64,000 bases of DNA from Candidatus Nitronauta litoralis. Lineage in GTDB: Bacteria > Nitrospinota > Nitrospinia > Nitrospinales > Nitrospinaceae. Positions 1 to 64,000 of the stretch are shown in pieces. Position numbers and translations under genes: made by a program. Every line of letters starts with the position of its first letter. Within the stretch, counting starts at the first letter, position 1. Location: contig CP048685.1 of assembly GCA_015698285.1 (NCBI GenBank), positions 868,001 to 932,000 of the forward strand. Direction: 5' to 3'. The notes beneath the pieces were generated by a model that saw only the letters and a program-made list of their open reading frames with translations, made no database searches and was not told the origin of the DNA.

Positions 1-2
1 TT

Positions 3-794
3 CTAAGCAAAGCCAGACTCCTGCCCGTTCTTCTTTTTTTCCCGCTCATCAGTTTTATTTCCGGATCCAATGTATTCGGTGCATCCTCAGCCCAGGCTCC
101 AGCCGGGATGATCTACATACCGGAAGGCTATTTCCCCATGGGCACAAACTCAGGAAATAGCGAGGACCAGCAGCCAATGCATTATGTATACACTTCCGCG
201 TTTTACATCGACCGACAGGAAGTGTCCAACGCTCAATATAAAAAATTTCTCGACGCTACCAGCCACACTAAACCACGCTTCTGGGATGACGTTCGTTTCA
301 ACCAACCCGACCTCCCGGTAGTCGGTGTCAGCTGGTTTGATGCCATGGCGTATGCGCGATGGAAGGGAGGTCGCCTGCCCACTGAAGCGGAATGGGAAAA
401 GGCAGCACGAGGAAACGATGGCCGCATGTATCCCTGGGGTGCCAAATGGGAACGCGGTTTTCACCTTTACTTTATCAACGTCTACGGAGTTGAAGACAAC
501 TACCCCTTCACCGGCCCGGTGGATTATTTTGAATCAGGAGCCAGTCCTTTTGGATTACTCAACACGGCGGGCAATGTCTGGGAATGGTGCCTCGACTGGT
601 ACGATAAAGACTATTATCAGGTCAGCCCGGAATTGGATCCCCAGGGACCGGATAAAAAGCGGATGAAAGTCATTCGTGGTGGTTCATGGGTCAACACCAT
701 CGACGACATCTCCCTGACCCGCCGGGGCCGCAACTTTCCCCATATCAAAAACAGCCTGTATGGTTTTCGCATTGTGGTTCCGGTTACCCAATAG
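3..794 (+). CDS. Exported SUMF1/FGE-sulfatase-fold protein (5' end outside window)
   Basis: The first in-frame ATG is at 108, but the frame is open to the left edge. The residues before that ATG read as a signal-peptide core (LLPVLLFFPLISFISG, then an AQA-like cleavage region). The true start therefore lies left of the window. SUMF1-fold motifs are clear: DRQEVSNAQY, GGRLPTEAEWEKAAR, GNVWEWCLDWY and VIRGGSW, ending in YGFRIVVP. True formylglycine-generating enzymes carry two catalytic cysteines near the C-terminus. None is visible here and the usual GFRC is GFRI, so Cys-to-formylglycine chemistry is unlikely. A periplasmic binding or structural role is inference. Two other SUMF1-fold proteins lie at 15884-16636 and 25568-26527. 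Confidence 0.85.
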   Translation, partial: LSKARLLPVLLFFPLISFISGSNVFGASSAQAPAGMIYIPEGYFPMGTNSGNSEDQQPMHYVYTSAFYIDRQEVSNAQYKKFLDATSHTKPRFWDDVRFNQPDLPVVGVSWFDAMAYARWKGGRLPTEAEWEKAARGNDGRMYPWGAKWERGFHLYFINVYGVEDNYPFTGPVDYFESGASPFGLLNTAGNVWEWCLDWYDKDYYQVSPELDPQGPDKKRMKVIRGGSWVNTIDDISLTRRGRNFPHIKNSLYGFRIVVPVTQ

Positions 795-905
795 CCACCC
801 CGGCAGGACGGCTAAAAGGTTGACATCCCCCCTCAATCAATTATAAGTTGGGATAAACCCCGGTTTGCCAAACCTTGAAAACCCCTCTGCAATGGGAGAG
901 ATTGA

Positions 906-1919
906 ATGAAAGCCGTCAACACCTGTTTCCTGCGCCTCCTCGTAGTCGGAATAATCTGCCTGACCCTTACCCTGCCTTCCAGTCTGTGGGCTCATGCGGG
1001 CCATGACCATGGAGATAATCCGAAAATTGCCCTGCCGGATGTAGTGGCCAAGGTGAATGGTAAAAATATTGCCAAGGATGCGATCCTCACGTCCCTGAAA
1101 GCCAGTATTAAAAAATACAAGGCCAAGGGCATGCCGATGAGCCCGGACCAGGAAAAGATCGCTGCTAAAAAACTCATCGACAACCAGATCAACCGTCACC
1201 TGCTGCTGACCCATGCTGAAAAACAAGGGATAAAAGTCACCCCTGAGGCAATCGAAAAGCGATTCAACCGGATCAAAAAAGGTTTCAGTTCCGATGCGCA
1301 ATTCAAGAAAAAACTGGAAGCCGAGGGCCTTAGTGTTGCCGATTATAAAAAGGAACTGGAAGGAGAACTGAAAATCGAGGCCATCCTCAAAAAAGAACTC
1401 GGCAAGGGAATTAATGTCAGCGACAAAATAATAAAATCCTATTACGAGAAAAACCAGAAACGCTACTCTTCGCCAGAACAACGCCGCGCCAGCATCATGT
1501 TGATCAAAGTTAAAAAAGGGGCCAGTCCTGAACAGGAGAACAGGGCCAAAGAAATGCTGGAAGATGTTCTCGAGGAAATCCGGGAGGGCAAGGATTTTGG
1601 CAAACTTGCAAAACTGCATTCACAGGACACGCTGGCATCCCGTGGTGGAGATCTGGGTTTCTTCGAAAAAAAGAAAATGCTCAAAGCATTTTCCGATCAG
1701 GCGTTCGCATTGAAGCTGGGTGAAGTCAGCGGAATCTTCCGTACCCGGCATGGATTTCAAATTTTAAAACTCACCGACATCAAACCGGCAGTGTCACAAT
1801 CTCTTGATGAGGTGAAAGAAGAAATCCGGGATATCCTCATTGGAATGGAAATCAAGAAAAACACCCCGGATTACCTGACCCGACTCAAAAAAGAAGCCAA
1901 TATCAAAACCTATTTCTAG
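906..1919 (+). CDS. Periplasmic peptidyl-prolyl isomerase, SurA/PpiC (parvulin) type
   Basis: This 337-residue exported foldase probably isomerises prolyl bonds of periplasmic or outer-membrane clients. Residues 1-29 are a signal peptide ending SSLWA. The predicted mature N-terminus begins HAGHDHGDN, a short histidine-rich stretch that could bind metal (inference). Residues about 45-165 look like the helical SurA-N chaperone region. Residues about 190-292 are the parvulin domain, with RRASIMLIKV, SRGGDLGFF, FALKLGEVSGIF and RHGFQILKL. GGGAGAG at 894-900 is a good ribosome site for ATG 906. It is a single-parvulin protein like PrsA or PpiC. Which client it serves cannot be read from the context. 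Confidence 0.9.
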   Translation: MKAVNTCFLRLLVVGIICLTLTLPSSLWAHAGHDHGDNPKIALPDVVAKVNGKNIAKDAILTSLKASIKKYKAKGMPMSPDQEKIAAKKLIDNQINRHLLLTHAEKQGIKVTPEAIEKRFNRIKKGFSSDAQFKKKLEAEGLSVADYKKELEGELKIEAILKKELGKGINVSDKIIKSYYEKNQKRYSSPEQRRASIMLIKVKKGASPEQENRAKEMLEDVLEEIREGKDFGKLAKLHSQDTLASRGGDLGFFEKKKMLKAFSDQAFALKLGEVSGIFRTRHGFQILKLTDIKPAVSQSLDEVKEEIRDILIGMEIKKNTPDYLTRLKKEANIKTYF

Positions 1920-1940
1920 TCCTCCGCAGACGGCGGACAT

Positions 1941-1966
1941 TCAAGAGCGCGAGTAGCGCATCTTGA
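1941..1966. other. Hairpin downstream of the PpiC gene
   Basis: TCAAGA-GCGC, loop GAGTA, then GCGC-A-TCTTGA forms a ten-pair stem with one bulged A, 22 bp after the stop at 1919. No T-run follows, so this is a REP-like or mRNA-stabilising hairpin rather than a standard rho-independent terminator. Confidence 0.5.
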
Positions 1967-2153
1967 ACATTTCCGGCGGGCTTTGATATCACCCTTCCAC
2001 TAAGGAAACTCTTGCATAAGGGTTAAAACAGAGGCCAGAAATTTGGAGGCCCCCCTTCGACTTAGCTCAGGGTAAACTCCGTGAAGAAACTCGCCTTTGC
2101 TTTTGATTTTAGAGTTAAACAAAAGTCCCCCTTACAAAGGGGGAAGGGGGAAG

Positions 2154-2203
2154 GGGGAAGGCGAAGCCAGGGGGATTTGAACCCGTGTTCAGCCAAAAAA
2201 CTG
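2154..2203. repeat. 50-bp dispersed repeat, copy 1
   Basis: A purine-rich start (GGGGGAAGGCGAAGCC) is followed by GGGGGATTTGAACCCG and AGCCAAAAAACTG. An essentially identical copy is at 3991-4042, so the two copies bracket beta-roll paralog A. Both are preceded by a CCCCCTT...AAGGGGG palindrome. The rest of the 1920-2280 gap holds a copy of the CCTTCGAC...GCTCAGGG repeat at 2055-2072 and no gene. Confidence 0.75.
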
Positions 2204-2288
2204 TACCCAAAATAATCCCAACCGTCTTTATTCAATCTCGCAAAAACTTCCCACTCGTTAGCCTTTCTCCAACACTCTCAACCCATCC

Positions 2289-2340
2289 TTGACTTAAATT
2301 CCCTTATCCGGATAATCCTCCGTATCTCTGGGGGAGATTA
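2289..2340 (+). promoter_or_regulatory. Promoter and conserved leader element of paralog A
   Basis: The -35 TTGACT is at 2289-2294, followed by a 16-bp spacer and -10 GATAAT at 2311-2316. CTGGGGGAGATTA at 2328-2340 lies just after the predicted transcription start. The same arrangement, also with a 16-bp spacer, precedes paralog C (minus strand, 29638-29692) and the collapsed copy (minus strand, 28023-28075). Conservation of both the promoter boxes and the downstream element across copies supports function. Confidence 0.75.
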
Positions 2341-2403
2341 CTGTCTGCAGATTGGAATACTATTTTTCCAAGGCCTGCATCTATATCTTGAGAGGGGTCC
2401 GCA

Positions 2404-3864
2404 ATGAAAAAGTTCCTACGGGGCGGTGCCATTATTTTAATGACACTCGCCATTTCCATACCGGCTCAGGCACAAACAGTTGAAGAACGACTGACAGCCC
2501 TTGAAACATCCATGGCCAATGTTGAGTTGTTATCCACACAGTTGTTTCAACTTTTCTCGGCATTGCAACCGGATATCACCGCCATCCTCAATGCATTAGC
2601 GACCCAGCAGTTGGAAGTCGCCACTCTTCAAGCTTCCATGACGGCTGTACAATCAGATGTAAGTGCTTTACAGACAGGGCAAACGGAGCTGCAAGCCAGT
2701 CAGGGAACACAGGATACAGATATCAGTGAACTGCAAACCCGTTTAAATGGGGTTTCCCGTACTGGCAACACATTACTCTTAACCAACATGAACCTGCAGG
2801 TGGTTTCCGGTTCCGGCTCAACGGACGGTGGAGTCAATGGACGAGGCAACATCATCATCGGCTATAACGAGGCGATCTTCCCTTATTTAGGAGCCGACCT
2901 GCCGACAAGCAACAAAACGGGCTCACACAACCTGATCGTCGGTAAAGGATCAAACTATTCCAGTTACGGAGCTATTGTTTCCGGCCTCGATAATATTTCA
3001 TCTAATCCCTACGGATCCCTGATTGGAGGCAACCGAAATACCGCTAACGGAGATTTTGTTGCAGTTAGCGGCGGCCTTAGAAACAACGCCCAAAACACCT
3101 ACGCCAGCGTCAGTGGCGGACAAAACAACACAGCGTCAGGCATCGCCTCCAGCGTCAGTGGTGGCGATAGCAACATCGCATCGAGTCTGGCTTCCAGTGT
3201 CAGTGGCGGGCTCAACAACAGGGCAAGAATCCAGGCCAATGCAAGTGTCAGTGGAGGGAGTGGCAACATCGCCTCCGGACTTAATTCCAGCATCAGCGGT
3301 GGATTGAACAATTCCGCTTCGGGATCCCAATCAAGCCTCAGCGGCGGCAATCAAAACACCGCCTCCGGATTTAATTCAAGCGTCAGTGGTGGTTCGTTTA
3401 ACTCGGCTACAAGCACCCATTCCAGCGTCAGCGGCGGCAACCAAAACACCGCCTCTGGTTTTCATTCCAGCGTCAGTGGTGGCGATAGCAACATCGCATC
3501 GAGCTTTGCGTCCAGTGTCAGCGGGGGCAATAACAATAGAGCCATGACTCAATCTTTTGCGAGTGTCAGTGGCGGGCGAAGCAACATTGCCTCGGGTATC
3601 GCCTCCAGTATCAGTGGCGGAGAAAGTAATACGTCCACAAGCTCAGCATCCAGTGTCAGCGGCGGAAGGGACAATACAGCTTCCGGCCCCCAATCCAGTG
3701 TCAGTGGTGGAAATACTAATACTGCATCCGGATTGACTTCGAGTGTCAGTGGTGGGGGTTTGAATAGCGCCACCAATATTCAGTCAACGGTAAGTGGCGG
3801 AGTGAGTCGATCCGCAACCGGAGTCAACGATTGGCGCGCAGGCAGTCTATTCGAAACGCAATAG
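2404..3864 (+). CDS. Secreted coiled-coil/beta-roll repeat protein, paralog A
   Basis: The protein has 486 residues. Residues 1-23 are a signal peptide ending AQA. Residues about 25-115 are heptad-like coiled coil (VEERLTALETSMANVELLST). A conserved linker (LQVVSGSGSTDG, NGRGNIIIGYNE, KTGSHNLIVGKG) precedes about twenty 15-residue repeats of the type SSVSGGNQNTASGFH. The protein ends with DWRAGSLFETQ. The repeats resemble YadA-head/Hep_Hag left-handed beta-roll repeats, which suggests a trimeric fibre. Unlike YadA, the coiled coil comes first and no C-terminal beta-barrel anchor is present. GAGAGGGG lies 5' of ATG 2404. The matching 45-bp DNA repeats should be prone to slippage and recombination. 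Function is unknown; extracellular matrix, adhesin or surface layer are guesses. Confidence 0.85.
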   Translation: MKKFLRGGAIILMTLAISIPAQAQTVEERLTALETSMANVELLSTQLFQLFSALQPDITAILNALATQQLEVATLQASMTAVQSDVSALQTGQTELQASQGTQDTDISELQTRLNGVSRTGNTLLLTNMNLQVVSGSGSTDGGVNGRGNIIIGYNEAIFPYLGADLPTSNKTGSHNLIVGKGSNYSSYGAIVSGLDNISSNPYGSLIGGNRNTANGDFVAVSGGLRNNAQNTYASVSGGQNNTASGIASSVSGGDSNIASSLASSVSGGLNNRARIQANASVSGGSGNIASGLNSSISGGLNNSASGSQSSLSGGNQNTASGFNSSVSGGSFNSATSTHSSVSGGNQNTASGFHSSVSGGDSNIASSFASSVSGGNNNRAMTQSFASVSGGRSNIASGIASSISGGESNTSTSSASSVSGGRDNTASGPQSSVSGGNTNTASGLTSSVSGGGLNSATNIQSTVSGGVSRSATGVNDWRAGSLFETQ

Positions 3865-3896
3865 CTTCCATCAAAATCCATTCAACTATCCCAACC

Positions 3897-3927
3897 GGGG
3901 GGGGCTTCATGCGCCTCCCTTTTTTTT
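3897..3927 (+). terminator. Rho-independent terminator of paralog A
   Basis: A G-rich arm at 3897-3905, loop TTCAT and arm GCGCCTCCC (3911-3919) form a stem with one mismatch and one wobble, followed by eight T. The arrangement matches the T-tailed hairpins behind paralog C and the collapsed copy. Confidence 0.8.
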
Positions 3928-3947
3928 GGCCTTGCGGTTAGCTAACG
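3928..3947 (-). repeat. GTTAGCTGACC-type short repeat, copy on minus strand
   Basis: Read on the minus strand this is GTTAGCTAACCGCAAGGCC. It matches three plus-strand copies at 17925, 40296 and 51744. The shared layout is GTTRGCTRACC, a four-base NNAA loop, then GGYC, which can form a small hairpin. It lies directly after the terminator of paralog A. Confidence 0.55.
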
Positions 3948-3990
3948 GAAAAAATTTTCAAATGAGAACATGATATTCCCCCTTCCACGA

Positions 3991-4042
3991 AGGGGGAAGG
4001 CGAAGCCAGGGGGATTTGAACCCGTGTTCAGCCAAAAAACTG
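3991..4042. repeat. 50-bp dispersed repeat, copy 2
   Basis: Near-identical to 2154-2203 (GGAAGGCGAAGCC, GGGGGATTTGAACCCG, AGCCAAAAAACTG), with the palindromic CCCCCTTCC...GGGGG start at 3978. With copy 1 it flanks paralog A in direct orientation. This would suit mobilisation or duplication of the segment by homologous recombination. Confidence 0.75.
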
Positions 4043-4160
4043 CTCCCATAAACACCTCCCTAAAACTCAACTCGATTTTCGATTCAATGGCCCGCAGTCT
4101 GGTTTACAATAGCTATCAAACAAATTTTCGCCCGACTCGCACTGGATCGATTCCCCCCTT

Positions 4161-6665
4161 ATGGCCGCACGCTCAAAACAAACTGCATTTTTTGACGAAC
4201 CCTCCAGCACTGGCTCCCTGTTTGCCGAAGTGGTGTTCAACCTGCCACTCGATCAAACCTTCACCTACACCATTCCCGAAAACTTAAGGGAACAGGTCCA
4301 ACCCGGAGTACGCGTCTTCGTTTCTTTTGGGACTGGCAGGCAGACCGGCTATGTCGTCGGGTTGACTGATCAAACGGACCCCGACATCAAACTAAAACCC
4401 ATTCTGGAAGTGCCGGACAGCGAGCCGCTGCTCTCGGCTTCCATGCTGGAACTCACCCGCTGGATCGCCGACTATTACCAGGCGGGCTGGGGTGAGGTGA
4501 TCCGCGCCGCACTGCCTGCAGGACTCGAAGAGGAAATCCCGGAAGTGTTTCACCTGGCGGGACAAGGCGCTGAAGCGCTGGAGTCTGGTAACGCTCCCAA
4601 AAAAGAATTTCTCATTCTCGACGCGCTTTCAAAAAAAGGCAAACGCACCGCCAAACAATTGCGCAAACAACTCGGCGCACAGTTTAACTCTGCCGCTCTA
4701 AACAACCTGCGCAGTCGCGGCGATATCGTCGCCACGCTTCCCAATGCCAAAAGCTCCGCGCAGTACAAACTGCAAAAAACCGTGCTGGTTAAACAGGATG
4801 TGCTTCAAGAAGAAATCGATCGCCTGCTGTCGCGCGCCAAAAAACAGAAGGAATTGTTCGCACTCCTCCAGAAAAAACCCATCACGTTGGCGGAGTTGTC
4901 GAAAGTCTGGCCGGGGTATTCGCCTCTCCTCAGCCAGCTCAAGCAAAAAGGGCTTGTCGAAACACGGCAGGATAAACAGGAACGCACATGGGATGCCAGC
5001 CGGGCTCGAACGGAATCGCCCACTACCGCTCCTCCTTTCACTATTGAACAGGAAGCGGCGTATCAGAAGCTGGGCAAGCACCTGGCCAAAGGAAAGTTCG
5101 CCTGCAGTCTGCTGGAAGGAGTCACCGGTAGCGGCAAAACCGAAATCTACATGCGCTGCATCGAGAAAGGACTGGAGCGGGGGAAGTCCGCCATCGTGCT
5201 GGTGCCGGAAATCGCGCTCACACCACAAACCGCCTACCGATTCCGCTCCCGGTTTGGCAACCGCGTCGCCATCCTGCACAGCGGACTGACCAACATCGAA
5301 CGTTTTCTAGAATGGCGGCGCATCCGAGACGGCGAGGTGTCCATCGTGGTCGGCGCGCGGTCGGCGGTGTTCGCCCCCTTTACACAACTCGGGGTGGTCA
5401 TTATCGACGAAGAACACGACGGCTCTTACAAACAGGACACATCGCCCCGGTACCACGCGCGCGATGCAGCCATCGTGCGCGCCCGCCAGGACAACGCCTT
5501 GGTCGTACTGGGCTCGGCGACCCCTTCCCTTGAAACCAGAAGCAACGCCCAGCAAGGCAAGTACACGCACCTGAAACTGGACAAACGCATCGGCAAAACC
5601 CTCATGCCAGTGGTGCACCTGGTGGACATGCGCATCGAGCGAGACAAACGGAAAAACTTTTCCATCCTGTCCCGACAACTGCAACGTGCCTTGGGCGAAC
5701 GACTGGAACGCGGCGAGCAGTCCTTTCTGTTTCTTAATCGACGCGGCACCGCCAACTATGTGCTCTGCAAAGCCTGCGGGTTTGTGTTCGACTGCCCCAA
5801 TTGCAGCGTGTCCCTTACCTTCCATGGCACTACGCGTAAACTACTATGCCACTATTGCGGCTTCAACCTGCCGCAGCCGATGGACTGCCCGGACTGCAAG
5901 GGCGAGGTGATCCGCTTCTCCGGATTCGGCACACAAAAACTGGAAGACGAAACGCGCAAGCGGTTTCCAGATGCACGTATCGCAAGGTTGGATCGCGACA
6001 CTGCCCGCAAACGTTCCACCTTCGAAGACATGTTCGACAAAATGAACGCAGGGGAAATCGACATCCTCATCGGCACGCAGATGATCACTAAAGGCCACGA
6101 CTTTCCCAACGTCACCCTGGTTGGTGTGGTCTATGCGGATCTGTCTCTGCATGTGCCGGATTTCCGATCCTCCGAACGCAGCTTTCAACTGCTGACACAG
6201 GTCGCAGGACGCGCTGGCCGTGGGGAGATTCCCGGAGAAGTTTTTGTGCAGGCACACCAACTGGAGCACCCGGTCTACCCGTTCGTGGCCCGCCACAATT
6301 ACAAAGGATTTTTTGCGCATGAGATGGAGATGCGCGAACGTCTGCACTTTCCACCATACTCTCGGTTGGCCGTGGTCGAGGTGGAAGGGGAGATCGAACG
6401 CGATACTGAAGTTGCCGTGCAGCAATTAGCTGAGGTCCTCCACCCGCATCTGGAAGAACACATACAGGTGGAAATGCTGGGACCGGCAAGGGCCGCGTTG
6501 TATCGACTGCAGGACCGCTACCGCTGGCACCTCATTCTGCGCACCGACACGCACCAACCTCTGCAGGACATACTAAAAGCCCTGCGCGCCGACAAGGCCT
6601 TTCAAAAGCTGGCTTCAGGAAAAATAAAATTCACCATCGATGTCGACCCCCTGAATATGTTGTAG
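4161..6665 (+). CDS. priA: Primosomal replication-restart helicase PriA
   Basis: This 834-residue superfamily 2 3'-to-5' helicase reloads the replisome at collapsed forks. The N-terminal DNA-binding region contains FAEVVFNLPLDQTFTYTIPE (residues 21-40). Walker A GVTGSGKT is at 320-327 and the DEEH box at 416-419. Zinc-binding cysteine pairs around residues 535-580 include CKACGF, CPNC, CHYCGF and CPDC. GTQMITKGHDFPNV and QVAGRAGR belong to the C-terminal helicase lobe. ATG 4161 has no strong ribosome site, but a later start would soon cut the conserved N-terminus. The 3' end is notable because decayed copies of it recur at 9970-10072 and 11607-11629. Confidence 0.97.
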   Translation: MAARSKQTAFFDEPSSTGSLFAEVVFNLPLDQTFTYTIPENLREQVQPGVRVFVSFGTGRQTGYVVGLTDQTDPDIKLKPILEVPDSEPLLSASMLELTRWIADYYQAGWGEVIRAALPAGLEEEIPEVFHLAGQGAEALESGNAPKKEFLILDALSKKGKRTAKQLRKQLGAQFNSAALNNLRSRGDIVATLPNAKSSAQYKLQKTVLVKQDVLQEEIDRLLSRAKKQKELFALLQKKPITLAELSKVWPGYSPLLSQLKQKGLVETRQDKQERTWDASRARTESPTTAPPFTIEQEAAYQKLGKHLAKGKFACSLLEGVTGSGKTEIYMRCIEKGLERGKSAIVLVPEIALTPQTAYRFRSRFGNRVAILHSGLTNIERFLEWRRIRDGEVSIVVGARSAVFAPFTQLGVVIIDEEHDGSYKQDTSPRYHARDAAIVRARQDNALVVLGSATPSLETRSNAQQGKYTHLKLDKRIGKTLMPVVHLVDMRIERDKRKNFSILSRQLQRALGERLERGEQSFLFLNRRGTANYVLCKACGFVFDCPNCSVSLTFHGTTRKLLCHYCGFNLPQPMDCPDCKGEVIRFSGFGTQKLEDETRKRFPDARIARLDRDTARKRSTFEDMFDKMNAGEIDILIGTQMITKGHDFPNVTLVGVVYADLSLHVPDFRSSERSFQLLTQVAGRAGRGEIPGEVFVQAHQLEHPVYPFVARHNYKGFFAHEMEMRERLHFPPYSRLAVVEVEGEIERDTEVAVQQLAEVLHPHLEEHIQVEMLGPARAALYRLQDRYRWHLILRTDTHQPLQDILKALRADKAFQKLASGKIKFTIDVDPLNML

Positions 6666-6983
6666 AAACAACTTTTCAAGAGATCTTTGCATCAATGCTT
6701 TTTTATAAGGAGCAAGCCAGAAGGCCCCCTTCGACAGGCTCTGGGCGATACATTTAACCAAAGGATTGTCATGCAGAGTGTGAATTTTTCCTGACCTCAA
6801 CCTATCCCCCACCTTCAATTAAATTGAATTTCGGCTTGTTAAAATTTTATTCTCATTCCTAAACTGATTCTTTATTTCCATCCACATTGACAGAACCTAC
6901 TGACTAATTTACTTTTCGTGACAGACCTTGAAATCAAATCAATACACGTTCAGACCAAAATAATTTTTGGGAGGGGAATAAAG
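6666..6983. other. Intergenic region between priA and paralog B
   Basis: It contains a copy of the CCCCCTTCGAC...GCTC repeat at about 6725-6745, resembling 2055-2072. A TTGACA lies at about 6888, but no matching -10 box of the family type follows. The conserved promoter and leader element of paralogs A and C is not present. GGGAGGGG before 6984 is the ribosome site of paralog B. No gene is supported. Confidence 0.5.
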
Positions 6984-8264
6984 ATGAAAAAAGTATTCCA
7001 GGGATTTTCTGCATTATTAATTTTACTGATCCTTTCTATGCCCGCACAGGCGCAAACTGTAGAGGAACGTTTGACGGCTCTTGAAACTTCTATGGCCAAT
7101 GTGGAATTGCTTTCAACGCAATTGTTCAGCCTGTTCTCTGCACTACAACCGGACATACTGGCAATTCTCAACGCCCTCGCCACCCAGCAGGCGGAAGTGG
7201 CAACCCTGCAATCTGACATGGGAGACCTGCAGACCCTGTTAGCGGGTGTTTCACGAACAGGGGATACTTTGCTGTTAACCGACATGAACCTGCAGGTCGT
7301 CTCCGGTTCAGGCTCTACCGATGGCACTGTGAACGGGCGCGGCAATATTATTGTGGGTTACAACGAAGACATCTTCCCTTATCTCGGCGGAGGGCTTCCC
7401 GCCAGCGACAAAACCGGATCGCATAACCTGATCGTCGGCAAGGGTCTGAATTATTCAAGCTATGGGGGTATCGTTTCGGGAATTGATAACATTGCGTCTG
7501 AACGCTTCGCTTCGTTAATCAGCGGCAACCGCAATCAGGCCACGGCTTTTGGCGCAACATTATTGGGCGGGCAAAACAACACCGCATCCAATTCCTACTC
7601 CAGTATCAGCGGAGGCCGGAACAATACAGCTTCCGGTATCCATGCCACCATCAGTGGAGGAGAAAACAACGCCGCCGACGGAGGTCTGTCCCACGTAAGC
7701 GGAGGATCTGGAAATGATGCCACAGCCCTCTATTCCAGTGTCAGTGGTGGTAGAGACAATACTGCATCTGGTGATTATTCCAGTGTCGGCGGTGGAAGAG
7801 ACAATACGGCCTCTGGTGAATCTTCAAGTGCCAGTGGTGGAGAAAGCAACACCGCATCAGGTCCAGAATCCAGTGTCAGTGGTGGAAAAAACAACATAGC
7901 CTCTGCAGACCATTCCAGCGTGAGTGGAGGATTGAACAACGAAGCATCCGGTACAGAATCCAGTGTCAGTGGTGGATATTTAAATGATGCAATCGGAAAT
8001 GACAGTAGCGTCTTAGGCGGCTTTGGCAATTCAGCCACCGGGGTGAACTCCAGTGTAAGCGGCGGAGCAGACAATATAGCCTCCGGAGGCTCCTCCAGTG
8101 TTTTGGGTGGACTTGAAAATGAAGCGTCCGGTGGGAGTTCAACCGTCAGCGGTGGAGAAAGTAACACTGCGGCCGGGCCAGTGTCCAGCGTGAGCGGCGG
8201 ACTCAATAGAAGCACGGCAACCTTCTACGATTGGGCGGCAGGATCCTTGTTCGAAACCAATTAG
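6984..8264 (+). CDS. Secreted coiled-coil/beta-roll repeat protein, paralog B
   Basis: ATG 6984 is preferred over the in-frame ATG 6918. It has GGGAGGGG upstream and begins a signal peptide (MKKVFQGFSALLILLILSM, AQA cleavage at about residue 23), as in paralogs A and C. The 426-residue protein has a shorter coiled coil (about 25-85), the family linker (LQVVSGSGSTDG, NGRGNIIVGYNE), about seventeen 15-residue repeats (SSVSGGRDNTASGDY) and the cap YDWAAGSLFETN. The N-terminal 50 residues are almost identical to paralog A, while the repeat order and count differ. It lacks the promoter and leader cassette shared by A and C. A secreted or surface trimeric fibre is inference; the substrate or partner is unknown. 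Confidence 0.85.
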   Translation: MKKVFQGFSALLILLILSMPAQAQTVEERLTALETSMANVELLSTQLFSLFSALQPDILAILNALATQQAEVATLQSDMGDLQTLLAGVSRTGDTLLLTDMNLQVVSGSGSTDGTVNGRGNIIVGYNEDIFPYLGGGLPASDKTGSHNLIVGKGLNYSSYGGIVSGIDNIASERFASLISGNRNQATAFGATLLGGQNNTASNSYSSISGGRNNTASGIHATISGGENNAADGGLSHVSGGSGNDATALYSSVSGGRDNTASGDYSSVGGGRDNTASGESSSASGGESNTASGPESSVSGGKNNIASADHSSVSGGLNNEASGTESSVSGGYLNDAIGNDSSVLGGFGNSATGVNSSVSGGADNIASGGSSSVLGGLENEASGGSSTVSGGESNTAAGPVSSVSGGLNRSTATFYDWAAGSLFETN

Positions 8265-8573
8265 CTTCGCATCCCCTACCTTCACCCATTGCCGTATCGC
8301 AAACCCGGCAGGGGTGTCGCGTGGGGGATTTTCTATGCAATCAACCCTCCTCCTTAGAAGATAAAACCCAAAAAAGATTTTCTAACTTAATAAGTGGTAA
8401 ACTTCCGGAGGCAGTCAATGGGTTCAGAAAACAACTGATCCCCAGAGAAAATTGATAACAGGGAACTCCGCGTTGGCAACAAGCGCCAAAGACGAAAACC
8501 TGCTGTATTTTATTCAGGAAATGTTATCTGATCCTTACCTTTTTTAAATTTACAAATAATTTCTTGAGGCTCT
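8265..8573. other. Intergenic region after paralog B
   Basis: Directly after paralog B, ATCCCC at 8270 can pair with GGGGAT near 8325 around a CCGGCAGGGG-containing loop, followed by only a short T-run, so terminator function is weakly supported. The stretch GCAAACCCGGCA...GTGTCGCGTGGGGGATTTT (8298-8333, interrupted) recurs at 9894-9929 after the decayed paralog end. No gene is seen. Confidence 0.45.
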
Positions 8574-9581
8574 ATGCCGACACCAAATTCCCAGTCCTCA
8601 CCGGCTTCATCATTTCAACAAATTGCCTGTCTTCGCTATGCAGTGCCTTCGATACTTGTCCTCGTGATGGCCTTTGTGATTTTTGAAATCGTAGCGTTTG
8701 ACCTGAAGAATATTGGTGTCCGAATTTCAGAATTTCTTGCCGTTAACAAATCAATCGATCTGGGTTACCTGATAAAAGAAAGTAATGCACGGATCAAATG
8801 GGGAACCATTTCGTTATTATATCTATTTACCAGTATTTTCTTATTAGTGATTTCAATAAATATAATACGACATTTTTTAACGAAATTACCGTTATATGTG
8901 TTTGTTGGCACCGGTGTTTTATTAGCGTTCGTTTGGCTTGGTTATTTAGTTTATGGTCTGAGTAATAATAAGCCGGTAAGCATGATATTTATGTTTACGT
9001 TTAATACTCTGGCAATGTCAGGTCGTTTTGATGGGGGTCAGTTAGACTCAATACAAGCCGTTATTGACTCAATCAATATATTTGCCACGGTGATTCCAGT
9101 CTTCGCTGTTATTGCCAGTTGCAGCACCCTTGTCCCATGTGTGGCTCAAGGCAAGGAAGGAGCAGATTACTACGCAAACCAGGTGCGTTATCTGAAGGAC
9201 TTGTTGAATGCCGGATCGGTAATGCTCCTTGTGGGTATATTGCACATGAGTATCTGGTTGCGTTGGCCGTCGGCATTGCTGGGAGATACAAAGTTGGTTG
9301 AAGATATAAATAATTTTTCGCTGGCGGTGAGTACTTTCTGGGGTGTGGCTTTTACATTGCTTATCGCAGCCTATTACATTCCTTCCGCACGGATACTCAA
9401 TAGACGTGCCAAGGCTGCGCTGGCTGATGTTTATGACGACCCTGCGGAGGTAAGACAATGGCTGAAAGAAAACGATCTGGAGATGTCAACAGCCAGTCAA
9501 ATACGGGAGATCGTGGCCATTTCCGGACCGCTACTGGCCGGCTCGCTGAGCACGTCGTTTCTTGGGATTTCAGCAATGTAA
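8574..9581 (+). CDS. Multi-pass membrane protein of unknown family
   Basis: The protein has 335 residues and I do not recognise it. About six hydrophobic segments are visible: VPSILVLVMAFVIFEIVAF, ISLLYLFTSIFLLVISINII, LYVFVGTGVLLAFVWLGYL, IFATVIPVFAVIASCSTLV, SVMLLVGILHMSIWL and FWGVAFTLLIAAYYI. A charged stretch (RRAKAALADVYDD, REIVAISG) follows near the C-terminus. Composition is clearly more AT-rich than priA or yqaA. The gene sits between paralog B and the decayed paralog end, which suggests acquired cargo. TTGAGG before ATG 8574 is a plausible ribosome site. Confidence 0.6.
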   Translation: MPTPNSQSSPASSFQQIACLRYAVPSILVLVMAFVIFEIVAFDLKNIGVRISEFLAVNKSIDLGYLIKESNARIKWGTISLLYLFTSIFLLVISINIIRHFLTKLPLYVFVGTGVLLAFVWLGYLVYGLSNNKPVSMIFMFTFNTLAMSGRFDGGQLDSIQAVIDSINIFATVIPVFAVIASCSTLVPCVAQGKEGADYYANQVRYLKDLLNAGSVMLLVGILHMSIWLRWPSALLGDTKLVEDINNFSLAVSTFWGVAFTLLIAAYYIPSARILNRRAKAALADVYDDPAEVRQWLKENDLEMSTASQIREIVAISGPLLAGSLSTSFLGISAM

Positions 9582-9608
9582 ACATGTGGAGGGGATTAGA
9601 ATAACTCC

Positions 9609-9697
9609 GCAGGACCACGGTCCAATGTGAGCGGCGGGCTTGGCCGAGCTACGGCAACATTTTACGATTGGACCTCAGGATCCTTGTTCGAAATGAA
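9609..9697 (+). pseudogene. Decayed 3' end of a beta-roll paralog
   Basis: Reading from 9609 gives AGPRSNVSGGLGRATATFYD followed by WTSGSLFEMN. This aligns without gaps to the last residues of paralog B (VSGGLNRSTATFYD...AGSLFETN). The stop is lost and nothing upstream is recognisable. Homology to the paralog B trailer continues to about 9740, is interrupted by a 153-bp insertion, and resumes at 9894-9929. It is a remnant of a duplication, not a gene. Confidence 0.85.
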
Positions 9698-9739
9698 CTT
9701 GCTTTCTATCCTTCACCTCAACCCTTTGCCGTATTGCAA

Positions 9740-9892
9740 AGGAGAGCTTTACGTAAGTCAAAAGCGAACGTCCAAGGCGAGATTCTTCGGGCCTTAGGGC
9801 CCTCAGAATGACAAAAAACATCGTCACGTCATACTGAGCGCTAGCGAAGTATCTCGTTTCGAAGGTTTTTCAGGGCTATGCAAAAGTCTCCT
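9740..9892. mobile_element. MITE-like palindromic insertion
   Basis: TTGCAAAGGAGA at 9734-9745 and its exact reverse complement at 9887-9898 bound the insertion. Compared with the trailer of paralog B (8290-8330), the segment between them is extra and the TTGCAA/CGCAA target is duplicated. The interior carries GAGATTCTTCGGGCC, CCTCAGAATGAC and GTCATACTGAGCGCTAGCGA, in inverted relationship. These resemble the widespread palindromic 'TCATTCTGAGCG...GAAGAATCTC' elements. No ORF is present, so it must be non-autonomous. Confidence 0.7.
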
Positions 9893-9969
9893 TTGCAAAC
9901 CCGGCAAAGTGTGTCGCGTGGGGGATTTTTTTCTCCTACCAACCCCCTCTTAAAAAAAATACACATAAA

Positions 9970-10072
9970 GGAATGCTGAGACCGTCGAGTACCGAGTAGT
10001 AGCAGTTGCTGGATCGCTACCGTGGGTAAAACCAAAATCTCAGTCGATGTCGTCCCGCTGAATATGTTGTAG
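9970..10072 (+). pseudogene. Decayed copy of the priA 3' end
   Basis: 9970-10022 aligns ungapped to priA 6471-6523 (EMLGPARAALYRLQDRYR becomes GMLRPSSTE**QLLDRYR, with two in-frame stops). After a deletion of about 100 bp, 10024-10072 matches the priA terminus (GKIKFTIDVDPLNML becomes GKTKISVDVVPLNML, then TAG). It follows the decayed paralog end, so the remnant order repeats the intact order paralog A then priA. Confidence 0.85.
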
Positions 10073-10131
10073 AGCGGTCAGCCTATTAACCCCGAAGAAG
10101 AATATTTCATTTTCCCTTATGGGGTCTAAGT

Positions 10132-10278
10132 ATGATCAAATACGAATGGGTCGGTTTCCGACCAAAGGCGAACATTCACAGTTTAGAAAAGAAATCGATT
10201 GAACTTAAAGACAACAAAGGGCAGTCAATAAGTATTGCGTCAAAGAAACGTTTGATTCTGAAAATTTACAATGAATAA
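10132..10278 (+). CDS. Small 48-residue ORF overlapping the ankyrin gene start
   Basis: ATG 10132 opens a lysine-rich 48-residue frame (MIKYEWVGFRPK ... KKRLILKIYNE). It ends at TAA 10276-10278, overlapping the next start by eight bases (ATGAATAA), which suggests translational coupling. Composition is AT-rich like the next gene. No family is recognised. It could be a small leader gene or the end of a truncated one. Confidence 0.45.
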   Translation: MIKYEWVGFRPKANIHSLEKKSIELKDNKGQSISIASKKRLILKIYNE

Positions 10279-11380
10279 ATCAAAAAAAGTCATTCTAATA
10301 ATTTTGATAGTTTCGATCTACTTCCTGTTCCCCAACTCTGGCTTTGGGCAGGTGGAACAAACCTTTGCCAAAGAACAGGTGTTCCATGGCTTTGGATTTA
10401 AAATAAATATTGATGCTGGGACAAAGGTAAGAAGGAATAGAGGACCGGATTTTGATACATACCTCTTCTATTTTGATGATAAGCCAATCCTCCAAATTTA
10501 TTCGGGAAACCACCCGAACATTCTCAATCAAAATCATACTCTAATTGAGTATTTAAGCAATGGACTTCAATTCAAATGCTTTGATAGCAAGGGTAGAAAG
10601 AACAGGGAATTTAAGGAATGTCTGATCGATTTGAATAATTATTTTCCCAACTATCTCCACCTTTCATATAACAAGAATGAAATTAATTTGGCTGAGAAGT
10701 TAATTTATTCCATTCAAAAAAGTGACAAGCCTCACACTATCGAAATAAAAATTGATCGAGGTGATCCAGAAACGCCACTTCATCTGTCGGCTTCAACAGG
10801 GGATTTAGATGAGGCTAAAATGCTCATCTCAAATGGGGCTGATATAAATGCCATTGCACTTCATATGTATTCTCCTCTTCACTATGCTGTGATGGAGGGA
10901 AACTTTGAAATGCTTAAATATTTGATCTCAAAAGGCGCATTGGTTAATACCCGCAAGCATAAAACCAAAACTCCTATCACTCCTCTGCATATGCTGTGTG
11001 GAAAGTTCAAATCAGAAAATATACGAATCGCAGAGTATTTAATAAAGAGCGGTGCTGAAATCAATGCAAAAAACCCTGAAGGTTCCACACCTCTATTGAC
11101 GGCAATATACAGCTGCCAATTAGAGGTGTTGCAAGTCCTCATGAATCATGGAGCCAACCATAATGCAAAAGAGAATGATGGAGACACGGCATTACATCTG
11201 GCAGTTAGAAGGTGGGTCTATCGGGATGATCAAAAGGATGGTCTGACCATCGTGAAGTTCTTTATTGACGCAGGTTTGGATGTGGATGCTAAAAATGAAG
11301 ATGGGAAATCTATTTGGGACATTGTGGAAAATGTAAAAGAGAAACAACTCAGAGAAATTGTTAATGCTAGGCAAAATTGA
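10271..11380 (+). CDS. Exported ankyrin-repeat protein
   Basis: The protein has 369 residues. Residues 1-27 form a signal peptide (KKVILIILIVSIYFLFPNSG, then FGQ). Residues 28-155 are a domain I do not recognise, containing a cysteine pair. From about residue 165, four to five ankyrin repeats are clear: TPLHLSASTGDLDEAKMLIS, SPLHYAVMEGNFEMLKYLIS, TPLHMLCG...AEYLIKSG, TPLLTAIYSCQLEVLQVLM and TALHLAV...VKFFIDAG. Such repeats bind partner proteins. Low GC and position between two priA-end remnants mark it as acquired cargo. An effector, inhibitor or immunity-like role is possible but unproven. Confidence 0.85.
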   Translation: MNKSKKVILIILIVSIYFLFPNSGFGQVEQTFAKEQVFHGFGFKINIDAGTKVRRNRGPDFDTYLFYFDDKPILQIYSGNHPNILNQNHTLIEYLSNGLQFKCFDSKGRKNREFKECLIDLNNYFPNYLHLSYNKNEINLAEKLIYSIQKSDKPHTIEIKIDRGDPETPLHLSASTGDLDEAKMLISNGADINAIALHMYSPLHYAVMEGNFEMLKYLISKGALVNTRKHKTKTPITPLHMLCGKFKSENIRIAEYLIKSGAEINAKNPEGSTPLLTAIYSCQLEVLQVLMNHGANHNAKENDGDTALHLAVRRWVYRDDQKDGLTIVKFFIDAGLDVDAKNEDGKSIWDIVENVKEKQLREIVNARQN

Positions 11381-11467
11381 GTCTCTTCGGAAAGCTCTCC
11401 ACAATCTCCATATAGTGATCGATATTGAGTTTCAGCAAATCATTGCAGTAAGACCATCCCACCTCAG

Positions 11468-11497
11468 AATGTCCGCTGTTGGCCGAAAGCAGACATT
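11468..11497. repeat. Hairpin repeat in the gap after the ankyrin gene
   Basis: AATGTCCGCT and AGCAGACATT flank the loop GTTGGCCGAA, giving a ten-position stem with one mismatch. It lies in a 305-bp gap (11381-11685) that otherwise holds only the priA-end remnant at 11607. It has the look of a dispersed palindrome. Confidence 0.45.
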
Positions 11498-11606
11498 GAT
11501 AATATCCAAATCGATTGCACTCTCCCAAAATTTTAACTATATTTTGCCGACAAACTCTTGAAGATTGATATAGACCAGGCCCTTGAATTGATTGAGACAA
11601 TAGCGT

Positions 11607-11629
11607 TTCGACCCCTGAATATGTTATAG
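11607..11629 (+). repeat. Third copy of the extreme priA 3' end
   Basis: TTCGACCCCTGAATATGTTATAG matches the last 24 bases of priA (TCGACCCCCTGAATATGTTGTAG) with one base missing from the C-run and one substitution. With 9970-10072 it brackets the small ORF and ankyrin gene exactly. Its shortness leaves some possibility of chance. Confidence 0.55.
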
Positions 11630-11685
11630 ATAACAGGCTTTATCACGTCCACTCGTTACCTAACCACATTTTCCATGCTGAATAC

Positions 11686-12273
11686 ATGCTGAGAAAAACC
11701 TACGACTGGGTCCTGCACTGGTCCACCACAAAACATGCGGTACCGGCTCTGTTCCTCCTGTCGTTTGCGGAATCGTCGTTTTTTCCCATCCCACCGGACG
11801 TATTACTGATTGCCATGTGTGTGGCCATTCCGACACGCGGCCTTTATTTCGCCGCAGTCTGCTCGGTCGCTTCCGTACTCGGCGGCATGTTCGGCTACTT
11901 TCTTGGCTACCAGTTCATGGACCTCGTGGGCACCCGCATCGTTGAGTTCTACGGATATGAGGCGCAATTTGATAAGATAGGACAGTGGTACGGAGAATAT
12001 CAGGCCTGGGCAGTGGCGGCAGCCGGATTCACCCCCCTGCCCTACAAGGTGTTCACCCTGGCGGCGGGAATGTTCCAGGTCAACTTCATCGTGTTCACCC
12101 TGGCATCGCTGGCCAGTCGTTCGTTAAGGTTCTTCATACTGGCCGGGTTGATCTACAAGTTCGGTCCTAAAATAAAGGAATTCATTGACCGCTACTTCAA
12201 CCTGCTGGCGATCGTGTTCTTCGTCGGGCTGGTGTTCGGGTTTGTGATTCTAAAAGTGGTTCTGGGTAAATGA
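11686..12273 (+). CDS. YqaA/DedA-like inner-membrane protein
   Basis: The 195-residue polytopic protein belongs to the YqaA branch of the DedA/SNARE-associated superfamily. Members are inner-membrane proteins linked to envelope homeostasis and lipid transport. SFAESSFFPIPPDVLLIAM near the N-terminus and AAGFTPLPYKVFTLAAGMF in the second half are family motifs; the glutamate and arginine residues around re-entrant loops are retained (SLRFF). The stop overlaps the cutA start by four bases (ATGA), so the two genes are probably co-translated. Confidence 0.85.
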   Translation: MLRKTYDWVLHWSTTKHAVPALFLLSFAESSFFPIPPDVLLIAMCVAIPTRGLYFAAVCSVASVLGGMFGYFLGYQFMDLVGTRIVEFYGYEAQFDKIGQWYGEYQAWAVAAAGFTPLPYKVFTLAAGMFQVNFIVFTLASLASRSLRFFILAGLIYKFGPKIKEFIDRYFNLLAIVFFVGLVFGFVILKVVLGK

Positions 12274-12596
12274 GTGAGACAGAACATATTGTCGTCTTAA
12301 TAACGGCGGGTTCAAAAGAAGAAGCCGGGACGCTGGCGCGGGGTCTTGTTGAAAACAAACACGCATTTTGCGTTAACATCGTACCGGGTATCGAATCGGT
12401 TTATCACTGGGAAGGCAAGATCCATAACGACCCGGAGTTTCTACTGATCGTTAAAACCCGGCGGGAAATATTCGACGCGCTCAAAAGCTGGGTGGTCGAA
12501 CATCACAGTTACGACGTGCCCGAGGTGATCGCGTTGCCCATCACCTCAGGGTTGGGTTCTTATTTAAAAGGCATCGACGACTGGGTGCAGGAGTGA
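12270..12596 (+). CDS. cutA: CutA1-family divalent cation tolerance protein
   Basis: This 108-residue protein is the size of CutA1, a small trimeric cytosolic protein with a ferredoxin-like fold linked to copper tolerance. Family motifs are VLITAGSKEEAGTLARGLVE, CVNIVPGIESVYHWEGKI, LLIVKTRREIFDAL and VPEVIALPITSG. It starts inside the yqaA stop and precedes msrP by 36 bp, so the three may form one transcript. The exact physiological role of CutA1 remains uncertain in the family. Confidence 0.95.
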   Translation: MSETEHIVVLITAGSKEEAGTLARGLVENKHAFCVNIVPGIESVYHWEGKIHNDPEFLLIVKTRREIFDALKSWVVEHHSYDVPEVIALPITSGLGSYLKGIDDWVQE

Positions 12597-12632
12597 ATAA
12601 TTGCTTTTTAATTTTTACGGGTCAATAGAGAT

Positions 12633-13604
12633 ATGAGTCATATTCAAATTCCAGAAGGCTGGGAGTTACCGGAATCCGACGTCACACCGGAGTCGGTGTT
12701 TCTCAATCGGCGCGACTTCCTGAAAGCCGCCGGATTTCTCGGTGCCGCCACGGTGGCGCTTTCCGCGTGTGCTCCCGGGGATCCGGAAGTTTTGGAGCAC
12801 CGTCCCGAAGTCACCTGGACACCGCTGGAAAAAACCCTGTACCCGGCCAAGCGCAACCTCCAATACAAAATCGACCGCAAGGTGACGGCACCTAGAGTTG
12901 CCGGCAACTACAACAACTATTACGAGTTCAGTGAAACCAAAGAGGATGTGAACCACCACGCCCGTGCCCTGCCGACGCAGAACTGGACCCTGGAGGTGGA
13001 AGGACTGGTCAACAAACCACAGACCTTCGGCATGGAAGACCTGCTCAAGCTCATGCCTCTGGAGGAACGGTTTTACCGGCTGCGTTGTGTCGAGGCCTGG
13101 GCGATGGTCGTGCCGTGGACCGGATTTCCACTGAAAGCGTTGCTGGACAAGGTGGAACTTCAATCTTCGGCAAAGTACGTCGAGTTCAGTTCCTTTTACA
13201 TGCCGTTCACCGCTCAGGGTCAGCTGGCCTTCTGGCAGCCCTGGCCTTATTCAGAAGTGCTCTCTGTTCAGGAGGCGATGAATGAACTCACCATAATGGC
13301 CACCGGTATTTACGGGCATCCCCTGCCCAAGCAGCACGGTGCACCTTTGCGCCTGGTGGTGCCGTGGAAATACGGATTCAAAAGCATCAAGGCGGTTCAG
13401 CGTATTCGCATCACTGACTACGGTCCACCGACCTTCTGGAACTCGGTGATGCCTTCGGAGTATGGGTACATCGCCAACGTGAACCCCAACGTCCCCCACC
13501 CGCGCTGGCCGCAGAACAAGGAAAAGATGCTCGGCACCGGAGAAGAGCGCTACACCCTCATGCACAACGGCTACGGCGATTTTGTGAGTGACCTCTATAC
13601 TTAA
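12633..13604 (+). CDS. msrP: Protein-methionine-sulfoxide reductase catalytic subunit MsrP
   Basis: This 323-residue periplasmic molybdopterin enzyme repairs oxidised methionines. The Tat motif RRDFLKAAGFLGAATVALSA is at about residues 27-46. YYEFSETKEDV and RLRCVEAWAMVVPWTGFPL, with the molybdenum-ligating cysteine, identify the YedY/MsrP family; HGAPLRLVVPWKYGFKSIK is the C-terminal signature. The haem-binding membrane partner MsrQ normally sits next door but is absent; an IS3 element begins 72 bp downstream. The electron donor must be encoded elsewhere or has been lost. Confidence 0.95.
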   Translation: MSHIQIPEGWELPESDVTPESVFLNRRDFLKAAGFLGAATVALSACAPGDPEVLEHRPEVTWTPLEKTLYPAKRNLQYKIDRKVTAPRVAGNYNNYYEFSETKEDVNHHARALPTQNWTLEVEGLVNKPQTFGMEDLLKLMPLEERFYRLRCVEAWAMVVPWTGFPLKALLDKVELQSSAKYVEFSSFYMPFTAQGQLAFWQPWPYSEVLSVQEAMNELTIMATGIYGHPLPKQHGAPLRLVVPWKYGFKSIKAVQRIRITDYGPPTFWNSVMPSEYGYIANVNPNVPHPRWPQNKEKMLGTGEERYTLMHNGYGDFVSDLYT

Positions 13605-13734
13605 TCAATTCCCCTGATCACCCCTCCCTCATCCTCTTCTTGAAAGTGGAGGGGTAAAAATAATACTCTCCAACCCTGAACTTCCCCTGAAAAAGTGGAC
13701 ACATCGAGTAATATGTATAAAGCATATTGGAGGT

Positions 13735-14028
13735 GTGTCAATGGTGAGGAAGCGTCGTAGTTTCAGTAAGGAATTCAAGTTGGAAGCGGTTGGTTTGGTT
13801 CTTGAGGGGAATAGTAGCATAGCGCAGGTATCTCGCGATCTTGGTATTCGTGCTTCCCTTCTTGGTCGTTGGAAGCAGGAATATGAGCAGGAGCAAGCCA
13901 TTACCGTTCAGGAGAAGCTGACTCCTGAAGAGGAATTGAAGCAGTTGAGAAAAGAGAACGCGCAGCTTCGAATGGAGCGAGACATATTAAAAAAAGCGGC
14001 AGTCATCTTTTCGAAGGATTCCCAATGA
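13735..14028 (+). CDS. IS3-family transposase OrfA
   Basis: The 97-residue DNA-binding subunit has an N-terminal helix-turn-helix ([35 protein letters not shown]). A leucine-zipper-like helix for dimerisation follows ([20 protein letters not shown]). An A7 run at 13989-13995 within the DILKKA codons is a typical -1 slippery site. From there the OrfB frame is open through to ATG 14025, so an OrfAB fusion can be made by frameshifting. Confidence 0.93.
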
Positions 14029-14888
14029 GGTACGGGTTTATACGGGACCATCGAGAAGCATTTCCAGTGAACCAGATGTGCCGGGTGCTGGGAGTGGGCA
14101 GAAGTGGGTTCTATGCCTGGCTGAATCGCCCCGAGAGCCTGAGGAGCCGTGAGAATCGCCGGTGGGTAGATGAGATCAAGAAGGTTTATAAAAAGAGCCG
14201 CCAGACTTATGGAAGTCCCCGTGTTCATGCGGATTTAAAAGACAAGGGACACGTCATAGGCAAACACCGTGTGGCTCGTCTGATGCGTCTGAATCAGATG
14301 GTTTCTAAACACAAAAGAAAGTACAGGGTGACGACGGACTCCAGACATAATCACCCGGTAGCTCAGAACAAACTCAAGCGGAAGTTTAATGTTTCCGGCC
14401 CCGGTCAATGCTGGGTATCTGATATCACATATATCCCGACTCGGGAAGGCTGGTTGTATCTGGCGGTGACGTTGGATTTATTCCACCGCAAAGTGATCGG
14501 CTGGGCTATGGATCGTTCGATAACCCGTTGGTTGGTAATGAGGGCTTTGAATATGGCGATCAACAACGGCACCTTGAAACCCGGGTTGGTTCATCATTCT
14601 GATCGAGGAGTCCAGTACGCCTGCAACGACTTTCAAAGTCTGCTGAAGGCTCATGGAATCGAGTGCAGTATGAGCCGTAAAGGAGACTGCTGGGATAATG
14701 CCGTAGCTGAGAGCTTTTTCCGTACTCTCAAAGTGGAACTCACTCATAACCGGAGATACAAAACCCGTCAGGAAGCCCAGGCGGATATTTTTGAATACAT
14801 CGAAGTGTTTTATAATCGGCAACGCCGTCACTCATACCTCGGTTACCAAAGCCCGGTCGAGTTTGAGAATAGGGCCTTCGCCTCTTAA
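14025..14888 (+). CDS. IS3-family transposase OrfB (DDE integrase core)
   Basis: The 287-residue catalytic part cuts and joins DNA as the OrfAB fusion. The N-terminal HTH_21-like region ([20 protein letters not shown]) precedes the rve core. Catalytic residues are in WVSDITYI (D), [11 protein letters not shown] (D) and [15 protein letters not shown] (E); the C-terminus has [15 protein letters not shown]. It overlaps OrfA by ATGA in the -1 frame. No inactivating mutation is seen. Confidence 0.95.
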
Positions 14889-15097
14889 TTAACTGTCCAC
14901 TAATTCAGGGGAAGTTCACCCTATAACTACCCGTTAAAAATATCTTCCCCTCCTTTCCTGGGAGAGGTTTGAATAACTCCGGTCAAACACCAGGTTAGAC
15001 CATAAAAAATCCCTCCCCTGTTCAAAAATCGCTTTTCGCGTTCTTGAATAAAATAAGGAGGGGATGCGGGAAGGTTTTTTTGATAACCCCTCCCATA

Positions 15098-15119
15098 CCC
15101 TCCCCTTAAAAGGGGAGGG
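15098..15119. repeat. GC-rich palindrome, copy 1 (left of the DUF559 gene)
   Basis: Arm CCCTCCCCTT, spacer AA and its exact complement form a perfect 22-bp palindrome, identical to 15789-15810. The homology extends leftwards (ATAACCCCTCCC, 15083-15120 against 15775-15811). The 384-bp gap 14919-15302 also holds CCCCTCCTTTCCTGGGAGAGG at 14945 (approximate), CCCTCCCCTG at 15011 and AAGGAGGGG at 15055, and no gene. Confidence 0.8.
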
Positions 15120-15263
15120 AAAATACAAACACTCGCTGCGGTCAGAAAACTATTCCATACCTGGAAAAAGGTCTTATTCAAATTCTCCCCTTAAAATGTG
15201 GGTCAAAACTGAAAATAATCTCCGGCCACAAATTCACCTAGCTATGAACGTTGAAATATATTT

Positions 15264-15286
15264 CCCCCTCCTTTCCAAGGAGGGGG
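15264..15286. repeat. GC-rich palindrome directly downstream of the DUF559 gene
   Basis: CCCCCTCCTT, loop TCC, AAGGAGGGGG is a perfect ten-pair stem, followed by TACGGGGGAGGTTG. It ends 17 bp from the DUF559 stop at 15303 and could also terminate transcription, although no clean T-run follows on the minus strand. Confidence 0.75.
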
Positions 15287-15302
15287 TACGGGGGAGGTTG
15301 CC

Positions 15303-15659
15303 TTATTCTAAATGTTCCAAAATTTTCTGCACCACACCGTCCAAATTGTCCCGAATATCCAGGTTTGTGAACCTAAGAATTTTGACCCCTGTGGATTCTA
15401 TATATAACTGTCTGACATCGTCAGTATCCTTTGAGCTTTCCAAAAAATGGGATGGTCCGTCGACCTCAATAGCCAGTCGGACGCGTGGACAGAAAAAATC
15501 GACGCTATATTCTCCAACCCCAAATTGTCTTCGAAACTTATAGCCTTTTAATTTCTTTCCTCGCAACACTTTCCATAGGGCTTGCTCTGCGGGAGGCATG
15601 TTATTCCGTAGAGCCCTTCTCATCTTTTTTGTTCTGGAAGGATTAAATGGAGATTTCAT
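15303..15659 (-). CDS. DUF559 endonuclease-like protein (PD-(D/E)XK fold)
   Basis: The 118-residue protein matches the DUF559/Vsr-like family. NMPPAEQALWKVLRGKKLKG, YKFRRQFGVGEYSVDFFCP and RLAIEVDGPSHF are visible. D in VDFFCP and E in AIEVDG match the restriction-endonuclease-like catalytic D...ExD pattern. The family is often annotated as an endonuclease domain, but its role is not established. The gene is isolated and has GC-rich palindromes on both sides within 20-130 bp. A link between this nuclease and the palindromes is inference. Confidence 0.88.
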   Translation of the reverse strand: MKSPFNPSRTKKMRRALRNNMPPAEQALWKVLRGKKLKGYKFRRQFGVGEYSVDFFCPRVRLAIEVDGPSHFLESSKDTDDVRQLYIESTGVKILRFTNLDIRDNLDGVVQKILEHLE

Positions 15660-15732
15660 TGATTACCTCACCCTAAAAGAGAGAAGGTTGCATAATCCAA
15701 GTCAAACATGTGATTGAATCATAAAGGCTTTC

Positions 15733-15810
15733 CCCTCCTTAAAAAAAGGAGGGATACAGGGGAAGTAGTATTAATAACCCCTCCCCCACCCTCCCCTTAA
15801 AAGGGGAGGG
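15733..15810. repeat. Two GC-rich palindromes right of the DUF559 gene
   Basis: CCCTCCTT, a five-A loop and AAGGAGGG are at 15733-15753. The 22-bp palindrome with arm CCCTCCCCTT is at 15789-15810, an exact copy of 15098-15119. The block with ATAACCCCTCCC at 15775 repeats the left flank in the same orientation. Confidence 0.8.
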
Positions 15811-15883
15811 ACAAAAAAAATCAGCTTATAAATACTTCAATACTGATATTGAAAAATAGTAATTTTTAACACTGTATAAACAT

Positions 15884-16636
15884 TTATGAGGATGAAGCAC
15901 ACCGGAAGCCGATATGGTTGAAGCGGCCTGAGGGAAGTTCATAATTTCTCCGGGAGGCGCGGAGGAATTCGGCAAAGTCGCGCCAGGAACCGCCACGGAT
16001 CACTCGGTACTTGCCGCTGAACGGTCCTTTCGGGTCTTTCGGGGGACTGGTCGCATAATAGTTATCTGCGTAATGATCCGCCACCCATTCCCAGACGTTT
16101 CCTGATATATCGACCAGTCCTGCAGCGTTGGGTTTGACCTGCCCGACCGGATGCGTTTTGCGCCCGGAATTGTCCCAGTACCATGCGAAGGCACCGTCAA
16201 TCTCCTCCCCCCAGAAATAGGTGGAGGTCGATCCCGCTCGTGTGGCCTTTTCCCATTCCGCTTCCGTCGGCAGACGCTTGCCGACCTTCCTGCAATAATC
16301 GCGGGCCTCGTACCAGGTCACCTGCTCCACCGGCAGGTCGTCTCCTTTAAAATCCGAAGGATTGCGTTTGGAAACTTCACGGTAAGCCTTCTGCGTGACT
16401 TCTGTTTTATCAATATAAAAAGAAGAGACTTCGACAACATGTGGAGTTTCATCGGACGAGGCATCGGATCCCATCCTGAACTCTCCAGCCGGAATAAGGA
16501 TCATGCTATCCGGGGCATCTTTTTGTGGCGTAGCAACGGCTCCTGCCAGCCCCGTAACAATTATCAGGAAAATTGTCACCAAAAGACCCCAACCAGGCCT
16601 CAGGTGTCTGTGCCAATTTGCCGTTAAGGTAGCCAT
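15884..16636 (-). CDS. Membrane-anchored or exported SUMF1/FGE-sulfatase-fold protein
   Basis: The protein has 250 residues with an N-terminal signal or anchor helix (GWGLLVTIFLIIVTGLAGAV, residues 16-35). SUMF1-fold motifs in order are MILIPAGEFRMGSD, YIDKTEVTQKAYREV, VEQVTWYEARDYC, GKRLPTEAEWEKATR, GNVWEWVADHY, YRVIRGGSW and GFRCA. One C-terminal cysteine is present in GFRCA, but the second catalytic cysteine a few residues upstream is not seen (RRNYELPSGRFNH). Formylglycine synthase activity is therefore doubtful. Its start codon lies only 21 bp from the divergent protease start. Confidence 0.88.
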   Translation of the reverse strand: MATLTANWHRHLRPGWGLLVTIFLIIVTGLAGAVATPQKDAPDSMILIPAGEFRMGSDASSDETPHVVEVSSFYIDKTEVTQKAYREVSKRNPSDFKGDDLPVEQVTWYEARDYCRKVGKRLPTEAEWEKATRAGSTSTYFWGEEIDGAFAWYWDNSGRKTHPVGQVKPNAAGLVDISGNVWEWVADHYADNYYATSPPKDPKGPFSGKYRVIRGGSWRDFAEFLRASRRNYELPSGRFNHIGFRCASSS

Positions 16637-16657
16637 GACTCATTCTACCAAATCCTC

Positions 16658-17488
16658 ATGGCACTGATCCCTCCATTCAGTTTCGATTGCGTCGTCGGCC
16701 TCGGGGTACGCGAGCAGGACGGGTATATCGAGTGGGTGGGCACAGGAACCCTGGTGGGCCGTCCATTTTCGGTTAACGGGAACGGACAGAACCGCTGCCA
16801 TGTATTCCTGGTGACCAACCGCCACGTACTGAAAAAACTCACCACCATGGTGATCCGTTTCAACCCGCGCGATGCTTCCGAGTCAAAAGACTTCGACATT
16901 CCCCTGTTGGATACCAACGGCAACACCTTGTGGAAAAGCCATCCGGATGATGAAGTCGACTTGGCGGCGCTTGGAATGGATGCGGACTTTCTGGCCCGCG
17001 AGGAAATCCGCTACGAATTTTTTAATTTGAACGATCAGGCCATGGCCCTGCCGGAGATGAAAGAACGCGGCGTATCGGAGGGTGATTTTATTTACACACT
17101 GGGATTCCCGATGGGCATTGTTGATGTGGACCGGCTGTACGTCATCGCAAGAATGGGATGTATCGCGCGTCTCCGCGATACGCTCGGCGGTCATCGCAAG
17201 GACTTTTTAATCGACGCGTTTATTTTTCCCGGCAACAGCGGGGGTCCGGTGTTATACAAACCCGAAATCACCAGTATCGAAGGCACCGCCTCAGTCGGCA
17301 AGGCCGCGTTCATCGGGATCGTCGCCGGGTATCTCACGTTTCGGGATACCGCAGTCAGTCACCAGACCGGTGCGGCACGTGTGATATTCGAAGAAAATGC
17401 AGGCCTTGCGGTTGTCCATACGGTAGATCAGGTCGCCGAAACGGTAGAGCGCTGTTTCAAATCCGCCCGCATTAAAGAGCTGGCGTAA
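16658..17488 (+). CDS. Trypsin-like serine peptidase, probably cytoplasmic
   Basis: The 276-residue protein has the chymotrypsin-fold catalytic triad: His in LVTNRHVL, Asp in DDEVDLAALG and Ser in FPGNSGGPVLY. GTGTLVGR precedes the histidine as in HtrA or S1-like proteases. No signal peptide and no PDZ domain are visible, so it is not a standard DegP. The N-terminus MALIPPFSFDCVVGLG starts directly at the protease fold. ATG 16658 lacks a clear ribosome site. Only 21 bp separate it from the divergent gene, so one promoter must lie inside the neighbour's coding region, or a start is misplaced. Confidence 0.85.
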   Translation: MALIPPFSFDCVVGLGVREQDGYIEWVGTGTLVGRPFSVNGNGQNRCHVFLVTNRHVLKKLTTMVIRFNPRDASESKDFDIPLLDTNGNTLWKSHPDDEVDLAALGMDADFLAREEIRYEFFNLNDQAMALPEMKERGVSEGDFIYTLGFPMGIVDVDRLYVIARMGCIARLRDTLGGHRKDFLIDAFIFPGNSGGPVLYKPEITSIEGTASVGKAAFIGIVAGYLTFRDTAVSHQTGAARVIFEENAGLAVVHTVDQVAETVERCFKSARIKELA

Positions 17489-17506
17489 CTACCCCCCCCC
17501 CATTCT

Positions 17507-17818
17507 TTATTTCCGCATAAAACTTTCGACCTGGTTGGCAATCATGCCTGCCATGGCACCACCGGTTCCGGCTGAAATAATAAAAATGTCGTGGTCGCCT
17601 GTTTTCCACCCGATAAAGGCCCCCAACGCCACACCACCGCATACAATCAGGATATAACGTAATCCGCCCAGCCAGCCAATCAGGGCCCCCATCCCTGCAC
17701 CAAGCGCTCCCGCAATGACAGACAACATCACGCTATGCACCACCACGCCTATGAGAATGCCATTGATCCCCAAAAGCAGGGTCCCCAGTAAAATGTTTTG
17801 CTTGCGGTCTTTATCCAT
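17507..17818 (-). CDS. Small glycine-zipper membrane protein
   Basis: The 103-residue protein is largely hydrophobic, with glycine-rich helices: ILLGTLLLGINGILIGVVV, SVIAGALGAGMGALIGWLGG, YILIVCGGVALGAFIGW and IISAGTGGAMAGMIAN. The GxxxG spacing suggests tightly packed transmembrane helices, as in glycine-zipper proteins. No family or function is recognised. It converges on the protease gene with 18 bp between. Confidence 0.65.
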   Translation of the reverse strand: MDKDRKQNILLGTLLLGINGILIGVVVHSVMLSVIAGALGAGMGALIGWLGGLRYILIVCGGVALGAFIGWKTGDHDIFIISAGTGGAMAGMIANQVESFMRK

Positions 17819-17924
17819 TCGTCACATATTATGAGTACCACTTGGCGGGTGCTCGGTGCACGTCCAACATCCTGAAACATTTTTGCCTACTCAAAATAAC
17901 TGAGCACATCGCATCATGTTTCCC

Positions 17925-17944
17925 GTTGGCTGACCATAAGGTCC
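17925..17944 (+). repeat. GTTGGCTGACC-type short hairpin repeat
   Basis: GTTGGCTGACCATAAGGTCC has GACC and GGTC pairing around an ATAA loop. It ends 44 bp before the start at 17988. Copies at 40296-40315 and 51744-51763 lie 33 and 39 bp before starts; a minus-strand copy is at 3928. Confidence 0.6.
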
Positions 17945-17987
17945 GCGGAACACACATAATAACCTTAACCCGTTCTATAAGGTATTT

Positions 17988-18842
17988 ATGAATTTTAAAT
18001 TCCAGGCCAGTGTTCCGGTTCTTTTGATATTCGCCCTGTTGCTAAGTGGATTCACTATGACCGGATTCAAATCGCCGGACAGCGTTTTGGTCGATCCTGA
18101 AACCAGTCGTTTGTATGTTTCAAACGTCAACGGTTCGCCGGCATTAAGTGATGGGAACGGGTTTATCTCCTTACTCGATCCTTCCGGAAAACCTGTCAAC
18201 ATGCACTTCATCCGTTCCGGACGTGGGGGAGTCAACCTCAATGCCCCAAAGGGCATGGCTCTCATCGGACAAGACCTTTACGTTACTGACCTTCAACAGG
18301 TGCATCGTTTCGATAAAAACAAAGCCACCCTGAAGGGAACCATCGACCTTAAACTTCTTGGGGCAAAAAACCTGACCGGCCTGGCAGTGGGACCGGATGG
18401 TGTTTTGTTCGTCTCCGATCCTGCCACCAGTACCATATTTAAGATCGACACTGTTCATCAGCACCGGGCCGCCGTCCATGTGCGCGACCAGGCGCTCGGC
18501 CAACCCACCTCACTCTTATACGATGCGGCCCATCACCGGTTGCTGGCGGGTTGCTGGGGATCAGGACAACTTTTATTCATCGGTGAAGATGGAAAAATAT
18601 TTTCGTTGATGCAAAAACGGTTCAAGCGAATCAAGAGCCTGCATTTTGACCGTGAGGGTCATTTACTGTTCGCTGCCCTGGTGACCGGGAAAATTTACCG
18701 GCTGAGAAATTATGAAAAACTTGAGGTGGTCCGGGAAAATCTGGTGACTCCGGCCAACTTCGCTCTGGACAAGGATGGCAGACGTCTGGTTGTACCATCC
18801 TACCGGGGCAATATTGTTTTTTCATTCGGCCTGCCTTATTAA
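17988..18842 (+). CDS. Exported SMP-30/NHL-like beta-propeller protein
   Basis: The 284-residue protein begins with a hydrophobic segment, VPVLLIFALLLSGFTMTG (about residues 10-27), likely a signal peptide or anchor. Repeated blade motifs follow: SVLVDPETSRLYVSNVNG, PKGMALIGQDLYVTDLQQVH, LTGLAVGPDGVLFVSDPATS, SLLYDAAHHRLLAGCWGS, KSLHFDREGHLLFAALVTGK and NFALDKDGRRLVVPSYRG. That gives a six-bladed propeller of the SMP-30/gluconolactonase-like type. Metal or sugar-lactone binding is typical of the superfamily; the actual substrate is unknown. AAGGTATTT before ATG 17988 is only a weak ribosome site. Confidence 0.8.
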   Translation: MNFKFQASVPVLLIFALLLSGFTMTGFKSPDSVLVDPETSRLYVSNVNGSPALSDGNGFISLLDPSGKPVNMHFIRSGRGGVNLNAPKGMALIGQDLYVTDLQQVHRFDKNKATLKGTIDLKLLGAKNLTGLAVGPDGVLFVSDPATSTIFKIDTVHQHRAAVHVRDQALGQPTSLLYDAAHHRLLAGCWGSGQLLFIGEDGKIFSLMQKRFKRIKSLHFDREGHLLFAALVTGKIYRLRNYEKLEVVRENLVTPANFALDKDGRRLVVPSYRGNIVFSFGLPY

Positions 18843-18863
18843 ACTCAACCCTCCTTCAAGTGT

Positions 18864-18899
18864 AAAAAAAAATCCCCTCCCAAACTGGAAGGGGATTTT
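18864..18899. terminator. Bidirectional terminator between propeller gene and pntB
   Basis: An A-run leads into AATCCCCTCC, loop CAAACTG, GAAGGGGATT and a T-run. The hairpin has tails suitable in both directions and sits between two convergent genes. Confidence 0.85.
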
Positions 18900-18928
18900 C
18901 TGGATTTCATTTTGAAAAATACTGCCGC

Positions 18929-20329
18929 CTAGCTCAGCCCTTTCAGGACTTCATCAAGACTTTTCTTGGCATCGCCAAATAGCATGCGGGTGTTCTCTTT
19001 GAAAAAGAGAGGGTTCTGAACCCCGGCATAACCTGTTGCCATACCCCGCTTCAGCACCACCGTCGTTTTTCCTTTCCAACATTCCATGACCGGCATGCCG
19101 GCAATCGGACTGTCCGGATCCGTCTGGGCTGAAGGATTGACGATATCATTTGCACCGATGATGACCGACACGTCGATGTCAGGAAAATCATCATTGATCT
19201 CGTCCATTTCATATACGATGTCATAAGGCACCTTGGCTTCTGCCAGCAATACGTTCATGTGACCCGGCATACGCCCGGCCACCGGATGAATTCCAAAGCG
19301 CACGTTTATTTTTTTCTTTTTGAGCACTTTGGTGATCTCGTTGACCGTGTGCTGTGCCTGCGCAACCGCCATGCCGTACCCTGGAATGATCATGACTTCC
19401 TTGGACTCCAACAGCAGCTGCGAAACTTCAGAGGCTTCAAGTGCAACAACCTCACCCTGATCTTCAACTGCGGCTGAGGAGGAGCTTCCTGAAGTTGTAC
19501 CGAAACCACCGGCGATAACGTTCAGGAACTTACGGTTCATGGCGCGACACATGATGTAACTCAGGATCGCACCACTACTACCAACCAGTGCGCCAGTCAC
19601 GATAAGCAGGTCATTGTTCAGCATGAAACCCGTTGCTGATGCAGCCCAACCGGAATAACTATTGAGCATGGAAACAACCACCGGCATATCGGCACCACCG
19701 ATCGCCATGACCATGTGTATCCCGAACAGAAGTGCGATACCGGTCATAATGAGAAGCGGCATCATACCGCCACCATGACCTGCCGCTGCCTGCTCGACAA
19801 ACATTTTACAGAGAACGATGGAGATGATCAGCAGGGTCAGGTTGAGCCAGTGCCGCGCGGGCAGAAGAACAGGATTACCACCGATCTTGCCGCTCAGTTT
19901 CCCGAACGCGATGACCGATCCTGAAAAGGTAACCGCACCGATCAGGATCCCGAGATAGGTTTCGATATTGTGTATGGTCAGTTCCGCTCCGGAGAGAGAA
20001 CCGTGCTCGCCCATAAAGTTTGCGTAGCCAACCAGAACCGCCGCCATTCCCACAAGACTGTGCAGGATAGCAACCAGTTCCGGCATCTCGGTCATCTGAA
20101 CCTTTTTGGCAAGCATCAGGCCAATGCCTGCTCCAACCAGCAGAGTGACGATCAGTACCGGCCAGTTACCGGAAACACCGGACATGGTCGCGATCAGTGC
20201 GAGGGACATGCCGATGATGCCGTACATATTTCCACGACGTGCGGTTTCCTGATTGCTCAGGCCACCCAGCGCCAGAATGAATAAAACGGTTGCCCCGATA
20301 TAAGAGGCGGTAACGACTCCTTGACCCAT
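18929..20329 (-). CDS. pntB: NAD(P) transhydrogenase subunit beta PntB
   Basis: This 466-residue inner-membrane subunit couples hydride transfer from NADH to NADP+ with proton entry. Residues 1-270 are transmembrane ([60 protein letters not shown]). The C-terminal NADP-binding domain III has [51 protein letters not shown] and [16 protein letters not shown]. It starts 9 bp after the pntA stop, with an AGGAGG ribosome site overlapping that stop, so the two are co-translated. Confidence 0.97.
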
Positions 20330-20338
20330 TTTCGCCTC

Positions 20339-21898
20339 CTATTTGCGGAACATTTCAAGCATGCGCCGCGTTACCGCGAAGCCACCTGTTATGTTGATTG
20401 ATGTGATCAGGATAGCCAGCCCAGCTAATCCCATGAGCAGGGGCTCGGTCGCACTGATTTGCAGAATTGCGCCAATCACGATGATACTGCTGATCGCGTT
20501 GGTAACGCTCATCAACGGCGTGTGCAGCGCAGGGCTGACATTCCAGATGACCATGTAACCCACAAAACAGGCCAGTACAAACACGGTAAAATGCGCCATG
20601 AATGCTGCCGGTGCAACCGCCCCGAGCCCGAGAAGACTCAGTCCGCCTATCCCGAAAGCAATGGCGGGACCCGTTGCCGAGGGTGCCTCTTCTTCCTTCT
20701 CTGCCACTACAGGTTCTGGTGCTTTTTCGGCGGGTTTTGCAGGAGCTGCCGAAAGTTTCGGTGCAGGTGGCGGCCAGGTGATTTCACCTTCCTTGACTAC
20801 CGTTGCCCCGCGCACCACTTCATCATTAAAATCGATGATCGCGTTGCCGTCTTTTTCCGGACACATATCCGTCAACAAATGACGCAGGTTGGTACCGTAT
20901 AACTGACTGGACTGCGCCGCCATACGGCTCGGCAGGTCAGTGTAGCCGATCAACGTAACGCCATCGACCTTGGTCACCTCACCCTCCTTGGTCAGCTTGC
21001 AGTTACCACCCCGTTCCGCTGCCAAATCGACAAGAACGCTGCCGTCCTTCATGTCTCTGATCATGTAATCCTTGATCAATTCCGGAGCTGGTTTACCGGG
21101 AATCAGCGCGGTGGTGATGATGATGTCGATTTCCTTGGCCTGCTCATGGAACAGTTTCATTTCAGCTTCGATAAATTCCTTACTCATGACCTTCGCATAA
21201 CCACCGGTCCCGGAACCTTCTTCTTCAAAATCAACCTCAAGGAATTCCGCACTCATACTCTCGACCTGTTCCTTAACTTCGGGACGCGTGTCAAAAGCAC
21301 GGACGATAGCGCCCATGCTCGTGGCAGCACCAATGGCGGCGAGTCCCGCAACACCGGCTCCAATGATCATGACCTTTGCCGGAGGTACCTTACCCGCAGC
21401 AGTGATCTGCCCGGTGAAAAAACGGCCAAAGTGCTGAGCGGCTTCAACCACGGCGCGGTAACCTGCAACGTTAGCCATCGAACTCAGAGCATCCATTTTC
21501 TGCGCCCTGGAAATCCGGGGGATGCTGTCCATGGCAAGCGCCGTCACCTTCTTGGCGGCAAGCTGCTTAAGCATTTCTTCGTTCTGTGCCGGCCAGAGAA
21601 AGGTAATCAATATCTGACCTTCGTGTAGTAAATCAATTTCGTTGCGGCTCAAATCCGGGTTCAGTTCTGGAGGCCGAACCTTCAGGATAATGTCGCAATC
21701 ATCCCAAACCTGCTGCGCCCCGCCAATCACGGTTGCGCCGGCTTCCTTATACTCATCGTCCGAAAAATTGGCAGCCGCCCCCGCACCGGACTCCACTGCC
21801 ACTTCAAATCCTAGTTTAATCAGTTGACGGGTGACATCCGGGGTGGTTGCCACCCTTTTCTCACCCTCATGCACTTCTTTGGGAATGCCAATTTTCAT
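20339..21898 (-). CDS. pntA: NAD(P) transhydrogenase subunit alpha PntA
   Basis: This is the 519-residue alpha subunit, with NAD-binding domain I and the first membrane helices. ATG 21898 ([20 protein letters not shown]) is the family start; a longer in-frame start at 22027 would add 43 unrelated residues. The core motif [20 protein letters not shown] is the Rossmann dinucleotide fold. After a proline/alanine-rich linker come about four helices ([54 protein letters not shown]). Domain I and membrane helices on one chain is the E. coli-type arrangement. Confidence 0.97.
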
Positions 21899-22145
21899 TA
21901 CGCCCTGTACTCCCCTCGAATTGATAGTCACAAATGAGTGCAGAGAACCCCACAAATCAATATTTATAAGGCTTTCAACACCCAGGCAAAATAGCGTCAA
22001 AGGGTACCATATATTAGGCAAATCCAAAAGAATCTTGGCAAATGGATCGGGTAAAAACCGCAGAGGATTCTGTGAGGAGGAGGGTCTTCCTGGGGGGATT
22101 TTCCAATCTAAAGCAAATTTTCTAAAACTCAGGTGATCTGGCTTT

Positions 22146-23573
22146 TCAAGTGGGTTCTTTCCAACTATCTATCTGCTCACAAATTCTTCGGTGCATTGCA
22201 GAATCAATCAGATACACCCGGGTTGAGGCCTGTTCAGCTCTTGCCAAAGCAGCTTTAATCTCCCCTCGACCGTGGTAATCCCGGGCGATGTCCATCAGGA
22301 TCTGCGCCTCAAGAGGGGCATCGTCGAGGTCGCGCGCCACTTCCAGCTGATTTTCGCGAAAACCCAGAAAAAGGTCAGGTTCCCCCAAATCCCGGTAGGT
22401 ATCAGCGATATCCTCCAGAATAAACACCTCTTCACGGCGGTCGCCCAACCGACGCGCCAGCTCCAGAGCCTGCTTGAGCGGGTCCAGGGCTTCGGCAGCA
22501 CGCCCCAGCTTACGGTAATTCAACCCTAGACCAACTAATAGCCGCGCCTGCTCCCCCGAATCGCCGGTTTCGCGGATCCGGGCGTAAGCCCGCTCATAAA
22601 ACTTCACACCACGCTCGAAATCTTCCATTTTGATGTAGCAATGCCCAAGCCCCACCTGGGCCGCCGCTTCCATATCCCGGTCCCCAAGTTCCAGAGACAG
22701 GCCCAGTTGTTCGTTGTAATAGGACACCGCACGGGAAAAATCGAGCTGTACCGCAGACGCGTCTCCCAGATTGGCCAGCAGGTCGCCCAGTTCCTCGCGC
22801 TTGCCCAGTTCTTTCAAGATGCGGAGTTGTTTTTCAAAACAATCGATGGCACGCGACGATTCGCCAATCTTGCCAAACGCCAGCCCGAGTTTTCCGAGAG
22901 CGCGGCTCTCGGCTTCCTGATCCTTTGATTCACGCGCCAGGTTGAGGGCTGTTTCCTGATAGTCAATGGCCCGGCGGATATCCGTCAGGGTGGAATGCTC
23001 AATACCGAAAATATCTTCTGGCCTGTTTTCATCGGTGAAGCCGAGCAGGTCCTCTTCCGGCAATTCCCGGTGGTGAATGGAGCCGCGTTTTAGAGTGGAA
23101 TTACGGATGACGTGTTGCAGGGCCAGGCCCGTCTCAAGGCGTTTCGTCAGCTCGGCCAATCCGCTCTGGGTATTGGCAGGGTCGAGACGAACCGGAGGCT
23201 GACGGAGAAAATCGACAAGAGACTGTGGCAGTGATTGCATCCCCGGTTGCGGCGCATTGTCGAAGGGAACCGGTACAATCAGTAAACCCAGCCCCAGACC
23301 CACCTCAATTTCCAGCCTTACCGGGTCCTTGGGGTCACGCAAACCGGCCGAACCGGGTTCGGCTCCCTTGCTCCAATTTGGACCCATCAGAACCACCATC
23401 GCTGCACACTGATTGAGGATCTCTTTTAGAACGTCCTGCAATGGAATGGTCGCGTCCTCTGAGCCAGACCCGAGGATCTCCGACTCCCCAAAACAGATAC
23501 TGAGATGACGGACGACCTGGTCGACCAACTCCGGTGCTTCACCCTCGCGATAGCTTAAGTAGATTTTTGGCAT
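22146..23573 (-). CDS. TIR-domain protein with C-terminal TPR array
   Basis: The protein has 475 residues. Residues 1 to about 150 look like a TIR domain: [35 protein letters not shown] and [20 protein letters not shown], with a glutamate in RLEIEV where NAD-cleaving TIRs have their catalytic residue. Residues about 205-450 form six or so tetratricopeptide repeats ([80 protein letters not shown]). TIR-TPR proteins occur as signalling adaptors and as immune sensor-effectors. No defence partner is adjacent, so either role is open. Confidence 0.8.
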
Positions 23574-23905
23574 GGAGGTATTTTAAGGGGAAAGTGAAGA
23601 ACGTGCCTTAAAAAAATAGGCTGGGAAAACATAAGCCGGATGTAGAAAAATAAGCATCCAGGTTGTGGGCTCTTTCAATTTTAAATGGACTGTAGTTCCT
23701 CTAACTTTTAACCACCGAAGAAAATAAAAAGATATAAAGGTTAATCCGTATCTAAAAAATGTCCTGGAAGCAAGGACTCCAAAGTTCCAAATACTACCGA
23801 ACCAAAATGAAAATCGGAATGACATACGAAATGCTATTTCTCGTTTACACCTGCCGCCCTTTCCTTCGACAAGCTCAGGGTGACAGCAAAAAACCCGAAT
23901 ACAAA
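23574..23905. other. Intergenic region with a dispersed repeat
   Basis: 23862-23886 carries CCTTCGACAAGCTCAGGGTG followed by ACAGC, a copy of the repeat also found at 45105-45130, with diverged copies at 2055 and 6725. No convincing gene is present; an 80-residue minus-strand frame at 23583-23825 has no recognisable features. Confidence 0.5.
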
Positions 23906-25567
23906 CTAATCGAGGTCGTCGAAGACGCCGGAGGCGAGGGATTTGCGGGCGGTGCGGGCTTCCTGTTCGGCTCTCGTGATGCCGCCATCGTAATCATTGT
24001 AATCAACAAAATTCAATACAGGTTCCATTTCGGGGTGCTTTTTTAAATAAAGACGGGCCATGGTCTGGCACGCACGGCGGTATTTGGGATGCCCCGCCTT
24101 CTGCGTGCGCAGTTCGCAAAAGTGCTGCAGTTCGCGCAGGTTCATGCCCATGTTCCAGCGGATGAAGTGATTGAACAAAGAAGCGTATTGAGCCTCCTGT
24201 TCAAGTCCAGCGCGTTTGAGATCGTGAAACAAACTTTCCGAACGCTGGAAACATTCCTGCACCACGTCGCCCGATCCGACCTCTTCAATTTCCTCCGGCA
24301 CCGAGTAGCCGAGCAAAACACCCATGTTCTGCCGCTGTTGAGTCAGCATGCGGTGCCGCTGCAGGTCGCGGTACTCGGCGAATCCGGCAACGATGTCGAA
24401 TTGTATCGGGTAGCCGTGTTCAAAACCACGTCCCGGCCGATCGCGTTTGCTTTTGCGCTCACCCACATAGGCGTTGAAAATTTCCTGCTGTTTCTCCTGG
24501 CTCAACTGTGACACCACCCGCCGTATCTGCGCTGTCGGGTGTTGAACGTAAGGGAACAACATTGAAGCTAATATATTGACGAAATTATCGCCCGGCGTAT
24601 CCTCGAGCAACACCACTTCGGGTGATGATTCGATGGACTCGTCTTTAAACAAGTCGGTCGCCAACCTGCGCATGTTCTGATCGATATTTTTCAGATACGG
24701 TTTTTCGTCCGCACGTTTAATGAACGTCGGTATGAGGTGGTTCAACGCATCGCGAATCTCGGGAGCCAGCTCGTTGGCTTCGCCCAGTGGATGCGTCATC
24801 AACTTGGAGATCAGGCTGGAGAAAAACCGACCGTTGCCGACCAGCCCCACATTCGCCTGGGTCGACGCTGGTAGAATACAGCGGATCACATCGCATGCTG
24901 CGCTGCGTATGGTGAACCCATAGGCGATGCGGTGGGCCTTGCGTTCGCCATCGTCCTGCAGTTCGCTCGCGCCTGCCAGCACATTGCCTTCGGGGCGTTC
25001 CACTTCGATCTTGAAATCATCCGCAGTGAGCCGTTTGCGAAAGAGGTCCTTCATCGGTTCGACCAGACCGGCATAAGTTTCGAAAAGAAATTCCATGGTC
25101 GAAACATATTGGTCCGCCAGACCCGATTCCATGATGGCTTTGGGGCGGACGTAGCGCCAGCGACCCTGCCGTTTCTGATCGTACAACACGTAACGTGTCG
25201 ACTCCTCAATCGGCGAACCCCCGATGCGACAATCTTCGATGACCTTGGTCATGAGGTTGGAAACCTCTTCGATGCAAAGTGGAGCCACCGCCAGTTCAGC
25301 CACCGACTCGTCGCCAAACTTGTTGACCACCCGGTCGATCATCTCGCTGCCCTTGACATCGTTGGGTGTACCATCTGGATTCAAAAATTCGCGCGCAACT
25401 GTTTCTTTAAATCCCGTCGGTGCCCGGCTATACCGGGCCAGGGCAGCCCCAATAACTTCCGGGTTGAGATTGCTAATGGAGAACACCCGCGCCTCCACAT
25501 CGGTGAGGTAGGGTTTTAAAATTTCCTTTTCGCGGTCGGTGAGTTCTTCGGAGCGTTTAGGCTTCAT
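23906..25567 (-). CDS. Long ThyX-family protein (FAD-dependent thymidylate synthase-like)
   Basis: The 553-residue protein is about twice the length of classical ThyX. Two ThyX-like halves seem present. The first has ALARYSRAPTGFKETVAREF, KFGDESVAELA and EESTRYVLYD; the second has RRVVSQLSQEKQQEIFNAYV, EYRDLQRHRMLTQQRQNMGV and FCELRTQKAGHPKYRR. The ThyX signature RHRxxSxxxxSxR appears only as RHRMLTQQRQ, so FAD and dUMP binding may be altered. It follows the SUMF1-fold gene with stop and start abutting (TAAATG), which implies translational coupling. Whether it makes dTMP cannot be judged without knowing if another thyA or thyX exists. Confidence 0.8.
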   Translation of the reverse strand: MKPKRSEELTDREKEILKPYLTDVEARVFSISNLNPEVIGAALARYSRAPTGFKETVAREFLNPDGTPNDVKGSEMIDRVVNKFGDESVAELAVAPLCIEEVSNLMTKVIEDCRIGGSPIEESTRYVLYDQKRQGRWRYVRPKAIMESGLADQYVSTMEFLFETYAGLVEPMKDLFRKRLTADDFKIEVERPEGNVLAGASELQDDGERKAHRIAYGFTIRSAACDVIRCILPASTQANVGLVGNGRFFSSLISKLMTHPLGEANELAPEIRDALNHLIPTFIKRADEKPYLKNIDQNMRRLATDLFKDESIESSPEVVLLEDTPGDNFVNILASMLFPYVQHPTAQIRRVVSQLSQEKQQEIFNAYVGERKSKRDRPGRGFEHGYPIQFDIVAGFAEYRDLQRHRMLTQQRQNMGVLLGYSVPEEIEEVGSGDVVQECFQRSESLFHDLKRAGLEQEAQYASLFNHFIRWNMGMNLRELQHFCELRTQKAGHPKYRRACQTMARLYLKKHPEMEPVLNFVDYNDYDGGITRAEQEARTARKSLASGVFDDLD

Positions 25568-26527
25568 TTAGCGCTTCCCCTTTGGGGGCTTCTTCTCCAC
25601 ATCTTTGGCACATCGGAATCCGGTATCATTGAAACGGACATTGGGTCGGCTCCACCTTCTGAATCCGCTGACCAGGGTATCCTTATAATTGACCCAGGAC
25701 CCGCCACGGATGACTTTTAACTCACCGGTCTCGGGTCCTTTTGGATTCCATTTTGGATGGTCCCTGTAGGTATTCTGACCGTACCAGTCGGCGACCCATT
25801 CCCAGGCATTACCCGCCAGGTCGTGTACACCATAAACGGATTTCCCTGTTGGGTATGTGCCAACGTCGGTCATGGTGGATTTACCCCGCCACTTTCTACG
25901 GAAGGTGGCACGTCCCGGAGGAGCGTCATTTCCCCAGGGGAACAGGTTACCCAAAGGGCCTCGCGCCGCTTTTTCCCATTCGGCTTCTGTAGGAAGACGT
26001 TTGCCGCGCCACTTGCAGTAAGTGTCCGCGTCGTACCAGGAAACCTGCGTCACGGGTTGATTAGCAACGTCATCCGAAAAATTCCCGTCCTTATCCCACA
26101 AGTTGCCTGACCAGCAGGCTTCAGATTCGCAGGTCTCATCCATCGCGGGTCGATGCCCGGTGGCTTTCACAAATTTCTGGTAATCCCGGTTGGTGACTTC
26201 GTATATATCGATCCAATAGGAATCAAGGCGGACATTATGGTCCGGTGTAGCATCGTTGTACCACCAGCGGGCGCAGCGCTTATCGACCCGTTCACACCAT
26301 TTCATCAGCGTCCCGATCTGATTAAAGGTGAGCCCCATTCGAAAACGGCCTCTGGGGATTTTCGCCATATTTTCTGTAGAGCCCAGAGCCATTTTTTTCT
26401 CTGGTGCATTTTTCGATAATGAGGATTGTTTTTCGGGTACAGCCGAATCGTCGGCAAATGCAGAAGGGGGGTCAAAAGTGGCCACCGCCATCACTAAAAT
26501 GATTCCTTTTAAAAAATGGCTGGACAT
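25568..26527 (-). CDS. Exported SUMF1/FGE-sulfatase-fold protein
   Basis: The 319-residue protein has a signal peptide (LKGIILVMAVATFDPPSAFA, about residues 6-25). The SUMF1 fold is well preserved: MAKIPRGRFRMGLTF, YWIDIYEVTNRDYQKFVKA, VTQVSWYDADTYCKWRGKR, LPTEAEWEKAARG, HDLAGNAWEWVADWYG, LKVIRGGSWVNY and DTGFRCAKD. Only the last of the two FGE cysteine positions is filled, so formylglycine formation is doubtful. An extra CESEACWSG loop could make a disulfide. It is upstream of, and coupled to, the ThyX-like gene, an odd pairing of an exported and a nucleotide-metabolism-like product. Confidence 0.88.
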   Translation of the reverse strand: MSSHFLKGIILVMAVATFDPPSAFADDSAVPEKQSSLSKNAPEKKMALGSTENMAKIPRGRFRMGLTFNQIGTLMKWCERVDKRCARWWYNDATPDHNVRLDSYWIDIYEVTNRDYQKFVKATGHRPAMDETCESEACWSGNLWDKDGNFSDDVANQPVTQVSWYDADTYCKWRGKRLPTEAEWEKAARGPLGNLFPWGNDAPPGRATFRRKWRGKSTMTDVGTYPTGKSVYGVHDLAGNAWEWVADWYGQNTYRDHPKWNPKGPETGELKVIRGGSWVNYKDTLVSGFRRWSRPNVRFNDTGFRCAKDVEKKPPKGKR

Positions 26528-26569
26528 TGAGTCATTTCAAGTACAGGGGATCCAAATCGGGTCGGCATG

Positions 26570-27127
26570 TTATTGATTTCGGGCATTATCCAGCGTGGCC
26601 TCGTCTTCCCGGAAGCGGGCCATCTCTTTTCCGTGAATATAAAACAGGACCAGTCCCAGGATCATATTCACTGAAAACAACCGGACCAACTGGGAATGAT
26701 AGTCATCGAATTGCTTTTTCAACCGCATTTCATGTGGCTGGGCTTTTTTTTGCTGGTCGAGCTTGTGCATTGTGGGCCTCAGGTAATCCCCGATATAAAG
26801 GGCAATACAGGCCATTATGATGAAAACCACCTGCTTGGTGTAACGGGCTCGCGTGACCCTGGGCTCGGAATATCCCCGGGTGGACTTCCTGTCGGCTATA
26901 AACCGGATCGCAATCGAAATTCCCATCAAGACCATACATACATATATAATTTTGACGTTAAAAATGTCCATCGTCTTGTTCATTACCTGACTGGCCAGAA
27001 GCGGTTTCTCGCTGATGGTGGTGCGTACGATGATTTCCATCATGATGCCGAGCAGGAACATTCCCGAAACCCAAAGGGAGAGGGAAAGCAGATATAACCA
27101 GTTGGTGAAATGGATCAGAAATTTCAT
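26570..27127 (-). CDS. DUF4149-like four-helix membrane protein
   Basis: The 185-residue protein has four predicted helices: NWLYLLSLSLWVSGMFLLGI, IIYVCMVLMGISIAIRFIA, VVFIIMACIALYIGDYL and LVRLFSVNMILGLVLFYIHG. A cytoplasmic or periplasmic linker is rich in charge (HKLDQQKKAQPHEMRLKKQF). The layout, with an N-terminal hydrophobic W and a central R/Y helix, resembles DUF4149. Function is unknown. The 270 bp upstream (27128-27397) contain no recognisable gene. Confidence 0.65.
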   Translation of the reverse strand: MKFLIHFTNWLYLLSLSLWVSGMFLLGIMMEIIVRTTISEKPLLASQVMNKTMDIFNVKIIYVCMVLMGISIAIRFIADRKSTRGYSEPRVTRARYTKQVVFIIMACIALYIGDYLRPTMHKLDQQKKAQPHEMRLKKQFDDYHSQLVRLFSVNMILGLVLFYIHGKEMARFREDEATLDNARNQ

Positions 27128-27397
27128 TTATTCAGTATGTTTTGTGAATGATGCCTGTTCTTAAGTCCAAGATTTTGCGCTCTCACTTGAAAGGATGTCT
27201 AGAGGATCTGTTCCCTTACCTATCTAAAAGCCCTCAAACTGGCGACGCGTAACAATCCCCCTGCTTCGCTGCCCCTTGCATTGCTCCCGGCCTTGCCCCA
27301 TTAACAGACAGCACTAGTGAGCAATAAAACTGGTCTACGAGCCAATAAACCTTTTTATGCCGTAAACAGTCTATTCACACAGAAACTGGTCCAGGGG

Positions 27398-27706
27398 TTA
27401 GCGGCCGCCGGAGACAGGTTTACGTAGAAGCTTGAAACTGTTATCGATCTGCTGTTGCCGTTCTTTTTTCAGTTGCACCAGTTCCGGAGGGTCGCCTCCA
27501 AACCAGTTTTTGACCGTCATTCCGGTTTTGTTGCGGTTGACGCTATTGAGGATGGAGAGGTAAATCACAAAATAAAGGAAACCGAAAGTATACAGGCCCA
27601 GCACCACAAGCGAATTGATCCTTTTTCTTTCCTTTTCCGGTCGTCCCCCCCAGGCCCAGTCGTAGATGCGCCCGATTACAAATTTGGGTTTATCTTCCTC
27701 AGCCAT
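27398..27706 (-). CDS. Small single-helix membrane protein, unknown
   Basis: The 102-residue protein is charged at both ends, with one central helix (SLVVLGLYTFGFLYFVIYLS). Features such as YDWAWGGRPEKERKR before the helix and GMTVKNWFGGDPPELVQLKK after it are not tied to a family I know. GAGG upstream of ATG 27706 is a plausible ribosome site. It may form a transcript with the DUF4149-like gene. Confidence 0.6.
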   Translation of the reverse strand: MAEEDKPKFVIGRIYDWAWGGRPEKERKRINSLVVLGLYTFGFLYFVIYLSILNSVNRNKTGMTVKNWFGGDPPELVQLKKERQQQIDNSFKLLRKPVSGGR

Positions 27707-27800
27707 TGATAACCTCTAAAGCCAATGCATTTAAACGATTTAAAGTATTTTCTTTCATCGAAAGGACATCATATCAAAATAGGAGGCAACAAGGAATTCC

Positions 27801-27839
27801 AAAAAAAACCGGGGAAAACGCCAGAAGCATCTTCCCCGG
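27801..27839 (-). terminator. Terminator left behind by the collapsed beta-roll copy
   Basis: On the minus strand, CCGGGGAAGATGC and GGCGTTTTCCCCGG pair over about 13 positions around TTCT, followed by eight T. It sits 34 bp after the remnant stop, as in paralogs A and C. Confidence 0.85.
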
Positions 27840-27872
27840 GTGGGGAATTTACCAAATTTTTCAAAAATTGCA

Positions 27873-28010
27873 TTAGAAGTCCTGAAACAAGCCTCCGGCG
27901 ACCCAATCTTAAATGCCAAACGCAGATCGACTCAACCCTCCGCTGACAGTAGAAGCTTGCCCGAAAGCGTTGCTCAATGAACCGCCGCTGACGCTGGAAT
28001 AATTCATTCC
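27873..28010 (-). pseudogene. Collapsed beta-roll paralog: leader fused to 3' end
   Basis: On the minus strand, repeats NYSSVSGGSLSNAFGQAST and VSGGLSRSAFGI are followed by an in-frame TAA where family members have a tyrosine, then DWVAGGLFQDF and a stop. The upstream leader (GCAGGTTGGAATGAATTATT) matches that of paralog A up to TTCC, where it joins the repeat codons TTCCAGCGTC. The start codon, signal peptide, coiled coil and most repeats are therefore deleted, probably at TTCC microhomology. The promoter and terminator remain, so a short non-coding transcript is possible. Confidence 0.9.
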
Positions 28011-28022
28011 AACCTGCGAAAA

Positions 28023-28075
28023 GTGATCTCCCCCAGAAATTGTGGCGATTATCCACTAAAGATGGGTTATGTCAA
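28023..28075 (-). promoter_or_regulatory. Promoter and leader element of the collapsed copy
   Basis: On the minus strand TTGACA (28070-28075), a 16-bp spacer and GATAAT (28048-28053) are followed by CTGGGGGAGATCAC (28022-28035). This is the same cassette as at 2289-2340 and 29638-29692, still intact although the gene is destroyed. Confidence 0.8.
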
Positions 28076-28222
28076 AATTCGAATCACCTAGCCAGTTAGG
28101 TGCTTGCGAGTGATAAAAATTAGTGTGGCTGAACACAAAACCTGGGAAGAGGACACAGGCTTTTTTTCTTTCCTTGAGTCTGCTGAAACCCCGAAGTTCC
28201 CGCTGGCTGTGCGCCGAGCCTG

Positions 28223-28260
28223 AAAAAAACGGGGAAAGCATGTGAAGCGCCTCCCCCGAG
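28223..28260 (-). terminator. Terminator of paralog C
   Basis: On the minus strand, CGGGGGAGGCG and CATGCTTTCCCCG pair around TTCA with some wobble pairs, then seven T follow. It ends the transcript about 40 bp after the paralog C stop. Confidence 0.85.
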
Positions 28261-28298
28261 GAAAAACAGGTTACAAATTAAAAAATCCCAAATTAGTG

Positions 28299-29573
28299 CT
28301 AATTGTCCTGAAACAGGGCTCCGGCTTTCCAGTCGTAGTTGCCGTTGGCAAACCGGTTCAAGCCTCCACTGACAACGGATTGGGTTCCGGCAGACGAACC
28401 GTTTCGTCCTCCACTGACGGTGGCCCCGCTGCCTGTAGCCTGGTTGAGAACGCCGCCACTGATAGTGGATCCATTACCCGAAGCGGTGTTGTTGCTTCCG
28501 CCCAGAATACTGGAATAGAAGTTGGATGCCGTGTTGTTTAATCCACCATTGATGCTTGAAGATACCCCCATGGCCGTGTTGCCTTCCCCGCCACTGACGC
28601 TGGCTGCTTCAACTGATGCGGTATTATTTTCTCCACCGGTGACACTGGTATAAGGACCGGAGGCGGTATTCGTGTGTCCTCCACTGACACTGGAGTCCAC
28701 ATCGGAAGCGGTATTGCCATTGCCGCCACTAACGCTTGCTCTTGATCCGGAAGCGGTATTGTTGAATCCACCACTGACACTTGAATAGGAGCCGTCAGCG
28801 GTATTGTTCTGCCCACCACTCACTGTAGCGGCCAGACCATTTGCTATATTACTGGTTCCACCCAACATACCCGAATTGATCCAGATCGCGTGATTGAGAG
28901 TCCCTCCGCTTACTGTGGAATAATTGCCTGATGCCTGATTGCGGTTGCCTCCCAAGGTAGATGCGTATTTTGCTCCGGACACATTATTCAAACCCGACAC
29001 AATCGCGCCAAAGCTGGCATAGTTATTTCCTTTTCCAATCACCAGATTATGCGATCCGGTTTTGGTGCTGGCAGGAAGCCCACCCCCGAGAAACGGAAAA
29101 ATATCCTCGTTGTAACCAATGATGATATTGCCACGACCATTGACAGTCCCTTCCGTGCTACCGGATCCAGACACGACTTGCAGGTTCATACCTGTAAAAA
29201 GAAGCTGAGACCCGGTACGGGTGACTCCGTTAAAACGGGACTGCAACTCATTCACATCGTTCGTCAGTGTTGTATTGCTGGATTGCAAGGCGGCAATGGT
29301 CGCCTGCGCTGCCACCAGGTTTTCTTCCGCCGTAGTCAAATCGGCTCTTAAATTGGAAATTTCTTCCTGATTCTCTGCAACTACTTCCAGAGTGTTTAAA
29401 AGATCCTGTTGCTGGTTGTTGAACAATGTGAATAATTGGGTCGACAACAATTCGACACTTGCCATTTGGCCTTCCAGTGTTGTCACCCGTTCTTCAAGAG
29501 TTTGTGCCTGAACGGCCATAGAAAAAGAAAGTGTTAACAGGAAAACACTTCCAATTATTAAAAGCTTCTTCAT
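28299..29573 (-). CDS. Secreted coiled-coil/beta-roll repeat protein, paralog C
   Basis: The 424-residue protein has the family layout. A signal peptide (KLLIIGSVFLLTLSFSMAVQ, cleavage near AQA) is followed by a long coiled coil at about 25-110 (EERVTTLEGQMASVELLSTQ, LRADLTTAEENLVAAQATIA). The linker includes LQVVSGSGSTEG and NGRGNIIIGYNE. About fifteen repeats such as SSVSGGFNNTASGSR follow, then the cap YDWKAGALFQDN. GGGAGGA lies nine bases 5' of ATG 29573. A family promoter cassette and a T-tailed terminator frame it. Compared with A and B the first 45 residues diverge while the linker is nearly identical. No outer-membrane anchor is present; secreted fibre assembly is inference. Confidence 0.85.
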   Translation of the reverse strand: MKKLLIIGSVFLLTLSFSMAVQAQTLEERVTTLEGQMASVELLSTQLFTLFNNQQQDLLNTLEVVAENQEEISNLRADLTTAEENLVAAQATIAALQSSNTTLTNDVNELQSRFNGVTRTGSQLLFTGMNLQVVSGSGSTEGTVNGRGNIIIGYNEDIFPFLGGGLPASTKTGSHNLVIGKGNNYASFGAIVSGLNNVSGAKYASTLGGNRNQASGNYSTVSGGTLNHAIWINSGMLGGTSNIANGLAATVSGGQNNTADGSYSSVSGGFNNTASGSRASVSGGNGNTASDVDSSVSGGHTNTASGPYTSVTGGENNTASVEAASVSGGEGNTAMGVSSSINGGLNNTASNFYSSILGGSNNTASGNGSTISGGVLNQATGSGATVSGGRNGSSAGTQSVVSGGLNRFANGNYDWKAGALFQDN

Positions 29574-29637
29574 TTTTCATTCCTCCCAAAATTTCTGCAT
29601 TTTCATTGGGAGATTCCTGATTGCTCTTCGGCAAAAA

Positions 29638-29692
29638 TAATCTCCCCCCAGGTTGTTGCAGGCAATTATCCGGGGAAGAAGGGTCATGTCAA
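29638..29692 (-). promoter_or_regulatory. Promoter and leader element of paralog C
   Basis: On the minus strand TTGACA (29687-29692), 16 bp, GATAAT (29665-29670), then CTGGGGGGAGATTA (29638-29651). The leader to ATG 29573 is about 85 nt. The rest of the 29574-29997 gap shows no gene; 29693-29997 must hold the aroA promoter, but I cannot pick one with confidence. Confidence 0.8.
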
Positions 29693-29997
29693 CGAAGGGT
29701 TCGGGATAACATCAACGCGTAAGCAGGGAGGAAAGTTTACCGAGGCGGAATACAAAATATTTGAATGATTCAGTCGATTCAATTTTTTTTCGACCGGCAT
29801 GCGCCCGGAGGGGGAAGAAAAATATGAATACAAAATCATATTTTCTTGCGATTGTACGTAATACTAAACCTTGAGCAAGCCGAAATTTATAATGAAAGGT
29901 CCCCTGATTTTGCTGAGGGGAGAGCCATTCAAATTATCGATGCCTCCAATAAGGGTTGTGATATAGTCGGCCCTGTTGAATTTTTTCAAAGAGTGAA

Positions 29998-31269
29998 ATG
30001 ACTGATTCCATTGAAATCAAAACACTTCCGAAGGCTTCAGGGACGGTTTCGGCGCCCCCATCGAAGAGCTATTCCAACCGGGCATATGTAATCGCAGCCC
30101 TGGCCAATGGAACCACTCGACTGCAACGCCCCCTGTTCAGCGACGATACCCGTTATATGAAACAGGCGCTGGCGGCGTTCGGGGTTACCGTGGAAGAGGG
30201 GCCTGAATCGGTCACGGTCCACGGCTGTGATGGCGATCTTGCCATTCCAGGCGAAGAACTGTTCGTTGGTAATGCCGGCACCACCATGCGATTTTTAACC
30301 ACCCTTGGGGCTCTTGCACCGGGAGAGGTCCGTATTACGGGTAACGAACGCATGCAGGAACGGCCCATTCGCGACCTGCTCGACGCTCTCAATGAAATGG
30401 GAGTCGACGCGCAATCCGTCAAAAATAACGACTGTCCGCCGGTCGTATTGAAGGGCGGTGGAGTCCCCGGGGGCACGGTACACCTGGCAGGTGACAAGAG
30501 CAGCCAGTATCTGACCTCGCTGATGCTTTCTGCCCCCTATTTCAAAAACGACACGATCATCAAAATCCAGGGCGAGCTCACCTCCAAACCCTACGTTGAT
30601 CTCACGCTCGATATCATGAAGACCTTCGGGGTGACTGTGGAAAATGAGTCCTACAAGGAATTCCGTATCTCATCCGGTAGCCATTACACCGGCCGATCCT
30701 ATGAGATTGAAGGGGATGCATCAAGCGCATCCTATTTCTTTGCTGCAGCGGCTGTCACGGGGGGAACTGTCACGGTTGACCATCTCAATCCGGAAAGCGC
30801 CCAGGGGGATATCGGTTTTCCAGCGGTACTGGAACAGATGGGTTGCACAGTGAAGAAAGATGAGGGGAAAATCACCCTCACAGGCAACCCATTGCGTGGA
30901 GTCACCGTCTCAATGAACAGCATGCCGGATGTTGCCCAGACTCTGGCGGTGGTCGCGCTTTTTGCCGAAGGGCCCACCACGATGACGGGTATTGCCAACC
31001 TGAGGATCAAGGAAACCGACCGCATTGGGGCTCTGGCCAGCGAATTGACCAAACTCGGGGCAACCGTTATTGCAGGTGAGGATCGAATCACCATTCATCC
31101 AGGATCTTTTAGCCAAGACGGCACGGCCATTGAAACATTTGACGACCACAGGATGGCGATGAGTTTCGCTATTGCGGGATTGAAAGTTCCCGGTGTGAAA
31201 ATCCTCGAGCCAGGTTGTGTGAACAAGTCGTTTCCTGAGTTTTTCCAGCAACTTGAAAAAATTTATTAA
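29998..31269 (+). CDS. aroA: 3-phosphoshikimate 1-carboxyvinyltransferase (EPSP synthase)
   Basis: This 423-residue shikimate-pathway enzyme joins phosphoenolpyruvate to shikimate-3-phosphate. SAPPSKSYSNRAYVIAALA near the N-terminus holds the substrate lysine, serine and arginine. FVGNAGTTMRFLTTLGA is the PEP-binding loop; ERMQERPIRDLLDAL and GDKSSQYLTSLMLSAP follow; RIKETDRIGALASELTKLGA and DDHRMAMSFAIAGLK are the C-terminal signatures. ATG 29998 follows AAAGAGTGA, a fair ribosome site. The next gene begins 24 bp after its stop, so the two may be co-transcribed. Confidence 0.96.
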   Translation: MTDSIEIKTLPKASGTVSAPPSKSYSNRAYVIAALANGTTRLQRPLFSDDTRYMKQALAAFGVTVEEGPESVTVHGCDGDLAIPGEELFVGNAGTTMRFLTTLGALAPGEVRITGNERMQERPIRDLLDALNEMGVDAQSVKNNDCPPVVLKGGGVPGGTVHLAGDKSSQYLTSLMLSAPYFKNDTIIKIQGELTSKPYVDLTLDIMKTFGVTVENESYKEFRISSGSHYTGRSYEIEGDASSASYFFAAAAVTGGTVTVDHLNPESAQGDIGFPAVLEQMGCTVKKDEGKITLTGNPLRGVTVSMNSMPDVAQTLAVVALFAEGPTTMTGIANLRIKETDRIGALASELTKLGATVIAGEDRITIHPGSFSQDGTAIETFDDHRMAMSFAIAGLKVPGVKILEPGCVNKSFPEFFQQLEKIY

Positions 31270-31293
31270 ACTGGCAACTGAGAAATAATCCTG

Positions 31294-33396
31294 ATGAGCA
31301 AAGGACAACGTGCCAACCGGTTGATCCACGAGAAGAGCCCCTATCTGCTGCAGCACGCCTACAATCCGGTGGACTGGTTTCCATGGGGGGATGAAGCCTT
31401 CGCACTCGCCAAAAAATCCAACAAGCCATTGCTGGTCAGTATCGGATACGCCACCTGCCACTGGTGCCACGTGATGGAACGTGAATCGTTTGAAGACCAC
31501 AAAACGGCAGAACTGATCAACCGATACTTTGTGGCTATCAAGGTCGACCGTGAAGAGCGTCCCGATGTCGACAGCATCTATATGAAAGCGGTGCAGGCCC
31601 TGGGCCAACAAGGCGGCTGGCCACTCAATGTATTTGTAACACCGGATGGCATTCCGTTTTATGGTGGCACTTATTTCCCGCCAGTCGCGCGTCACAACCT
31701 TGCATCGTTTTCGGATGTTCTGGAATTTCTCAACAACACCTGGGTAAATGAACAGGACAAGGTAGCCAAGCAAAGCAAGGCCCTCATCGACCATTTGAAA
31801 CAGGAAACTACACAGGGCACTTCATCTGAAAAAGGAACTGTCGATACTCTGAGTTTTCGTGGGGAAAACCGGGCCGCCGAGTTATATGAACAGTATTACG
31901 ATCAGCTGAACCATGGCTTTAAATTTCAGCAACAGAATAAGTTTCCGCCTTCCATGGGCCTCTGCCTGTTATTGCGTAATTACCACCGAACCGGAAACAC
32001 CAAACTGTTGGAGATGGTTCAGAAAACCCTGTGCGCCATGAAGCACGGAGGCATCTACGATCAGATCGGCGGCGGCTTGTCACGCTACAGCACGGACTAC
32101 CGTTGGCTGGTACCGCATTTTGAAAAGATGTTGTACGACAACGCGCTATTCGTTTCTGCGCTGGTCGAGACTTTTCAGATTACGCAAGATGCCCAGTTCA
32201 TAAATTACGCTAACGACATTTTCACTTACATTGACCGCGACATGACCCACCCCGAGGGCGGTTTTTACAGCGCAGAAGATGCCGACAGCGAAGGCGTCGA
32301 AGGCAAGTTTTATGTCTGGACCCAGGAAGAAATCGAATCACTGCTGGGTCGACAGGTCGCGAGTGTTGCCATTCCTTATTATAACGTTCTGCCCACGGGG
32401 AACTGGGAGGGCAACAATATCCTGCATGTTACGCGCAGTCCCGAGGCCCTCGCCCAGGAATTGCACATGCCGGTAGAATCGGTGACCAAGGCACTGGACA
32501 CGGCCCGTGAAACCTTGCTGGAAACACGAAGCAAACGTATCCGTCCTCTACTCGACGACAAGATCCTCACTTCCTGGAACGGACTCATGATCAGCGCCAT
32601 GGCGCGCGCGGGACGGGTTTCTGCCGATAAAGGCCGGATTGGAGTTGCCGAACGGTCACTGGCGTTCATCTACGACAACCTGACGACTCAGCAGGGGCGG
32701 CTTCTAAGACGCTGGAGGGATGGCGAAGGACGCTACAGTGGCTATCTGTTCGATTACACTTCACTTGCCAATGCGTGCTGTGAGCTTTATGAGGCAACCT
32801 TTAATCCTGATTACCTGTTCAAAGCGCGCGATCTTATGAAGATCGTGGAAGATCAATTTGCATCGGACTCAGGGGCCTATTTCGAAACCCCCGCGGATGG
32901 GGAAAACTTAATCGTCCGGCAAATCTCAGGTTACGATGGTGTCGAACCCTCTGGCAACAGCAACGCCAGCATGGTATTCATGAAACTGGCTGCCTGGCTT
33001 CTTGAACCTGAATACGAACGCAAGGCCGAAAAAATCTTCCTCTCCTTCTATGACGACGTCAGTGAATATGGACTAAATTCGTCATTCATGATGCAGGCAC
33101 TCCATCTTTATGCAGCGGGAATGAAAGAGGTCGCTGTTATTGGAGTGAAGGGGGATGCTTCCACCCAGGGATTCCTGGATACAATCAACCAGGGATTTTT
33201 TCCAAATACTGTCTTCGCTTTTGCCTATGAAGGCGATGCCCGTAAAGACGAGGTCCCCTTACTTAAAGATAAAAATGCCGTCAACGGCAAAACTACAGCC
33301 TATGTATGCCATCATGGGGCCTGCCAGGCTCCGGTAAATTCAGTAGAAGAGATGACCAATCAACTGAATGACTACCGTGAAACCCCGGATAGTTGA
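31294..33396 (+). CDS. Thioredoxin-fold DUF255 protein, YyaL/SPATA20 family
   Basis: The 700-residue cytoplasmic protein starts with the highly conserved [20 protein letters not shown] and a thioredoxin-like domain carrying the redox motif CHWC (residues 55-58), then [15 protein letters not shown] and [13 protein letters not shown]. The remainder is an alpha/alpha six-barrel (N-acylglucosamine-epimerase-like), with [47 protein letters not shown] and [16 protein letters not shown]. The family is widespread but its enzymatic role is not established. Confidence 0.93.
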
Positions 33397-33479
33397 TCTT
33401 TTTGTTAAATTTTCCAGGGTTGTGCTAGAATTTTTGGCATCAGTCCCAAAACCAATAACTCATTGGATGAATCCATATA

Positions 33480-34505
33480 ATGACCAATTCCGTTACACAG
33501 GATACTCCGCGCACACATTGGATCGAAAGCCTCATTGGAAAAGCGTTGAATGGAGAGGGTATTTCCAGACAGGAAGCATTGGACCTTGAAACGCTGACTC
33601 AGGAAGAGCTGACCCTCTTATTTGAAGGCACCAGCCGGGTACGCGAAAAATTTCACGGGCATAACGTAAAAATCTGCTCCATCGTTAATGCCAAATCCGG
33701 GAAATGTCCGGAAGTCTGCGGATTCTGCTCTCAATCCTCAGCCTTTCAAACGGACTCCCCCGAGTACCCGCTGATGGATGTTGAAACCATCGTCGCCAGT
33801 GCCAAGGAGGCAGAAGCGTTTGGTTCAAACGAGTTTTCGATTGTCACCTCCGGCACCGCCATGACGGACCAGAAAGAACTCGACACCCTGAAAGAGGCTA
33901 TCCGTCGAATCAAGGCCGAAACAAAATTGGAAACCTGTTGTTCCCTGGGCCTGATGAGTACTGAACATTTAAAGGAGTTGAAGGAGGCCGGACTCGACCG
34001 TTTCCACCACAATCTGGAAACTGCAGCAAGCCATTTTGACCAGGTGGTCAGCACCCATTCCTATGATGACGAAAAGCGAGCGGTAGAAAATGCCAAGGAA
34101 GCGGGTATCCCGGTTTGTGTCGGAGGCATCTTCGGCATGGGTGAGAGTTTCTCACAACGAGTTGAACTGGCTCTGGATATCCGCGAACTGGAAACGGATT
34201 CTTTCCCGGTTAATTTCCTGAAGCCTCAACCTGGAACCGCGATGGAGAACCTCGAGATGTTGCCCACGATTGAGGGTCTGCGCACCATTGCCCTGTTACG
34301 ACTGGTTAACCCAAAACTGGATATGTTTGTCTGTGGGGGGCGGGAAGAAGTTTTCGGGGATCAGCAGGAAAAAGTGTTCGAAGCTGGTGCCAACGGCATC
34401 CTGGGAGGAAATTACCTGACAACCAAGGGCCAGGATCCAAAACGCGACATTGAGATGATCGAAAGTCTTGGGCTGGTCCCGGTCCTGGAACCTGCACAAC
34501 AATAG
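33480..34505 (+). CDS. bioB: Biotin synthase BioB
   Basis: This 341-residue radical-SAM enzyme inserts sulfur into dethiobiotin. The cluster-binding motif CPEVCGFC (Cys 76, 80, 83) lies within ICSIVNAKSGK...CSQSSAF. NLETAASHFDQVVSTHSYDD and CVGGIFGMGES are typical, as is FLKPQPGTAMENLE. The third cluster region KLDMFVCGGREEVFG ends the barrel. No other bio gene is nearby. The ribosome site before ATG 33480 is weak (GGATGAATCCATATA). Confidence 0.96.
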   Translation: MTNSVTQDTPRTHWIESLIGKALNGEGISRQEALDLETLTQEELTLLFEGTSRVREKFHGHNVKICSIVNAKSGKCPEVCGFCSQSSAFQTDSPEYPLMDVETIVASAKEAEAFGSNEFSIVTSGTAMTDQKELDTLKEAIRRIKAETKLETCCSLGLMSTEHLKELKEAGLDRFHHNLETAASHFDQVVSTHSYDDEKRAVENAKEAGIPVCVGGIFGMGESFSQRVELALDIRELETDSFPVNFLKPQPGTAMENLEMLPTIEGLRTIALLRLVNPKLDMFVCGGREEVFGDQQEKVFEAGANGILGGNYLTTKGQDPKRDIEMIESLGLVPVLEPAQQ

Positions 34506-34523
34506 AATAAAACAAGGTTTACT

Positions 34524-34554
34524 ACCCCCCCTGGCCTTTGGGCCAAGGGGGGGG
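34524..34554. terminator. Strong hairpin between convergent bioB and trxA
   Basis: ACCCCCCCTGGCC, loop TTTG, GGCCAAGGGGGG forms a stem of about twelve pairs with one bulge. It lies between two convergent stops. A TCTTCT tail on the plus strand and a TAGTAAACC tail on the minus strand are not perfect T-runs. Confidence 0.6.
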
Positions 34555-34581
34555 TCTTCTACCAATAATTTTGAGGTAGGT

Positions 34582-34911
34582 TCAAACAGTTTCGTCAATG
34601 ATCTTCTGAATTTCTGCCTTGGATTTCACGCCCACCACTTGCTGGACGATCTTCCCACCCTTGAAAAAAAGCAGGGTGGGTATTCCCCGGATATTGTATT
34701 TGGTGGCAGTCTGCGGATTGTCATCGACGTTCAGCTTCGCAACCATCAATTTACCCTCATTTTCATCGGCCAGTTCTTCGATTGTGGGTGCCAGCATTTT
34801 GCAGGGTTGGCACCATTCCGCCCAGAAATCAATCATGGCGGGCTTTTCATTTTGCAGGACCGACGTGTCAAATTCCGCATCGGTAACCGAGACAACATTA
34901 TCGGTTGCCAT
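34582..34911 (-). CDS. trxA: Thioredoxin with WCQPC active site
   Basis: The 109-residue cytosolic disulfide reductase has the active site in IDFWAEWCQPCKMLAPTIEE (Cys 34 and 37). Glutamine replaces the usual glycine of WCGPC, which may shift the redox potential. The rest is standard: KLNVDDNPQTATKYNIRGIP with the cis-proline, and LLFFKGGKIVQQVVG. No signal peptide is present. AGGAGGA precedes ATG 34911. It stands alone between convergent bioB and an AIG2-like gene. Confidence 0.95.
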   Translation of the reverse strand: MATDNVVSVTDAEFDTSVLQNEKPAMIDFWAEWCQPCKMLAPTIEELADENEGKLMVAKLNVDDNPQTATKYNIRGIPTLLFFKGGKIVQQVVGVKSKAEIQKIIDETV

Positions 34912-35173
34912 AAATCCTCCTAAACACTGATGAGTCGATTTTCAATCCCCGGCCCCCGACTGGGTAGGATAATGAAGTATCATCTTCCGACCGGTACTGT
35001 TATTTAGATTAAATCATATCCCCTATAGTTTCAAAATAATTACCGGAAAACATCTGGACCGGAATCAGTCAGGTTAAACAGGGGGATTTGATGGTATCAT
35101 ATGCCCCGGTTCCCCTCAAGCCGTAACCGGGTCTGTCCAATCAGGCCTTTGTTTTCAACATCTGGAGCGTTTT

Positions 35174-35674
35174 ATGGCCAACTTTATTTACTTTTTTGCC
35201 TACGATGAACTGATCATGCCCGAAGTTTTTGAGAAGCACGGCTTCGTGGCGAATGCCAGGTTCAATGTCACCCTCTCCGCCTATAAAATGGTGTTCCATA
35301 AAATCCCGAACAACCCGGAAGATTTTAAGGAAGGCGAGGGACGTCCCACCATCATCCCAACCGACAGCAACATTGGCATGATGGAGGGTATCCTTTATGA
35401 AATTGATGAGACCCTGCTGCCCAAACTCGACGAATATTATGGGCACCCAAATGACTACCACAGGAAAAAAATGCGCTTCACCAAACACGATTTCACTTTC
35501 ATCAATGGCTTCGTGTATATGGCACAGGTGGAAAACACCGACTCGCGTCTTTTGCCCAGCCAGGCTCAACTGGATGCCTATCGACCGGCGCGGAAAACCA
35601 TGACACGTCTGTATTTCTCCAGACTGGTGACCCAGGCCACCGTGGAAGAACCTCACAAACGTCGCCCCGGCTAA
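35174..35674 (+). CDS. AIG2/gamma-glutamylcyclotransferase-fold protein
   Basis: The 166-residue protein has the AIG2-like fold. FIYFFAYDELIMPEVF takes the place of the YFAYGSNL substrate loop, and MEGILYEIDETLLPKLDEYY includes the region of the catalytic glutamate in gamma-glutamylcyclotransferases. The strictly conserved glycine and serine of the loop are replaced by aspartate and glutamate, so the substrate may differ. The next gene starts 9 bp downstream, which suggests an operon with the DDAH-like hydrolase. Confidence 0.8.
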   Translation: MANFIYFFAYDELIMPEVFEKHGFVANARFNVTLSAYKMVFHKIPNNPEDFKEGEGRPTIIPTDSNIGMMEGILYEIDETLLPKLDEYYGHPNDYHRKKMRFTKHDFTFINGFVYMAQVENTDSRLLPSQAQLDAYRPARKTMTRLYFSRLVTQATVEEPHKRRPG

Positions 35675-35683
35675 CTTCTTCCC

Positions 35684-36445
35684 ATGGAAAGTTTGCGTGC
35701 CCTGGTGAGACCACCGGCTATGAGTTTCATCAAAGCTCTGTCACCTCACCCTGAGCGAAACAATATCGACCCTGAAAAAGCGATTCTCCAGCACAATGCC
35801 TACTGCACAGCTCTCGTAGAAGCAGGGGTAGAGGTAGTCAAGCTTGCGCCTCTTGAAGCTTTTCCCGATAGCACTTTCATTGAAGACAACGCAGTCATTC
35901 TTGAGGGCAAAGCGTACCTCACCACGATGAAAGCTCCAACCCGGAGAGGCGAATCTGCGCTGTTTGAGGCCGAGTTGAAAAAACACCTTCCTGTTGAAAC
36001 TCTGGATCCACCCGTGTTTCTCGATGGAGGGGATGTCTTGAAAACAAACGATGCGGTTTTCATCGGGCAATCCAATCGCACCGGTCATGAAGCAATTCAA
36101 TATTTCCAAAAAAAGTTAAAACATCCGGTGATCCCGGTTGAAGTGAAAAATGCATTACATCTGAAAACCGCCGCCACCTGGCTGGGCGGAAACCGACTTT
36201 TGGTGAATCCGGCGGGTTGCGATGTAAATTCTTTTAAAGACTTTGACTGCGTCGAAGTAAAAGCGGAAGATGCTTATGCTGCGAATTGTCTCGTAATCGG
36301 CGACGAGGTAATAATGCCGGCGGGATTCAAACGAGTTGAGGAAAACTTAAAAAATATCGGGTTCACTCCCCACCCGGTCAACATGAGTGAATTCGAAAAA
36401 GCCGATGGTGGCATCACCTGCCTGAGTCTTGTTTTTGAACGCTGA
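35684..36445 (+). CDS. Dimethylarginine dimethylaminohydrolase-like enzyme
   Basis: The 253-residue protein belongs to the guanidino-group-modifying (DDAH/arginine deiminase) superfamily, which hydrolyses methylated arginines to citrulline. Signature residues are in PDSTFIEDNAVILEG, FLDGGDVLKTNDAVFIGQS, ALHLKTAATWLGGN (catalytic His 159) and GGITCLSLVF (nucleophile Cys 246). The first 14 residues may be upstream of the real start; MSFIKALSPH at residue 13 is an alternative. Partner gene 35174-35674 is 9 bp upstream. Precise substrate (dimethylarginine or arginine) cannot be fixed here. Confidence 0.9.
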   Translation: MESLRALVRPPAMSFIKALSPHPERNNIDPEKAILQHNAYCTALVEAGVEVVKLAPLEAFPDSTFIEDNAVILEGKAYLTTMKAPTRRGESALFEAELKKHLPVETLDPPVFLDGGDVLKTNDAVFIGQSNRTGHEAIQYFQKKLKHPVIPVEVKNALHLKTAATWLGGNRLLVNPAGCDVNSFKDFDCVEVKAEDAYAANCLVIGDEVIMPAGFKRVEENLKNIGFTPHPVNMSEFEKADGGITCLSLVFER

Positions 36446-36453
36446 TCAAACCA

Positions 36454-37659
36454 TCACTCCGGCAGTTGTTGCTCCAGAGCCTTCCCATAGCCCACCAGCT
36501 CCACATAACCTTTTCCTTTAACCTGCTCGCCTTTGGACGTGCCGCTAACCGTGACACTCCCTTCCCAATAGGATCGGTTGATTGAGCGCAGTTCGAAAAG
36601 CTCCTGACCTTCCATATCTGGCTTGATGACTAGATCGATTTTCTTGTCTGGAATCTGAATATTCCAGCCCGAAGGATATTCAATACCCGAACGATCACTC
36701 TTCCATTTTCCGGTCGCGCGAATCTTGTATTCTCCTTTTTTAATATGCTGGGGTTTTCCGGATGATGTAACCCGCGTTCCACTGGAATAGGGATCAATGC
36801 CACCGTCTTTCAGCCTGATCTGGTAGAGCATCAACTCTGTACCATCATTAAGTTTCAAGGAAAACCAGTCCCAGCCGATCTGCGTCGGATTGAGCTGGTT
36901 ACTGGAATATTCGTGATCCATCCAACTCGTGCCGGAGACCTTGTACGGTTTTCCCTTGATCGTGACGGTTCCCGTCGTCGCCATCCGAGTGAAGGAAAAG
37001 TAATGAGAGGCGTTGCCTTCACCCTCCCCCTTCTGACTGACCCCATCATTTCCGTGAATTACCAGAGGTTTTCCCGGAACCAGGGAAAGATCCAATCCCG
37101 TCTCATTTTCCAACGCAACCAGCCGATGCCCGGGTCCTTCCTGCTTCAATTCCCAGTCCTCATTCCATACATGGAGCTTGTTTGATGCAGCCCCGGCAAG
37201 ACCAAGACTTGGGCGGTTAATGCGTTCGAAAAAATAAAACTTCTCATCCTTAAGGTCACTCACAGTCATGTGCGCAAAATAAATGTGGTCAATTTTCCAT
37301 TGGGAAGGGTTGGACAGGGCTTTATCCGGATCCAGAGCAACTCGAAAAAAAGTCAGTTGATAACCAAATTCCCGATTCGACTCATCTCGCAAATTACCCG
37401 TGTAATACCACCACTCGATGCGGTAATCCTCGTGTGAATAAAAATCACGAGGGAAAGAGTACTCGTATCCCGGAAGCGCCTGTTTGAAAGGATCTATTTC
37501 CTGACTCAAAACCGGAAACACCGAACACAAAACCATGGCAAATGTCAGGAAAAAACTTTTAAGAGCTTGTTTTAAAATTTTTTGCGGATAATTCAATTGA
37601 AGTCCCACTCTACTCAACCAGACCAACGAGATGTTATGCTCAGAGGATTGTAAGGCCAC
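36454..37659 (-). CDS. Exported lipocalin-like AttH/CrtC-domain protein
   Basis: The 401-residue protein contains a hydrophobic segment at about residues 35-52 (SFFLTFAMVLCSVFPVLSQ), a likely signal peptide, so the annotated ATG at 37659 may be too early. The body matches the AttH/CrtC (hydroxyneurosporene synthase-like) lipocalin family: DYRIEWWYYTGNLRDESNRE, GYQLTFFRVAL, HIYFAHMTVSDL, GTSWMDHEYSSNQLN and GWDWFSLKLNDGTELMLYQI. Members bind hydrophobic ligands; many accompany ABC transporters, but none is adjacent. Carotenoid hydratase activity is not implied. Confidence 0.88.
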   Translation of the reverse strand: MALQSSEHNISLVWLSRVGLQLNYPQKILKQALKSFFLTFAMVLCSVFPVLSQEIDPFKQALPGYEYSFPRDFYSHEDYRIEWWYYTGNLRDESNREFGYQLTFFRVALDPDKALSNPSQWKIDHIYFAHMTVSDLKDEKFYFFERINRPSLGLAGAASNKLHVWNEDWELKQEGPGHRLVALENETGLDLSLVPGKPLVIHGNDGVSQKGEGEGNASHYFSFTRMATTGTVTIKGKPYKVSGTSWMDHEYSSNQLNPTQIGWDWFSLKLNDGTELMLYQIRLKDGGIDPYSSGTRVTSSGKPQHIKKGEYKIRATGKWKSDRSGIEYPSGWNIQIPDKKIDLVIKPDMEGQELFELRSINRSYWEGSVTVSGTSKGEQVKGKGYVELVGYGKALEQQLPE

Positions 37660-37758
37660 TTTATACCACGCTTGATTTCGTCATAGAAAGTTTTATCCAG
37701 CCGTCTTATCCTGCACAACGATTTTACCGATAAGGTTCTTACTTATTCTGGAGACCGA

Positions 37759-38772
37759 GTGAAATCCATTTCCGCCATCATCGTTAACTGGAACGACAAG
37801 GAGGTCACTGCCGCCTGCATTCGTTCTCTGGAAGAGCAGGACTGTGGTCCGGTTGAGATCATCGTCTGCGATAATGGCTCAACGGATGGTTCCGTCGAAT
37901 TTTTAAAATCGACTTTCCCTCATGTCCACCTCATCGAAAACGAGAACAATCTGGGTTTTGGTCCGGCTTTGAACCGCGGATTAGAGGTCGCCCGAGGCGA
38001 CCATCTCATTTTCCTCAACAATGATTTGGTCCTGGCCCCGGATTGTTTAAGACAATTATCCCTTGCTCTGGATTCCAGCCTCTGGATTGGTGGAATAGTA
38101 CCTAAAATCCTGTTCGATAATAAACCGGGACGAATCAACTCTTTCGGTGTAGACATTCATTATACGGGAATCGCCTGCCCACATATGTTTGATGCAGTGG
38201 ATTCACCCAACATGAAACCCTACGAAACGGCCTGCGGAGGAATCTTCATGTTTCCCCGTTCCATTTATGAAGAAACTCAAGGGTTCGATCCTGATCTGTT
38301 TTTGTATCACGAGGATCATGATTTATCGTGGCGCATCCGCTTATTGGGCTATCGGATCGAGACCTGCCCGAAAGCCGTAATGAGCCACCAGTACAAATTC
38401 AACAAGGGTGTGTTCAAGTATTATTCGTCAGAAAAAAACCGGCTGGTCCTGCTTTTAAAAAACTACCGTTGGAAAACTCTCTTGCTTATTGCACCTGCCC
38501 TGCTGGCCGTTGAAATGGCCCAATGGGCTCACGCCATCACCAATGGCTGGTTCCTGCTGAAACTCAAAAGCTACTTTGAAATTGTGGTCGGATTGCCTGA
38601 TACCCTGAAAAAAAGAACCCAGATTCAAAGCACCCGCCAGGTCAACGATCGTGAAATTACTGGACTGCATGAAGACCGGCTACAGCTTTCGGGAATCAAA
38701 CACCCGATGCTGGAGAACTGGCTCAGTCCTTTTCTTGAATGGTATGGGGAACGCATCCGTAAATGGATTTAA
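37759..38772 (+). CDS. Family 2 glycosyltransferase
   Basis: The 337-residue GT-A enzyme is of the rhamnosyltransferase-like GT2 type. It uses a GTG start at 37759 behind CTGGAGA. Motifs are SAIIVNWNDKEVTAACIRSL, IIVCDNGSTDGSVEF, NNLGFGPALNRGL, the metal-binding FLNNDLVL, GGIFMFPRSIYEE and FLYHEDHDLSWRIRLLGY. A C-terminal hydrophobic stretch (TLLLIAPALLAVEMAQWA) may associate with the membrane. It probably adds a sugar to a cell-surface polysaccharide or lipid carrier. No polysaccharide cluster surrounds it. Confidence 0.93.
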   Translation: MKSISAIIVNWNDKEVTAACIRSLEEQDCGPVEIIVCDNGSTDGSVEFLKSTFPHVHLIENENNLGFGPALNRGLEVARGDHLIFLNNDLVLAPDCLRQLSLALDSSLWIGGIVPKILFDNKPGRINSFGVDIHYTGIACPHMFDAVDSPNMKPYETACGGIFMFPRSIYEETQGFDPDLFLYHEDHDLSWRIRLLGYRIETCPKAVMSHQYKFNKGVFKYYSSEKNRLVLLLKNYRWKTLLLIAPALLAVEMAQWAHAITNGWFLLKLKSYFEIVVGLPDTLKKRTQIQSTRQVNDREITGLHEDRLQLSGIKHPMLENWLSPFLEWYGERIRKWI

Positions 38773-38799
38773 CTTCTTTAGAAAAAGGTTGCCCGGCAA

Positions 38800-40161
38800 T
38801 CACGCCTTCATCATTTCAGCAATAATTTCGCGCCGGTAAAGAAATATTTTTTCCAGATCTTTTTTGATAAAACCCGCACCCAGGACATCACCGAACACCC
38901 AGAAAGGAACGCGGTAAGTAGCGCGATCAATGATAAGTGTGCCACCATCCTTTTCCACAAACTCGTGGGTGTGGTACCACATCCAGTAGGGCCCCACTAC
39001 CTGAAAATCCGAAAATCTTTCCGGAGGACGCCAGTCTGTGATGAGAGATTGCCAGCAAATTGGGAAACCATGAAGCTTAAGTCGATAGTTAATTCGAGTT
39101 CCCTCCGTCATTTCCGGTGTACTGTGCCGCAACACATTGAACGAAAGATGCGGAGGGGTAATTCGCTCCAGGTTGCCTGCATCCGAGAAAAAATTGAATA
39201 CCTTCTCCTGAGACCAGGGAACCCACATTTCCATGCGAAATTCCTGGGTCACCTCCTGGCAAAGGTCTCCCAGGGCCGACTCCGGGTCGGGGAAGTTAAA
39301 CTGGAATCCCGATTGTTCAATTTTCCTGGGCAATACCTTGAGGCTTCCCAACACCACGCTGGAAGCTTCTCCTAAAACAAGTTTTACAACGAAACGAGGG
39401 ACCGGTATAAACGCAGGTCGCTTCAAGACCTTCCCTAACAATTTGCTGAATTTCCCATTTTGAATGGGCTGACTCGATACGGCATTTACAGGACCACTCA
39501 CGGTTTTCTGATCGAGAACATGGACGACCATCCGAGCCAGATCGGTCACATGGATCCAGCTCATCCATTGTTCACCATCCGCAATCCGCCCTCCCAGTCC
39601 CAGCCTGAAAGGGGGGGACATCATTTTAAAAGCGCCACCTCTTCTTCCAAGGACCACACCTATCCTAAACGGGACAGTTCGAATCCCCAGCGTCTCTGCC
39701 TTCAGGGCCTCCTCTTCCCAGGCCTGGCACAGTTCTGAAAGAAAACCATCGCCCACGGAAGCCGTGTCATCCAGTTCCACGGCCTGGCGATCGCCATAAA
39801 TACCTATACCGGAGGCACAGATAAAGACTTCCGGTTTTTTTTCGAGTTTTTTGAATGCTTCGACCAAATGGTGGGTCGACAAAACACGGGATCGTTTGAT
39901 TTCGGTTTTGCGAGATTTAGTCCAACGACCGATGATATTTTCACCAGCAAGATGAACCACCCCATCGATCCCTTCAAACGCTTCTTCGGGTGGCTGAAGA
40001 AGAGATGAGTCCCACTGGAAAAACCGGCAATTGACTGGTACTTTCACCGGAGCCGTTTTAGGATCACGTGTCAGAACAGTGATCTTGTGTCCGGCTTTCG
40101 CCAAATGAAGCAAGACCTCACGACCAATAAAACCTGTTGCTCCTGTCACCAGAATATTCAA
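38800..40161 (-). CDS. TIGR01777-type NAD-dependent epimerase fused to SRPBCC domain
   Basis: The 453-residue fusion begins with a short-chain-dehydrogenase/epimerase Rossmann domain of the TIGR01777 (YfcH-like) family: ILVTGATGFIGREVLLHLA, GVVHLAGENIIGRWTKSRK, SGIGIYGDRQAVELDD and MSWIHVTDLARMVVHVLD. From about residue 305, an SRPBCC (START-like) ligand-binding domain follows (EMWVPWSQEKVFNFFSDAGN, RITPPHLSFNVL, WMWYHTHEFVEKDGGTLIID). This fusion is known in the family, but its substrate is not. It converges on the glycosyltransferase with 27 bp between stops. Confidence 0.92.
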   Translation of the reverse strand: MNILVTGATGFIGREVLLHLAKAGHKITVLTRDPKTAPVKVPVNCRFFQWDSSLLQPPEEAFEGIDGVVHLAGENIIGRWTKSRKTEIKRSRVLSTHHLVEAFKKLEKKPEVFICASGIGIYGDRQAVELDDTASVGDGFLSELCQAWEEEALKAETLGIRTVPFRIGVVLGRRGGAFKMMSPPFRLGLGGRIADGEQWMSWIHVTDLARMVVHVLDQKTVSGPVNAVSSQPIQNGKFSKLLGKVLKRPAFIPVPRFVVKLVLGEASSVVLGSLKVLPRKIEQSGFQFNFPDPESALGDLCQEVTQEFRMEMWVPWSQEKVFNFFSDAGNLERITPPHLSFNVLRHSTPEMTEGTRINYRLKLHGFPICWQSLITDWRPPERFSDFQVVGPYWMWYHTHEFVEKDGGTLIIDRATYRVPFWVFGDVLGAGFIKKDLEKIFLYRREIIAEMMKA

Positions 40162-40295
40162 TTTCCACTCACCCTAATAAAGGTCTTCACTATTTTGATA
40201 GTGATTCCATAAAATTTGATATATTGTTTCCGGATTAATCATTTGGATATGCGCAACGCATACTCAAATGGTTTTTCACTTTAAGGAAACATACC

Positions 40296-40315
40296 GTTAG
40301 CTGACCACAAGGTCT
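40296..40315 (+). repeat. GTTAGCTGACC-type short hairpin repeat
   Basis: GTTAGCTGACCACAAGGTCT; GACC pairs with GGTC around ACAA. Flanking GTTAG and CTAAC (40296-40300 and 40315-40319) can extend the stem. It ends 33 bp before the twin-CDGSH start. Confidence 0.6.
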
Positions 40316-40347
40316 CTAACCAAAAAGTGGTTTTTGAGGAGGATTCA

Positions 40348-40578
40348 ATGCCGTATAAAAATAGTCCGCACTATGTAGAAGAAACCCCCGGAACTAAATA
40401 CTATTGTACCTGTGGGGAATCGGGAAATAAACCATACTGTGATGGTTCCCACGAAACCAAAAATACCGGAAAACAACCGTTTCAATACAATTGTGAAGAA
40501 GCACGTCGTTTGGCGATCTGCGACTGTGGAAATACAGGAAATGCCCCGTTTTGTGATGGCACCCACAGCAAACTTTGA
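40348..40578 (+). CDS. Twin-CDGSH iron-sulfur protein
   Basis: The 76-residue protein has two CDGSH iron-sulfur motifs: CTCGESGNKPYCDGSH and CDCGNTGNAPFCDGTH. Each supplies three cysteines and one histidine for a [2Fe-2S] cluster. ATG 40348, behind GAGGAGG (40336-40342), is the start; an in-frame ATG at 40327 would add seven residues and lie over the ribosome site. Bacterial tandem CDGSH proteins are soluble and of uncertain redox role. A small GTTAGCTGACC hairpin lies 33 bp upstream. The 150 bp downstream hold a CCCCCTTCTTAAGGGGG palindrome near 40626. Confidence 0.95.
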   Translation: MPYKNSPHYVEETPGTKYYCTCGESGNKPYCDGSHETKNTGKQPFQYNCEEARRLAICDCGNTGNAPFCDGTHSKL

Positions 40579-40727
40579 TTCTGTAAACAAAAGATGTGTG
40601 TAATCATCAATATAACAAAATTATTCCCCCTTCTTAAGGGGGAAGGCAAAATCATTTTTTTCCGATTCTTGCTGATAAAGTTCTGTATTGGCAATTCGCC
40701 AAAATATTTAAGAAGATTTTTGAAACA

Positions 40728-42944
40728 CTACAACATGATAAGCTTGGCTTTTCGTGCAACCAGTTTTTTCTTTCCCTCGCTTTTAAAGAATACGGTCACG
40801 CGTAAATCCTCCTCCTCTCCCTCTTTCATAACCACGACTCCCTGACCAAACTTTGGATGCAGGACCCGCGTGCCTACCGCGAACTCACCACTCGCCTGCT
40901 TTCCTCCTGAAGACTTCATAGCAGGCACTTCGTCCTGACGACCTGCCCTGTTGTCCTGCCATTGAGATTTCCCACCATACCTGTCATGCAAAGGCGCTCT
41001 TTGTTCAGACATTTCTTTTTGGAGCAGCTCTGGTGGAATCGCCAGTAAAAAATCCGATGGTTGGTAATGAAAGGTGCTGCCATGCATTCTGCGATGCCGC
41101 GTGTTGGTGACCATCAGTTTTTTTCTTGCACGTGTGAGTCCCACATAGCACAAGCGGCGTTCTTCTTCATAACTGGTATTGTCGGACATGGAACTGGTAT
41201 GGGGCAGAAGCCCGTTTTCGACACCGAGGATCACCACAGCATCGAATTCAAGGCCCTTGCATGTGTGCAAGGTCATCAGGTGAATAACCCCACGGCTTTC
41301 GTCGATCAGATCCTGATCCGAAACCAGGGTGGCTGAATCCAGAAAATCCAGCAGGGTGCCCCGCCGTTCCGTTTCAACAAACGCCTCAACCGCGTTATAC
41401 AGCTCATTGAGATTTTCAACCCGTCCCCGGCTTTCAATCGTGTTTTCTTTTTCCAGCATGGCGAGGTAACCACTCTTTTCCATCGTATCCTGGAGAAAGT
41501 CGAGAGCCGATCCATCCTGATAAACCCGGCTCAGTTGATCCAGAAGATTCAAAAACTGTTCAATCTTGCGTCCCGGACCACTACCCACCAATCCACCCTG
41601 GGTGGCCTCACGCAGTCCCTGAGCCAGGGTCGCGTTGTTCTGCTGGCACCAATCTTCAACTTTTTCAACGCTGGTCTTTCCGATTCCCCGTGTCGGGACA
41701 TTGAGAATGCGCTTCAAGGAAACCGAGTCAGCAGGATTAAGAATGACTTTCATATAAGCCAGCACATCCTTAATCTCTTTTCTTTCATAAAATTTTTGCC
41801 CACCGACCACCCTGTAGGGCATTCCGAGGTGACGCAAGTGATCTTCCATCGCACGCGATTGAGCGTTGGTGCGGTAAAGCACTGCGGCATCGTCAAAAGA
41901 TATTCCATCCTCCTGGTTCCACTGGTTGAGCCGCTCCGCTGCAATTCGGGCCTCATCCACCTCGTCCTCTGCCCGGAAATAAATCACCGGTTCCCCTTCT
42001 TCATTTTCTGTCCAAAGGGTCTTGTCTTTCCGGTTTTCATTTTCACGAACCACCGCACCTGCAACTTTCAAAATCGTCTGGGTGGAGCGGTAGTTCTGTT
42101 CCAGCTTGATGACGCGGGCACCTTCAAACTCGCGTTCGAACCTCAGGATGTTCTCGATCCGGGCTCCACGCCAACTGTAGATACTCTGATCATCATCCCC
42201 CACCACACAAACATTGTGGTAACGCTGACTGAGGAGCTGGATCAACCTGTATTGGGTGAGGTTCGTGTCCTGAAATTCGTCGACCAGTAAATATTTAAAA
42301 CGTTCGTTATAGTACTCCCGTATCTGGTCTGACTGCCGTAGCAACCTCACGGTCAGCACCAGCAGATCATCAAAGTCCAGCGCGTTGTGTTCCTTGAGCG
42401 CCTTCTGATAACGGGGATATATCTGCACCGCTTTTAATGCCGGGCCATAGGAAAAGGTTTCAGGGTCCAGCTCCTCTGGCATTTTAAAATCATTTTTGAA
42501 TTCGCTGATCTTTCCAAGCAGGGATTTCGGAGGAAACGCTTCTGAATTAACCTGACCCTCTTTCATGCATTTTTTGATCAATGCCAACTGATCCTGCGCA
42601 TCAAAAATTACAAACTCATTGGAATACCCAAGCTCACTGATGTGCCGGCGCAAAAGCTTCAGGCAAAGGGAATGGAAGGTGCTGACCCAGGGAGCCGCCT
42701 CGTTGCTATCCAGCTGTTGAAATACGCGTTCACGCATCTCCCGTGCAGCCTTGTTGGTGAAAGTGATCGCCAGAATATTTTCCGGAGAAACCTGCTTGTC
42801 CCTGATGAGATGCAAAATCCGGTAAGTGATCGCACGGGTTTTGCCGGACCCGGCTCCGGCCACTACCAATAAGGGACCTTCCGTTGTGGTGACGGCTTCA
42901 AGTTGCCGTGGATTCAATTCGTCAGATAACGCCATGGGATTCAC
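40728..42944 (-). CDS. pcrA: UvrD/PcrA-type ATP-dependent DNA helicase
   Basis: The 738-residue superfamily 1A 3'-to-5' helicase acts in repair and replication. Motifs are Walker A (VAGAGSGKT, near residue 30), ILAITFTNKAAREMRERV, LLVDEFQDTN, CVVGDDDQSIYSWRGA, KLEQNYRSTQTIL, MTLHTCKGLEFDAVVILGVE and YVGLTRARKKL. The C-terminal tail GTRVLHPKFGQGVVVMKEGE is the Tudor-like domain typical of PcrA, which binds RNA polymerase. ATG 42935 (MALSDELNPRQ) is a possible alternative start three codons later. uvrD and pcrA cannot be firmly separated by sequence. Confidence 0.95.
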   Translation of the reverse strand: MNPMALSDELNPRQLEAVTTTEGPLLVVAGAGSGKTRAITYRILHLIRDKQVSPENILAITFTNKAAREMRERVFQQLDSNEAAPWVSTFHSLCLKLLRRHISELGYSNEFVIFDAQDQLALIKKCMKEGQVNSEAFPPKSLLGKISEFKNDFKMPEELDPETFSYGPALKAVQIYPRYQKALKEHNALDFDDLLVLTVRLLRQSDQIREYYNERFKYLLVDEFQDTNLTQYRLIQLLSQRYHNVCVVGDDDQSIYSWRGARIENILRFEREFEGARVIKLEQNYRSTQTILKVAGAVVRENENRKDKTLWTENEEGEPVIYFRAEDEVDEARIAAERLNQWNQEDGISFDDAAVLYRTNAQSRAMEDHLRHLGMPYRVVGGQKFYERKEIKDVLAYMKVILNPADSVSLKRILNVPTRGIGKTSVEKVEDWCQQNNATLAQGLREATQGGLVGSGPGRKIEQFLNLLDQLSRVYQDGSALDFLQDTMEKSGYLAMLEKENTIESRGRVENLNELYNAVEAFVETERRGTLLDFLDSATLVSDQDLIDESRGVIHLMTLHTCKGLEFDAVVILGVENGLLPHTSSMSDNTSYEEERRLCYVGLTRARKKLMVTNTRHRRMHGSTFHYQPSDFLLAIPPELLQKEMSEQRAPLHDRYGGKSQWQDNRAGRQDEVPAMKSSGGKQASGEFAVGTRVLHPKFGQGVVVMKEGEEEDLRVTVFFKSEGKKKLVARKAKLIML

Positions 42945-42990
42945 AGAAAGGGTGGGAAAAGAAAATAAAAGGGGAAGGAATGCCTGAAAA

Positions 42991-43923
42991 TTAAATCAGA
43001 CGCTCCCAGACAGCCGCTCCAAGAGCTTCGATCAATCCTGGAGAACTGTTCAGCGATTCGGTGCGGTACAACTTGAGGCCTTTGTCTTCTGCATATTGCT
43101 TAAACGCGATATCGATGTCGTAGAGAATTTCCACATGATCGCAAACAAACCCGACCGGAACGATCAGCACGGACTTGCCCCCGGCCTCAGCAATTTCATC
43201 GATTATCTGTTCAACTGATGGCTCCAGCCAGGGCACGGGGATCATCCCCTGACTCTGGAAGGCCTGATACCACGGACTGGGATTCACTCTTTCAATCAAC
43301 CCGTCCATGGTCCGGTTGTAGTCATGAACATAGGGATCTTCCTTGCCACGTGGACCTTCAGGAATAGAATGAACCGTAAACACCGTGTGGAATTCCTCGA
43401 TACCATCCGCTTTCATTTCCTCGACTGCTGCCTGGTAACGTTCTTCAAATGCATCGATCAGGCTGGGGTCTCCGGCCCAACTGGTGATGAAATGAATCGG
43501 GATATGGCCAGGGACATCTTTCAACGCTTCTTTAAATGAACGCCAATAGCGTTCGGTACTCCATTCACTGTATTGAGGAGCCAGACAGATCGCAATGATA
43601 CGCTCGGCACCGTCATCCATGGCCTGCTTGACCACGTCCTTGATAAACGGCTTCCACACGCGCATGGCATAGTAAACCTTGAACTCATCACCGCCCTGAT
43701 TGAGAAACACTTCCAGGGCCTCGGCCTGCTCCTGGGTCAATTTGCGAAAAGGAGAAGAGCCACCGATGATCTCGTAACGTTCGGTCACCTCCGCAACCAC
43801 TTCCGGAGACGACACCTTGCCGCCGCGGATGTTTTTGAGATATTCCGGAATATGTTTTACATCCTCCGGTGCGCCATGACCCAGCAGGATAACGGCCGTG
43901 TTCGTTATTTTAGTTTCACTCAT
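42991..43923 (-). CDS. hemH: Ferrochelatase HemH
   Basis: The 310-residue enzyme inserts ferrous iron into the porphyrin to end haem synthesis. Family motifs are VILLGHGAPEDVKHIPEYLK, IGGSSPFRKLTQEQAEAL, YYAMRVWKPFIKDVV, CLAPQYSEWSTERYWRSF, FTVHSIPEGPRGKEDPYVHD with the catalytic histidine, and VPVGFVCDHVEILYDIDIAF with the catalytic glutamate. No C-terminal cysteine cluster is seen. Its ATG overlaps the hemE stop by eight bases (ATGAGTGA), so the two are translated as a unit. Confidence 0.95.
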   Translation of the reverse strand: MSETKITNTAVILLGHGAPEDVKHIPEYLKNIRGGKVSSPEVVAEVTERYEIIGGSSPFRKLTQEQAEALEVFLNQGGDEFKVYYAMRVWKPFIKDVVKQAMDDGAERIIAICLAPQYSEWSTERYWRSFKEALKDVPGHIPIHFITSWAGDPSLIDAFEERYQAAVEEMKADGIEEFHTVFTVHSIPEGPRGKEDPYVHDYNRTMDGLIERVNPSPWYQAFQSQGMIPVPWLEPSVEQIIDEIAEAGGKSVLIVPVGFVCDHVEILYDIDIAFKQYAEDKGLKLYRTESLNSSPGLIEALGAAVWERLI

Positions 43924-44956
43924 GTTTATACTCGTGCACCATTTCGACCACGGCCTTCACGTGGTCGACAGGCGTGTGTTGCAGGATGCCGTGTCCGAGA
44001 TTGAATATATGACCGGGCCGCCCACCCGCCTGTCGCATGATTTCAAGTACGCGCTCTTTTATAAACGGAATCGGGGCGAATAAAATATTGGGATCGAGGT
44101 TTCCCTGAATAGGAGTATCGAACCCCAAAGTTTCCCAGGCTTTGTCCAGGTCAATGCGCCAGTCAAAACTGAATACATCGCCGCCGGTTTCTTTCACCAG
44201 AGGCAAAATGGATGAGGTACCGGTACTGAAGTTGATCACGGGCACTCCGGTTTCCTGCGCGCCCGCAATCACACGCCTTGTATATGGAAGAATATACTTG
44301 CGATAATCGTGCGGACTCATACAACCCACCCAGGAGTCGAACACCTGCACGGCTTTTGCGCCCGCAGCAATCTGCATCTTGAGGTAATCAATCAACACCT
44401 GGCAAACCTTATCCATCAACAATTCCCAGGTTTCTGGAGCTTCATACATCATGCGTTTGGTGATGGTGTATTCCTTGGACTTGCCGCCCTCGATCATATA
44501 GCTGCACAGAGTGAACGGAGCGCCGCAGAAACCGATCAACGGAAGACTGGATCCGATCTCTGACAACACCATCCGGATCGCATCGCCAACAAACCCCAGT
44601 TGACCCACAGCATCAACCGGCTTGAGGTTCTCGACATCCTTATGGGTGCGTACAGGACGGGGAATACTGGGGCCGTCACCGACATTGAATTCAAGCCCGG
44701 TGCCCATCGGCTCCAGGGGAAGGAGAATGTCTGCAAAAATAATGGCGGCATCCACACCGAGAACATCCAGTGGCTGCAGGGTGACCTCGCACGCCAGTTC
44801 CGGATTGTGGCACAACTCGAGGAAGGTGTATTTCTCCTTCAGGTCGCGGTAAACCTTCATGTAGCGGCCAGCCTGCCGCATAAACCAAATCGGGGTGTGA
44901 TCTACCGCCTCACCACGACAGGCCTTGATAAATCGAAAATCGCCGTTTTCGGCCAT
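43916..44956 (-). CDS. hemE: Uroporphyrinogen decarboxylase HemE
   Basis: The 346-residue cytosolic enzyme decarboxylates uroporphyrinogen III to coproporphyrinogen III. ATG 44956 (MAENGDFRFIKACRGE) is preferred, since AGAAGGAAG lies just 5' of it; an in-frame ATG at 45013 would add 19 unconserved residues. Signatures are TPIWFMRQAGRYMKVYRDL, GFCGAPFTLCSYMIEGG, FDSWVGCMSPHDYRKYILPY and INFSTGTSSILPLV. It is followed by hemH with an eight-base overlap. Steps between them (HemN or HemF, HemG or HemY) are not in the window. Confidence 0.97.
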   Translation of the reverse strand: MAENGDFRFIKACRGEAVDHTPIWFMRQAGRYMKVYRDLKEKYTFLELCHNPELACEVTLQPLDVLGVDAAIIFADILLPLEPMGTGLEFNVGDGPSIPRPVRTHKDVENLKPVDAVGQLGFVGDAIRMVLSEIGSSLPLIGFCGAPFTLCSYMIEGGKSKEYTITKRMMYEAPETWELLMDKVCQVLIDYLKMQIAAGAKAVQVFDSWVGCMSPHDYRKYILPYTRRVIAGAQETGVPVINFSTGTSSILPLVKETGGDVFSFDWRIDLDKAWETLGFDTPIQGNLDPNILFAPIPFIKERVLEIMRQAGGRPGHIFNLGHGILQHTPVDHVKAVVEMVHEYKHE

Positions 44957-45104
44957 GGGTCTTCCTTCTAAATCAGGTGAAACGGTGATTATAGGCCGAG
45001 ACGGGCCCGCCATTCAATGGTCTATTTATTTTCGAGAGGACGAAGCTCCTAATCCCCCTTGCTTCGTCTTACCCCTTTACAAGGGAGAAACACACGGCCA
45101 CCCT

Positions 45105-45130
45105 TTCCTTCGAACAGGCTCCGGGTGACA
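45105..45130. repeat. CCTTCGAC...CAGGGTGACAG dispersed repeat
   Basis: CTTTCCTTCGAACAGGCTCC then GGGTGACAGC, closely matching 23862-23886 and more distantly 2055 and 6725. It lies in the 269-bp gap between thiC and hemE, beside a CCCTT...AAGGG palindrome at about 45072-45086. Confidence 0.6.
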
Positions 45131-45225
45131 GCGCAAAAGCAAAAACCCCTCAGTCGTGGGCTCAAATACTCAATACAGTTTCAGCAATCCACTCCGCCGC
45201 AAGGCGGTCTGCCTCCATCCCACCG

Positions 45226-47822
<2,597 letters not shown>

Positions 47823-47910
47823 CTCAGGCCGTTCGGTCGCCCCACTTCGACAACCTCAGTGGACTACCTGACCTCAAAGCACTTTTCCCAGTTGGCTGTG
47901 CGCCGAGTAT

Positions 47911-48711
47911 CTAAATATCGATCAGGCCGTCAATGGGACTGGAGGCAGACGCATAAAGTTTTTTCGGGATGCGTCCGGCTTCATAGGCCAGTCTGCCGGC
48001 CTCGACTCCAAGCCGCATGGCCTCCGCCATTTTCAGCGGATCATCAGCACAGGCGATGGCCGTGTTCATGAGCAACCCATCGACCCCCAGCTCCATGGCC
48101 TTGGCTGCATCCGATGCTGTTCCGACTCCGGCATCGACAATCACCGGAACATTGACCGCTTCCAGAATCAGCCGGATGTTATATGGATTTCGAATACCCA
48201 GCCCGGACCCGATCGGTGCGGCCAGTGGCATAACGGCGCAGCACCCGATGTCTTCCAGTTTTTTGGCCAGCACCACATCGTCGCCACAATAGGGCATGAC
48301 GTGAAAACCATCTTCGACCAGGATTTTTGCGGCTTCAAAAGTGCCTTCGTTATCCGGGAACAGGGTTTTTTCATCGCCAATGACTTCGATCTTGATGAAA
48401 TCGCCGAGGCCCGCTTCACGAGCCAGCTTGGCTGTCATCACCGCTTCCTTGACGGTGTAGCAACCGGCGGTGTTGGGCAACAGTGTGTATTTTTCAGGGT
48501 CGATAAAATTGAGGATAGAGTCCTTGGATTTATCCAGCTCAATGCGACGTACCGCAACGGTGATCATTTCCGCACCAGAGGTTTCCAGCGCTTGCTTGTT
48601 CTGTTCGAAGGTTTCGTATTTGCCCGTTCCAACGATGAGGCGGGAATTGAATTCCTTCGGCCCCACTTTCAGGGGCTTGATTTCGCGAAACGGTTTGCTT
48701 TTAGATTCCAT
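47911..48711 (-). CDS. thiG: Thiazole synthase ThiG
   Basis: The 266-residue TIM-barrel enzyme builds the thiazole of thiamine from deoxyxylulose phosphate, dehydroglycine and ThiS-thiocarboxylate. Motifs are [37 protein letters not shown] with the Schiff-base lysine, [33 protein letters not shown] and [18 protein letters not shown]. It follows thiS in the riboswitch-controlled operon. The dehydroglycine source (ThiO or ThiH) and ThiF are not seen in the window. Confidence 0.97.
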
Positions 48712-48813
48712 AATTATGTAAAACCTGTGTCGTTAAATTAAGGATTCCCGGCCTGATTAAATGTCACCGGAAAATTAATGGATATATTATCGAATAAGAT
48801 GATGAATAAAGGG

Positions 48814-49011
48814 TCATCCTCCACCGACAGCGTGGACGATTTCCACCTTGTCACCTTCGCTGAGTTTGGTCGATTCGTGTCCGGACCGTGGAATAACCTG
48901 CAGGTTTACCGCCACAGCGACATGCGTTCCAGAGATATCAAGCTCTTTTAGAAGGGCGCTGACATTATCCGAAGCCACATCCCGAAGCTCGCCATTTACC
49001 GTCAATTGCAT
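48814..49011 (-). CDS. thiS: Sulfur-carrier protein ThiS
   Basis: The 65-residue ubiquitin-fold sulfur carrier begins MQLTVNGELRDVASDNVSAL and ends VEIVHAVGGG, with the C-terminal diglycine that is thiocarboxylated for ThiG. An in-frame ATG at 49053 would add 14 unconserved residues close to the riboswitch; 49011 fits the family. One extra glycine at the end makes GGG, which should not prevent function. It is the first gene after the TPP riboswitch. Confidence 0.93.
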   Translation of the reverse strand: MQLTVNGELRDVASDNVSALLKELDISGTHVAVAVNLQVIPRSGHESTKLSEGDKVEIVHAVGGG

Positions 49012-49097
49012 GCCCCGGTTCTCCCGAAAAAACAAAAATGGCCGTTCTCCCATTAGGTAGGGATACGGCCAAGTGAGGGTACACGCATTAAAATTGC

Positions 49098-49185
49098 GCC
49101 ACTTTCCTTCGCTGGTATTAACCAGATCAGGTTCAAAGGGTCGTCTGCCAAGACTCTCAGTTCGCGTAGAACACCCCCAGTTGGC
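49098..49185 (-). promoter_or_regulatory. TPP riboswitch controlling the thi operon
   Basis: On the minus strand GCCAACT (49179-49185) and AGTGGC (49098-49103) form P1. Between them lie GGGGGTG, the thi-box CTGAGAG, then ACCCTTTGAACCTGATCTGG and TTAATACCAGCGAAGG, the universal TPP-aptamer sequence. It precedes thiS by about 90-150 nt, so thiamine pyrophosphate should repress thiS-thiG-thiE-thiC and possibly the genes beyond. Confidence 0.96.
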
Positions 49186-49194
49186 TTTGGAGCT

Positions 49195-49222
49195 AGCTTA
49201 CTTTAAAATGATCCACTGTCAA
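49195..49222 (-). promoter_or_regulatory. Promoter of the thi operon
   Basis: On the minus strand a perfect -35 TTGACA (49217-49222), 16-bp spacer and weak -10 TAAGCT (49195-49200) would start transcription a few bases before riboswitch P1 at 49185. It lies between the divergent lipoprotein gene and the aptamer. Confidence 0.65.
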
Positions 49223-49263
49223 GACATATTGACCTTTGCAAAATTTTCGGTATCCTTTCTGTT

Positions 49264-50541
49264 ATGAAAATCCCATACACCACAAAACTCGGGCTCGTTT
49301 TTACCCTTATTCTGTCGATACTTGGCGGTTGTGCCTCCGTCCCGCAAAGAGTCTTCAAGGCCCCGGCACCTGCGGTCACAAGAGCCAGCAAGGCGTTGTT
49401 CGAAGATGCCTTTGAAGCCCAGGAAAAAGGAAAATATCGGAAGGCCATCAGTCTGTGGAAACAGTTCCTGAATGCTGAACCGGATTCGGTCCAGGGCCAC
49501 AATAACCTCGGTATGGTTTTTTATGCCGAAGATCGCCTTTCGGAATCGATCAATGAACTGGAAACCGCCTGGAAACTGGCACCTAAAAATGACATCGTTC
49601 TAAGAAATCTGTCGCGGTCCCTTCAGTTTCAAGTCGCCCTTCTAAAAGAAAACAGGGAATATGAGCGGGCCATTCGGCATCTACAAAGGTTACAGGAGAT
49701 TTCCAAACCGGAAGATTTCCAGAAAGTCCAGTTCATGGTCGAGGAGCTGGAAGACAGGATTTACGAACAGGTCCAGAACGCGAACACTGTCGAAAAATAC
49801 CGTTGGTACCTTAAACAATACCCGACCGGCATAAACGCTGAAAAGGCTCGAAAAAAACTGGCTGTCCTCCAGGACCGGCAATCCTCTCTCATCCAGTCCT
49901 TTGAAGACCGCGAACAAGTGGACAACAGCGGTGTCCTTGAGAGTATTCCGGAGGAAGATAGTTTCGATTCCGTGGATATCAGCGAAGAAGATGTATCAGC
50001 ATCTCAACCGGTGATTGCGGAAGAGCCGGTGATGGAGGAACCACCCGCGACCCCTGAAGCGGATAGAACTTCAATAGAAGAATCCCCGGTTATGGAAGAA
50101 GAGGCCGTGGGCGAGGTTAAGCAGGGAACCATGCCCGAACCTGTTGCCCAGGTACCTGCAGAGGTTGAACCGGAAAAAGGACAACAAGCACCCGATGAAG
50201 AACCCAGTGAGCTGACCGAAATTGAGCCCGCCCCAATCAAAGAACCGGAAGCCAGGGCTCCTAAAAAGTATCAGGTGGTCATTACTCTTGATAATCCTGA
50301 TTCCTCTTTAAGAGTCCGAGCCGAGCCAAACACCAAAAGTCCCGTGCTTACTGGCCTTAAACATGGGCAGATGCGTTCTTATGTTGAGGAAAATAAAGGC
50401 TGGTTTAAAATCGAGTACGCACCTGGAAAATCTGGCTGGGTCAGCAAGAAATTTTCCCGAAAACTGGAACCCGGAACCAAAAAGACCGAACCACAAGCCC
50501 AGGGTTTCCCGGCAATCCGTTTAGCCGCTGCCGGGTCCTGA
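49264..50541 (+). CDS. TPR lipoprotein with C-terminal SH3 domain
   Basis: The 425-residue protein has a lipoprotein signal peptide (LGLVFTLILSILGGC, lipobox cysteine at about residue 23). TPRs occupy about residues 45-150 (AFEAQEKGKYRKAISLWKQF, GHNNLGMVFYAEDRLSESIN). An acidic proline-rich linker runs from about 225 to 335 (EEPVMEEPPATPEADRTS). A bacterial SH3 domain ends the protein (SSLRVRAEPNTKSPVLTGLK, GWFKIEYAPGKSGWVSKKF). It is likely anchored to the outer membrane and binds peptidoglycan or envelope proteins. It is transcribed divergently from the thi operon. Confidence 0.88.
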   Translation: MKIPYTTKLGLVFTLILSILGGCASVPQRVFKAPAPAVTRASKALFEDAFEAQEKGKYRKAISLWKQFLNAEPDSVQGHNNLGMVFYAEDRLSESINELETAWKLAPKNDIVLRNLSRSLQFQVALLKENREYERAIRHLQRLQEISKPEDFQKVQFMVEELEDRIYEQVQNANTVEKYRWYLKQYPTGINAEKARKKLAVLQDRQSSLIQSFEDREQVDNSGVLESIPEEDSFDSVDISEEDVSASQPVIAEEPVMEEPPATPEADRTSIEESPVMEEEAVGEVKQGTMPEPVAQVPAEVEPEKGQQAPDEEPSELTEIEPAPIKEPEARAPKKYQVVITLDNPDSSLRVRAEPNTKSPVLTGLKHGQMRSYVEENKGWFKIEYAPGKSGWVSKKFSRKLEPGTKKTEPQAQGFPAIRLAAAGS

Positions 50542-50603
50542 TCCCAAAAACAAACCTAATAATTTTTTTTCACACCCAACAACCCTGATCGAGAAGAGAA
50601 CGC

Positions 50604-51581
50604 ATGACAACAAATGTAAAAGAAGACCTGGACTCACTGATTGAAAACGAATGGAACTACATTCAGGATAACCGCGCTGAGTGGAGTCTGCTCGAAGGCA
50701 AACCCGTCGACCTCGAAGTGCTTGAACACATCCTGCGCTGCATCCTGCATCTCGACAACACAAACGAAATGGGACAGGAATTCCGCGAGTGCCTGAAAGT
50801 TCAAAACCCGGATGGTGGCTGGTCGAAAGTTTCAGACTCGGACAAAACCTCGATCTGGGTCACCGCTTTTGTGGCGCTGAAACTGGCGCGCGGCAACGGG
50901 ATTCTTAAAGACGCTGCCATCGCCGGGGCTGTTGACCACTGCCTGGAATCTGTCCTGAGCTGGCAAAAAGAGGACGGCCACTGGTTTGACGACGAATGGT
51001 CCAATCTCGACACCACCTGCTCGGTCACCTATTTTCTAACCATCTGGCAGGTGATGAACGACAAGCTGGGCGACGAGCGCGTCAATAAAGCGCGGGTGCG
51101 CGGTTTCGAATACATCATGTCGCAGCACCGCGATTCCGGCCTTTGGAAAGACAACAAGTTTCATCCGTCCGGAATCGAAACCACGGCGCACCTCATGCAA
51201 TACACGTTGATTCCAGCCTATTTCATGGATAAGATTGATTTTGCCGAACAGTCCTGCCTGGACGCAGCGGAAGGTCTTCTGGGGGAACAAGCTGAAAACG
51301 GATCCTGGGACAATGAAAACACGGACCACACCATGGATGCGTTACGCAACCTGGTACTGGTAAGCGATTCGTTCAAGCAGCGAGATAAATACCAGGATGC
51401 CATCGAACGCGGAATCCGCTGGCTGATTGAAGTGAAAAACGACAAGGGCTGGGGAGATTTCCCGGACGAGCCGAGTAACATCGAACGCACCGCCGATGGT
51501 CTCGACACCCTGCTTAAGTACAAGCGTTATCTTGCAGGGAAACGCATGTCCGATTTCTGGGCGTTCACCAAAGAGAACTAA
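50604..51581 (+). CDS. Squalene-cyclase/prenyltransferase-fold (QW-repeat) protein
   Basis: The 325-residue protein is an alpha/alpha-barrel of the prenyltransferase/squalene-oxidase-repeat superfamily. QW-like motifs recur: CLKVQNPDGGWSKVSD, VLSWQKEDGHWFDDEW, IMSQHRDSGLWKDN, LLGEQAENGSWDNEN and VKNDKGWGDFPDEP. Squalene-hopene and class II diterpene cyclases carry DXDD; here the equivalent position reads LDTTCSV, so the proton-donating acid cluster is incomplete. The protein is half the length of a squalene-hopene cyclase. No transmembrane segment or terpene gene is nearby. Function is unknown. Confidence 0.8.
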   Translation: MTTNVKEDLDSLIENEWNYIQDNRAEWSLLEGKPVDLEVLEHILRCILHLDNTNEMGQEFRECLKVQNPDGGWSKVSDSDKTSIWVTAFVALKLARGNGILKDAAIAGAVDHCLESVLSWQKEDGHWFDDEWSNLDTTCSVTYFLTIWQVMNDKLGDERVNKARVRGFEYIMSQHRDSGLWKDNKFHPSGIETTAHLMQYTLIPAYFMDKIDFAEQSCLDAAEGLLGEQAENGSWDNENTDHTMDALRNLVLVSDSFKQRDKYQDAIERGIRWLIEVKNDKGWGDFPDEPSNIERTADGLDTLLKYKRYLAGKRMSDFWAFTKEN

Positions 51582-51743
51582 CGGAGCCTTGACCTGACTG
51601 GGCCTTCACTTCACAAACCGCTGAAGACCCTTCAGCGTAGGGAATTTAGAAATCCAAGAATATTTTTCCAAAAACTTCAAATCACCCTGCTTCGCGTCCC
51701 TCTTTAAAAGAGGGAACATAATAGTCCGCTAAATTTGTTTTAA

Positions 51744-51763
51744 GTTAGCTGACCGCAAGGTCC
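51744..51763 (+). repeat. GTTAGCTGACC-type short hairpin repeat
   Basis: GTTAGCTGACCGCAAGGTCC, with GACC and GGTC pairing around GCAA, ends 39 bp before the TTG start at 51802. A CCCTCTTTAAAAGAGGG palindrome lies just upstream, near 51699-51715. Confidence 0.6.
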
Positions 51764-51801
51764 GGGTTTTTCTTCGACCAACCTTTTAACCCAATCGACC
51801 C

Positions 51802-52548
51802 TTGAACGCACTCATCCTACTCGCCGGTTATGGCTCGCGCCTCTCGCGCGAAGACCTGCCGCATAAAGTCTTCCTGGATTTTGGCGGTGAATCCCTGCTA
51901 AACAAACACCTCAAGACCCTGCAAAATGCGGGTATCGAAAAAACCGTGCTGGTCGTCGGCTATAACAAGGGTGCCATAAAAGATGCTGTGGCGAAAATGG
52001 ACCTCACCATGCCCATCGAGTTTATCGACAATGACGTGTACCGGACCACAGGCAACACCCTGTCGATGGTGATGGGGTTGCGCGGTATGCAGGGGGACGT
52101 TCTGGTGATGGATGGGGATCTGCTGTACCCACGCGAGGTGCTTGGGGGGTTTCTGGATAAAGCTACCGGTTCCTGCTTCGCAGTTGTACCGGTCGATATC
52201 AACGATGTCGAGTGTGCCAAGGTCCTGCTGAACAACGATGAGTCGATTGCTGCCATCATCACCAAACGTGCACTGACCGACCAGGAAAAATCAGGCTACA
52301 AATTCTCGGGAGAAGCTATCGGGTTCTTCACCCTGACCCCCCATGCGGTCGACACCATAATCAAAGCTTACGATGAACAGGAAGCGCATTACGAACCAAC
52401 CCTGTGGGAAATTTTATTTTCCGAGATTGCCGACAAAACTCCACTATGCGTTTACCCTCTCGATGAAAACGGCTGCTTCGAAATCGACACCCAGGAAGAT
52501 TACGAAGAAGCCCTCGCCTGCTACAACGCCAACCCGGACCGTTACTAG
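51802..52548 (+). CDS. Nucleotidyltransferase (sugar- or choline-phosphate type)
   Basis: The 248-residue Rossmann-like NTP transferase has NALILLAGYGSRLSREDLPH at the N-terminus (the GxGxR nucleotide loop), HKVFLDFGGESLLNKHLKTL, VLVVGYNKGAIKD and the metal-binding VLVMDGDLLYP. The C-terminus has FEIDTQEDYEEALACY. It resembles LicC-like phosphocholine cytidylyltransferases and short sugar-1-phosphate nucleotidyltransferases; I cannot decide which. A TTG start at 51802 is used, with only a weak ribosome site. The neighbour 85 bp downstream is an SGNH hydrolase, so the pair may modify a surface molecule. Confidence 0.85.
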   Translation: MNALILLAGYGSRLSREDLPHKVFLDFGGESLLNKHLKTLQNAGIEKTVLVVGYNKGAIKDAVAKMDLTMPIEFIDNDVYRTTGNTLSMVMGLRGMQGDVLVMDGDLLYPREVLGGFLDKATGSCFAVVPVDINDVECAKVLLNNDESIAAIITKRALTDQEKSGYKFSGEAIGFFTLTPHAVDTIIKAYDEQEAHYEPTLWEILFSEIADKTPLCVYPLDENGCFEIDTQEDYEEALACYNANPDRY

Positions 52549-52632
52549 CCAATTCGGGAGATCCAACACAGATATCGAAAGTTTTTTGAATCCCCCTGTC
52601 AGGCAAATCGGGCATGGTAAGATGGCACTGCC

Positions 52633-53904
52633 ATGACCGCTGAACCTCGCCCACCTGCCTTGAAGTTTGTTGCCGTCACCCTCTCATTTTTTTTGTTGCT
52701 GAACGCGTTCTGGTTTTATGGTTTCGTGCGCGATGGGTTATGGATTGCGCTTGTCGTTGGATCTGTTTTTCTCTACCGCAAAACCGGCTGGATCAATTTC
52801 AGCATTCTGGCTCTTACGTTCACGGTCCTAACGGGAACTTTGCTCGCCGCAGTACCCCGGCTGGGGCTGGACGATATGCTGTACCCGGATGCGCATTCCC
52901 GTATGGAAACACGTGATGCGGAGGGACGTTCTATTTACAAACGGAACTCACGGCTTGAAATGGAACAGCCCTTCGGTGACTTGAAGCGCATGGCCGGACC
53001 GGAACAGGAACTCGAAACCCAACCCCGCCATATCCTGTTCCAGACAGATGATCTTGGATTCAGGAATGAGAGTCCGGTCCCTGAAAACCCGCGCTGGGTA
53101 CTGGTCGGCGACTCCTTTATCGCTGGCAACGGCAACTCTCAACCTGACTTGCTGGCTTCACAGTTAAAGCGGCGTGGTGTTTCCATTTACAATCTGGGCT
53201 GGCCCGGGGCGATTCCCGATTATGTCGCCAATATTGAAAAATTCAGGAAACAAAAAAACAGGGATGCAAAATTCCTGTTGTTTGTTTTCGAAGGCAACGA
53301 TTTTCTTGAAAGGGAAAAGGTGCGGGTGGAAGGGCTTTCAAAAATCAAAAAAGGATGGAAACGTTTTTTCGGTGCCTATAAAAATTTTTTCCGCAATACC
53401 GATCTGTACCGCCTGACTTATATCCTGTACGCTTCAATAAAAAATAAAGTGAAACCCAAAAACAGGGTCGTCGTCCATTCCATCGGAGGCCGGCCAATCG
53501 GTTTTTACAAACGGTATCTGGAAGCCGCGCAAAGTGAACAATACACTTTCCCCCTCTGGGTGGAGGAAGAATTAAAAAGGGTGAACGGTTCCATTGCCCA
53601 TGTATTTTTTATCCCGATCAAATACCGCGTCCTGCAACCGTTGTTCGACACCCCCGGGAAACCCATACCCAATGCGCCATGGCAAGCGCTTCAAAAATTG
53701 ACGAGGCAATTGAACATTCCAGCGACCAACCTCACTCCACAATTGATTGAGGGCACCCGACAACTATTTAAACAAAATGGGAGACTGACTTTCTGGACAG
53801 ACGACACCCACTGGAACCGAGCTGGAACAAACCTGGTTGCCCGGGTCGTATGCAACACTTTAAATGAAATGGGGTGTAAGGAGGGAAGTCTGGAAAAAAA
53901 CTAA
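52633..53904 (+). CDS. Membrane-anchored SGNH/GDSL-hydrolase-like protein
   Basis: The 423-residue protein starts with two membrane helices ([20 protein letters not shown] and [20 protein letters not shown]). An SGNH-like domain follows: [20 protein letters not shown] with the nucleophile serine in [17 protein letters not shown] for the N block, and [17 protein letters not shown] with the catalytic Asp-His pair. The architecture resembles AlgX/AlgJ-like or O-acetyl-transfer SGNH proteins of surface polysaccharides. Substrate is unknown. Its 3' end overlaps the convergent ispF by four bases. Confidence 0.8.
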
Positions 53905-54386
53905 AACGTATCGGTGCTTTCGATGAGGGCAACGGCGTAGGCTGCGATGCCTTCTTCGCGTCCGGCGAAACCGAGCTTTTCCGTGGTGGTCGCTTTAATG
54001 TTGACCTGATGGATGGGAACCGAGAGGGTGGAGGCGATGTTCTGTCGCATTGCCGTGATGTGGGGCGCGAGCTTTGGTTTTTGCGCCACAATGGTCGCGT
54101 CCAGATTGCCCAGGCGAAAACCGCGTTCTTTCAACGTGCTGCCAACCCGCCCGAGTAAAATCAGACTGGAGATGTCTTTGAATTCGGAGCTGGTATCGGG
54201 AAAATGGTGACCCAGGTCCCCCGCACCACAGGCACCGAGCAAGGCATCGCAGATCGCGTGGAGCAAAGCGTCGGCATCGGAATGCCCATCCAACCCCAGT
54301 GTGTGTTCAATTTCGACACCCCCGAGAATAAGCTTTCGCCCTTCCACCAGCCGATGCACATCATATCCATTTCCGATTCTTACCAT
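53901..54386 (-). CDS. ispF: 2-C-methyl-D-erythritol 2,4-cyclodiphosphate synthase IspF
   Basis: The 161-residue MEP-pathway trimer cyclises CDP-methylerythritol phosphate. [20 protein letters not shown] supplies the zinc-binding Asp and His; [20 protein letters not shown] and [19 protein letters not shown] complete the site; [20 protein letters not shown] is the C-terminal signature. It sits three bases after dxr, so two MEP steps are adjacent. IspD, the usual partner, is not here. Confidence 0.97.
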
Positions 54387-54389
54387 AAT

Positions 54390-55544
54390 TTATGCTTTTG
54401 TCGTGAGCAACTGATGAGCTTCCTGACGCGCCCAGTCATCCGCCGCGAGGACGTCTTCAATGGAGTCCGCAGAATGCGGCTGGTGACGGTCGAGAGTGGA
54501 TTCGATTAACTCCGGGATTTCCTTGTAGCCGATCTGCCGGTCGAGGAACGCCTGCACGGCAATTTCATTCGCCGCATTCAATACTGCCGGAAGTGTCTTG
54601 CCCGCATCCATCACTTCATGCGCAAGTCTTAAACAGGGGAAACGGGTGAAGTCCGGGGCCTCAAAGGTAAGGTCGCCCATTGCCGCCAGGTCCAGCGATG
54701 GTAGATCGCACTTAACGCGATCCGGATAGGTCATCGCGTAGGCGATGGGGACACGCATGTCCGGGATGCCCAGTTGCGCCATGATTGAAGTGTCAACAAA
54801 TTCAATCATCGAGTGGATGATACTCTGTGCGTGCACGATGATGTCGATCTGTGTGTCCAACCCGAACAGCCATTTGGCCTCGATGAACTCGAGCCCCTTG
54901 TTCATCATGGTGGCAGAGTCAATAGTGATCTTGCTGCCCATGTCCCAGTTGGGATGCTTGAGTGCATCTTTCACCGTGACGTTTTCCATTTGCTCCAGCG
55001 TGAACGTGCGGAAAGGTCCTCCGGAAGCCGTCAGAATAATGCGGCGGATACGCTTCGGGTCTTCCCCGTTCAGCGCCTGGAAAATCGCGCTGTGTTCGCT
55101 GTCTACCGGGATGATGGGCACGCCCTGCTTTTCGGCTTCGCGCAGGATAACCTCACCCGCGACCACCAGCGTTTCTTTATTGGCAAGCGCAAGGGTTTTG
55201 CCTGCTGACACTGCCGCGTAAGACGGGACCAGTCCGGCACAGCCCACCATGCCCGAAACCACCATGTCGGCTTCGGGATGACTTGCGACTTGAACCGAGC
55301 CCTCTTGCCCGGCAACGATTTCTACCTCCTGACCATTCAGGCGGCGGCGCAATTCTTCTATTTTGGAGGTATCGAAAAGGGCGGCAACCTGGGGTCGGTA
55401 TTTTTGAACCTGCTCTGCAAATAAATCTACGTTGCTACCCGCAGCCAAGCCGACCAGTTCAAACTGATCCGGGTTGCGTTCCATCACGTCAAGCGTGTTG
55501 ACACCGATGGAACCCGTGGAGCCCAATATTGAAATTTTTTTCAT
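54390..55544 (-). CDS. dxr: 1-deoxy-D-xylulose-5-phosphate reductoisomerase Dxr
   Basis: The 384-residue NADPH-dependent first committed enzyme of the MEP pathway starts MKKISILGSTGSIGVNTLDV (ATG 55544); an upstream in-frame ATG at 55574 would add ten residues. Other signatures are LANKETLVVAGEVILREAEK, IIPVDSEHSAIFQALNGEDP, ILTASGGPFRTFTLEQM and HPNWDMGSKITIDSATMMNK, with the metal site in the last. In many bacteria rseP follows dxr; here ispF does. Confidence 0.97.
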   Translation of the reverse strand: MKKISILGSTGSIGVNTLDVMERNPDQFELVGLAAGSNVDLFAEQVQKYRPQVAALFDTSKIEELRRRLNGQEVEIVAGQEGSVQVASHPEADMVVSGMVGCAGLVPSYAAVSAGKTLALANKETLVVAGEVILREAEKQGVPIIPVDSEHSAIFQALNGEDPKRIRRIILTASGGPFRTFTLEQMENVTVKDALKHPNWDMGSKITIDSATMMNKGLEFIEAKWLFGLDTQIDIIVHAQSIIHSMIEFVDTSIMAQLGIPDMRVPIAYAMTYPDRVKCDLPSLDLAAMGDLTFEAPDFTRFPCLRLAHEVMDAGKTLPAVLNAANEIAVQAFLDRQIGYKEIPELIESTLDRHQPHSADSIEDVLAADDWARQEAHQLLTTKA

Positions 55545-55601
55545 ATAAGTTATCCGGGCTAAACCAGAACCCAAAAATCTCTTTTAAAATCCCAGGTCAA
55601 G

Positions 55602-56480
55602 TCAGCCGAAAGCATTGTGAACATAAAAAAATGCCGGACCAGCAAACAGCAGGCTGTCGATTCTGTCGAGCACCCCTCCGTGTCCGGGAATCAGGGTGCC
55701 TGAATCTTTAACACCGGCACTACGCTTGAGAAACGATTCAAACAAGTCGCCAAACTGACCGATAATAGCGCAAATACCTGCCACGAGCAAACCATGCAGC
55801 CAACCAAGGGACGGCAAAAACGTTCCAATCGCCAATGCACCACCGGCCATCCCTCCCATAGTGTTGGCAACGGCTCCTTCAATGGTTTTTCCAGGACTGA
55901 CCTTGGGGGCAAGCTTGTGGCGTCCAATGGCTTTGCCCACAAAGTAACCGGCTATATCACCCATCCAGACTACAAGGAATACAAAGAAAACGTATTTTGA
56001 CCCTGTCTCAGGGCTGGGCAATTGAAGAAAAAAACCAAGCAATCCTCCGACATAGAGTGAACCGAACAGGGTATAAACTGCCCGTTCCAGTCCTGTTTGG
56101 AGGTTTTCATCAGATTTCAAACAAGCAACAAATAAAAGAACTAAAGCCAGAAGAGGCCAGACTTCGAAGATCCCCCTGAGCATAAAGGGGAATTGATCCT
56201 GGTTAGCCATGCTGGGAGACATCTGAAAGAAATGAGCCCAAACAAAAATTACGGTCAAAAAAAAGCCGGTAAATTTATAGGTGGGCACCCCCATCGCATC
56301 GACCAGGTTGGCGTATTCGGACCATCCAATCACGGCAATGACGAGCACTAACAGACAAATCAACAGAGGCGAACCGTAAATTAAAATTCCGAGGACAACT
56401 GGAATCAACACCAGCGCACTCAAAACACGCTGAATCAGATTACGCTTTTCTGGAGGAGAAGAAAGATCGGTGGCGGTCAC
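55602..56480 (-). CDS. cdsA: Phosphatidate cytidylyltransferase CdsA
   Basis: The 292-residue inner-membrane enzyme makes CDP-diacylglycerol for phospholipids. About eight hydrophobic segments are visible (VLSALVLIPVVLGILIYGSP, LLICLLVLVIAVIGWSEYAN). The C-terminal CDS signature KDSGTLIPGHGGVLDRIDSL is intact, and GRHKLAPKVSPGKTIEGAVA is also conserved. Its start overlaps the uppS stop by four bases. Confidence 0.96.
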   Translation of the reverse strand: MTATDLSSPPEKRNLIQRVLSALVLIPVVLGILIYGSPLLICLLVLVIAVIGWSEYANLVDAMGVPTYKFTGFFLTVIFVWAHFFQMSPSMANQDQFPFMLRGIFEVWPLLALVLLFVACLKSDENLQTGLERAVYTLFGSLYVGGLLGFFLQLPSPETGSKYVFFVFLVVWMGDIAGYFVGKAIGRHKLAPKVSPGKTIEGAVANTMGGMAGGALAIGTFLPSLGWLHGLLVAGICAIIGQFGDLFESFLKRSAGVKDSGTLIPGHGGVLDRIDSLLFAGPAFFYVHNAFG

Positions 56481-57298
56481 GCTTTGACGATTTGTTCCTG
56501 AGTGAGGCCGAAGCGCCGTTCGCGTTTCTGGAAGTCAATCACGGCAGCCAGCAGGTCCTCTTCCCTAAAATCCGGCCACAAGACGTTGGTGTAATGCAAC
56601 TCGGTGTAAGCGATCTGGTAGAGGAGGAAATTGCTGATGCGCAACTCTCCGCTGGTCCTGATAAGCAGATCCGGCTCGGGAAGATCGTGCGTGTTGAGGC
56701 TGCGGGACAGAAGGGGAAAGTCGATTTCATCAAGGGAAATTTCTCCATCACGCACCTTTTGTGCAATGGTACGTACCGCATCGAGAATTTCCTGGCGTCC
56801 GCCATAGGACAAGGCCAATGTCAGCACAAGTCCGGTATTGTCACGGGTTGTATTTTCTGCGTAATGGACCAGATCCTGAATGGCAGTTGGAAGTTCCTCA
56901 ATATGACCGATGGTGTTGAAACGGATGTTTTCACGCATCATCCGTTCCAGTTCCTTATTGAGATACTGGTCGAGAATTTTCATCAACGCGTTCACTTCCG
57001 GTTGCGGCCGATTCCAGTTCTCTTCAGAAAAAGAGTAGAGCGTCAACGCCTCGATTTTCATCTCTGTGCACAAAGTGACGATGCGATCGACCGACTTTAC
57101 TCCTTGCCGGTGACCTTCCACACGAGGCAGAAAATGCTTCTTCGCCCAGCGACCGTTTCCATCCATGATGATTGCGATATGGCGGGGGAGCCGGGACAGA
57201 TCAATCTGTTCCATTTGCAGTGACGGTTTCAAGCGGGTCTCCTGAATTGAACCCTGACCGGTCTCGGAGGGCGAGAGCCGGAGGACATCCTGTTTCAA
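56477..57298 (-). CDS. uppS: Isoprenyl transferase (undecaprenyl diphosphate synthase) UppS
   Basis: The cis-prenyltransferase makes the C55 carrier lipid for peptidoglycan. HIAIIMDGNGRWAKKHFLPR contains the catalytic aspartate; TLYSFSEENWNRPQPEVNAL and the C-terminal RTSGELRISNFLLYQIAYTE are family signatures. A TTG start at 57298 gives 273 residues and lies 16 bp after frr; ATG 57214 (MEQIDLSRLPRH) gives 245, closer to the usual length. The choice is uncertain; I list the longer one for operon spacing. Confidence 0.95.
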   Translation of the reverse strand: MKQDVLRLSPSETGQGSIQETRLKPSLQMEQIDLSRLPRHIAIIMDGNGRWAKKHFLPRVEGHRQGVKSVDRIVTLCTEMKIEALTLYSFSEENWNRPQPEVNALMKILDQYLNKELERMMRENIRFNTIGHIEELPTAIQDLVHYAENTTRDNTGLVLTLALSYGGRQEILDAVRTIAQKVRDGEISLDEIDFPLLSRSLNTHDLPEPDLLIRTSGELRISNFLLYQIAYTELHYTNVLWPDFREEDLLAAVIDFQKRERRFGLTQEQIVKA

Positions 57299-57314
57299 TA
57301 TAACAGGAGCCCTT

Positions 57315-57869
57315 TCAAACTTCCATCAGATCTTTTTCTTTGATCTGGGTGACCTTGTCTACATCCTGGATCAACCGGTCGGTAATTTTTTGCAATTGTT
57401 CCTGGCCTTTGTGGCTCTCGTCTTCTGACATTTCGTGTTTTTTCTCAAGCTGCTTGAACTGCTCATTTACATCACGACGCACGTTGCGGATAGCGATTTT
57501 CGATTCTTCAGCATATTTCCGGACAACCTTACCCAGGTCCTTACGGCGCTCTTCAGTAAGAGGAGGGATGGTCAAACGTATGATTTTCCCATCGTTGGCC
57601 GGATTGAGTCCAAGGTCGGATCCCTGAATGGCTTTTTCGATAGCGGGCAACAAACCCTGATCCCAGGGCTGAATGGTGATGGTCTTGGGGTCCGGTGTAC
57701 CGAGGGTAGCCGCCTGGTTGAGCGGAGTCTGTTGTCCGTAGTAATCAACCTTCATGTCTTCCACAAGAGATACGGAAGCCCGGCCAGTACGAACTTTGGC
57801 GAACTCATGCTGCAGGTGGTCCAGTGAAACTTTCATTTTGCGTTCTGCTTCTTTCAGCAATTCATCCAT
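57315..57869 (-). CDS. frr: Ribosome recycling factor
   Basis: The 184-residue protein dissociates post-termination ribosomes with EF-G. It starts MDELLKEAERKMKVSLDHLQ at ATG 57869, one base after the pyrH stop; a longer in-frame ATG at 57947 would lie inside pyrH. Conserved features are FAKVRTGRASVSLVEDMKVD, YYGQQTPLNQAATLGTPDPK, NDGKIIRLTIPPLTEERRKD and the C-terminal helix ending KEKDLMEV. Confidence 0.97.
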   Translation of the reverse strand: MDELLKEAERKMKVSLDHLQHEFAKVRTGRASVSLVEDMKVDYYGQQTPLNQAATLGTPDPKTITIQPWDQGLLPAIEKAIQGSDLGLNPANDGKIIRLTIPPLTEERRKDLGKVVRKYAEESKIAIRNVRRDVNEQFKQLEKKHEMSEDESHKGQEQLQKITDRLIQDVDKVTQIKEKDLMEV

Positions 57870-57870
57870 A

Positions 57871-58593
57871 CTAGCTAACCCCCACTGTAGTGCCGATCGA
57901 TTCCCCCATGATGGCGCGTTTGATACTGTGATGATGACGAACATCAAACACCATCATGGGCAAATCATTGTCCATGCACAGCGAAACCGAGGTCGAATCC
58001 ATCACATTCAATCGTTTGGTGAGAACATCCAGGTAGGTTAAAGAATCAAACTTGACCGCATCAGAATCTTCCTTGGGGTCGGCAGAATAAACGCCGTCGA
58101 CTTTTGTTGCCTTGAAGATCACGTCCGCTTCGATTTCAATCGCTCTCAAGGAAGCTGCCGTATCTGTCGTGAAATATGGATTACCTGTTCCGGCTGCAAA
58201 AATCACAATCCGTCCTTTTTCCAGATGGCGAATGGCACGGCGGCGCACATACGTTTCAGCAACCTGGTGGATCTCAATAGCAGTCTGAACACGCGTGGGC
58301 ATGCCGTTTTTTTCGAGCGCCGATTGCAACGCCAGGGCGTTGATCACAGTCGCCAGCATTCCCATATAGTCGGCTTGCACTCGTTCCATCCCAAGAGAAC
58401 TGGCTGTGGCACCGCGGAAGATATTCCCGCCGCCAATCACGATTGCAATCTGGGTTCCCAGGTCAAACCCCTGCCTAACTTCCTGGGCGAGCTGGTTGAC
58501 CGCAATATGGTCAATTCCAAATCCACCCTCTTTCTCCGCCAGGCTTTCTCCACCCAGTTTGAGCAATACACGTTTATAAGCCAGTCCTGTCAT
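57871..58593 (-). CDS. pyrH: UMP kinase PyrH
   Basis: The 240-residue hexameric amino-acid-kinase-fold enzyme phosphorylates UMP. Motifs are [80 protein letters not shown] and [19 protein letters not shown]. It lies seven bases after tsf and one base before frr, in the standard tsf-pyrH-frr order. Confidence 0.97.
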
Positions 58594-58600
58594 TAACTAT

Positions 58601-59194
58601 TTACCTCGAAATTTCCATGCGGGTGAACTGACCAACAGTGATGTTCTCGCCAAGCTTTGCGATTTTCTCTTTGATAAGTTCCTGAATCGTTTTCTGGGTA
58701 TCCTTGATAAAAGGCTGCTCCAGCAGGCAGTTTTCTTCGTAAAACTTTTCCATTTTACCTGTGACCATTTTTTCGATGATATTTTCAGGCTTTCCGGATT
58801 CCCGAGCCTGATGGGCCGCAATTTCCCGCTCTTGCGACAGGATCTCCTCTGTCACTTCGTCACGGGAAACAAAACGCGGGCGGGCAGCCGCAATGTGCAT
58901 TGAAATATCCTTGTTTAATTCCTGGAACTCATCGGTATTGGCCACAAAATCTGTTTCGCAATGAAGCTTCAGCAACACCCCGATTTTGTTTCCGGCATGA
59001 ATGTAGGCCCCGATGGACCCGTCACCTGCTGCCCGGTCACCTTTCTTTTCAGCTTTCGCAATCCCTTTTTTCCTTAACGCCACAATCGCTTCTTCAATAT
59101 CACCTTCTGATTCGGTCAATGCATTTTTACATTCCAGAATACCGGCGCCGCTTTGCTGACGCAGTTCCTTTACCATTGCTGCCGTGATTTCCAT
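58601..59194 (-). CDS. tsf: Translation elongation factor Ts
   Basis: The 197-residue guanine-nucleotide exchange factor for EF-Tu is of the short type. The N-terminal UBA-like region (MVKELRQQSGAGILECKNAL) and the key TDFVAN motif (HCETDFVANTDEFQELNKDI) are intact. The C-terminal domain is reduced compared with the E. coli protein (about 280 residues), as in cyanobacterial-like or Thermus-like short forms. 171 bp without a gene separate it from rpsB. Confidence 0.97.
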   Translation of the reverse strand: MEITAAMVKELRQQSGAGILECKNALTESEGDIEEAIVALRKKGIAKAEKKGDRAAGDGSIGAYIHAGNKIGVLLKLHCETDFVANTDEFQELNKDISMHIAAARPRFVSRDEVTEEILSQEREIAAHQARESGKPENIIEKMVTGKMEKFYEENCLLEQPFIKDTQKTIQELIKEKIAKLGENITVGQFTRMEISR

Positions 59195-59365
59195 TTCTAC
59201 TCCTTCAATTTTTCCAGTCTACAGTTTTAGTGGGCTTCTAAATTATCAGTGCTTCCAACTCAGGCAAATCCTGGAAAACCTGGTATTTCCTGGGGCAAAA
59301 ATACGTTTTAGAAGTACCCTTTATTTGATTAACTTGCCAGCCGCGTTACATCAGAAGAGCGGGAA

Positions 59366-60184
59366 TTATGCAGAAGCGGTTTCCTTACCGGCTTCACCCG
59401 CGGCGGTTTTTTTGGCAACTTCCTTGGCCTCAGCTTTCTTGGCCGCCGCCTGGGCTTTTTCTTTTTCAGCTGCTTCCTGTTTATCGTGTTTTGCTGCCTT
59501 GTGAATTTCCGCGCCTTCAATCGCCAGATCCGCAAGGCGGCTGGTGAAGAGGCCAATAGACCTTATCGCGTCGTCATTGCCAGGTATTACGAAATCAATA
59601 CCATCCGGATCGCAATTCGTGTCGACAATGGCAACAACCGGAATATTCAGCTTCTTTGCCTCAGCCAACGCAATCTTTTCCTTTCGCGTGTCCACGATAA
59701 AAACTGCATCCGGCAGGCTTTTCATTCTTTTGATACCACACAGGAATTTATTCAGCTTGGCAATTTCCTTGCGCATTCCCTGGGCTTCTTTTTTATTCAG
59801 GTTGGCAAAACCGGTTTCCTCTTCCATCCTCTCAAGCTCGAGAAGCCGCTCAATACTTTTCCGGATCGTCTGAAAGTTGGTCAACGTACCACCCAGCCAC
59901 CGCTGGTTTATATAAAACATATCGCAACGCTCGGCCTCTTCTGCAATCAGGTCCTGCGCCTGTTTTTTTGTGGCTACAAACAGGATTTTTTTCCCGTTGG
60001 ACACCAGGTCCCGGACCTTGGCTTCCGCTTCGCGAAATTTTTTGATGCTCTTTTGCAGGTCTACAATGTGGATGCCGTTTCGAGCGCCGTAAATATAGGG
60101 CTTCATTTTAGGATTCCAGCGCGTGGTTTGATGGCCAAAATGAACTCCAGCTTCCAGCATTTTCTTCAGACTAACTTCAGACAT
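59366..60184 (-). CDS. rpsB: 30S ribosomal protein S2
   Basis: The 272-residue protein starts with [20 protein letters not shown] and has family signatures [60 protein letters not shown] and [20 protein letters not shown]. It has an alanine/lysine/glutamate-rich C-terminal tail ([20 protein letters not shown]) of about 40 residues, longer than usual but common in some phyla. AAGGAGAAACC precedes ATG 60184. It heads the minus-strand cluster to ispF. Confidence 0.98.
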
Positions 60185-60335
60185 GGTTTCTCCTTGAATT
60201 GATTCAGGTTAGACCGCCGCCCCCATCATCCCGGCGCGGAAACCCGAAGGTCACCTGCCGCTCCGGTCCGAAGACGTGCGAGATAGAATAACTATTCAAT
60301 TTTAAAGGTTTTTGCCACGGAATGGCTAAACACGC

Positions 60336-60365
60336 ATCATATCACACAGGTTGATTCTGCGACAA
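60336..60365 (-). promoter_or_regulatory. Sigma-70-like promoter upstream of rpsB
   Basis: On the minus strand -35 TTGTCG (60360-60365), 18-bp spacer, -10 TATGAT (60336-60341). That gives a leader of about 145 nt to ATG 60184. The GC-rich leader (60200-60290) could fold, as in autoregulated rpsB leaders, but no known motif was verified. Confidence 0.6.
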
Positions 60366-60493
60366 CAATATTTACCCTGATTCAAAGCCTTTCAGGAGCT
60401 TATAGGAATATAATGAGGATTGATTTAGCGTCCCGGCTTGAATTTTGTTAGGATCCTCTCCATCAATTGAACTCCCGGACCCCACTTTTAAAA

Positions 60494-62020
60494 ATGACTG
60501 AATCCCCAGAAGAACATTCACTGACCTCTGAGCAGGCATTTGAGCTCGCCTTGCGGCTCCATCAGGGTGGCCAGTACAAGGAGGCGGAAAGCTTGTACCG
60601 CGGCCTGATCGATCACAATCCCCAGCATATCGAGGCTCTTCATCTGCTCGGGGTGTTGCAATACCTTCTTGGTAAAAACGATGAAGGGAACAGGCTCATG
60701 AAGCAGGCCTTAAAGGTCAAACCGGATTTTGCTGAAGCCCATTTCCTTCTGGCTAATGGGTATCAGCGCCTCGGAAAGGTAAATGAGGCTATAGAATCCT
60801 ACCAAAAAACCGTAGAACTTCAGCCAGGGCATGCCCAGGCCCATAGCAACCTTGGGCTCACCCTGCTGGGCTCAGGGGATTTAAAAGAAGCGGAAGCGGC
60901 CCTTCGCATGGCGCTGAACCTCGCCCCAGACAAACATCAAACACGGGTTCACCTCGGCACGGTTCTCAAACAAGCTGGAAGACCAAAAGAGGCGGTGACC
61001 GAATTCCAGCAGGCCCTCGCTGCCAGTCCCAATTTTGCCGGGGCGCGCAATCATTTAAGCCACACGCTGATGGACCTCGGTCGCCTGGATGAAGCAGAAG
61101 CCTGTCTGCGTCAGGGAATAGGATTAAAGCCAGAAGATGCCGAAGGGCATTACAACCTTGCCCTGGTACTGGCTCATCGTGGTAAGCAGGAGGAGGCCAT
61201 CACTCACTATCAGGAAGCGGTGAAATACGACCCGGATTTAAAAGAAGCCCACAGCAACCTTGCTAATCTGCTATTGGAGTCCGGGGAAAAAGAAGAAGCT
61301 GCAAAACATTTCAACCGCACCCTGGAGCTTGAACCAGAAAATAGGGTCGCTCCCTATCTTCTAAAAATTGCTAAAGGCGACCAACCGGAACGAGCTCCCT
61401 TGGACTATGTCCGGGCTCTGTTCGATCACTATGCCCGGGATTACGACCGTCACAATAACGAAGACCTGAAAGCCGAGTCGCACAACCATTTAAAAAAATC
61501 ATTGCAGGAAGTCGCCGGCCCAAAACGATTTACCAATGCACTGGACCTTGGCTGTGGAACCGGAATTGCCGGAGTGACTTTTCGCGAACAGGTCGACCAT
61601 CTTACCGGCGTGGACCTTTCTCCAGCCATGATTGAACAAGCCTATGCCCATGAGGTTTATGATGTTCTGAGAGAAAGCGACATACTCCGTTATCTCGAAC
61701 GATCCCAAGATGCTTTTGATTTTATAGTGGCCATCGATTCCCTGCCCTACTTTGGCAATTTGACTTCAATACTCAATCTGATTAACGAGCGTTTGATGGA
61801 CGGGGGATTGTTCTGCTTCAACACAGAATTATTGACCGGAAAAGACTGGAAAGTGCAGGCCTCTGGACGATTTGCACACAGCCCGGATTATTTAAAAATC
61901 TGTGCTCAAAAAGCCGGCCTCAACCTGTTAAACCTTGACCAGAAGCGGATCCGGCTGCAACGCGAGGGGGAAGTGCTGGGTAACATTTGTATTTTAGAAA
62001 AAAATAATTCTCGTCACTAA
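60494..62020 (+). CDS. TPR protein with C-terminal SAM methyltransferase domain
   Basis: The protein has 508 residues from ATG 60494; a TTG at 60467 would add nine. Residues about 10-300 are eight or so tetratricopeptide repeats (ALRLHQGGQYKEAESLYRGL, AHFLLANGYQRLGKVNEAIE, AHSNLGLTLLGSGDLKEAEA, GHYNLALVLAHRGKQEEAIT, AHSNLANLLLESGEKEEAAK). A class I methyltransferase follows (NALDLGCGTGIAGVTFREQV, HLTGVDLSPAMIEQAYAHEV, FDFIVAIDSLPYFGNLTSIL). YVRALFDHYARDYDRHNNED is typical of the TPR-linked methyltransferases seen with O-GlcNAc-transferase-like TPRs. The substrate is unknown. Confidence 0.88.
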   Translation: MTESPEEHSLTSEQAFELALRLHQGGQYKEAESLYRGLIDHNPQHIEALHLLGVLQYLLGKNDEGNRLMKQALKVKPDFAEAHFLLANGYQRLGKVNEAIESYQKTVELQPGHAQAHSNLGLTLLGSGDLKEAEAALRMALNLAPDKHQTRVHLGTVLKQAGRPKEAVTEFQQALAASPNFAGARNHLSHTLMDLGRLDEAEACLRQGIGLKPEDAEGHYNLALVLAHRGKQEEAITHYQEAVKYDPDLKEAHSNLANLLLESGEKEEAAKHFNRTLELEPENRVAPYLLKIAKGDQPERAPLDYVRALFDHYARDYDRHNNEDLKAESHNHLKKSLQEVAGPKRFTNALDLGCGTGIAGVTFREQVDHLTGVDLSPAMIEQAYAHEVYDVLRESDILRYLERSQDAFDFIVAIDSLPYFGNLTSILNLINERLMDGGLFCFNTELLTGKDWKVQASGRFAHSPDYLKICAQKAGLNLLNLDQKRIRLQREGEVLGNICILEKNNSRH

Positions 62021-62104
62021 AGAGCCATTCCGCTTGAATTTTTTCATGTATGGACCATATTAGTAAACAGTTACCTTATTGAATACTGGAACGAGGATAA
62101 CAAG

Positions 62105-62833
62105 ATGAAAAAAGCTTTGATCCTGGTAGCGGCGGCTTTGGTTTCAATTCCCCTCTCCGCAATTGCCGAACCTCACCCTTCTCTTTCCAACAGTCTTTCC
62201 GGCTCGACTCCGTTACGATTTTTCCAATCTCCCTCTTCCAGTTTTTCACGTTTCAACAGGGGATACCAAACAAACCAAAACAGATTCGGGTTGAGAGGTC
62301 GCAATTTTAACAAGGGTTTGAATAACCGATCCCATCCACGCTTTAACCGCAGCAACCGTTCTTCTGTTTCGGGGCGTTTCAATAATTCGGGCGGAGGTTT
62401 TATTCAGTTTCCCGGTCAGTCTTCCAACTTTGGACGCAGGTTTTCAAATTACCCCCCACCCAGCTTGACGATCAGTCGCAAACAGCTTCAATTCCAACGT
62501 TTTCTTGAAGAAAGAGCCCAAAGAAAACGGGAAATTCTCGGCAAAAAGGAAAGCACCCTCGATTTGAACCGGGATATCCTGTATGGCCCCCTTGGCAGCC
62601 GTACCCGACCGGGATTTGGAGCCAGGCTCAATACCCCGTTCAGTTTCAGAGCATCACCTACTGATAAACAGACAATCTCTGAAAAACAGCAATTAGATAT
62701 TTCGAAGGCTAAATTGAAAAAACCTAAACCGCAAGGATGGAATCCACGCCGTTTGAAAAAAACCAACCCTACCCGGGGCGTTATCAGTTCAATTCCGATG
62801 ACGAGTCGACAAAAAGCCCGCCTGAATTTTTAA
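62105..62833 (+). CDS. Secreted basic Asn/Arg/Phe/Ser-rich protein
   Basis: The 242-residue protein has a clear signal peptide (KKALILVAAALVSIPLSAIA). The mature part is low-complexity and strongly basic, with repeated N-R-F and S-R-F combinations (FSRFNRGYQTNQNRFGLRG, NNRSHPRFNRSNRSSVSGRF) and a lysine/arginine-rich C-terminus. No domain is recognised. It looks intrinsically disordered and could coat or bind acidic polymers, which is only inference. GAGGATAAC before ATG 62105 is an acceptable ribosome site. Confidence 0.7.
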   Translation: MKKALILVAAALVSIPLSAIAEPHPSLSNSLSGSTPLRFFQSPSSSFSRFNRGYQTNQNRFGLRGRNFNKGLNNRSHPRFNRSNRSSVSGRFNNSGGGFIQFPGQSSNFGRRFSNYPPPSLTISRKQLQFQRFLEERAQRKREILGKKESTLDLNRDILYGPLGSRTRPGFGARLNTPFSFRASPTDKQTISEKQQLDISKAKLKKPKPQGWNPRRLKKTNPTRGVISSIPMTSRQKARLNF

Positions 62834-62949
62834 TCTACATTTCTCGGCAAACCTTTCCAAAAGCAATATGCCAAGTTTGTTGATCTGCACGTTACCAACT
62901 CTGGGATTAACCTCAATGAAATCAGGTCCTGCACGTTAAAACATTCACA

Positions 62950-63345
62950 ATGTCCTCTGAAAACACCAAAACCCCAAAGCCAGCCAGAAAGTCATTCAAA
63001 GAAAACCAACAGTCCGTAAGCGAAGAAAAACTTTGTGATTCGCTTGCAGAATCTGCTTCAACACCCTCAAGCGATCATTACGTCACCCCTCCCAAAAAAG
63101 AGTGGGCGGTTTATATTATCGAATCGGATTCCGGTAAATTGTATACAGGCATCACCACCGACGTCGAACGCCGTTATGATGAACACGCAACCAACCCCAA
63201 AAAAGGAGCCCGGTTTTTCAGGACTTCGCGCCCAAAGAAACTTGTTTATTCAGAAAAGGGGTTCACGCGCTCTGAGGCAGGTAAACGGGAAATAGCGATA
63301 AAACGCATGACTCGCGCGGACAAATTAAAACTTTGCAAAAAATAA
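62950..63345 (+). CDS. GIY-YIG nuclease-domain protein (YhbQ/UPF0213-like)
   Basis: The 131-residue protein has a GIY-YIG domain from about residue 53: WAVYIIESDSGKLYTGITTD, VERRYDEHATNPKKGARFFR, LVYSEKGFTRSEAGKREIAI, with the catalytic Tyr, Arg and Glu in place, then KRMTRADKL. The first 50 residues are polar and low-complexity (KTPKPARKSFKENQQSVSEE), unusual for this family of about 90-100 residues. The actual start might be later, but no internal ATG exists before the domain. Role in repair or nucleic acid processing is unproven. Confidence 0.9.
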   Translation: MSSENTKTPKPARKSFKENQQSVSEEKLCDSLAESASTPSSDHYVTPPKKEWAVYIIESDSGKLYTGITTDVERRYDEHATNPKKGARFFRTSRPKKLVYSEKGFTRSEAGKREIAIKRMTRADKLKLCKK

Positions 63346-63372
63346 TTTATCGTCCAAAGGGAATCTGCAGGC

Positions 63373-63999
63373 TTAACGGGCTGTTCGCAGTTTCTTATCG
63401 ATAATTTTGCGATAAAGCTCCCGCACCCTGCCGGTTTTCTTATCGTATTCCTGAATCAAGGCTGCAACACGTTCCTCACCTTTTCTCATCTCCATCCCAA
63501 ACATGCGTGCGATCCCGGCAAGTGGTTCAGTTTCCGTAGGAAGGCAATTGGCGGAGCGCTCAGAAAAAAGTCGAAGGGTACACTCCAGGTTTCTCAGGAA
63601 GAGATAACCTGCACGCAACTCCGCTGCTTCGCGATCATCCATGATTCCCATTTGCGAAAAATTCTGGAGAGCGTTCAGAGTATTCGTCGAACGTAACGCC
63701 GTCGATTTTTCTCCATGTCTCAGTTGTATGATCTGAACCGCAAACTCGATATCAGCGAGGCCACCGAATCCCAATTTGACGTTTTTCCCCTTCTTCTCTT
63801 CCTGGGCCAGTTCGGTCTCCATTCGTTCTCGGAGACGGGCGATCTCAATGAGGTTCCCATAATCCAATCTCGGGCTGAATGTGAAGTCCTGTGCAATTTT
63901 TAAAAAACGGGCACCGACTTCGGGATTCCCTGCCACAAACCGAGCCCGCGTCATCGCCTGCCGCTCCCAAATGCGACCACGGGTTTTAAAATAATCCTC
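63373..63999 (-). CDS. glnE: Glutamine-synthetase adenylyltransferase GlnE, C-terminal part
   Basis: The frame is open to the right edge. Before the internal ATG 63954 it reads YFKTRGRIWERQAMTRARFV, matching the conserved WERQAL-KAR region of GlnE, so the gene starts outside the window. LGFGGLADIEFAVQIIQLRH and the all-helical C-terminal part (FLRNLECTLRLFSERSANCL, GIARMFGM) are typical of the end of the second adenylyltransferase module. GlnE adds or removes AMP on glutamine synthetase under nitrogen control. Confidence 0.93.
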   Translation of the reverse strand, partial: EDYFKTRGRIWERQAMTRARFVAGNPEVGARFLKIAQDFTFSPRLDYGNLIEIARLRERMETELAQEEKKGKNVKLGFGGLADIEFAVQIIQLRHGEKSTALRSTNTLNALQNFSQMGIMDDREAAELRAGYLFLRNLECTLRLFSERSANCLPTETEPLAGIARMFGMEMRKGEERVAALIQEYDKKTGRVRELYRKIIDKKLRTAR

Positions 64000-64000
64000 A

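Follow-up and report, generated by a model that had tools for sequence, protein, structure and literature searches.

Candidatus Nitronauta litoralis EB is a marine member of the Nitrospinae that oxidises nitrite (PMC8026999). The window, the whole stretch of 64,000 nucleotides analysed here, covers bases 868001-932000 of a contig of 3,921,641 bases and carries three members of a family of genes for beta-roll proteins and a collapsed copy of such a gene. The genes are paralog A (2404-3864, + strand, 486 aa), paralog B (6984-8264, + strand, 426 aa) and paralog C (28299-29573, - strand, 424 aa). Besides a beta-roll, the protein of paralog A has a signal peptide and a coiled coil. The family proteins in general have both of these together with repeats of 15 residues (SSVSGGxxNTASG). 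A profile built from paralogs A, B and C matched the head of the UspA1 adhesin (3pr7) with an E value of 1.4e-27, and beta-roll head repeats are present. In the model of the paralog B protein, repeated strands come after a long helix; searching PDB folds with the single-chain model yielded no match at E<0.001. The family proteins resemble the heads of trimeric autotransporter adhesins (UspA1, YadA) in having beta-roll repeats that match the UspA1 head. They differ from these adhesins in being short and secreted-looking, and no YadA C-terminal membrane anchor was found in paralogs A, B or C.

A protein search of the whole genome returned 44 matching pieces of this gene family. These make up 20 family units in several clusters, including the collapsed copy and, near 407 kb, a pseudogene, and one divergent family member lies apart from the 20 at 1129 kb. 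The nearest named relatives found are the Nitrospinaceae MAGs OFTM7 and OFTM387. One tandem array (L038, G000:C1:402830-414726) contains eight units, one of them a pseudogene. Several of its units have a second promoter form, TTGACA-15-CATAnT, which is also seen in OFTM387 (L079), and some of those lack the leader hairpin SL1 described below. Two neighbouring units elsewhere (L042, G000:C1:1942090 and 1943714) have an identical promoter, leader and protein N-terminus; judged from the DNA, this identity is the mark of a recent duplication or gene conversion. The paralog A unit is flanked by 63-nt direct repeats that are 95% identical (window 2150-2212 and 3989-4051). A third copy of this repeat (79%) is found at genome position 2498381, and its 28-nt core recurs at about nine further places in the genome.

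Promoters, terminators and the transcription unit

Judged by TTGACA- and TATAAT-like hexamers at a spacing of 15-18, sigma-70-type promoters precede paralog A, paralog C and the collapsed copy, with 10 or 11 of 12 consensus bases and 16-nt spacing in each case. The sequence-only reading had described TTGACW, a 16-bp spacer, GATAAT and a G-rich element for these three copies, and every part is where it had been placed. The promoter is TTGACT-16-GATAAT before paralog A (2289-2316, + strand, 10 of 12 consensus bases) and TTGACA-16-GATAAT before both paralog C (29665-29692, - strand) and the collapsed copy (28048-28075, - strand). The distance from GATAAT to CTGGGG had been put at about 12 bp, and measures 11 nt in A, 13 in C and 11 in the collapsed copy. 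Paralog B had been said to lack the 5′ cassette. GATAAT and the G-rich element are indeed absent there, but a diverged promoter is kept (TTGACA-15-TTTACT, 6887-6913, + strand), consisting of TTGACA at 6887-6892 and a weaker TTTACT 15 nt on (6908-6913), with no SL1. Paralog B also keeps the family ribosome-binding site, GGGAGGGG, and has no T-run terminator.

Across the family, TTGACN and a -10-like hexamer precede all 20 units of this genome, usually at 16-nt spacing. The -10 hexamer is mostly GATAAT or CATAAT 16 nt on, with a subset that has CATAnT at 15 nt. The element itself, as CTGGGGGAGAT or a diverged form (CTGAGGGAGAT, CTGGGGGCGAT, CTGGGGAAAGCGA, CTGGGGAGAAG or CAGAGGAAGAT), is found in 13 of the 20 leaders and is missing from seven.

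The GC-rich hairpin and T-run reported at the ends of A, C and the collapsed copy were found in all three (3897-3927, + strand; 28223-28258, - strand; 27803-27839, - strand). A common terminator type, GGGGAAGGCGC-ATGCGCCTTCCCC-T7, lies about 27-42 nt after the stop codon in most copies, a few having a terminator missed by the strict scan or a broken T-run. The terminator pattern has eight matches in the genome, all in family clusters, and the second species has terminators of the same form. Where copies stand in tandem, most end in a terminator of their own. Duplication of entire transcription units, as had been proposed from the window, is supported because the promoter type is shared by 20 of 20 units and the terminator consensus by most copies, and because the leaders at c1942090 and c1943714 are identical. 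Comparison of the copies supports a view of each gene as an independent unit, made up of a sigma-70-type promoter, a structured leader, a beta-roll gene and an intrinsic terminator, that would have been copied whole.

The collapsed copy (27803-28075, - strand) keeps promoter, SL1 and terminator but lacks both a start codon and a ribosome-binding site. It includes a remnant of the C-terminal repeats (27882-28025, - strand), recognised as a protein match with a stop. If transcribed, it would give a noncoding RNA of roughly 240 nt.

Family specificity and structure of the leader

The exact 11-mer CTGGGGGAGAT occurs nine times in the 3.92-Mb genome. Five of the nine occurrences are in family leaders, and the other four fall within long ORFs that are unrelated and lack the promoter. 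The backwards control of this 11-mer has no occurrence in the genome, and the cassette is more than chance. A covariance model of promoter plus hairpin (R1), built from seven leaders of this genome and one leader of a congener, gave 10 matches at E<0.01 in the whole genome, all upstream of family genes. Outside the family its best match in this genome had an E value of 0.17, and the non-family matches (L094 and L096) look like chance.

In the congener OFTM7 (G002), R1 gave nine matches at E<0.01, eight of which are not training sequences, at coordinates about 120 nt before family genes. Eight other relatives gave no match below an E value of 0.06. Four of those eight have no family-profile match at E<=1e-10, and in G011, G017, G018 and G021 the family-profile matches are mainly to the part adjoining the repeats. 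A genome search for promoter plus element had been set as the test of the sequence-only reading, and the combination was found only before the family, in this genome and in OFTM7; the element is known from these two species. An Rfam scan found no family above the gathering threshold at the leader, and within the window only a TPP riboswitch (RF00059, 71.6 bits, window 49087-49188, - strand).

The 11-mer makes up the loop and 3′ arm of a predicted hairpin, SL1, a point that the first reading of the DNA had missed. SL1 of paralog A is ATCTC-TGGGG-GAGAT (2324-2338, + strand), with CTGGGGGAGAT at 2328-2338. That of the collapsed copy is ATTTC-TGGGG-GAGAT, with a U-G wobble (28026-28040, - strand), and has CTGGGGGAGAT at 28036-28026. 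Paralog C keeps the element (CTGGGGGGAGAT, 29640-29651, - strand) and has lost the 5′ arm, in place of which a downstream stretch, AATCTCCC (29615-29608), could pair with the element. The hairpin at c1942090 is GTAATCTT-TGGGG-GAGATTAC, and the second species has AATCTT-TTGGGG-AAGATT, in which the loop-adjoining pair is U-A instead of C-G.

On the model alignment, which is biased towards its own structure, 94.4% of the SL1 cells pair, compared with 36-54% in slid controls. Eight cells are changed on both sides, and none of 500 shuffles scored as high; a further eight changes are one-sided, and all of these lead to G-U. The covariation is limited, as the two-sided changes fall in two of the five pairs and the sequences are related. 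Since the alignment favours the modelled structure, we turned to an arm-exchange test that needs no alignment. When arms were swapped among 21 leaders, 2 of 2000 trials paired as strongly as the native arms, and 10 of 2000 did so when the 5′ arms were shuffled. The native energies of paralog A include a competing stem, which would start upstream of the predicted transcription start. Other copies have rebuilt stems round the G-rich loop, CGCC/GGCG at c402830 and TCGC/GCGA at c405708, and one leader of the second species (gL070) has an unrelated 11-bp stem, GCAGGCTTATT/AATAAGTCTGC, around GGAGAAG. SL1 is short (mostly 5-9 bp, -1.6 to -7 kcal/mol) and is not always selected when the full leader is folded, and paralog C, c1912388 and gL046 keep the element with a weak or absent stem. 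We regard the structure as very probably real. It is a stem-loop with evolutionary support for pairing, as the class of 5′-terminal stabilising stem-loops requires, and pairing with covariation joins the cassette and its family specificity among the features demonstrated in these DNA sequences.

Most leaders have a second predicted hairpin, SL2, between SL1 and the ribosome-binding site, and its sequence differs from copy to copy. The region from SL1 to the ribosome-binding site folds better than its dinucleotide shuffles, with a combined z of -6.8 over 20 leaders when paralogs are treated as independent; SL2 of paralog A (2346-2379, + strand) has an MFE of -12.3 and a z of -2.3. The start codon is preceded by a conserved stretch close to TTTTGGGAGGGGTCC, a strong ribosome-binding site. 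In paralog A the ribosome-binding region, conserved in the family, is TTGAGAGGGG (2388-2397, + strand). In some folds from this genome, such as those of paralog A and c1915356, the 5′ arm of SL1 pairs with the ribosome-binding site. We did not adopt a riboswitch-like exchange between the two, as the second species has an arm that, by eye, matches poorly. A small leader peptide behind the Shine-Dalgarno-like element was rejected, as no conserved start codon was seen by eye in the leaders.

Possible roles of SL1

The sequence-only reading had pointed to a shared regulator or to control at the RNA level. RNA-level control fits better and a shared DNA regulator less well, because the arms covary, G-U pairs are tolerated and further, variable hairpins are present. 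Operators are classically found as dyads near +1 to +20, and the palindrome ATCTC-N5-GAGAT downstream of the start might be a DNA operator for a family repressor: its symmetry is at that position, it occurs only before the family and it is nearly perfect at c1942090. We nonetheless consider an operator improbable, because the TGGGG centre is better conserved than the arms, the spacing of the arms shifts by one base between species and the distance to the -10 hexamer varies from about 11 to 15 nt. Changes in the arms are compensated or, if one-sided, all G-U, some copies have different stems round the G-rich loop, and the adjoining leader is structured too, all of which count against an operator as well. 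It is about equally improbable that the element has no function and is common to the copies only through recent duplication. The leaders at c1942090 and c1943714 are identical, as such a history would have it, and the seven copies without the element may still be expressed. Across the paralogs and the two species, however, promoter, SL1 loop and ribosome-binding site have been preserved although the leader sequence between them can no longer be aligned, and stems have been rebuilt rather than decayed.

Other alternatives also place the action in RNA. CsrA might bind GGA in SL1 and at the ribosome-binding site, giving repression or protection as in glgC. CsrA is encoded in the genome, GGA is kept in nearly all element-bearing leaders, and a second GGA is often found in the ribosome-binding region (GGGAGGAG); a two-site leader with one site in a hairpin loop is the glgC pattern (PMC7652899). 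The SELEX consensus for CsrA is RUACARGGAUGU with GGA inside the loop (PMC7652899), and a site of this kind with GGA in the loop was not found in the leaders: there is no ACA, and the A of GGA is in the stem in most copies. SL1 at c402830 has no GGA at all. Control of the CsrA type is for these reasons unlikely. The G-rich loop could instead be a pairing target for a C-rich small RNA or for the unit's own terminator arm (CUUCCCC), and pairing of a leader with a terminator arm has a precedent in icaR of Staphylococcus aureus (PMC3868564). Every copy tested shows complementarity between element and terminator arm (-7.5 to -16.5 kcal/mol), yet the native pairs have no clear advantage, since 159 of 2000 swaps were as good, and a stable stem already occupies the terminator arm. 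We set aside 5′-3′ UTR pairing between SL1 and this arm, which is complementary but not copy-specific, and a pairing target of either kind is quite improbable. It is more doubtful still that SL1 marks a private RNA regulon, in which a factor would bind the loop and the noncoding RNA of the collapsed copy would titrate that factor. If this were true, one trans-acting factor, a protein or a small RNA, would set the expression of the whole adhesin-like family.

We find copied units together with an SL1 that acts in RNA to be the best explanation as a whole, and hold it with moderate confidence. Each functional step of this proposal is one that we infer. Transcription would start at or just before SL1, the predicted start being about 7 nt after the -10 box, and SL1 would then form the 5′ end of the mRNA. 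There it could protect the 5′ end from end-dependent decay by sequestering it, and its purine-rich loop, which resembles a Shine-Dalgarno or GGA motif, might be shown to the 30S subunit or to CsrA. The messages of the family might in this way be stabilised or translated together. A role of SL1 as a stabilising or translation-controlling hairpin is a more tentative suggestion, and binding of the ribosome or CsrA would be its next most likely detail. In computed duplex energy the loop region resembles a Shine-Dalgarno sequence: it pairs with a generic anti-Shine-Dalgarno sequence at -5.5 to -14.8 kcal/mol, and the real site at -8.3 to -14.7.

Nitrospinota are the main marine nitrite oxidisers, and to our knowledge their cis-acting RNAs have been little studied. 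The consensus match provides a testable candidate leader RNA in this group. It also shows that a family resembling surface proteins spreads as complete promoter-leader-gene-terminator units, so that a single RNA element could determine how strongly many paralogs are expressed together.

Relation to known leader elements

The SL1 leader would be a new leader RNA of a kind already known. According to works listed in PMC3997798, 5′-terminal stem-loops slow the decay of ompA, papA and aprE, and a Shine-Dalgarno-like run near the 5′ end, known as STAB-SD, has the same effect. SL1 is like the hairpins of ompA and papA in E. coli and of aprE in B. subtilis in being predicted at the 5′ end before a strong ribosome-binding site. 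It differs from them in having a conserved G-rich loop, in marking a single paralogous family and in being known from sequence alone. With STAB-SD of Bacillus thuringiensis cry3A it has in common a Shine-Dalgarno-like purine run near the 5′ end and far from the start codon, but the purine run of SL1 is partly held in a hairpin and its binding by the 30S subunit is putative. CsrA/RsmA sites of the glgC type are similar in having GGA both in a 5′ hairpin and at the ribosome-binding site, in a genome with a CsrA gene, whereas the leaders described here lack the ACARGGAUG consensus and present GGA only partly in the loop.
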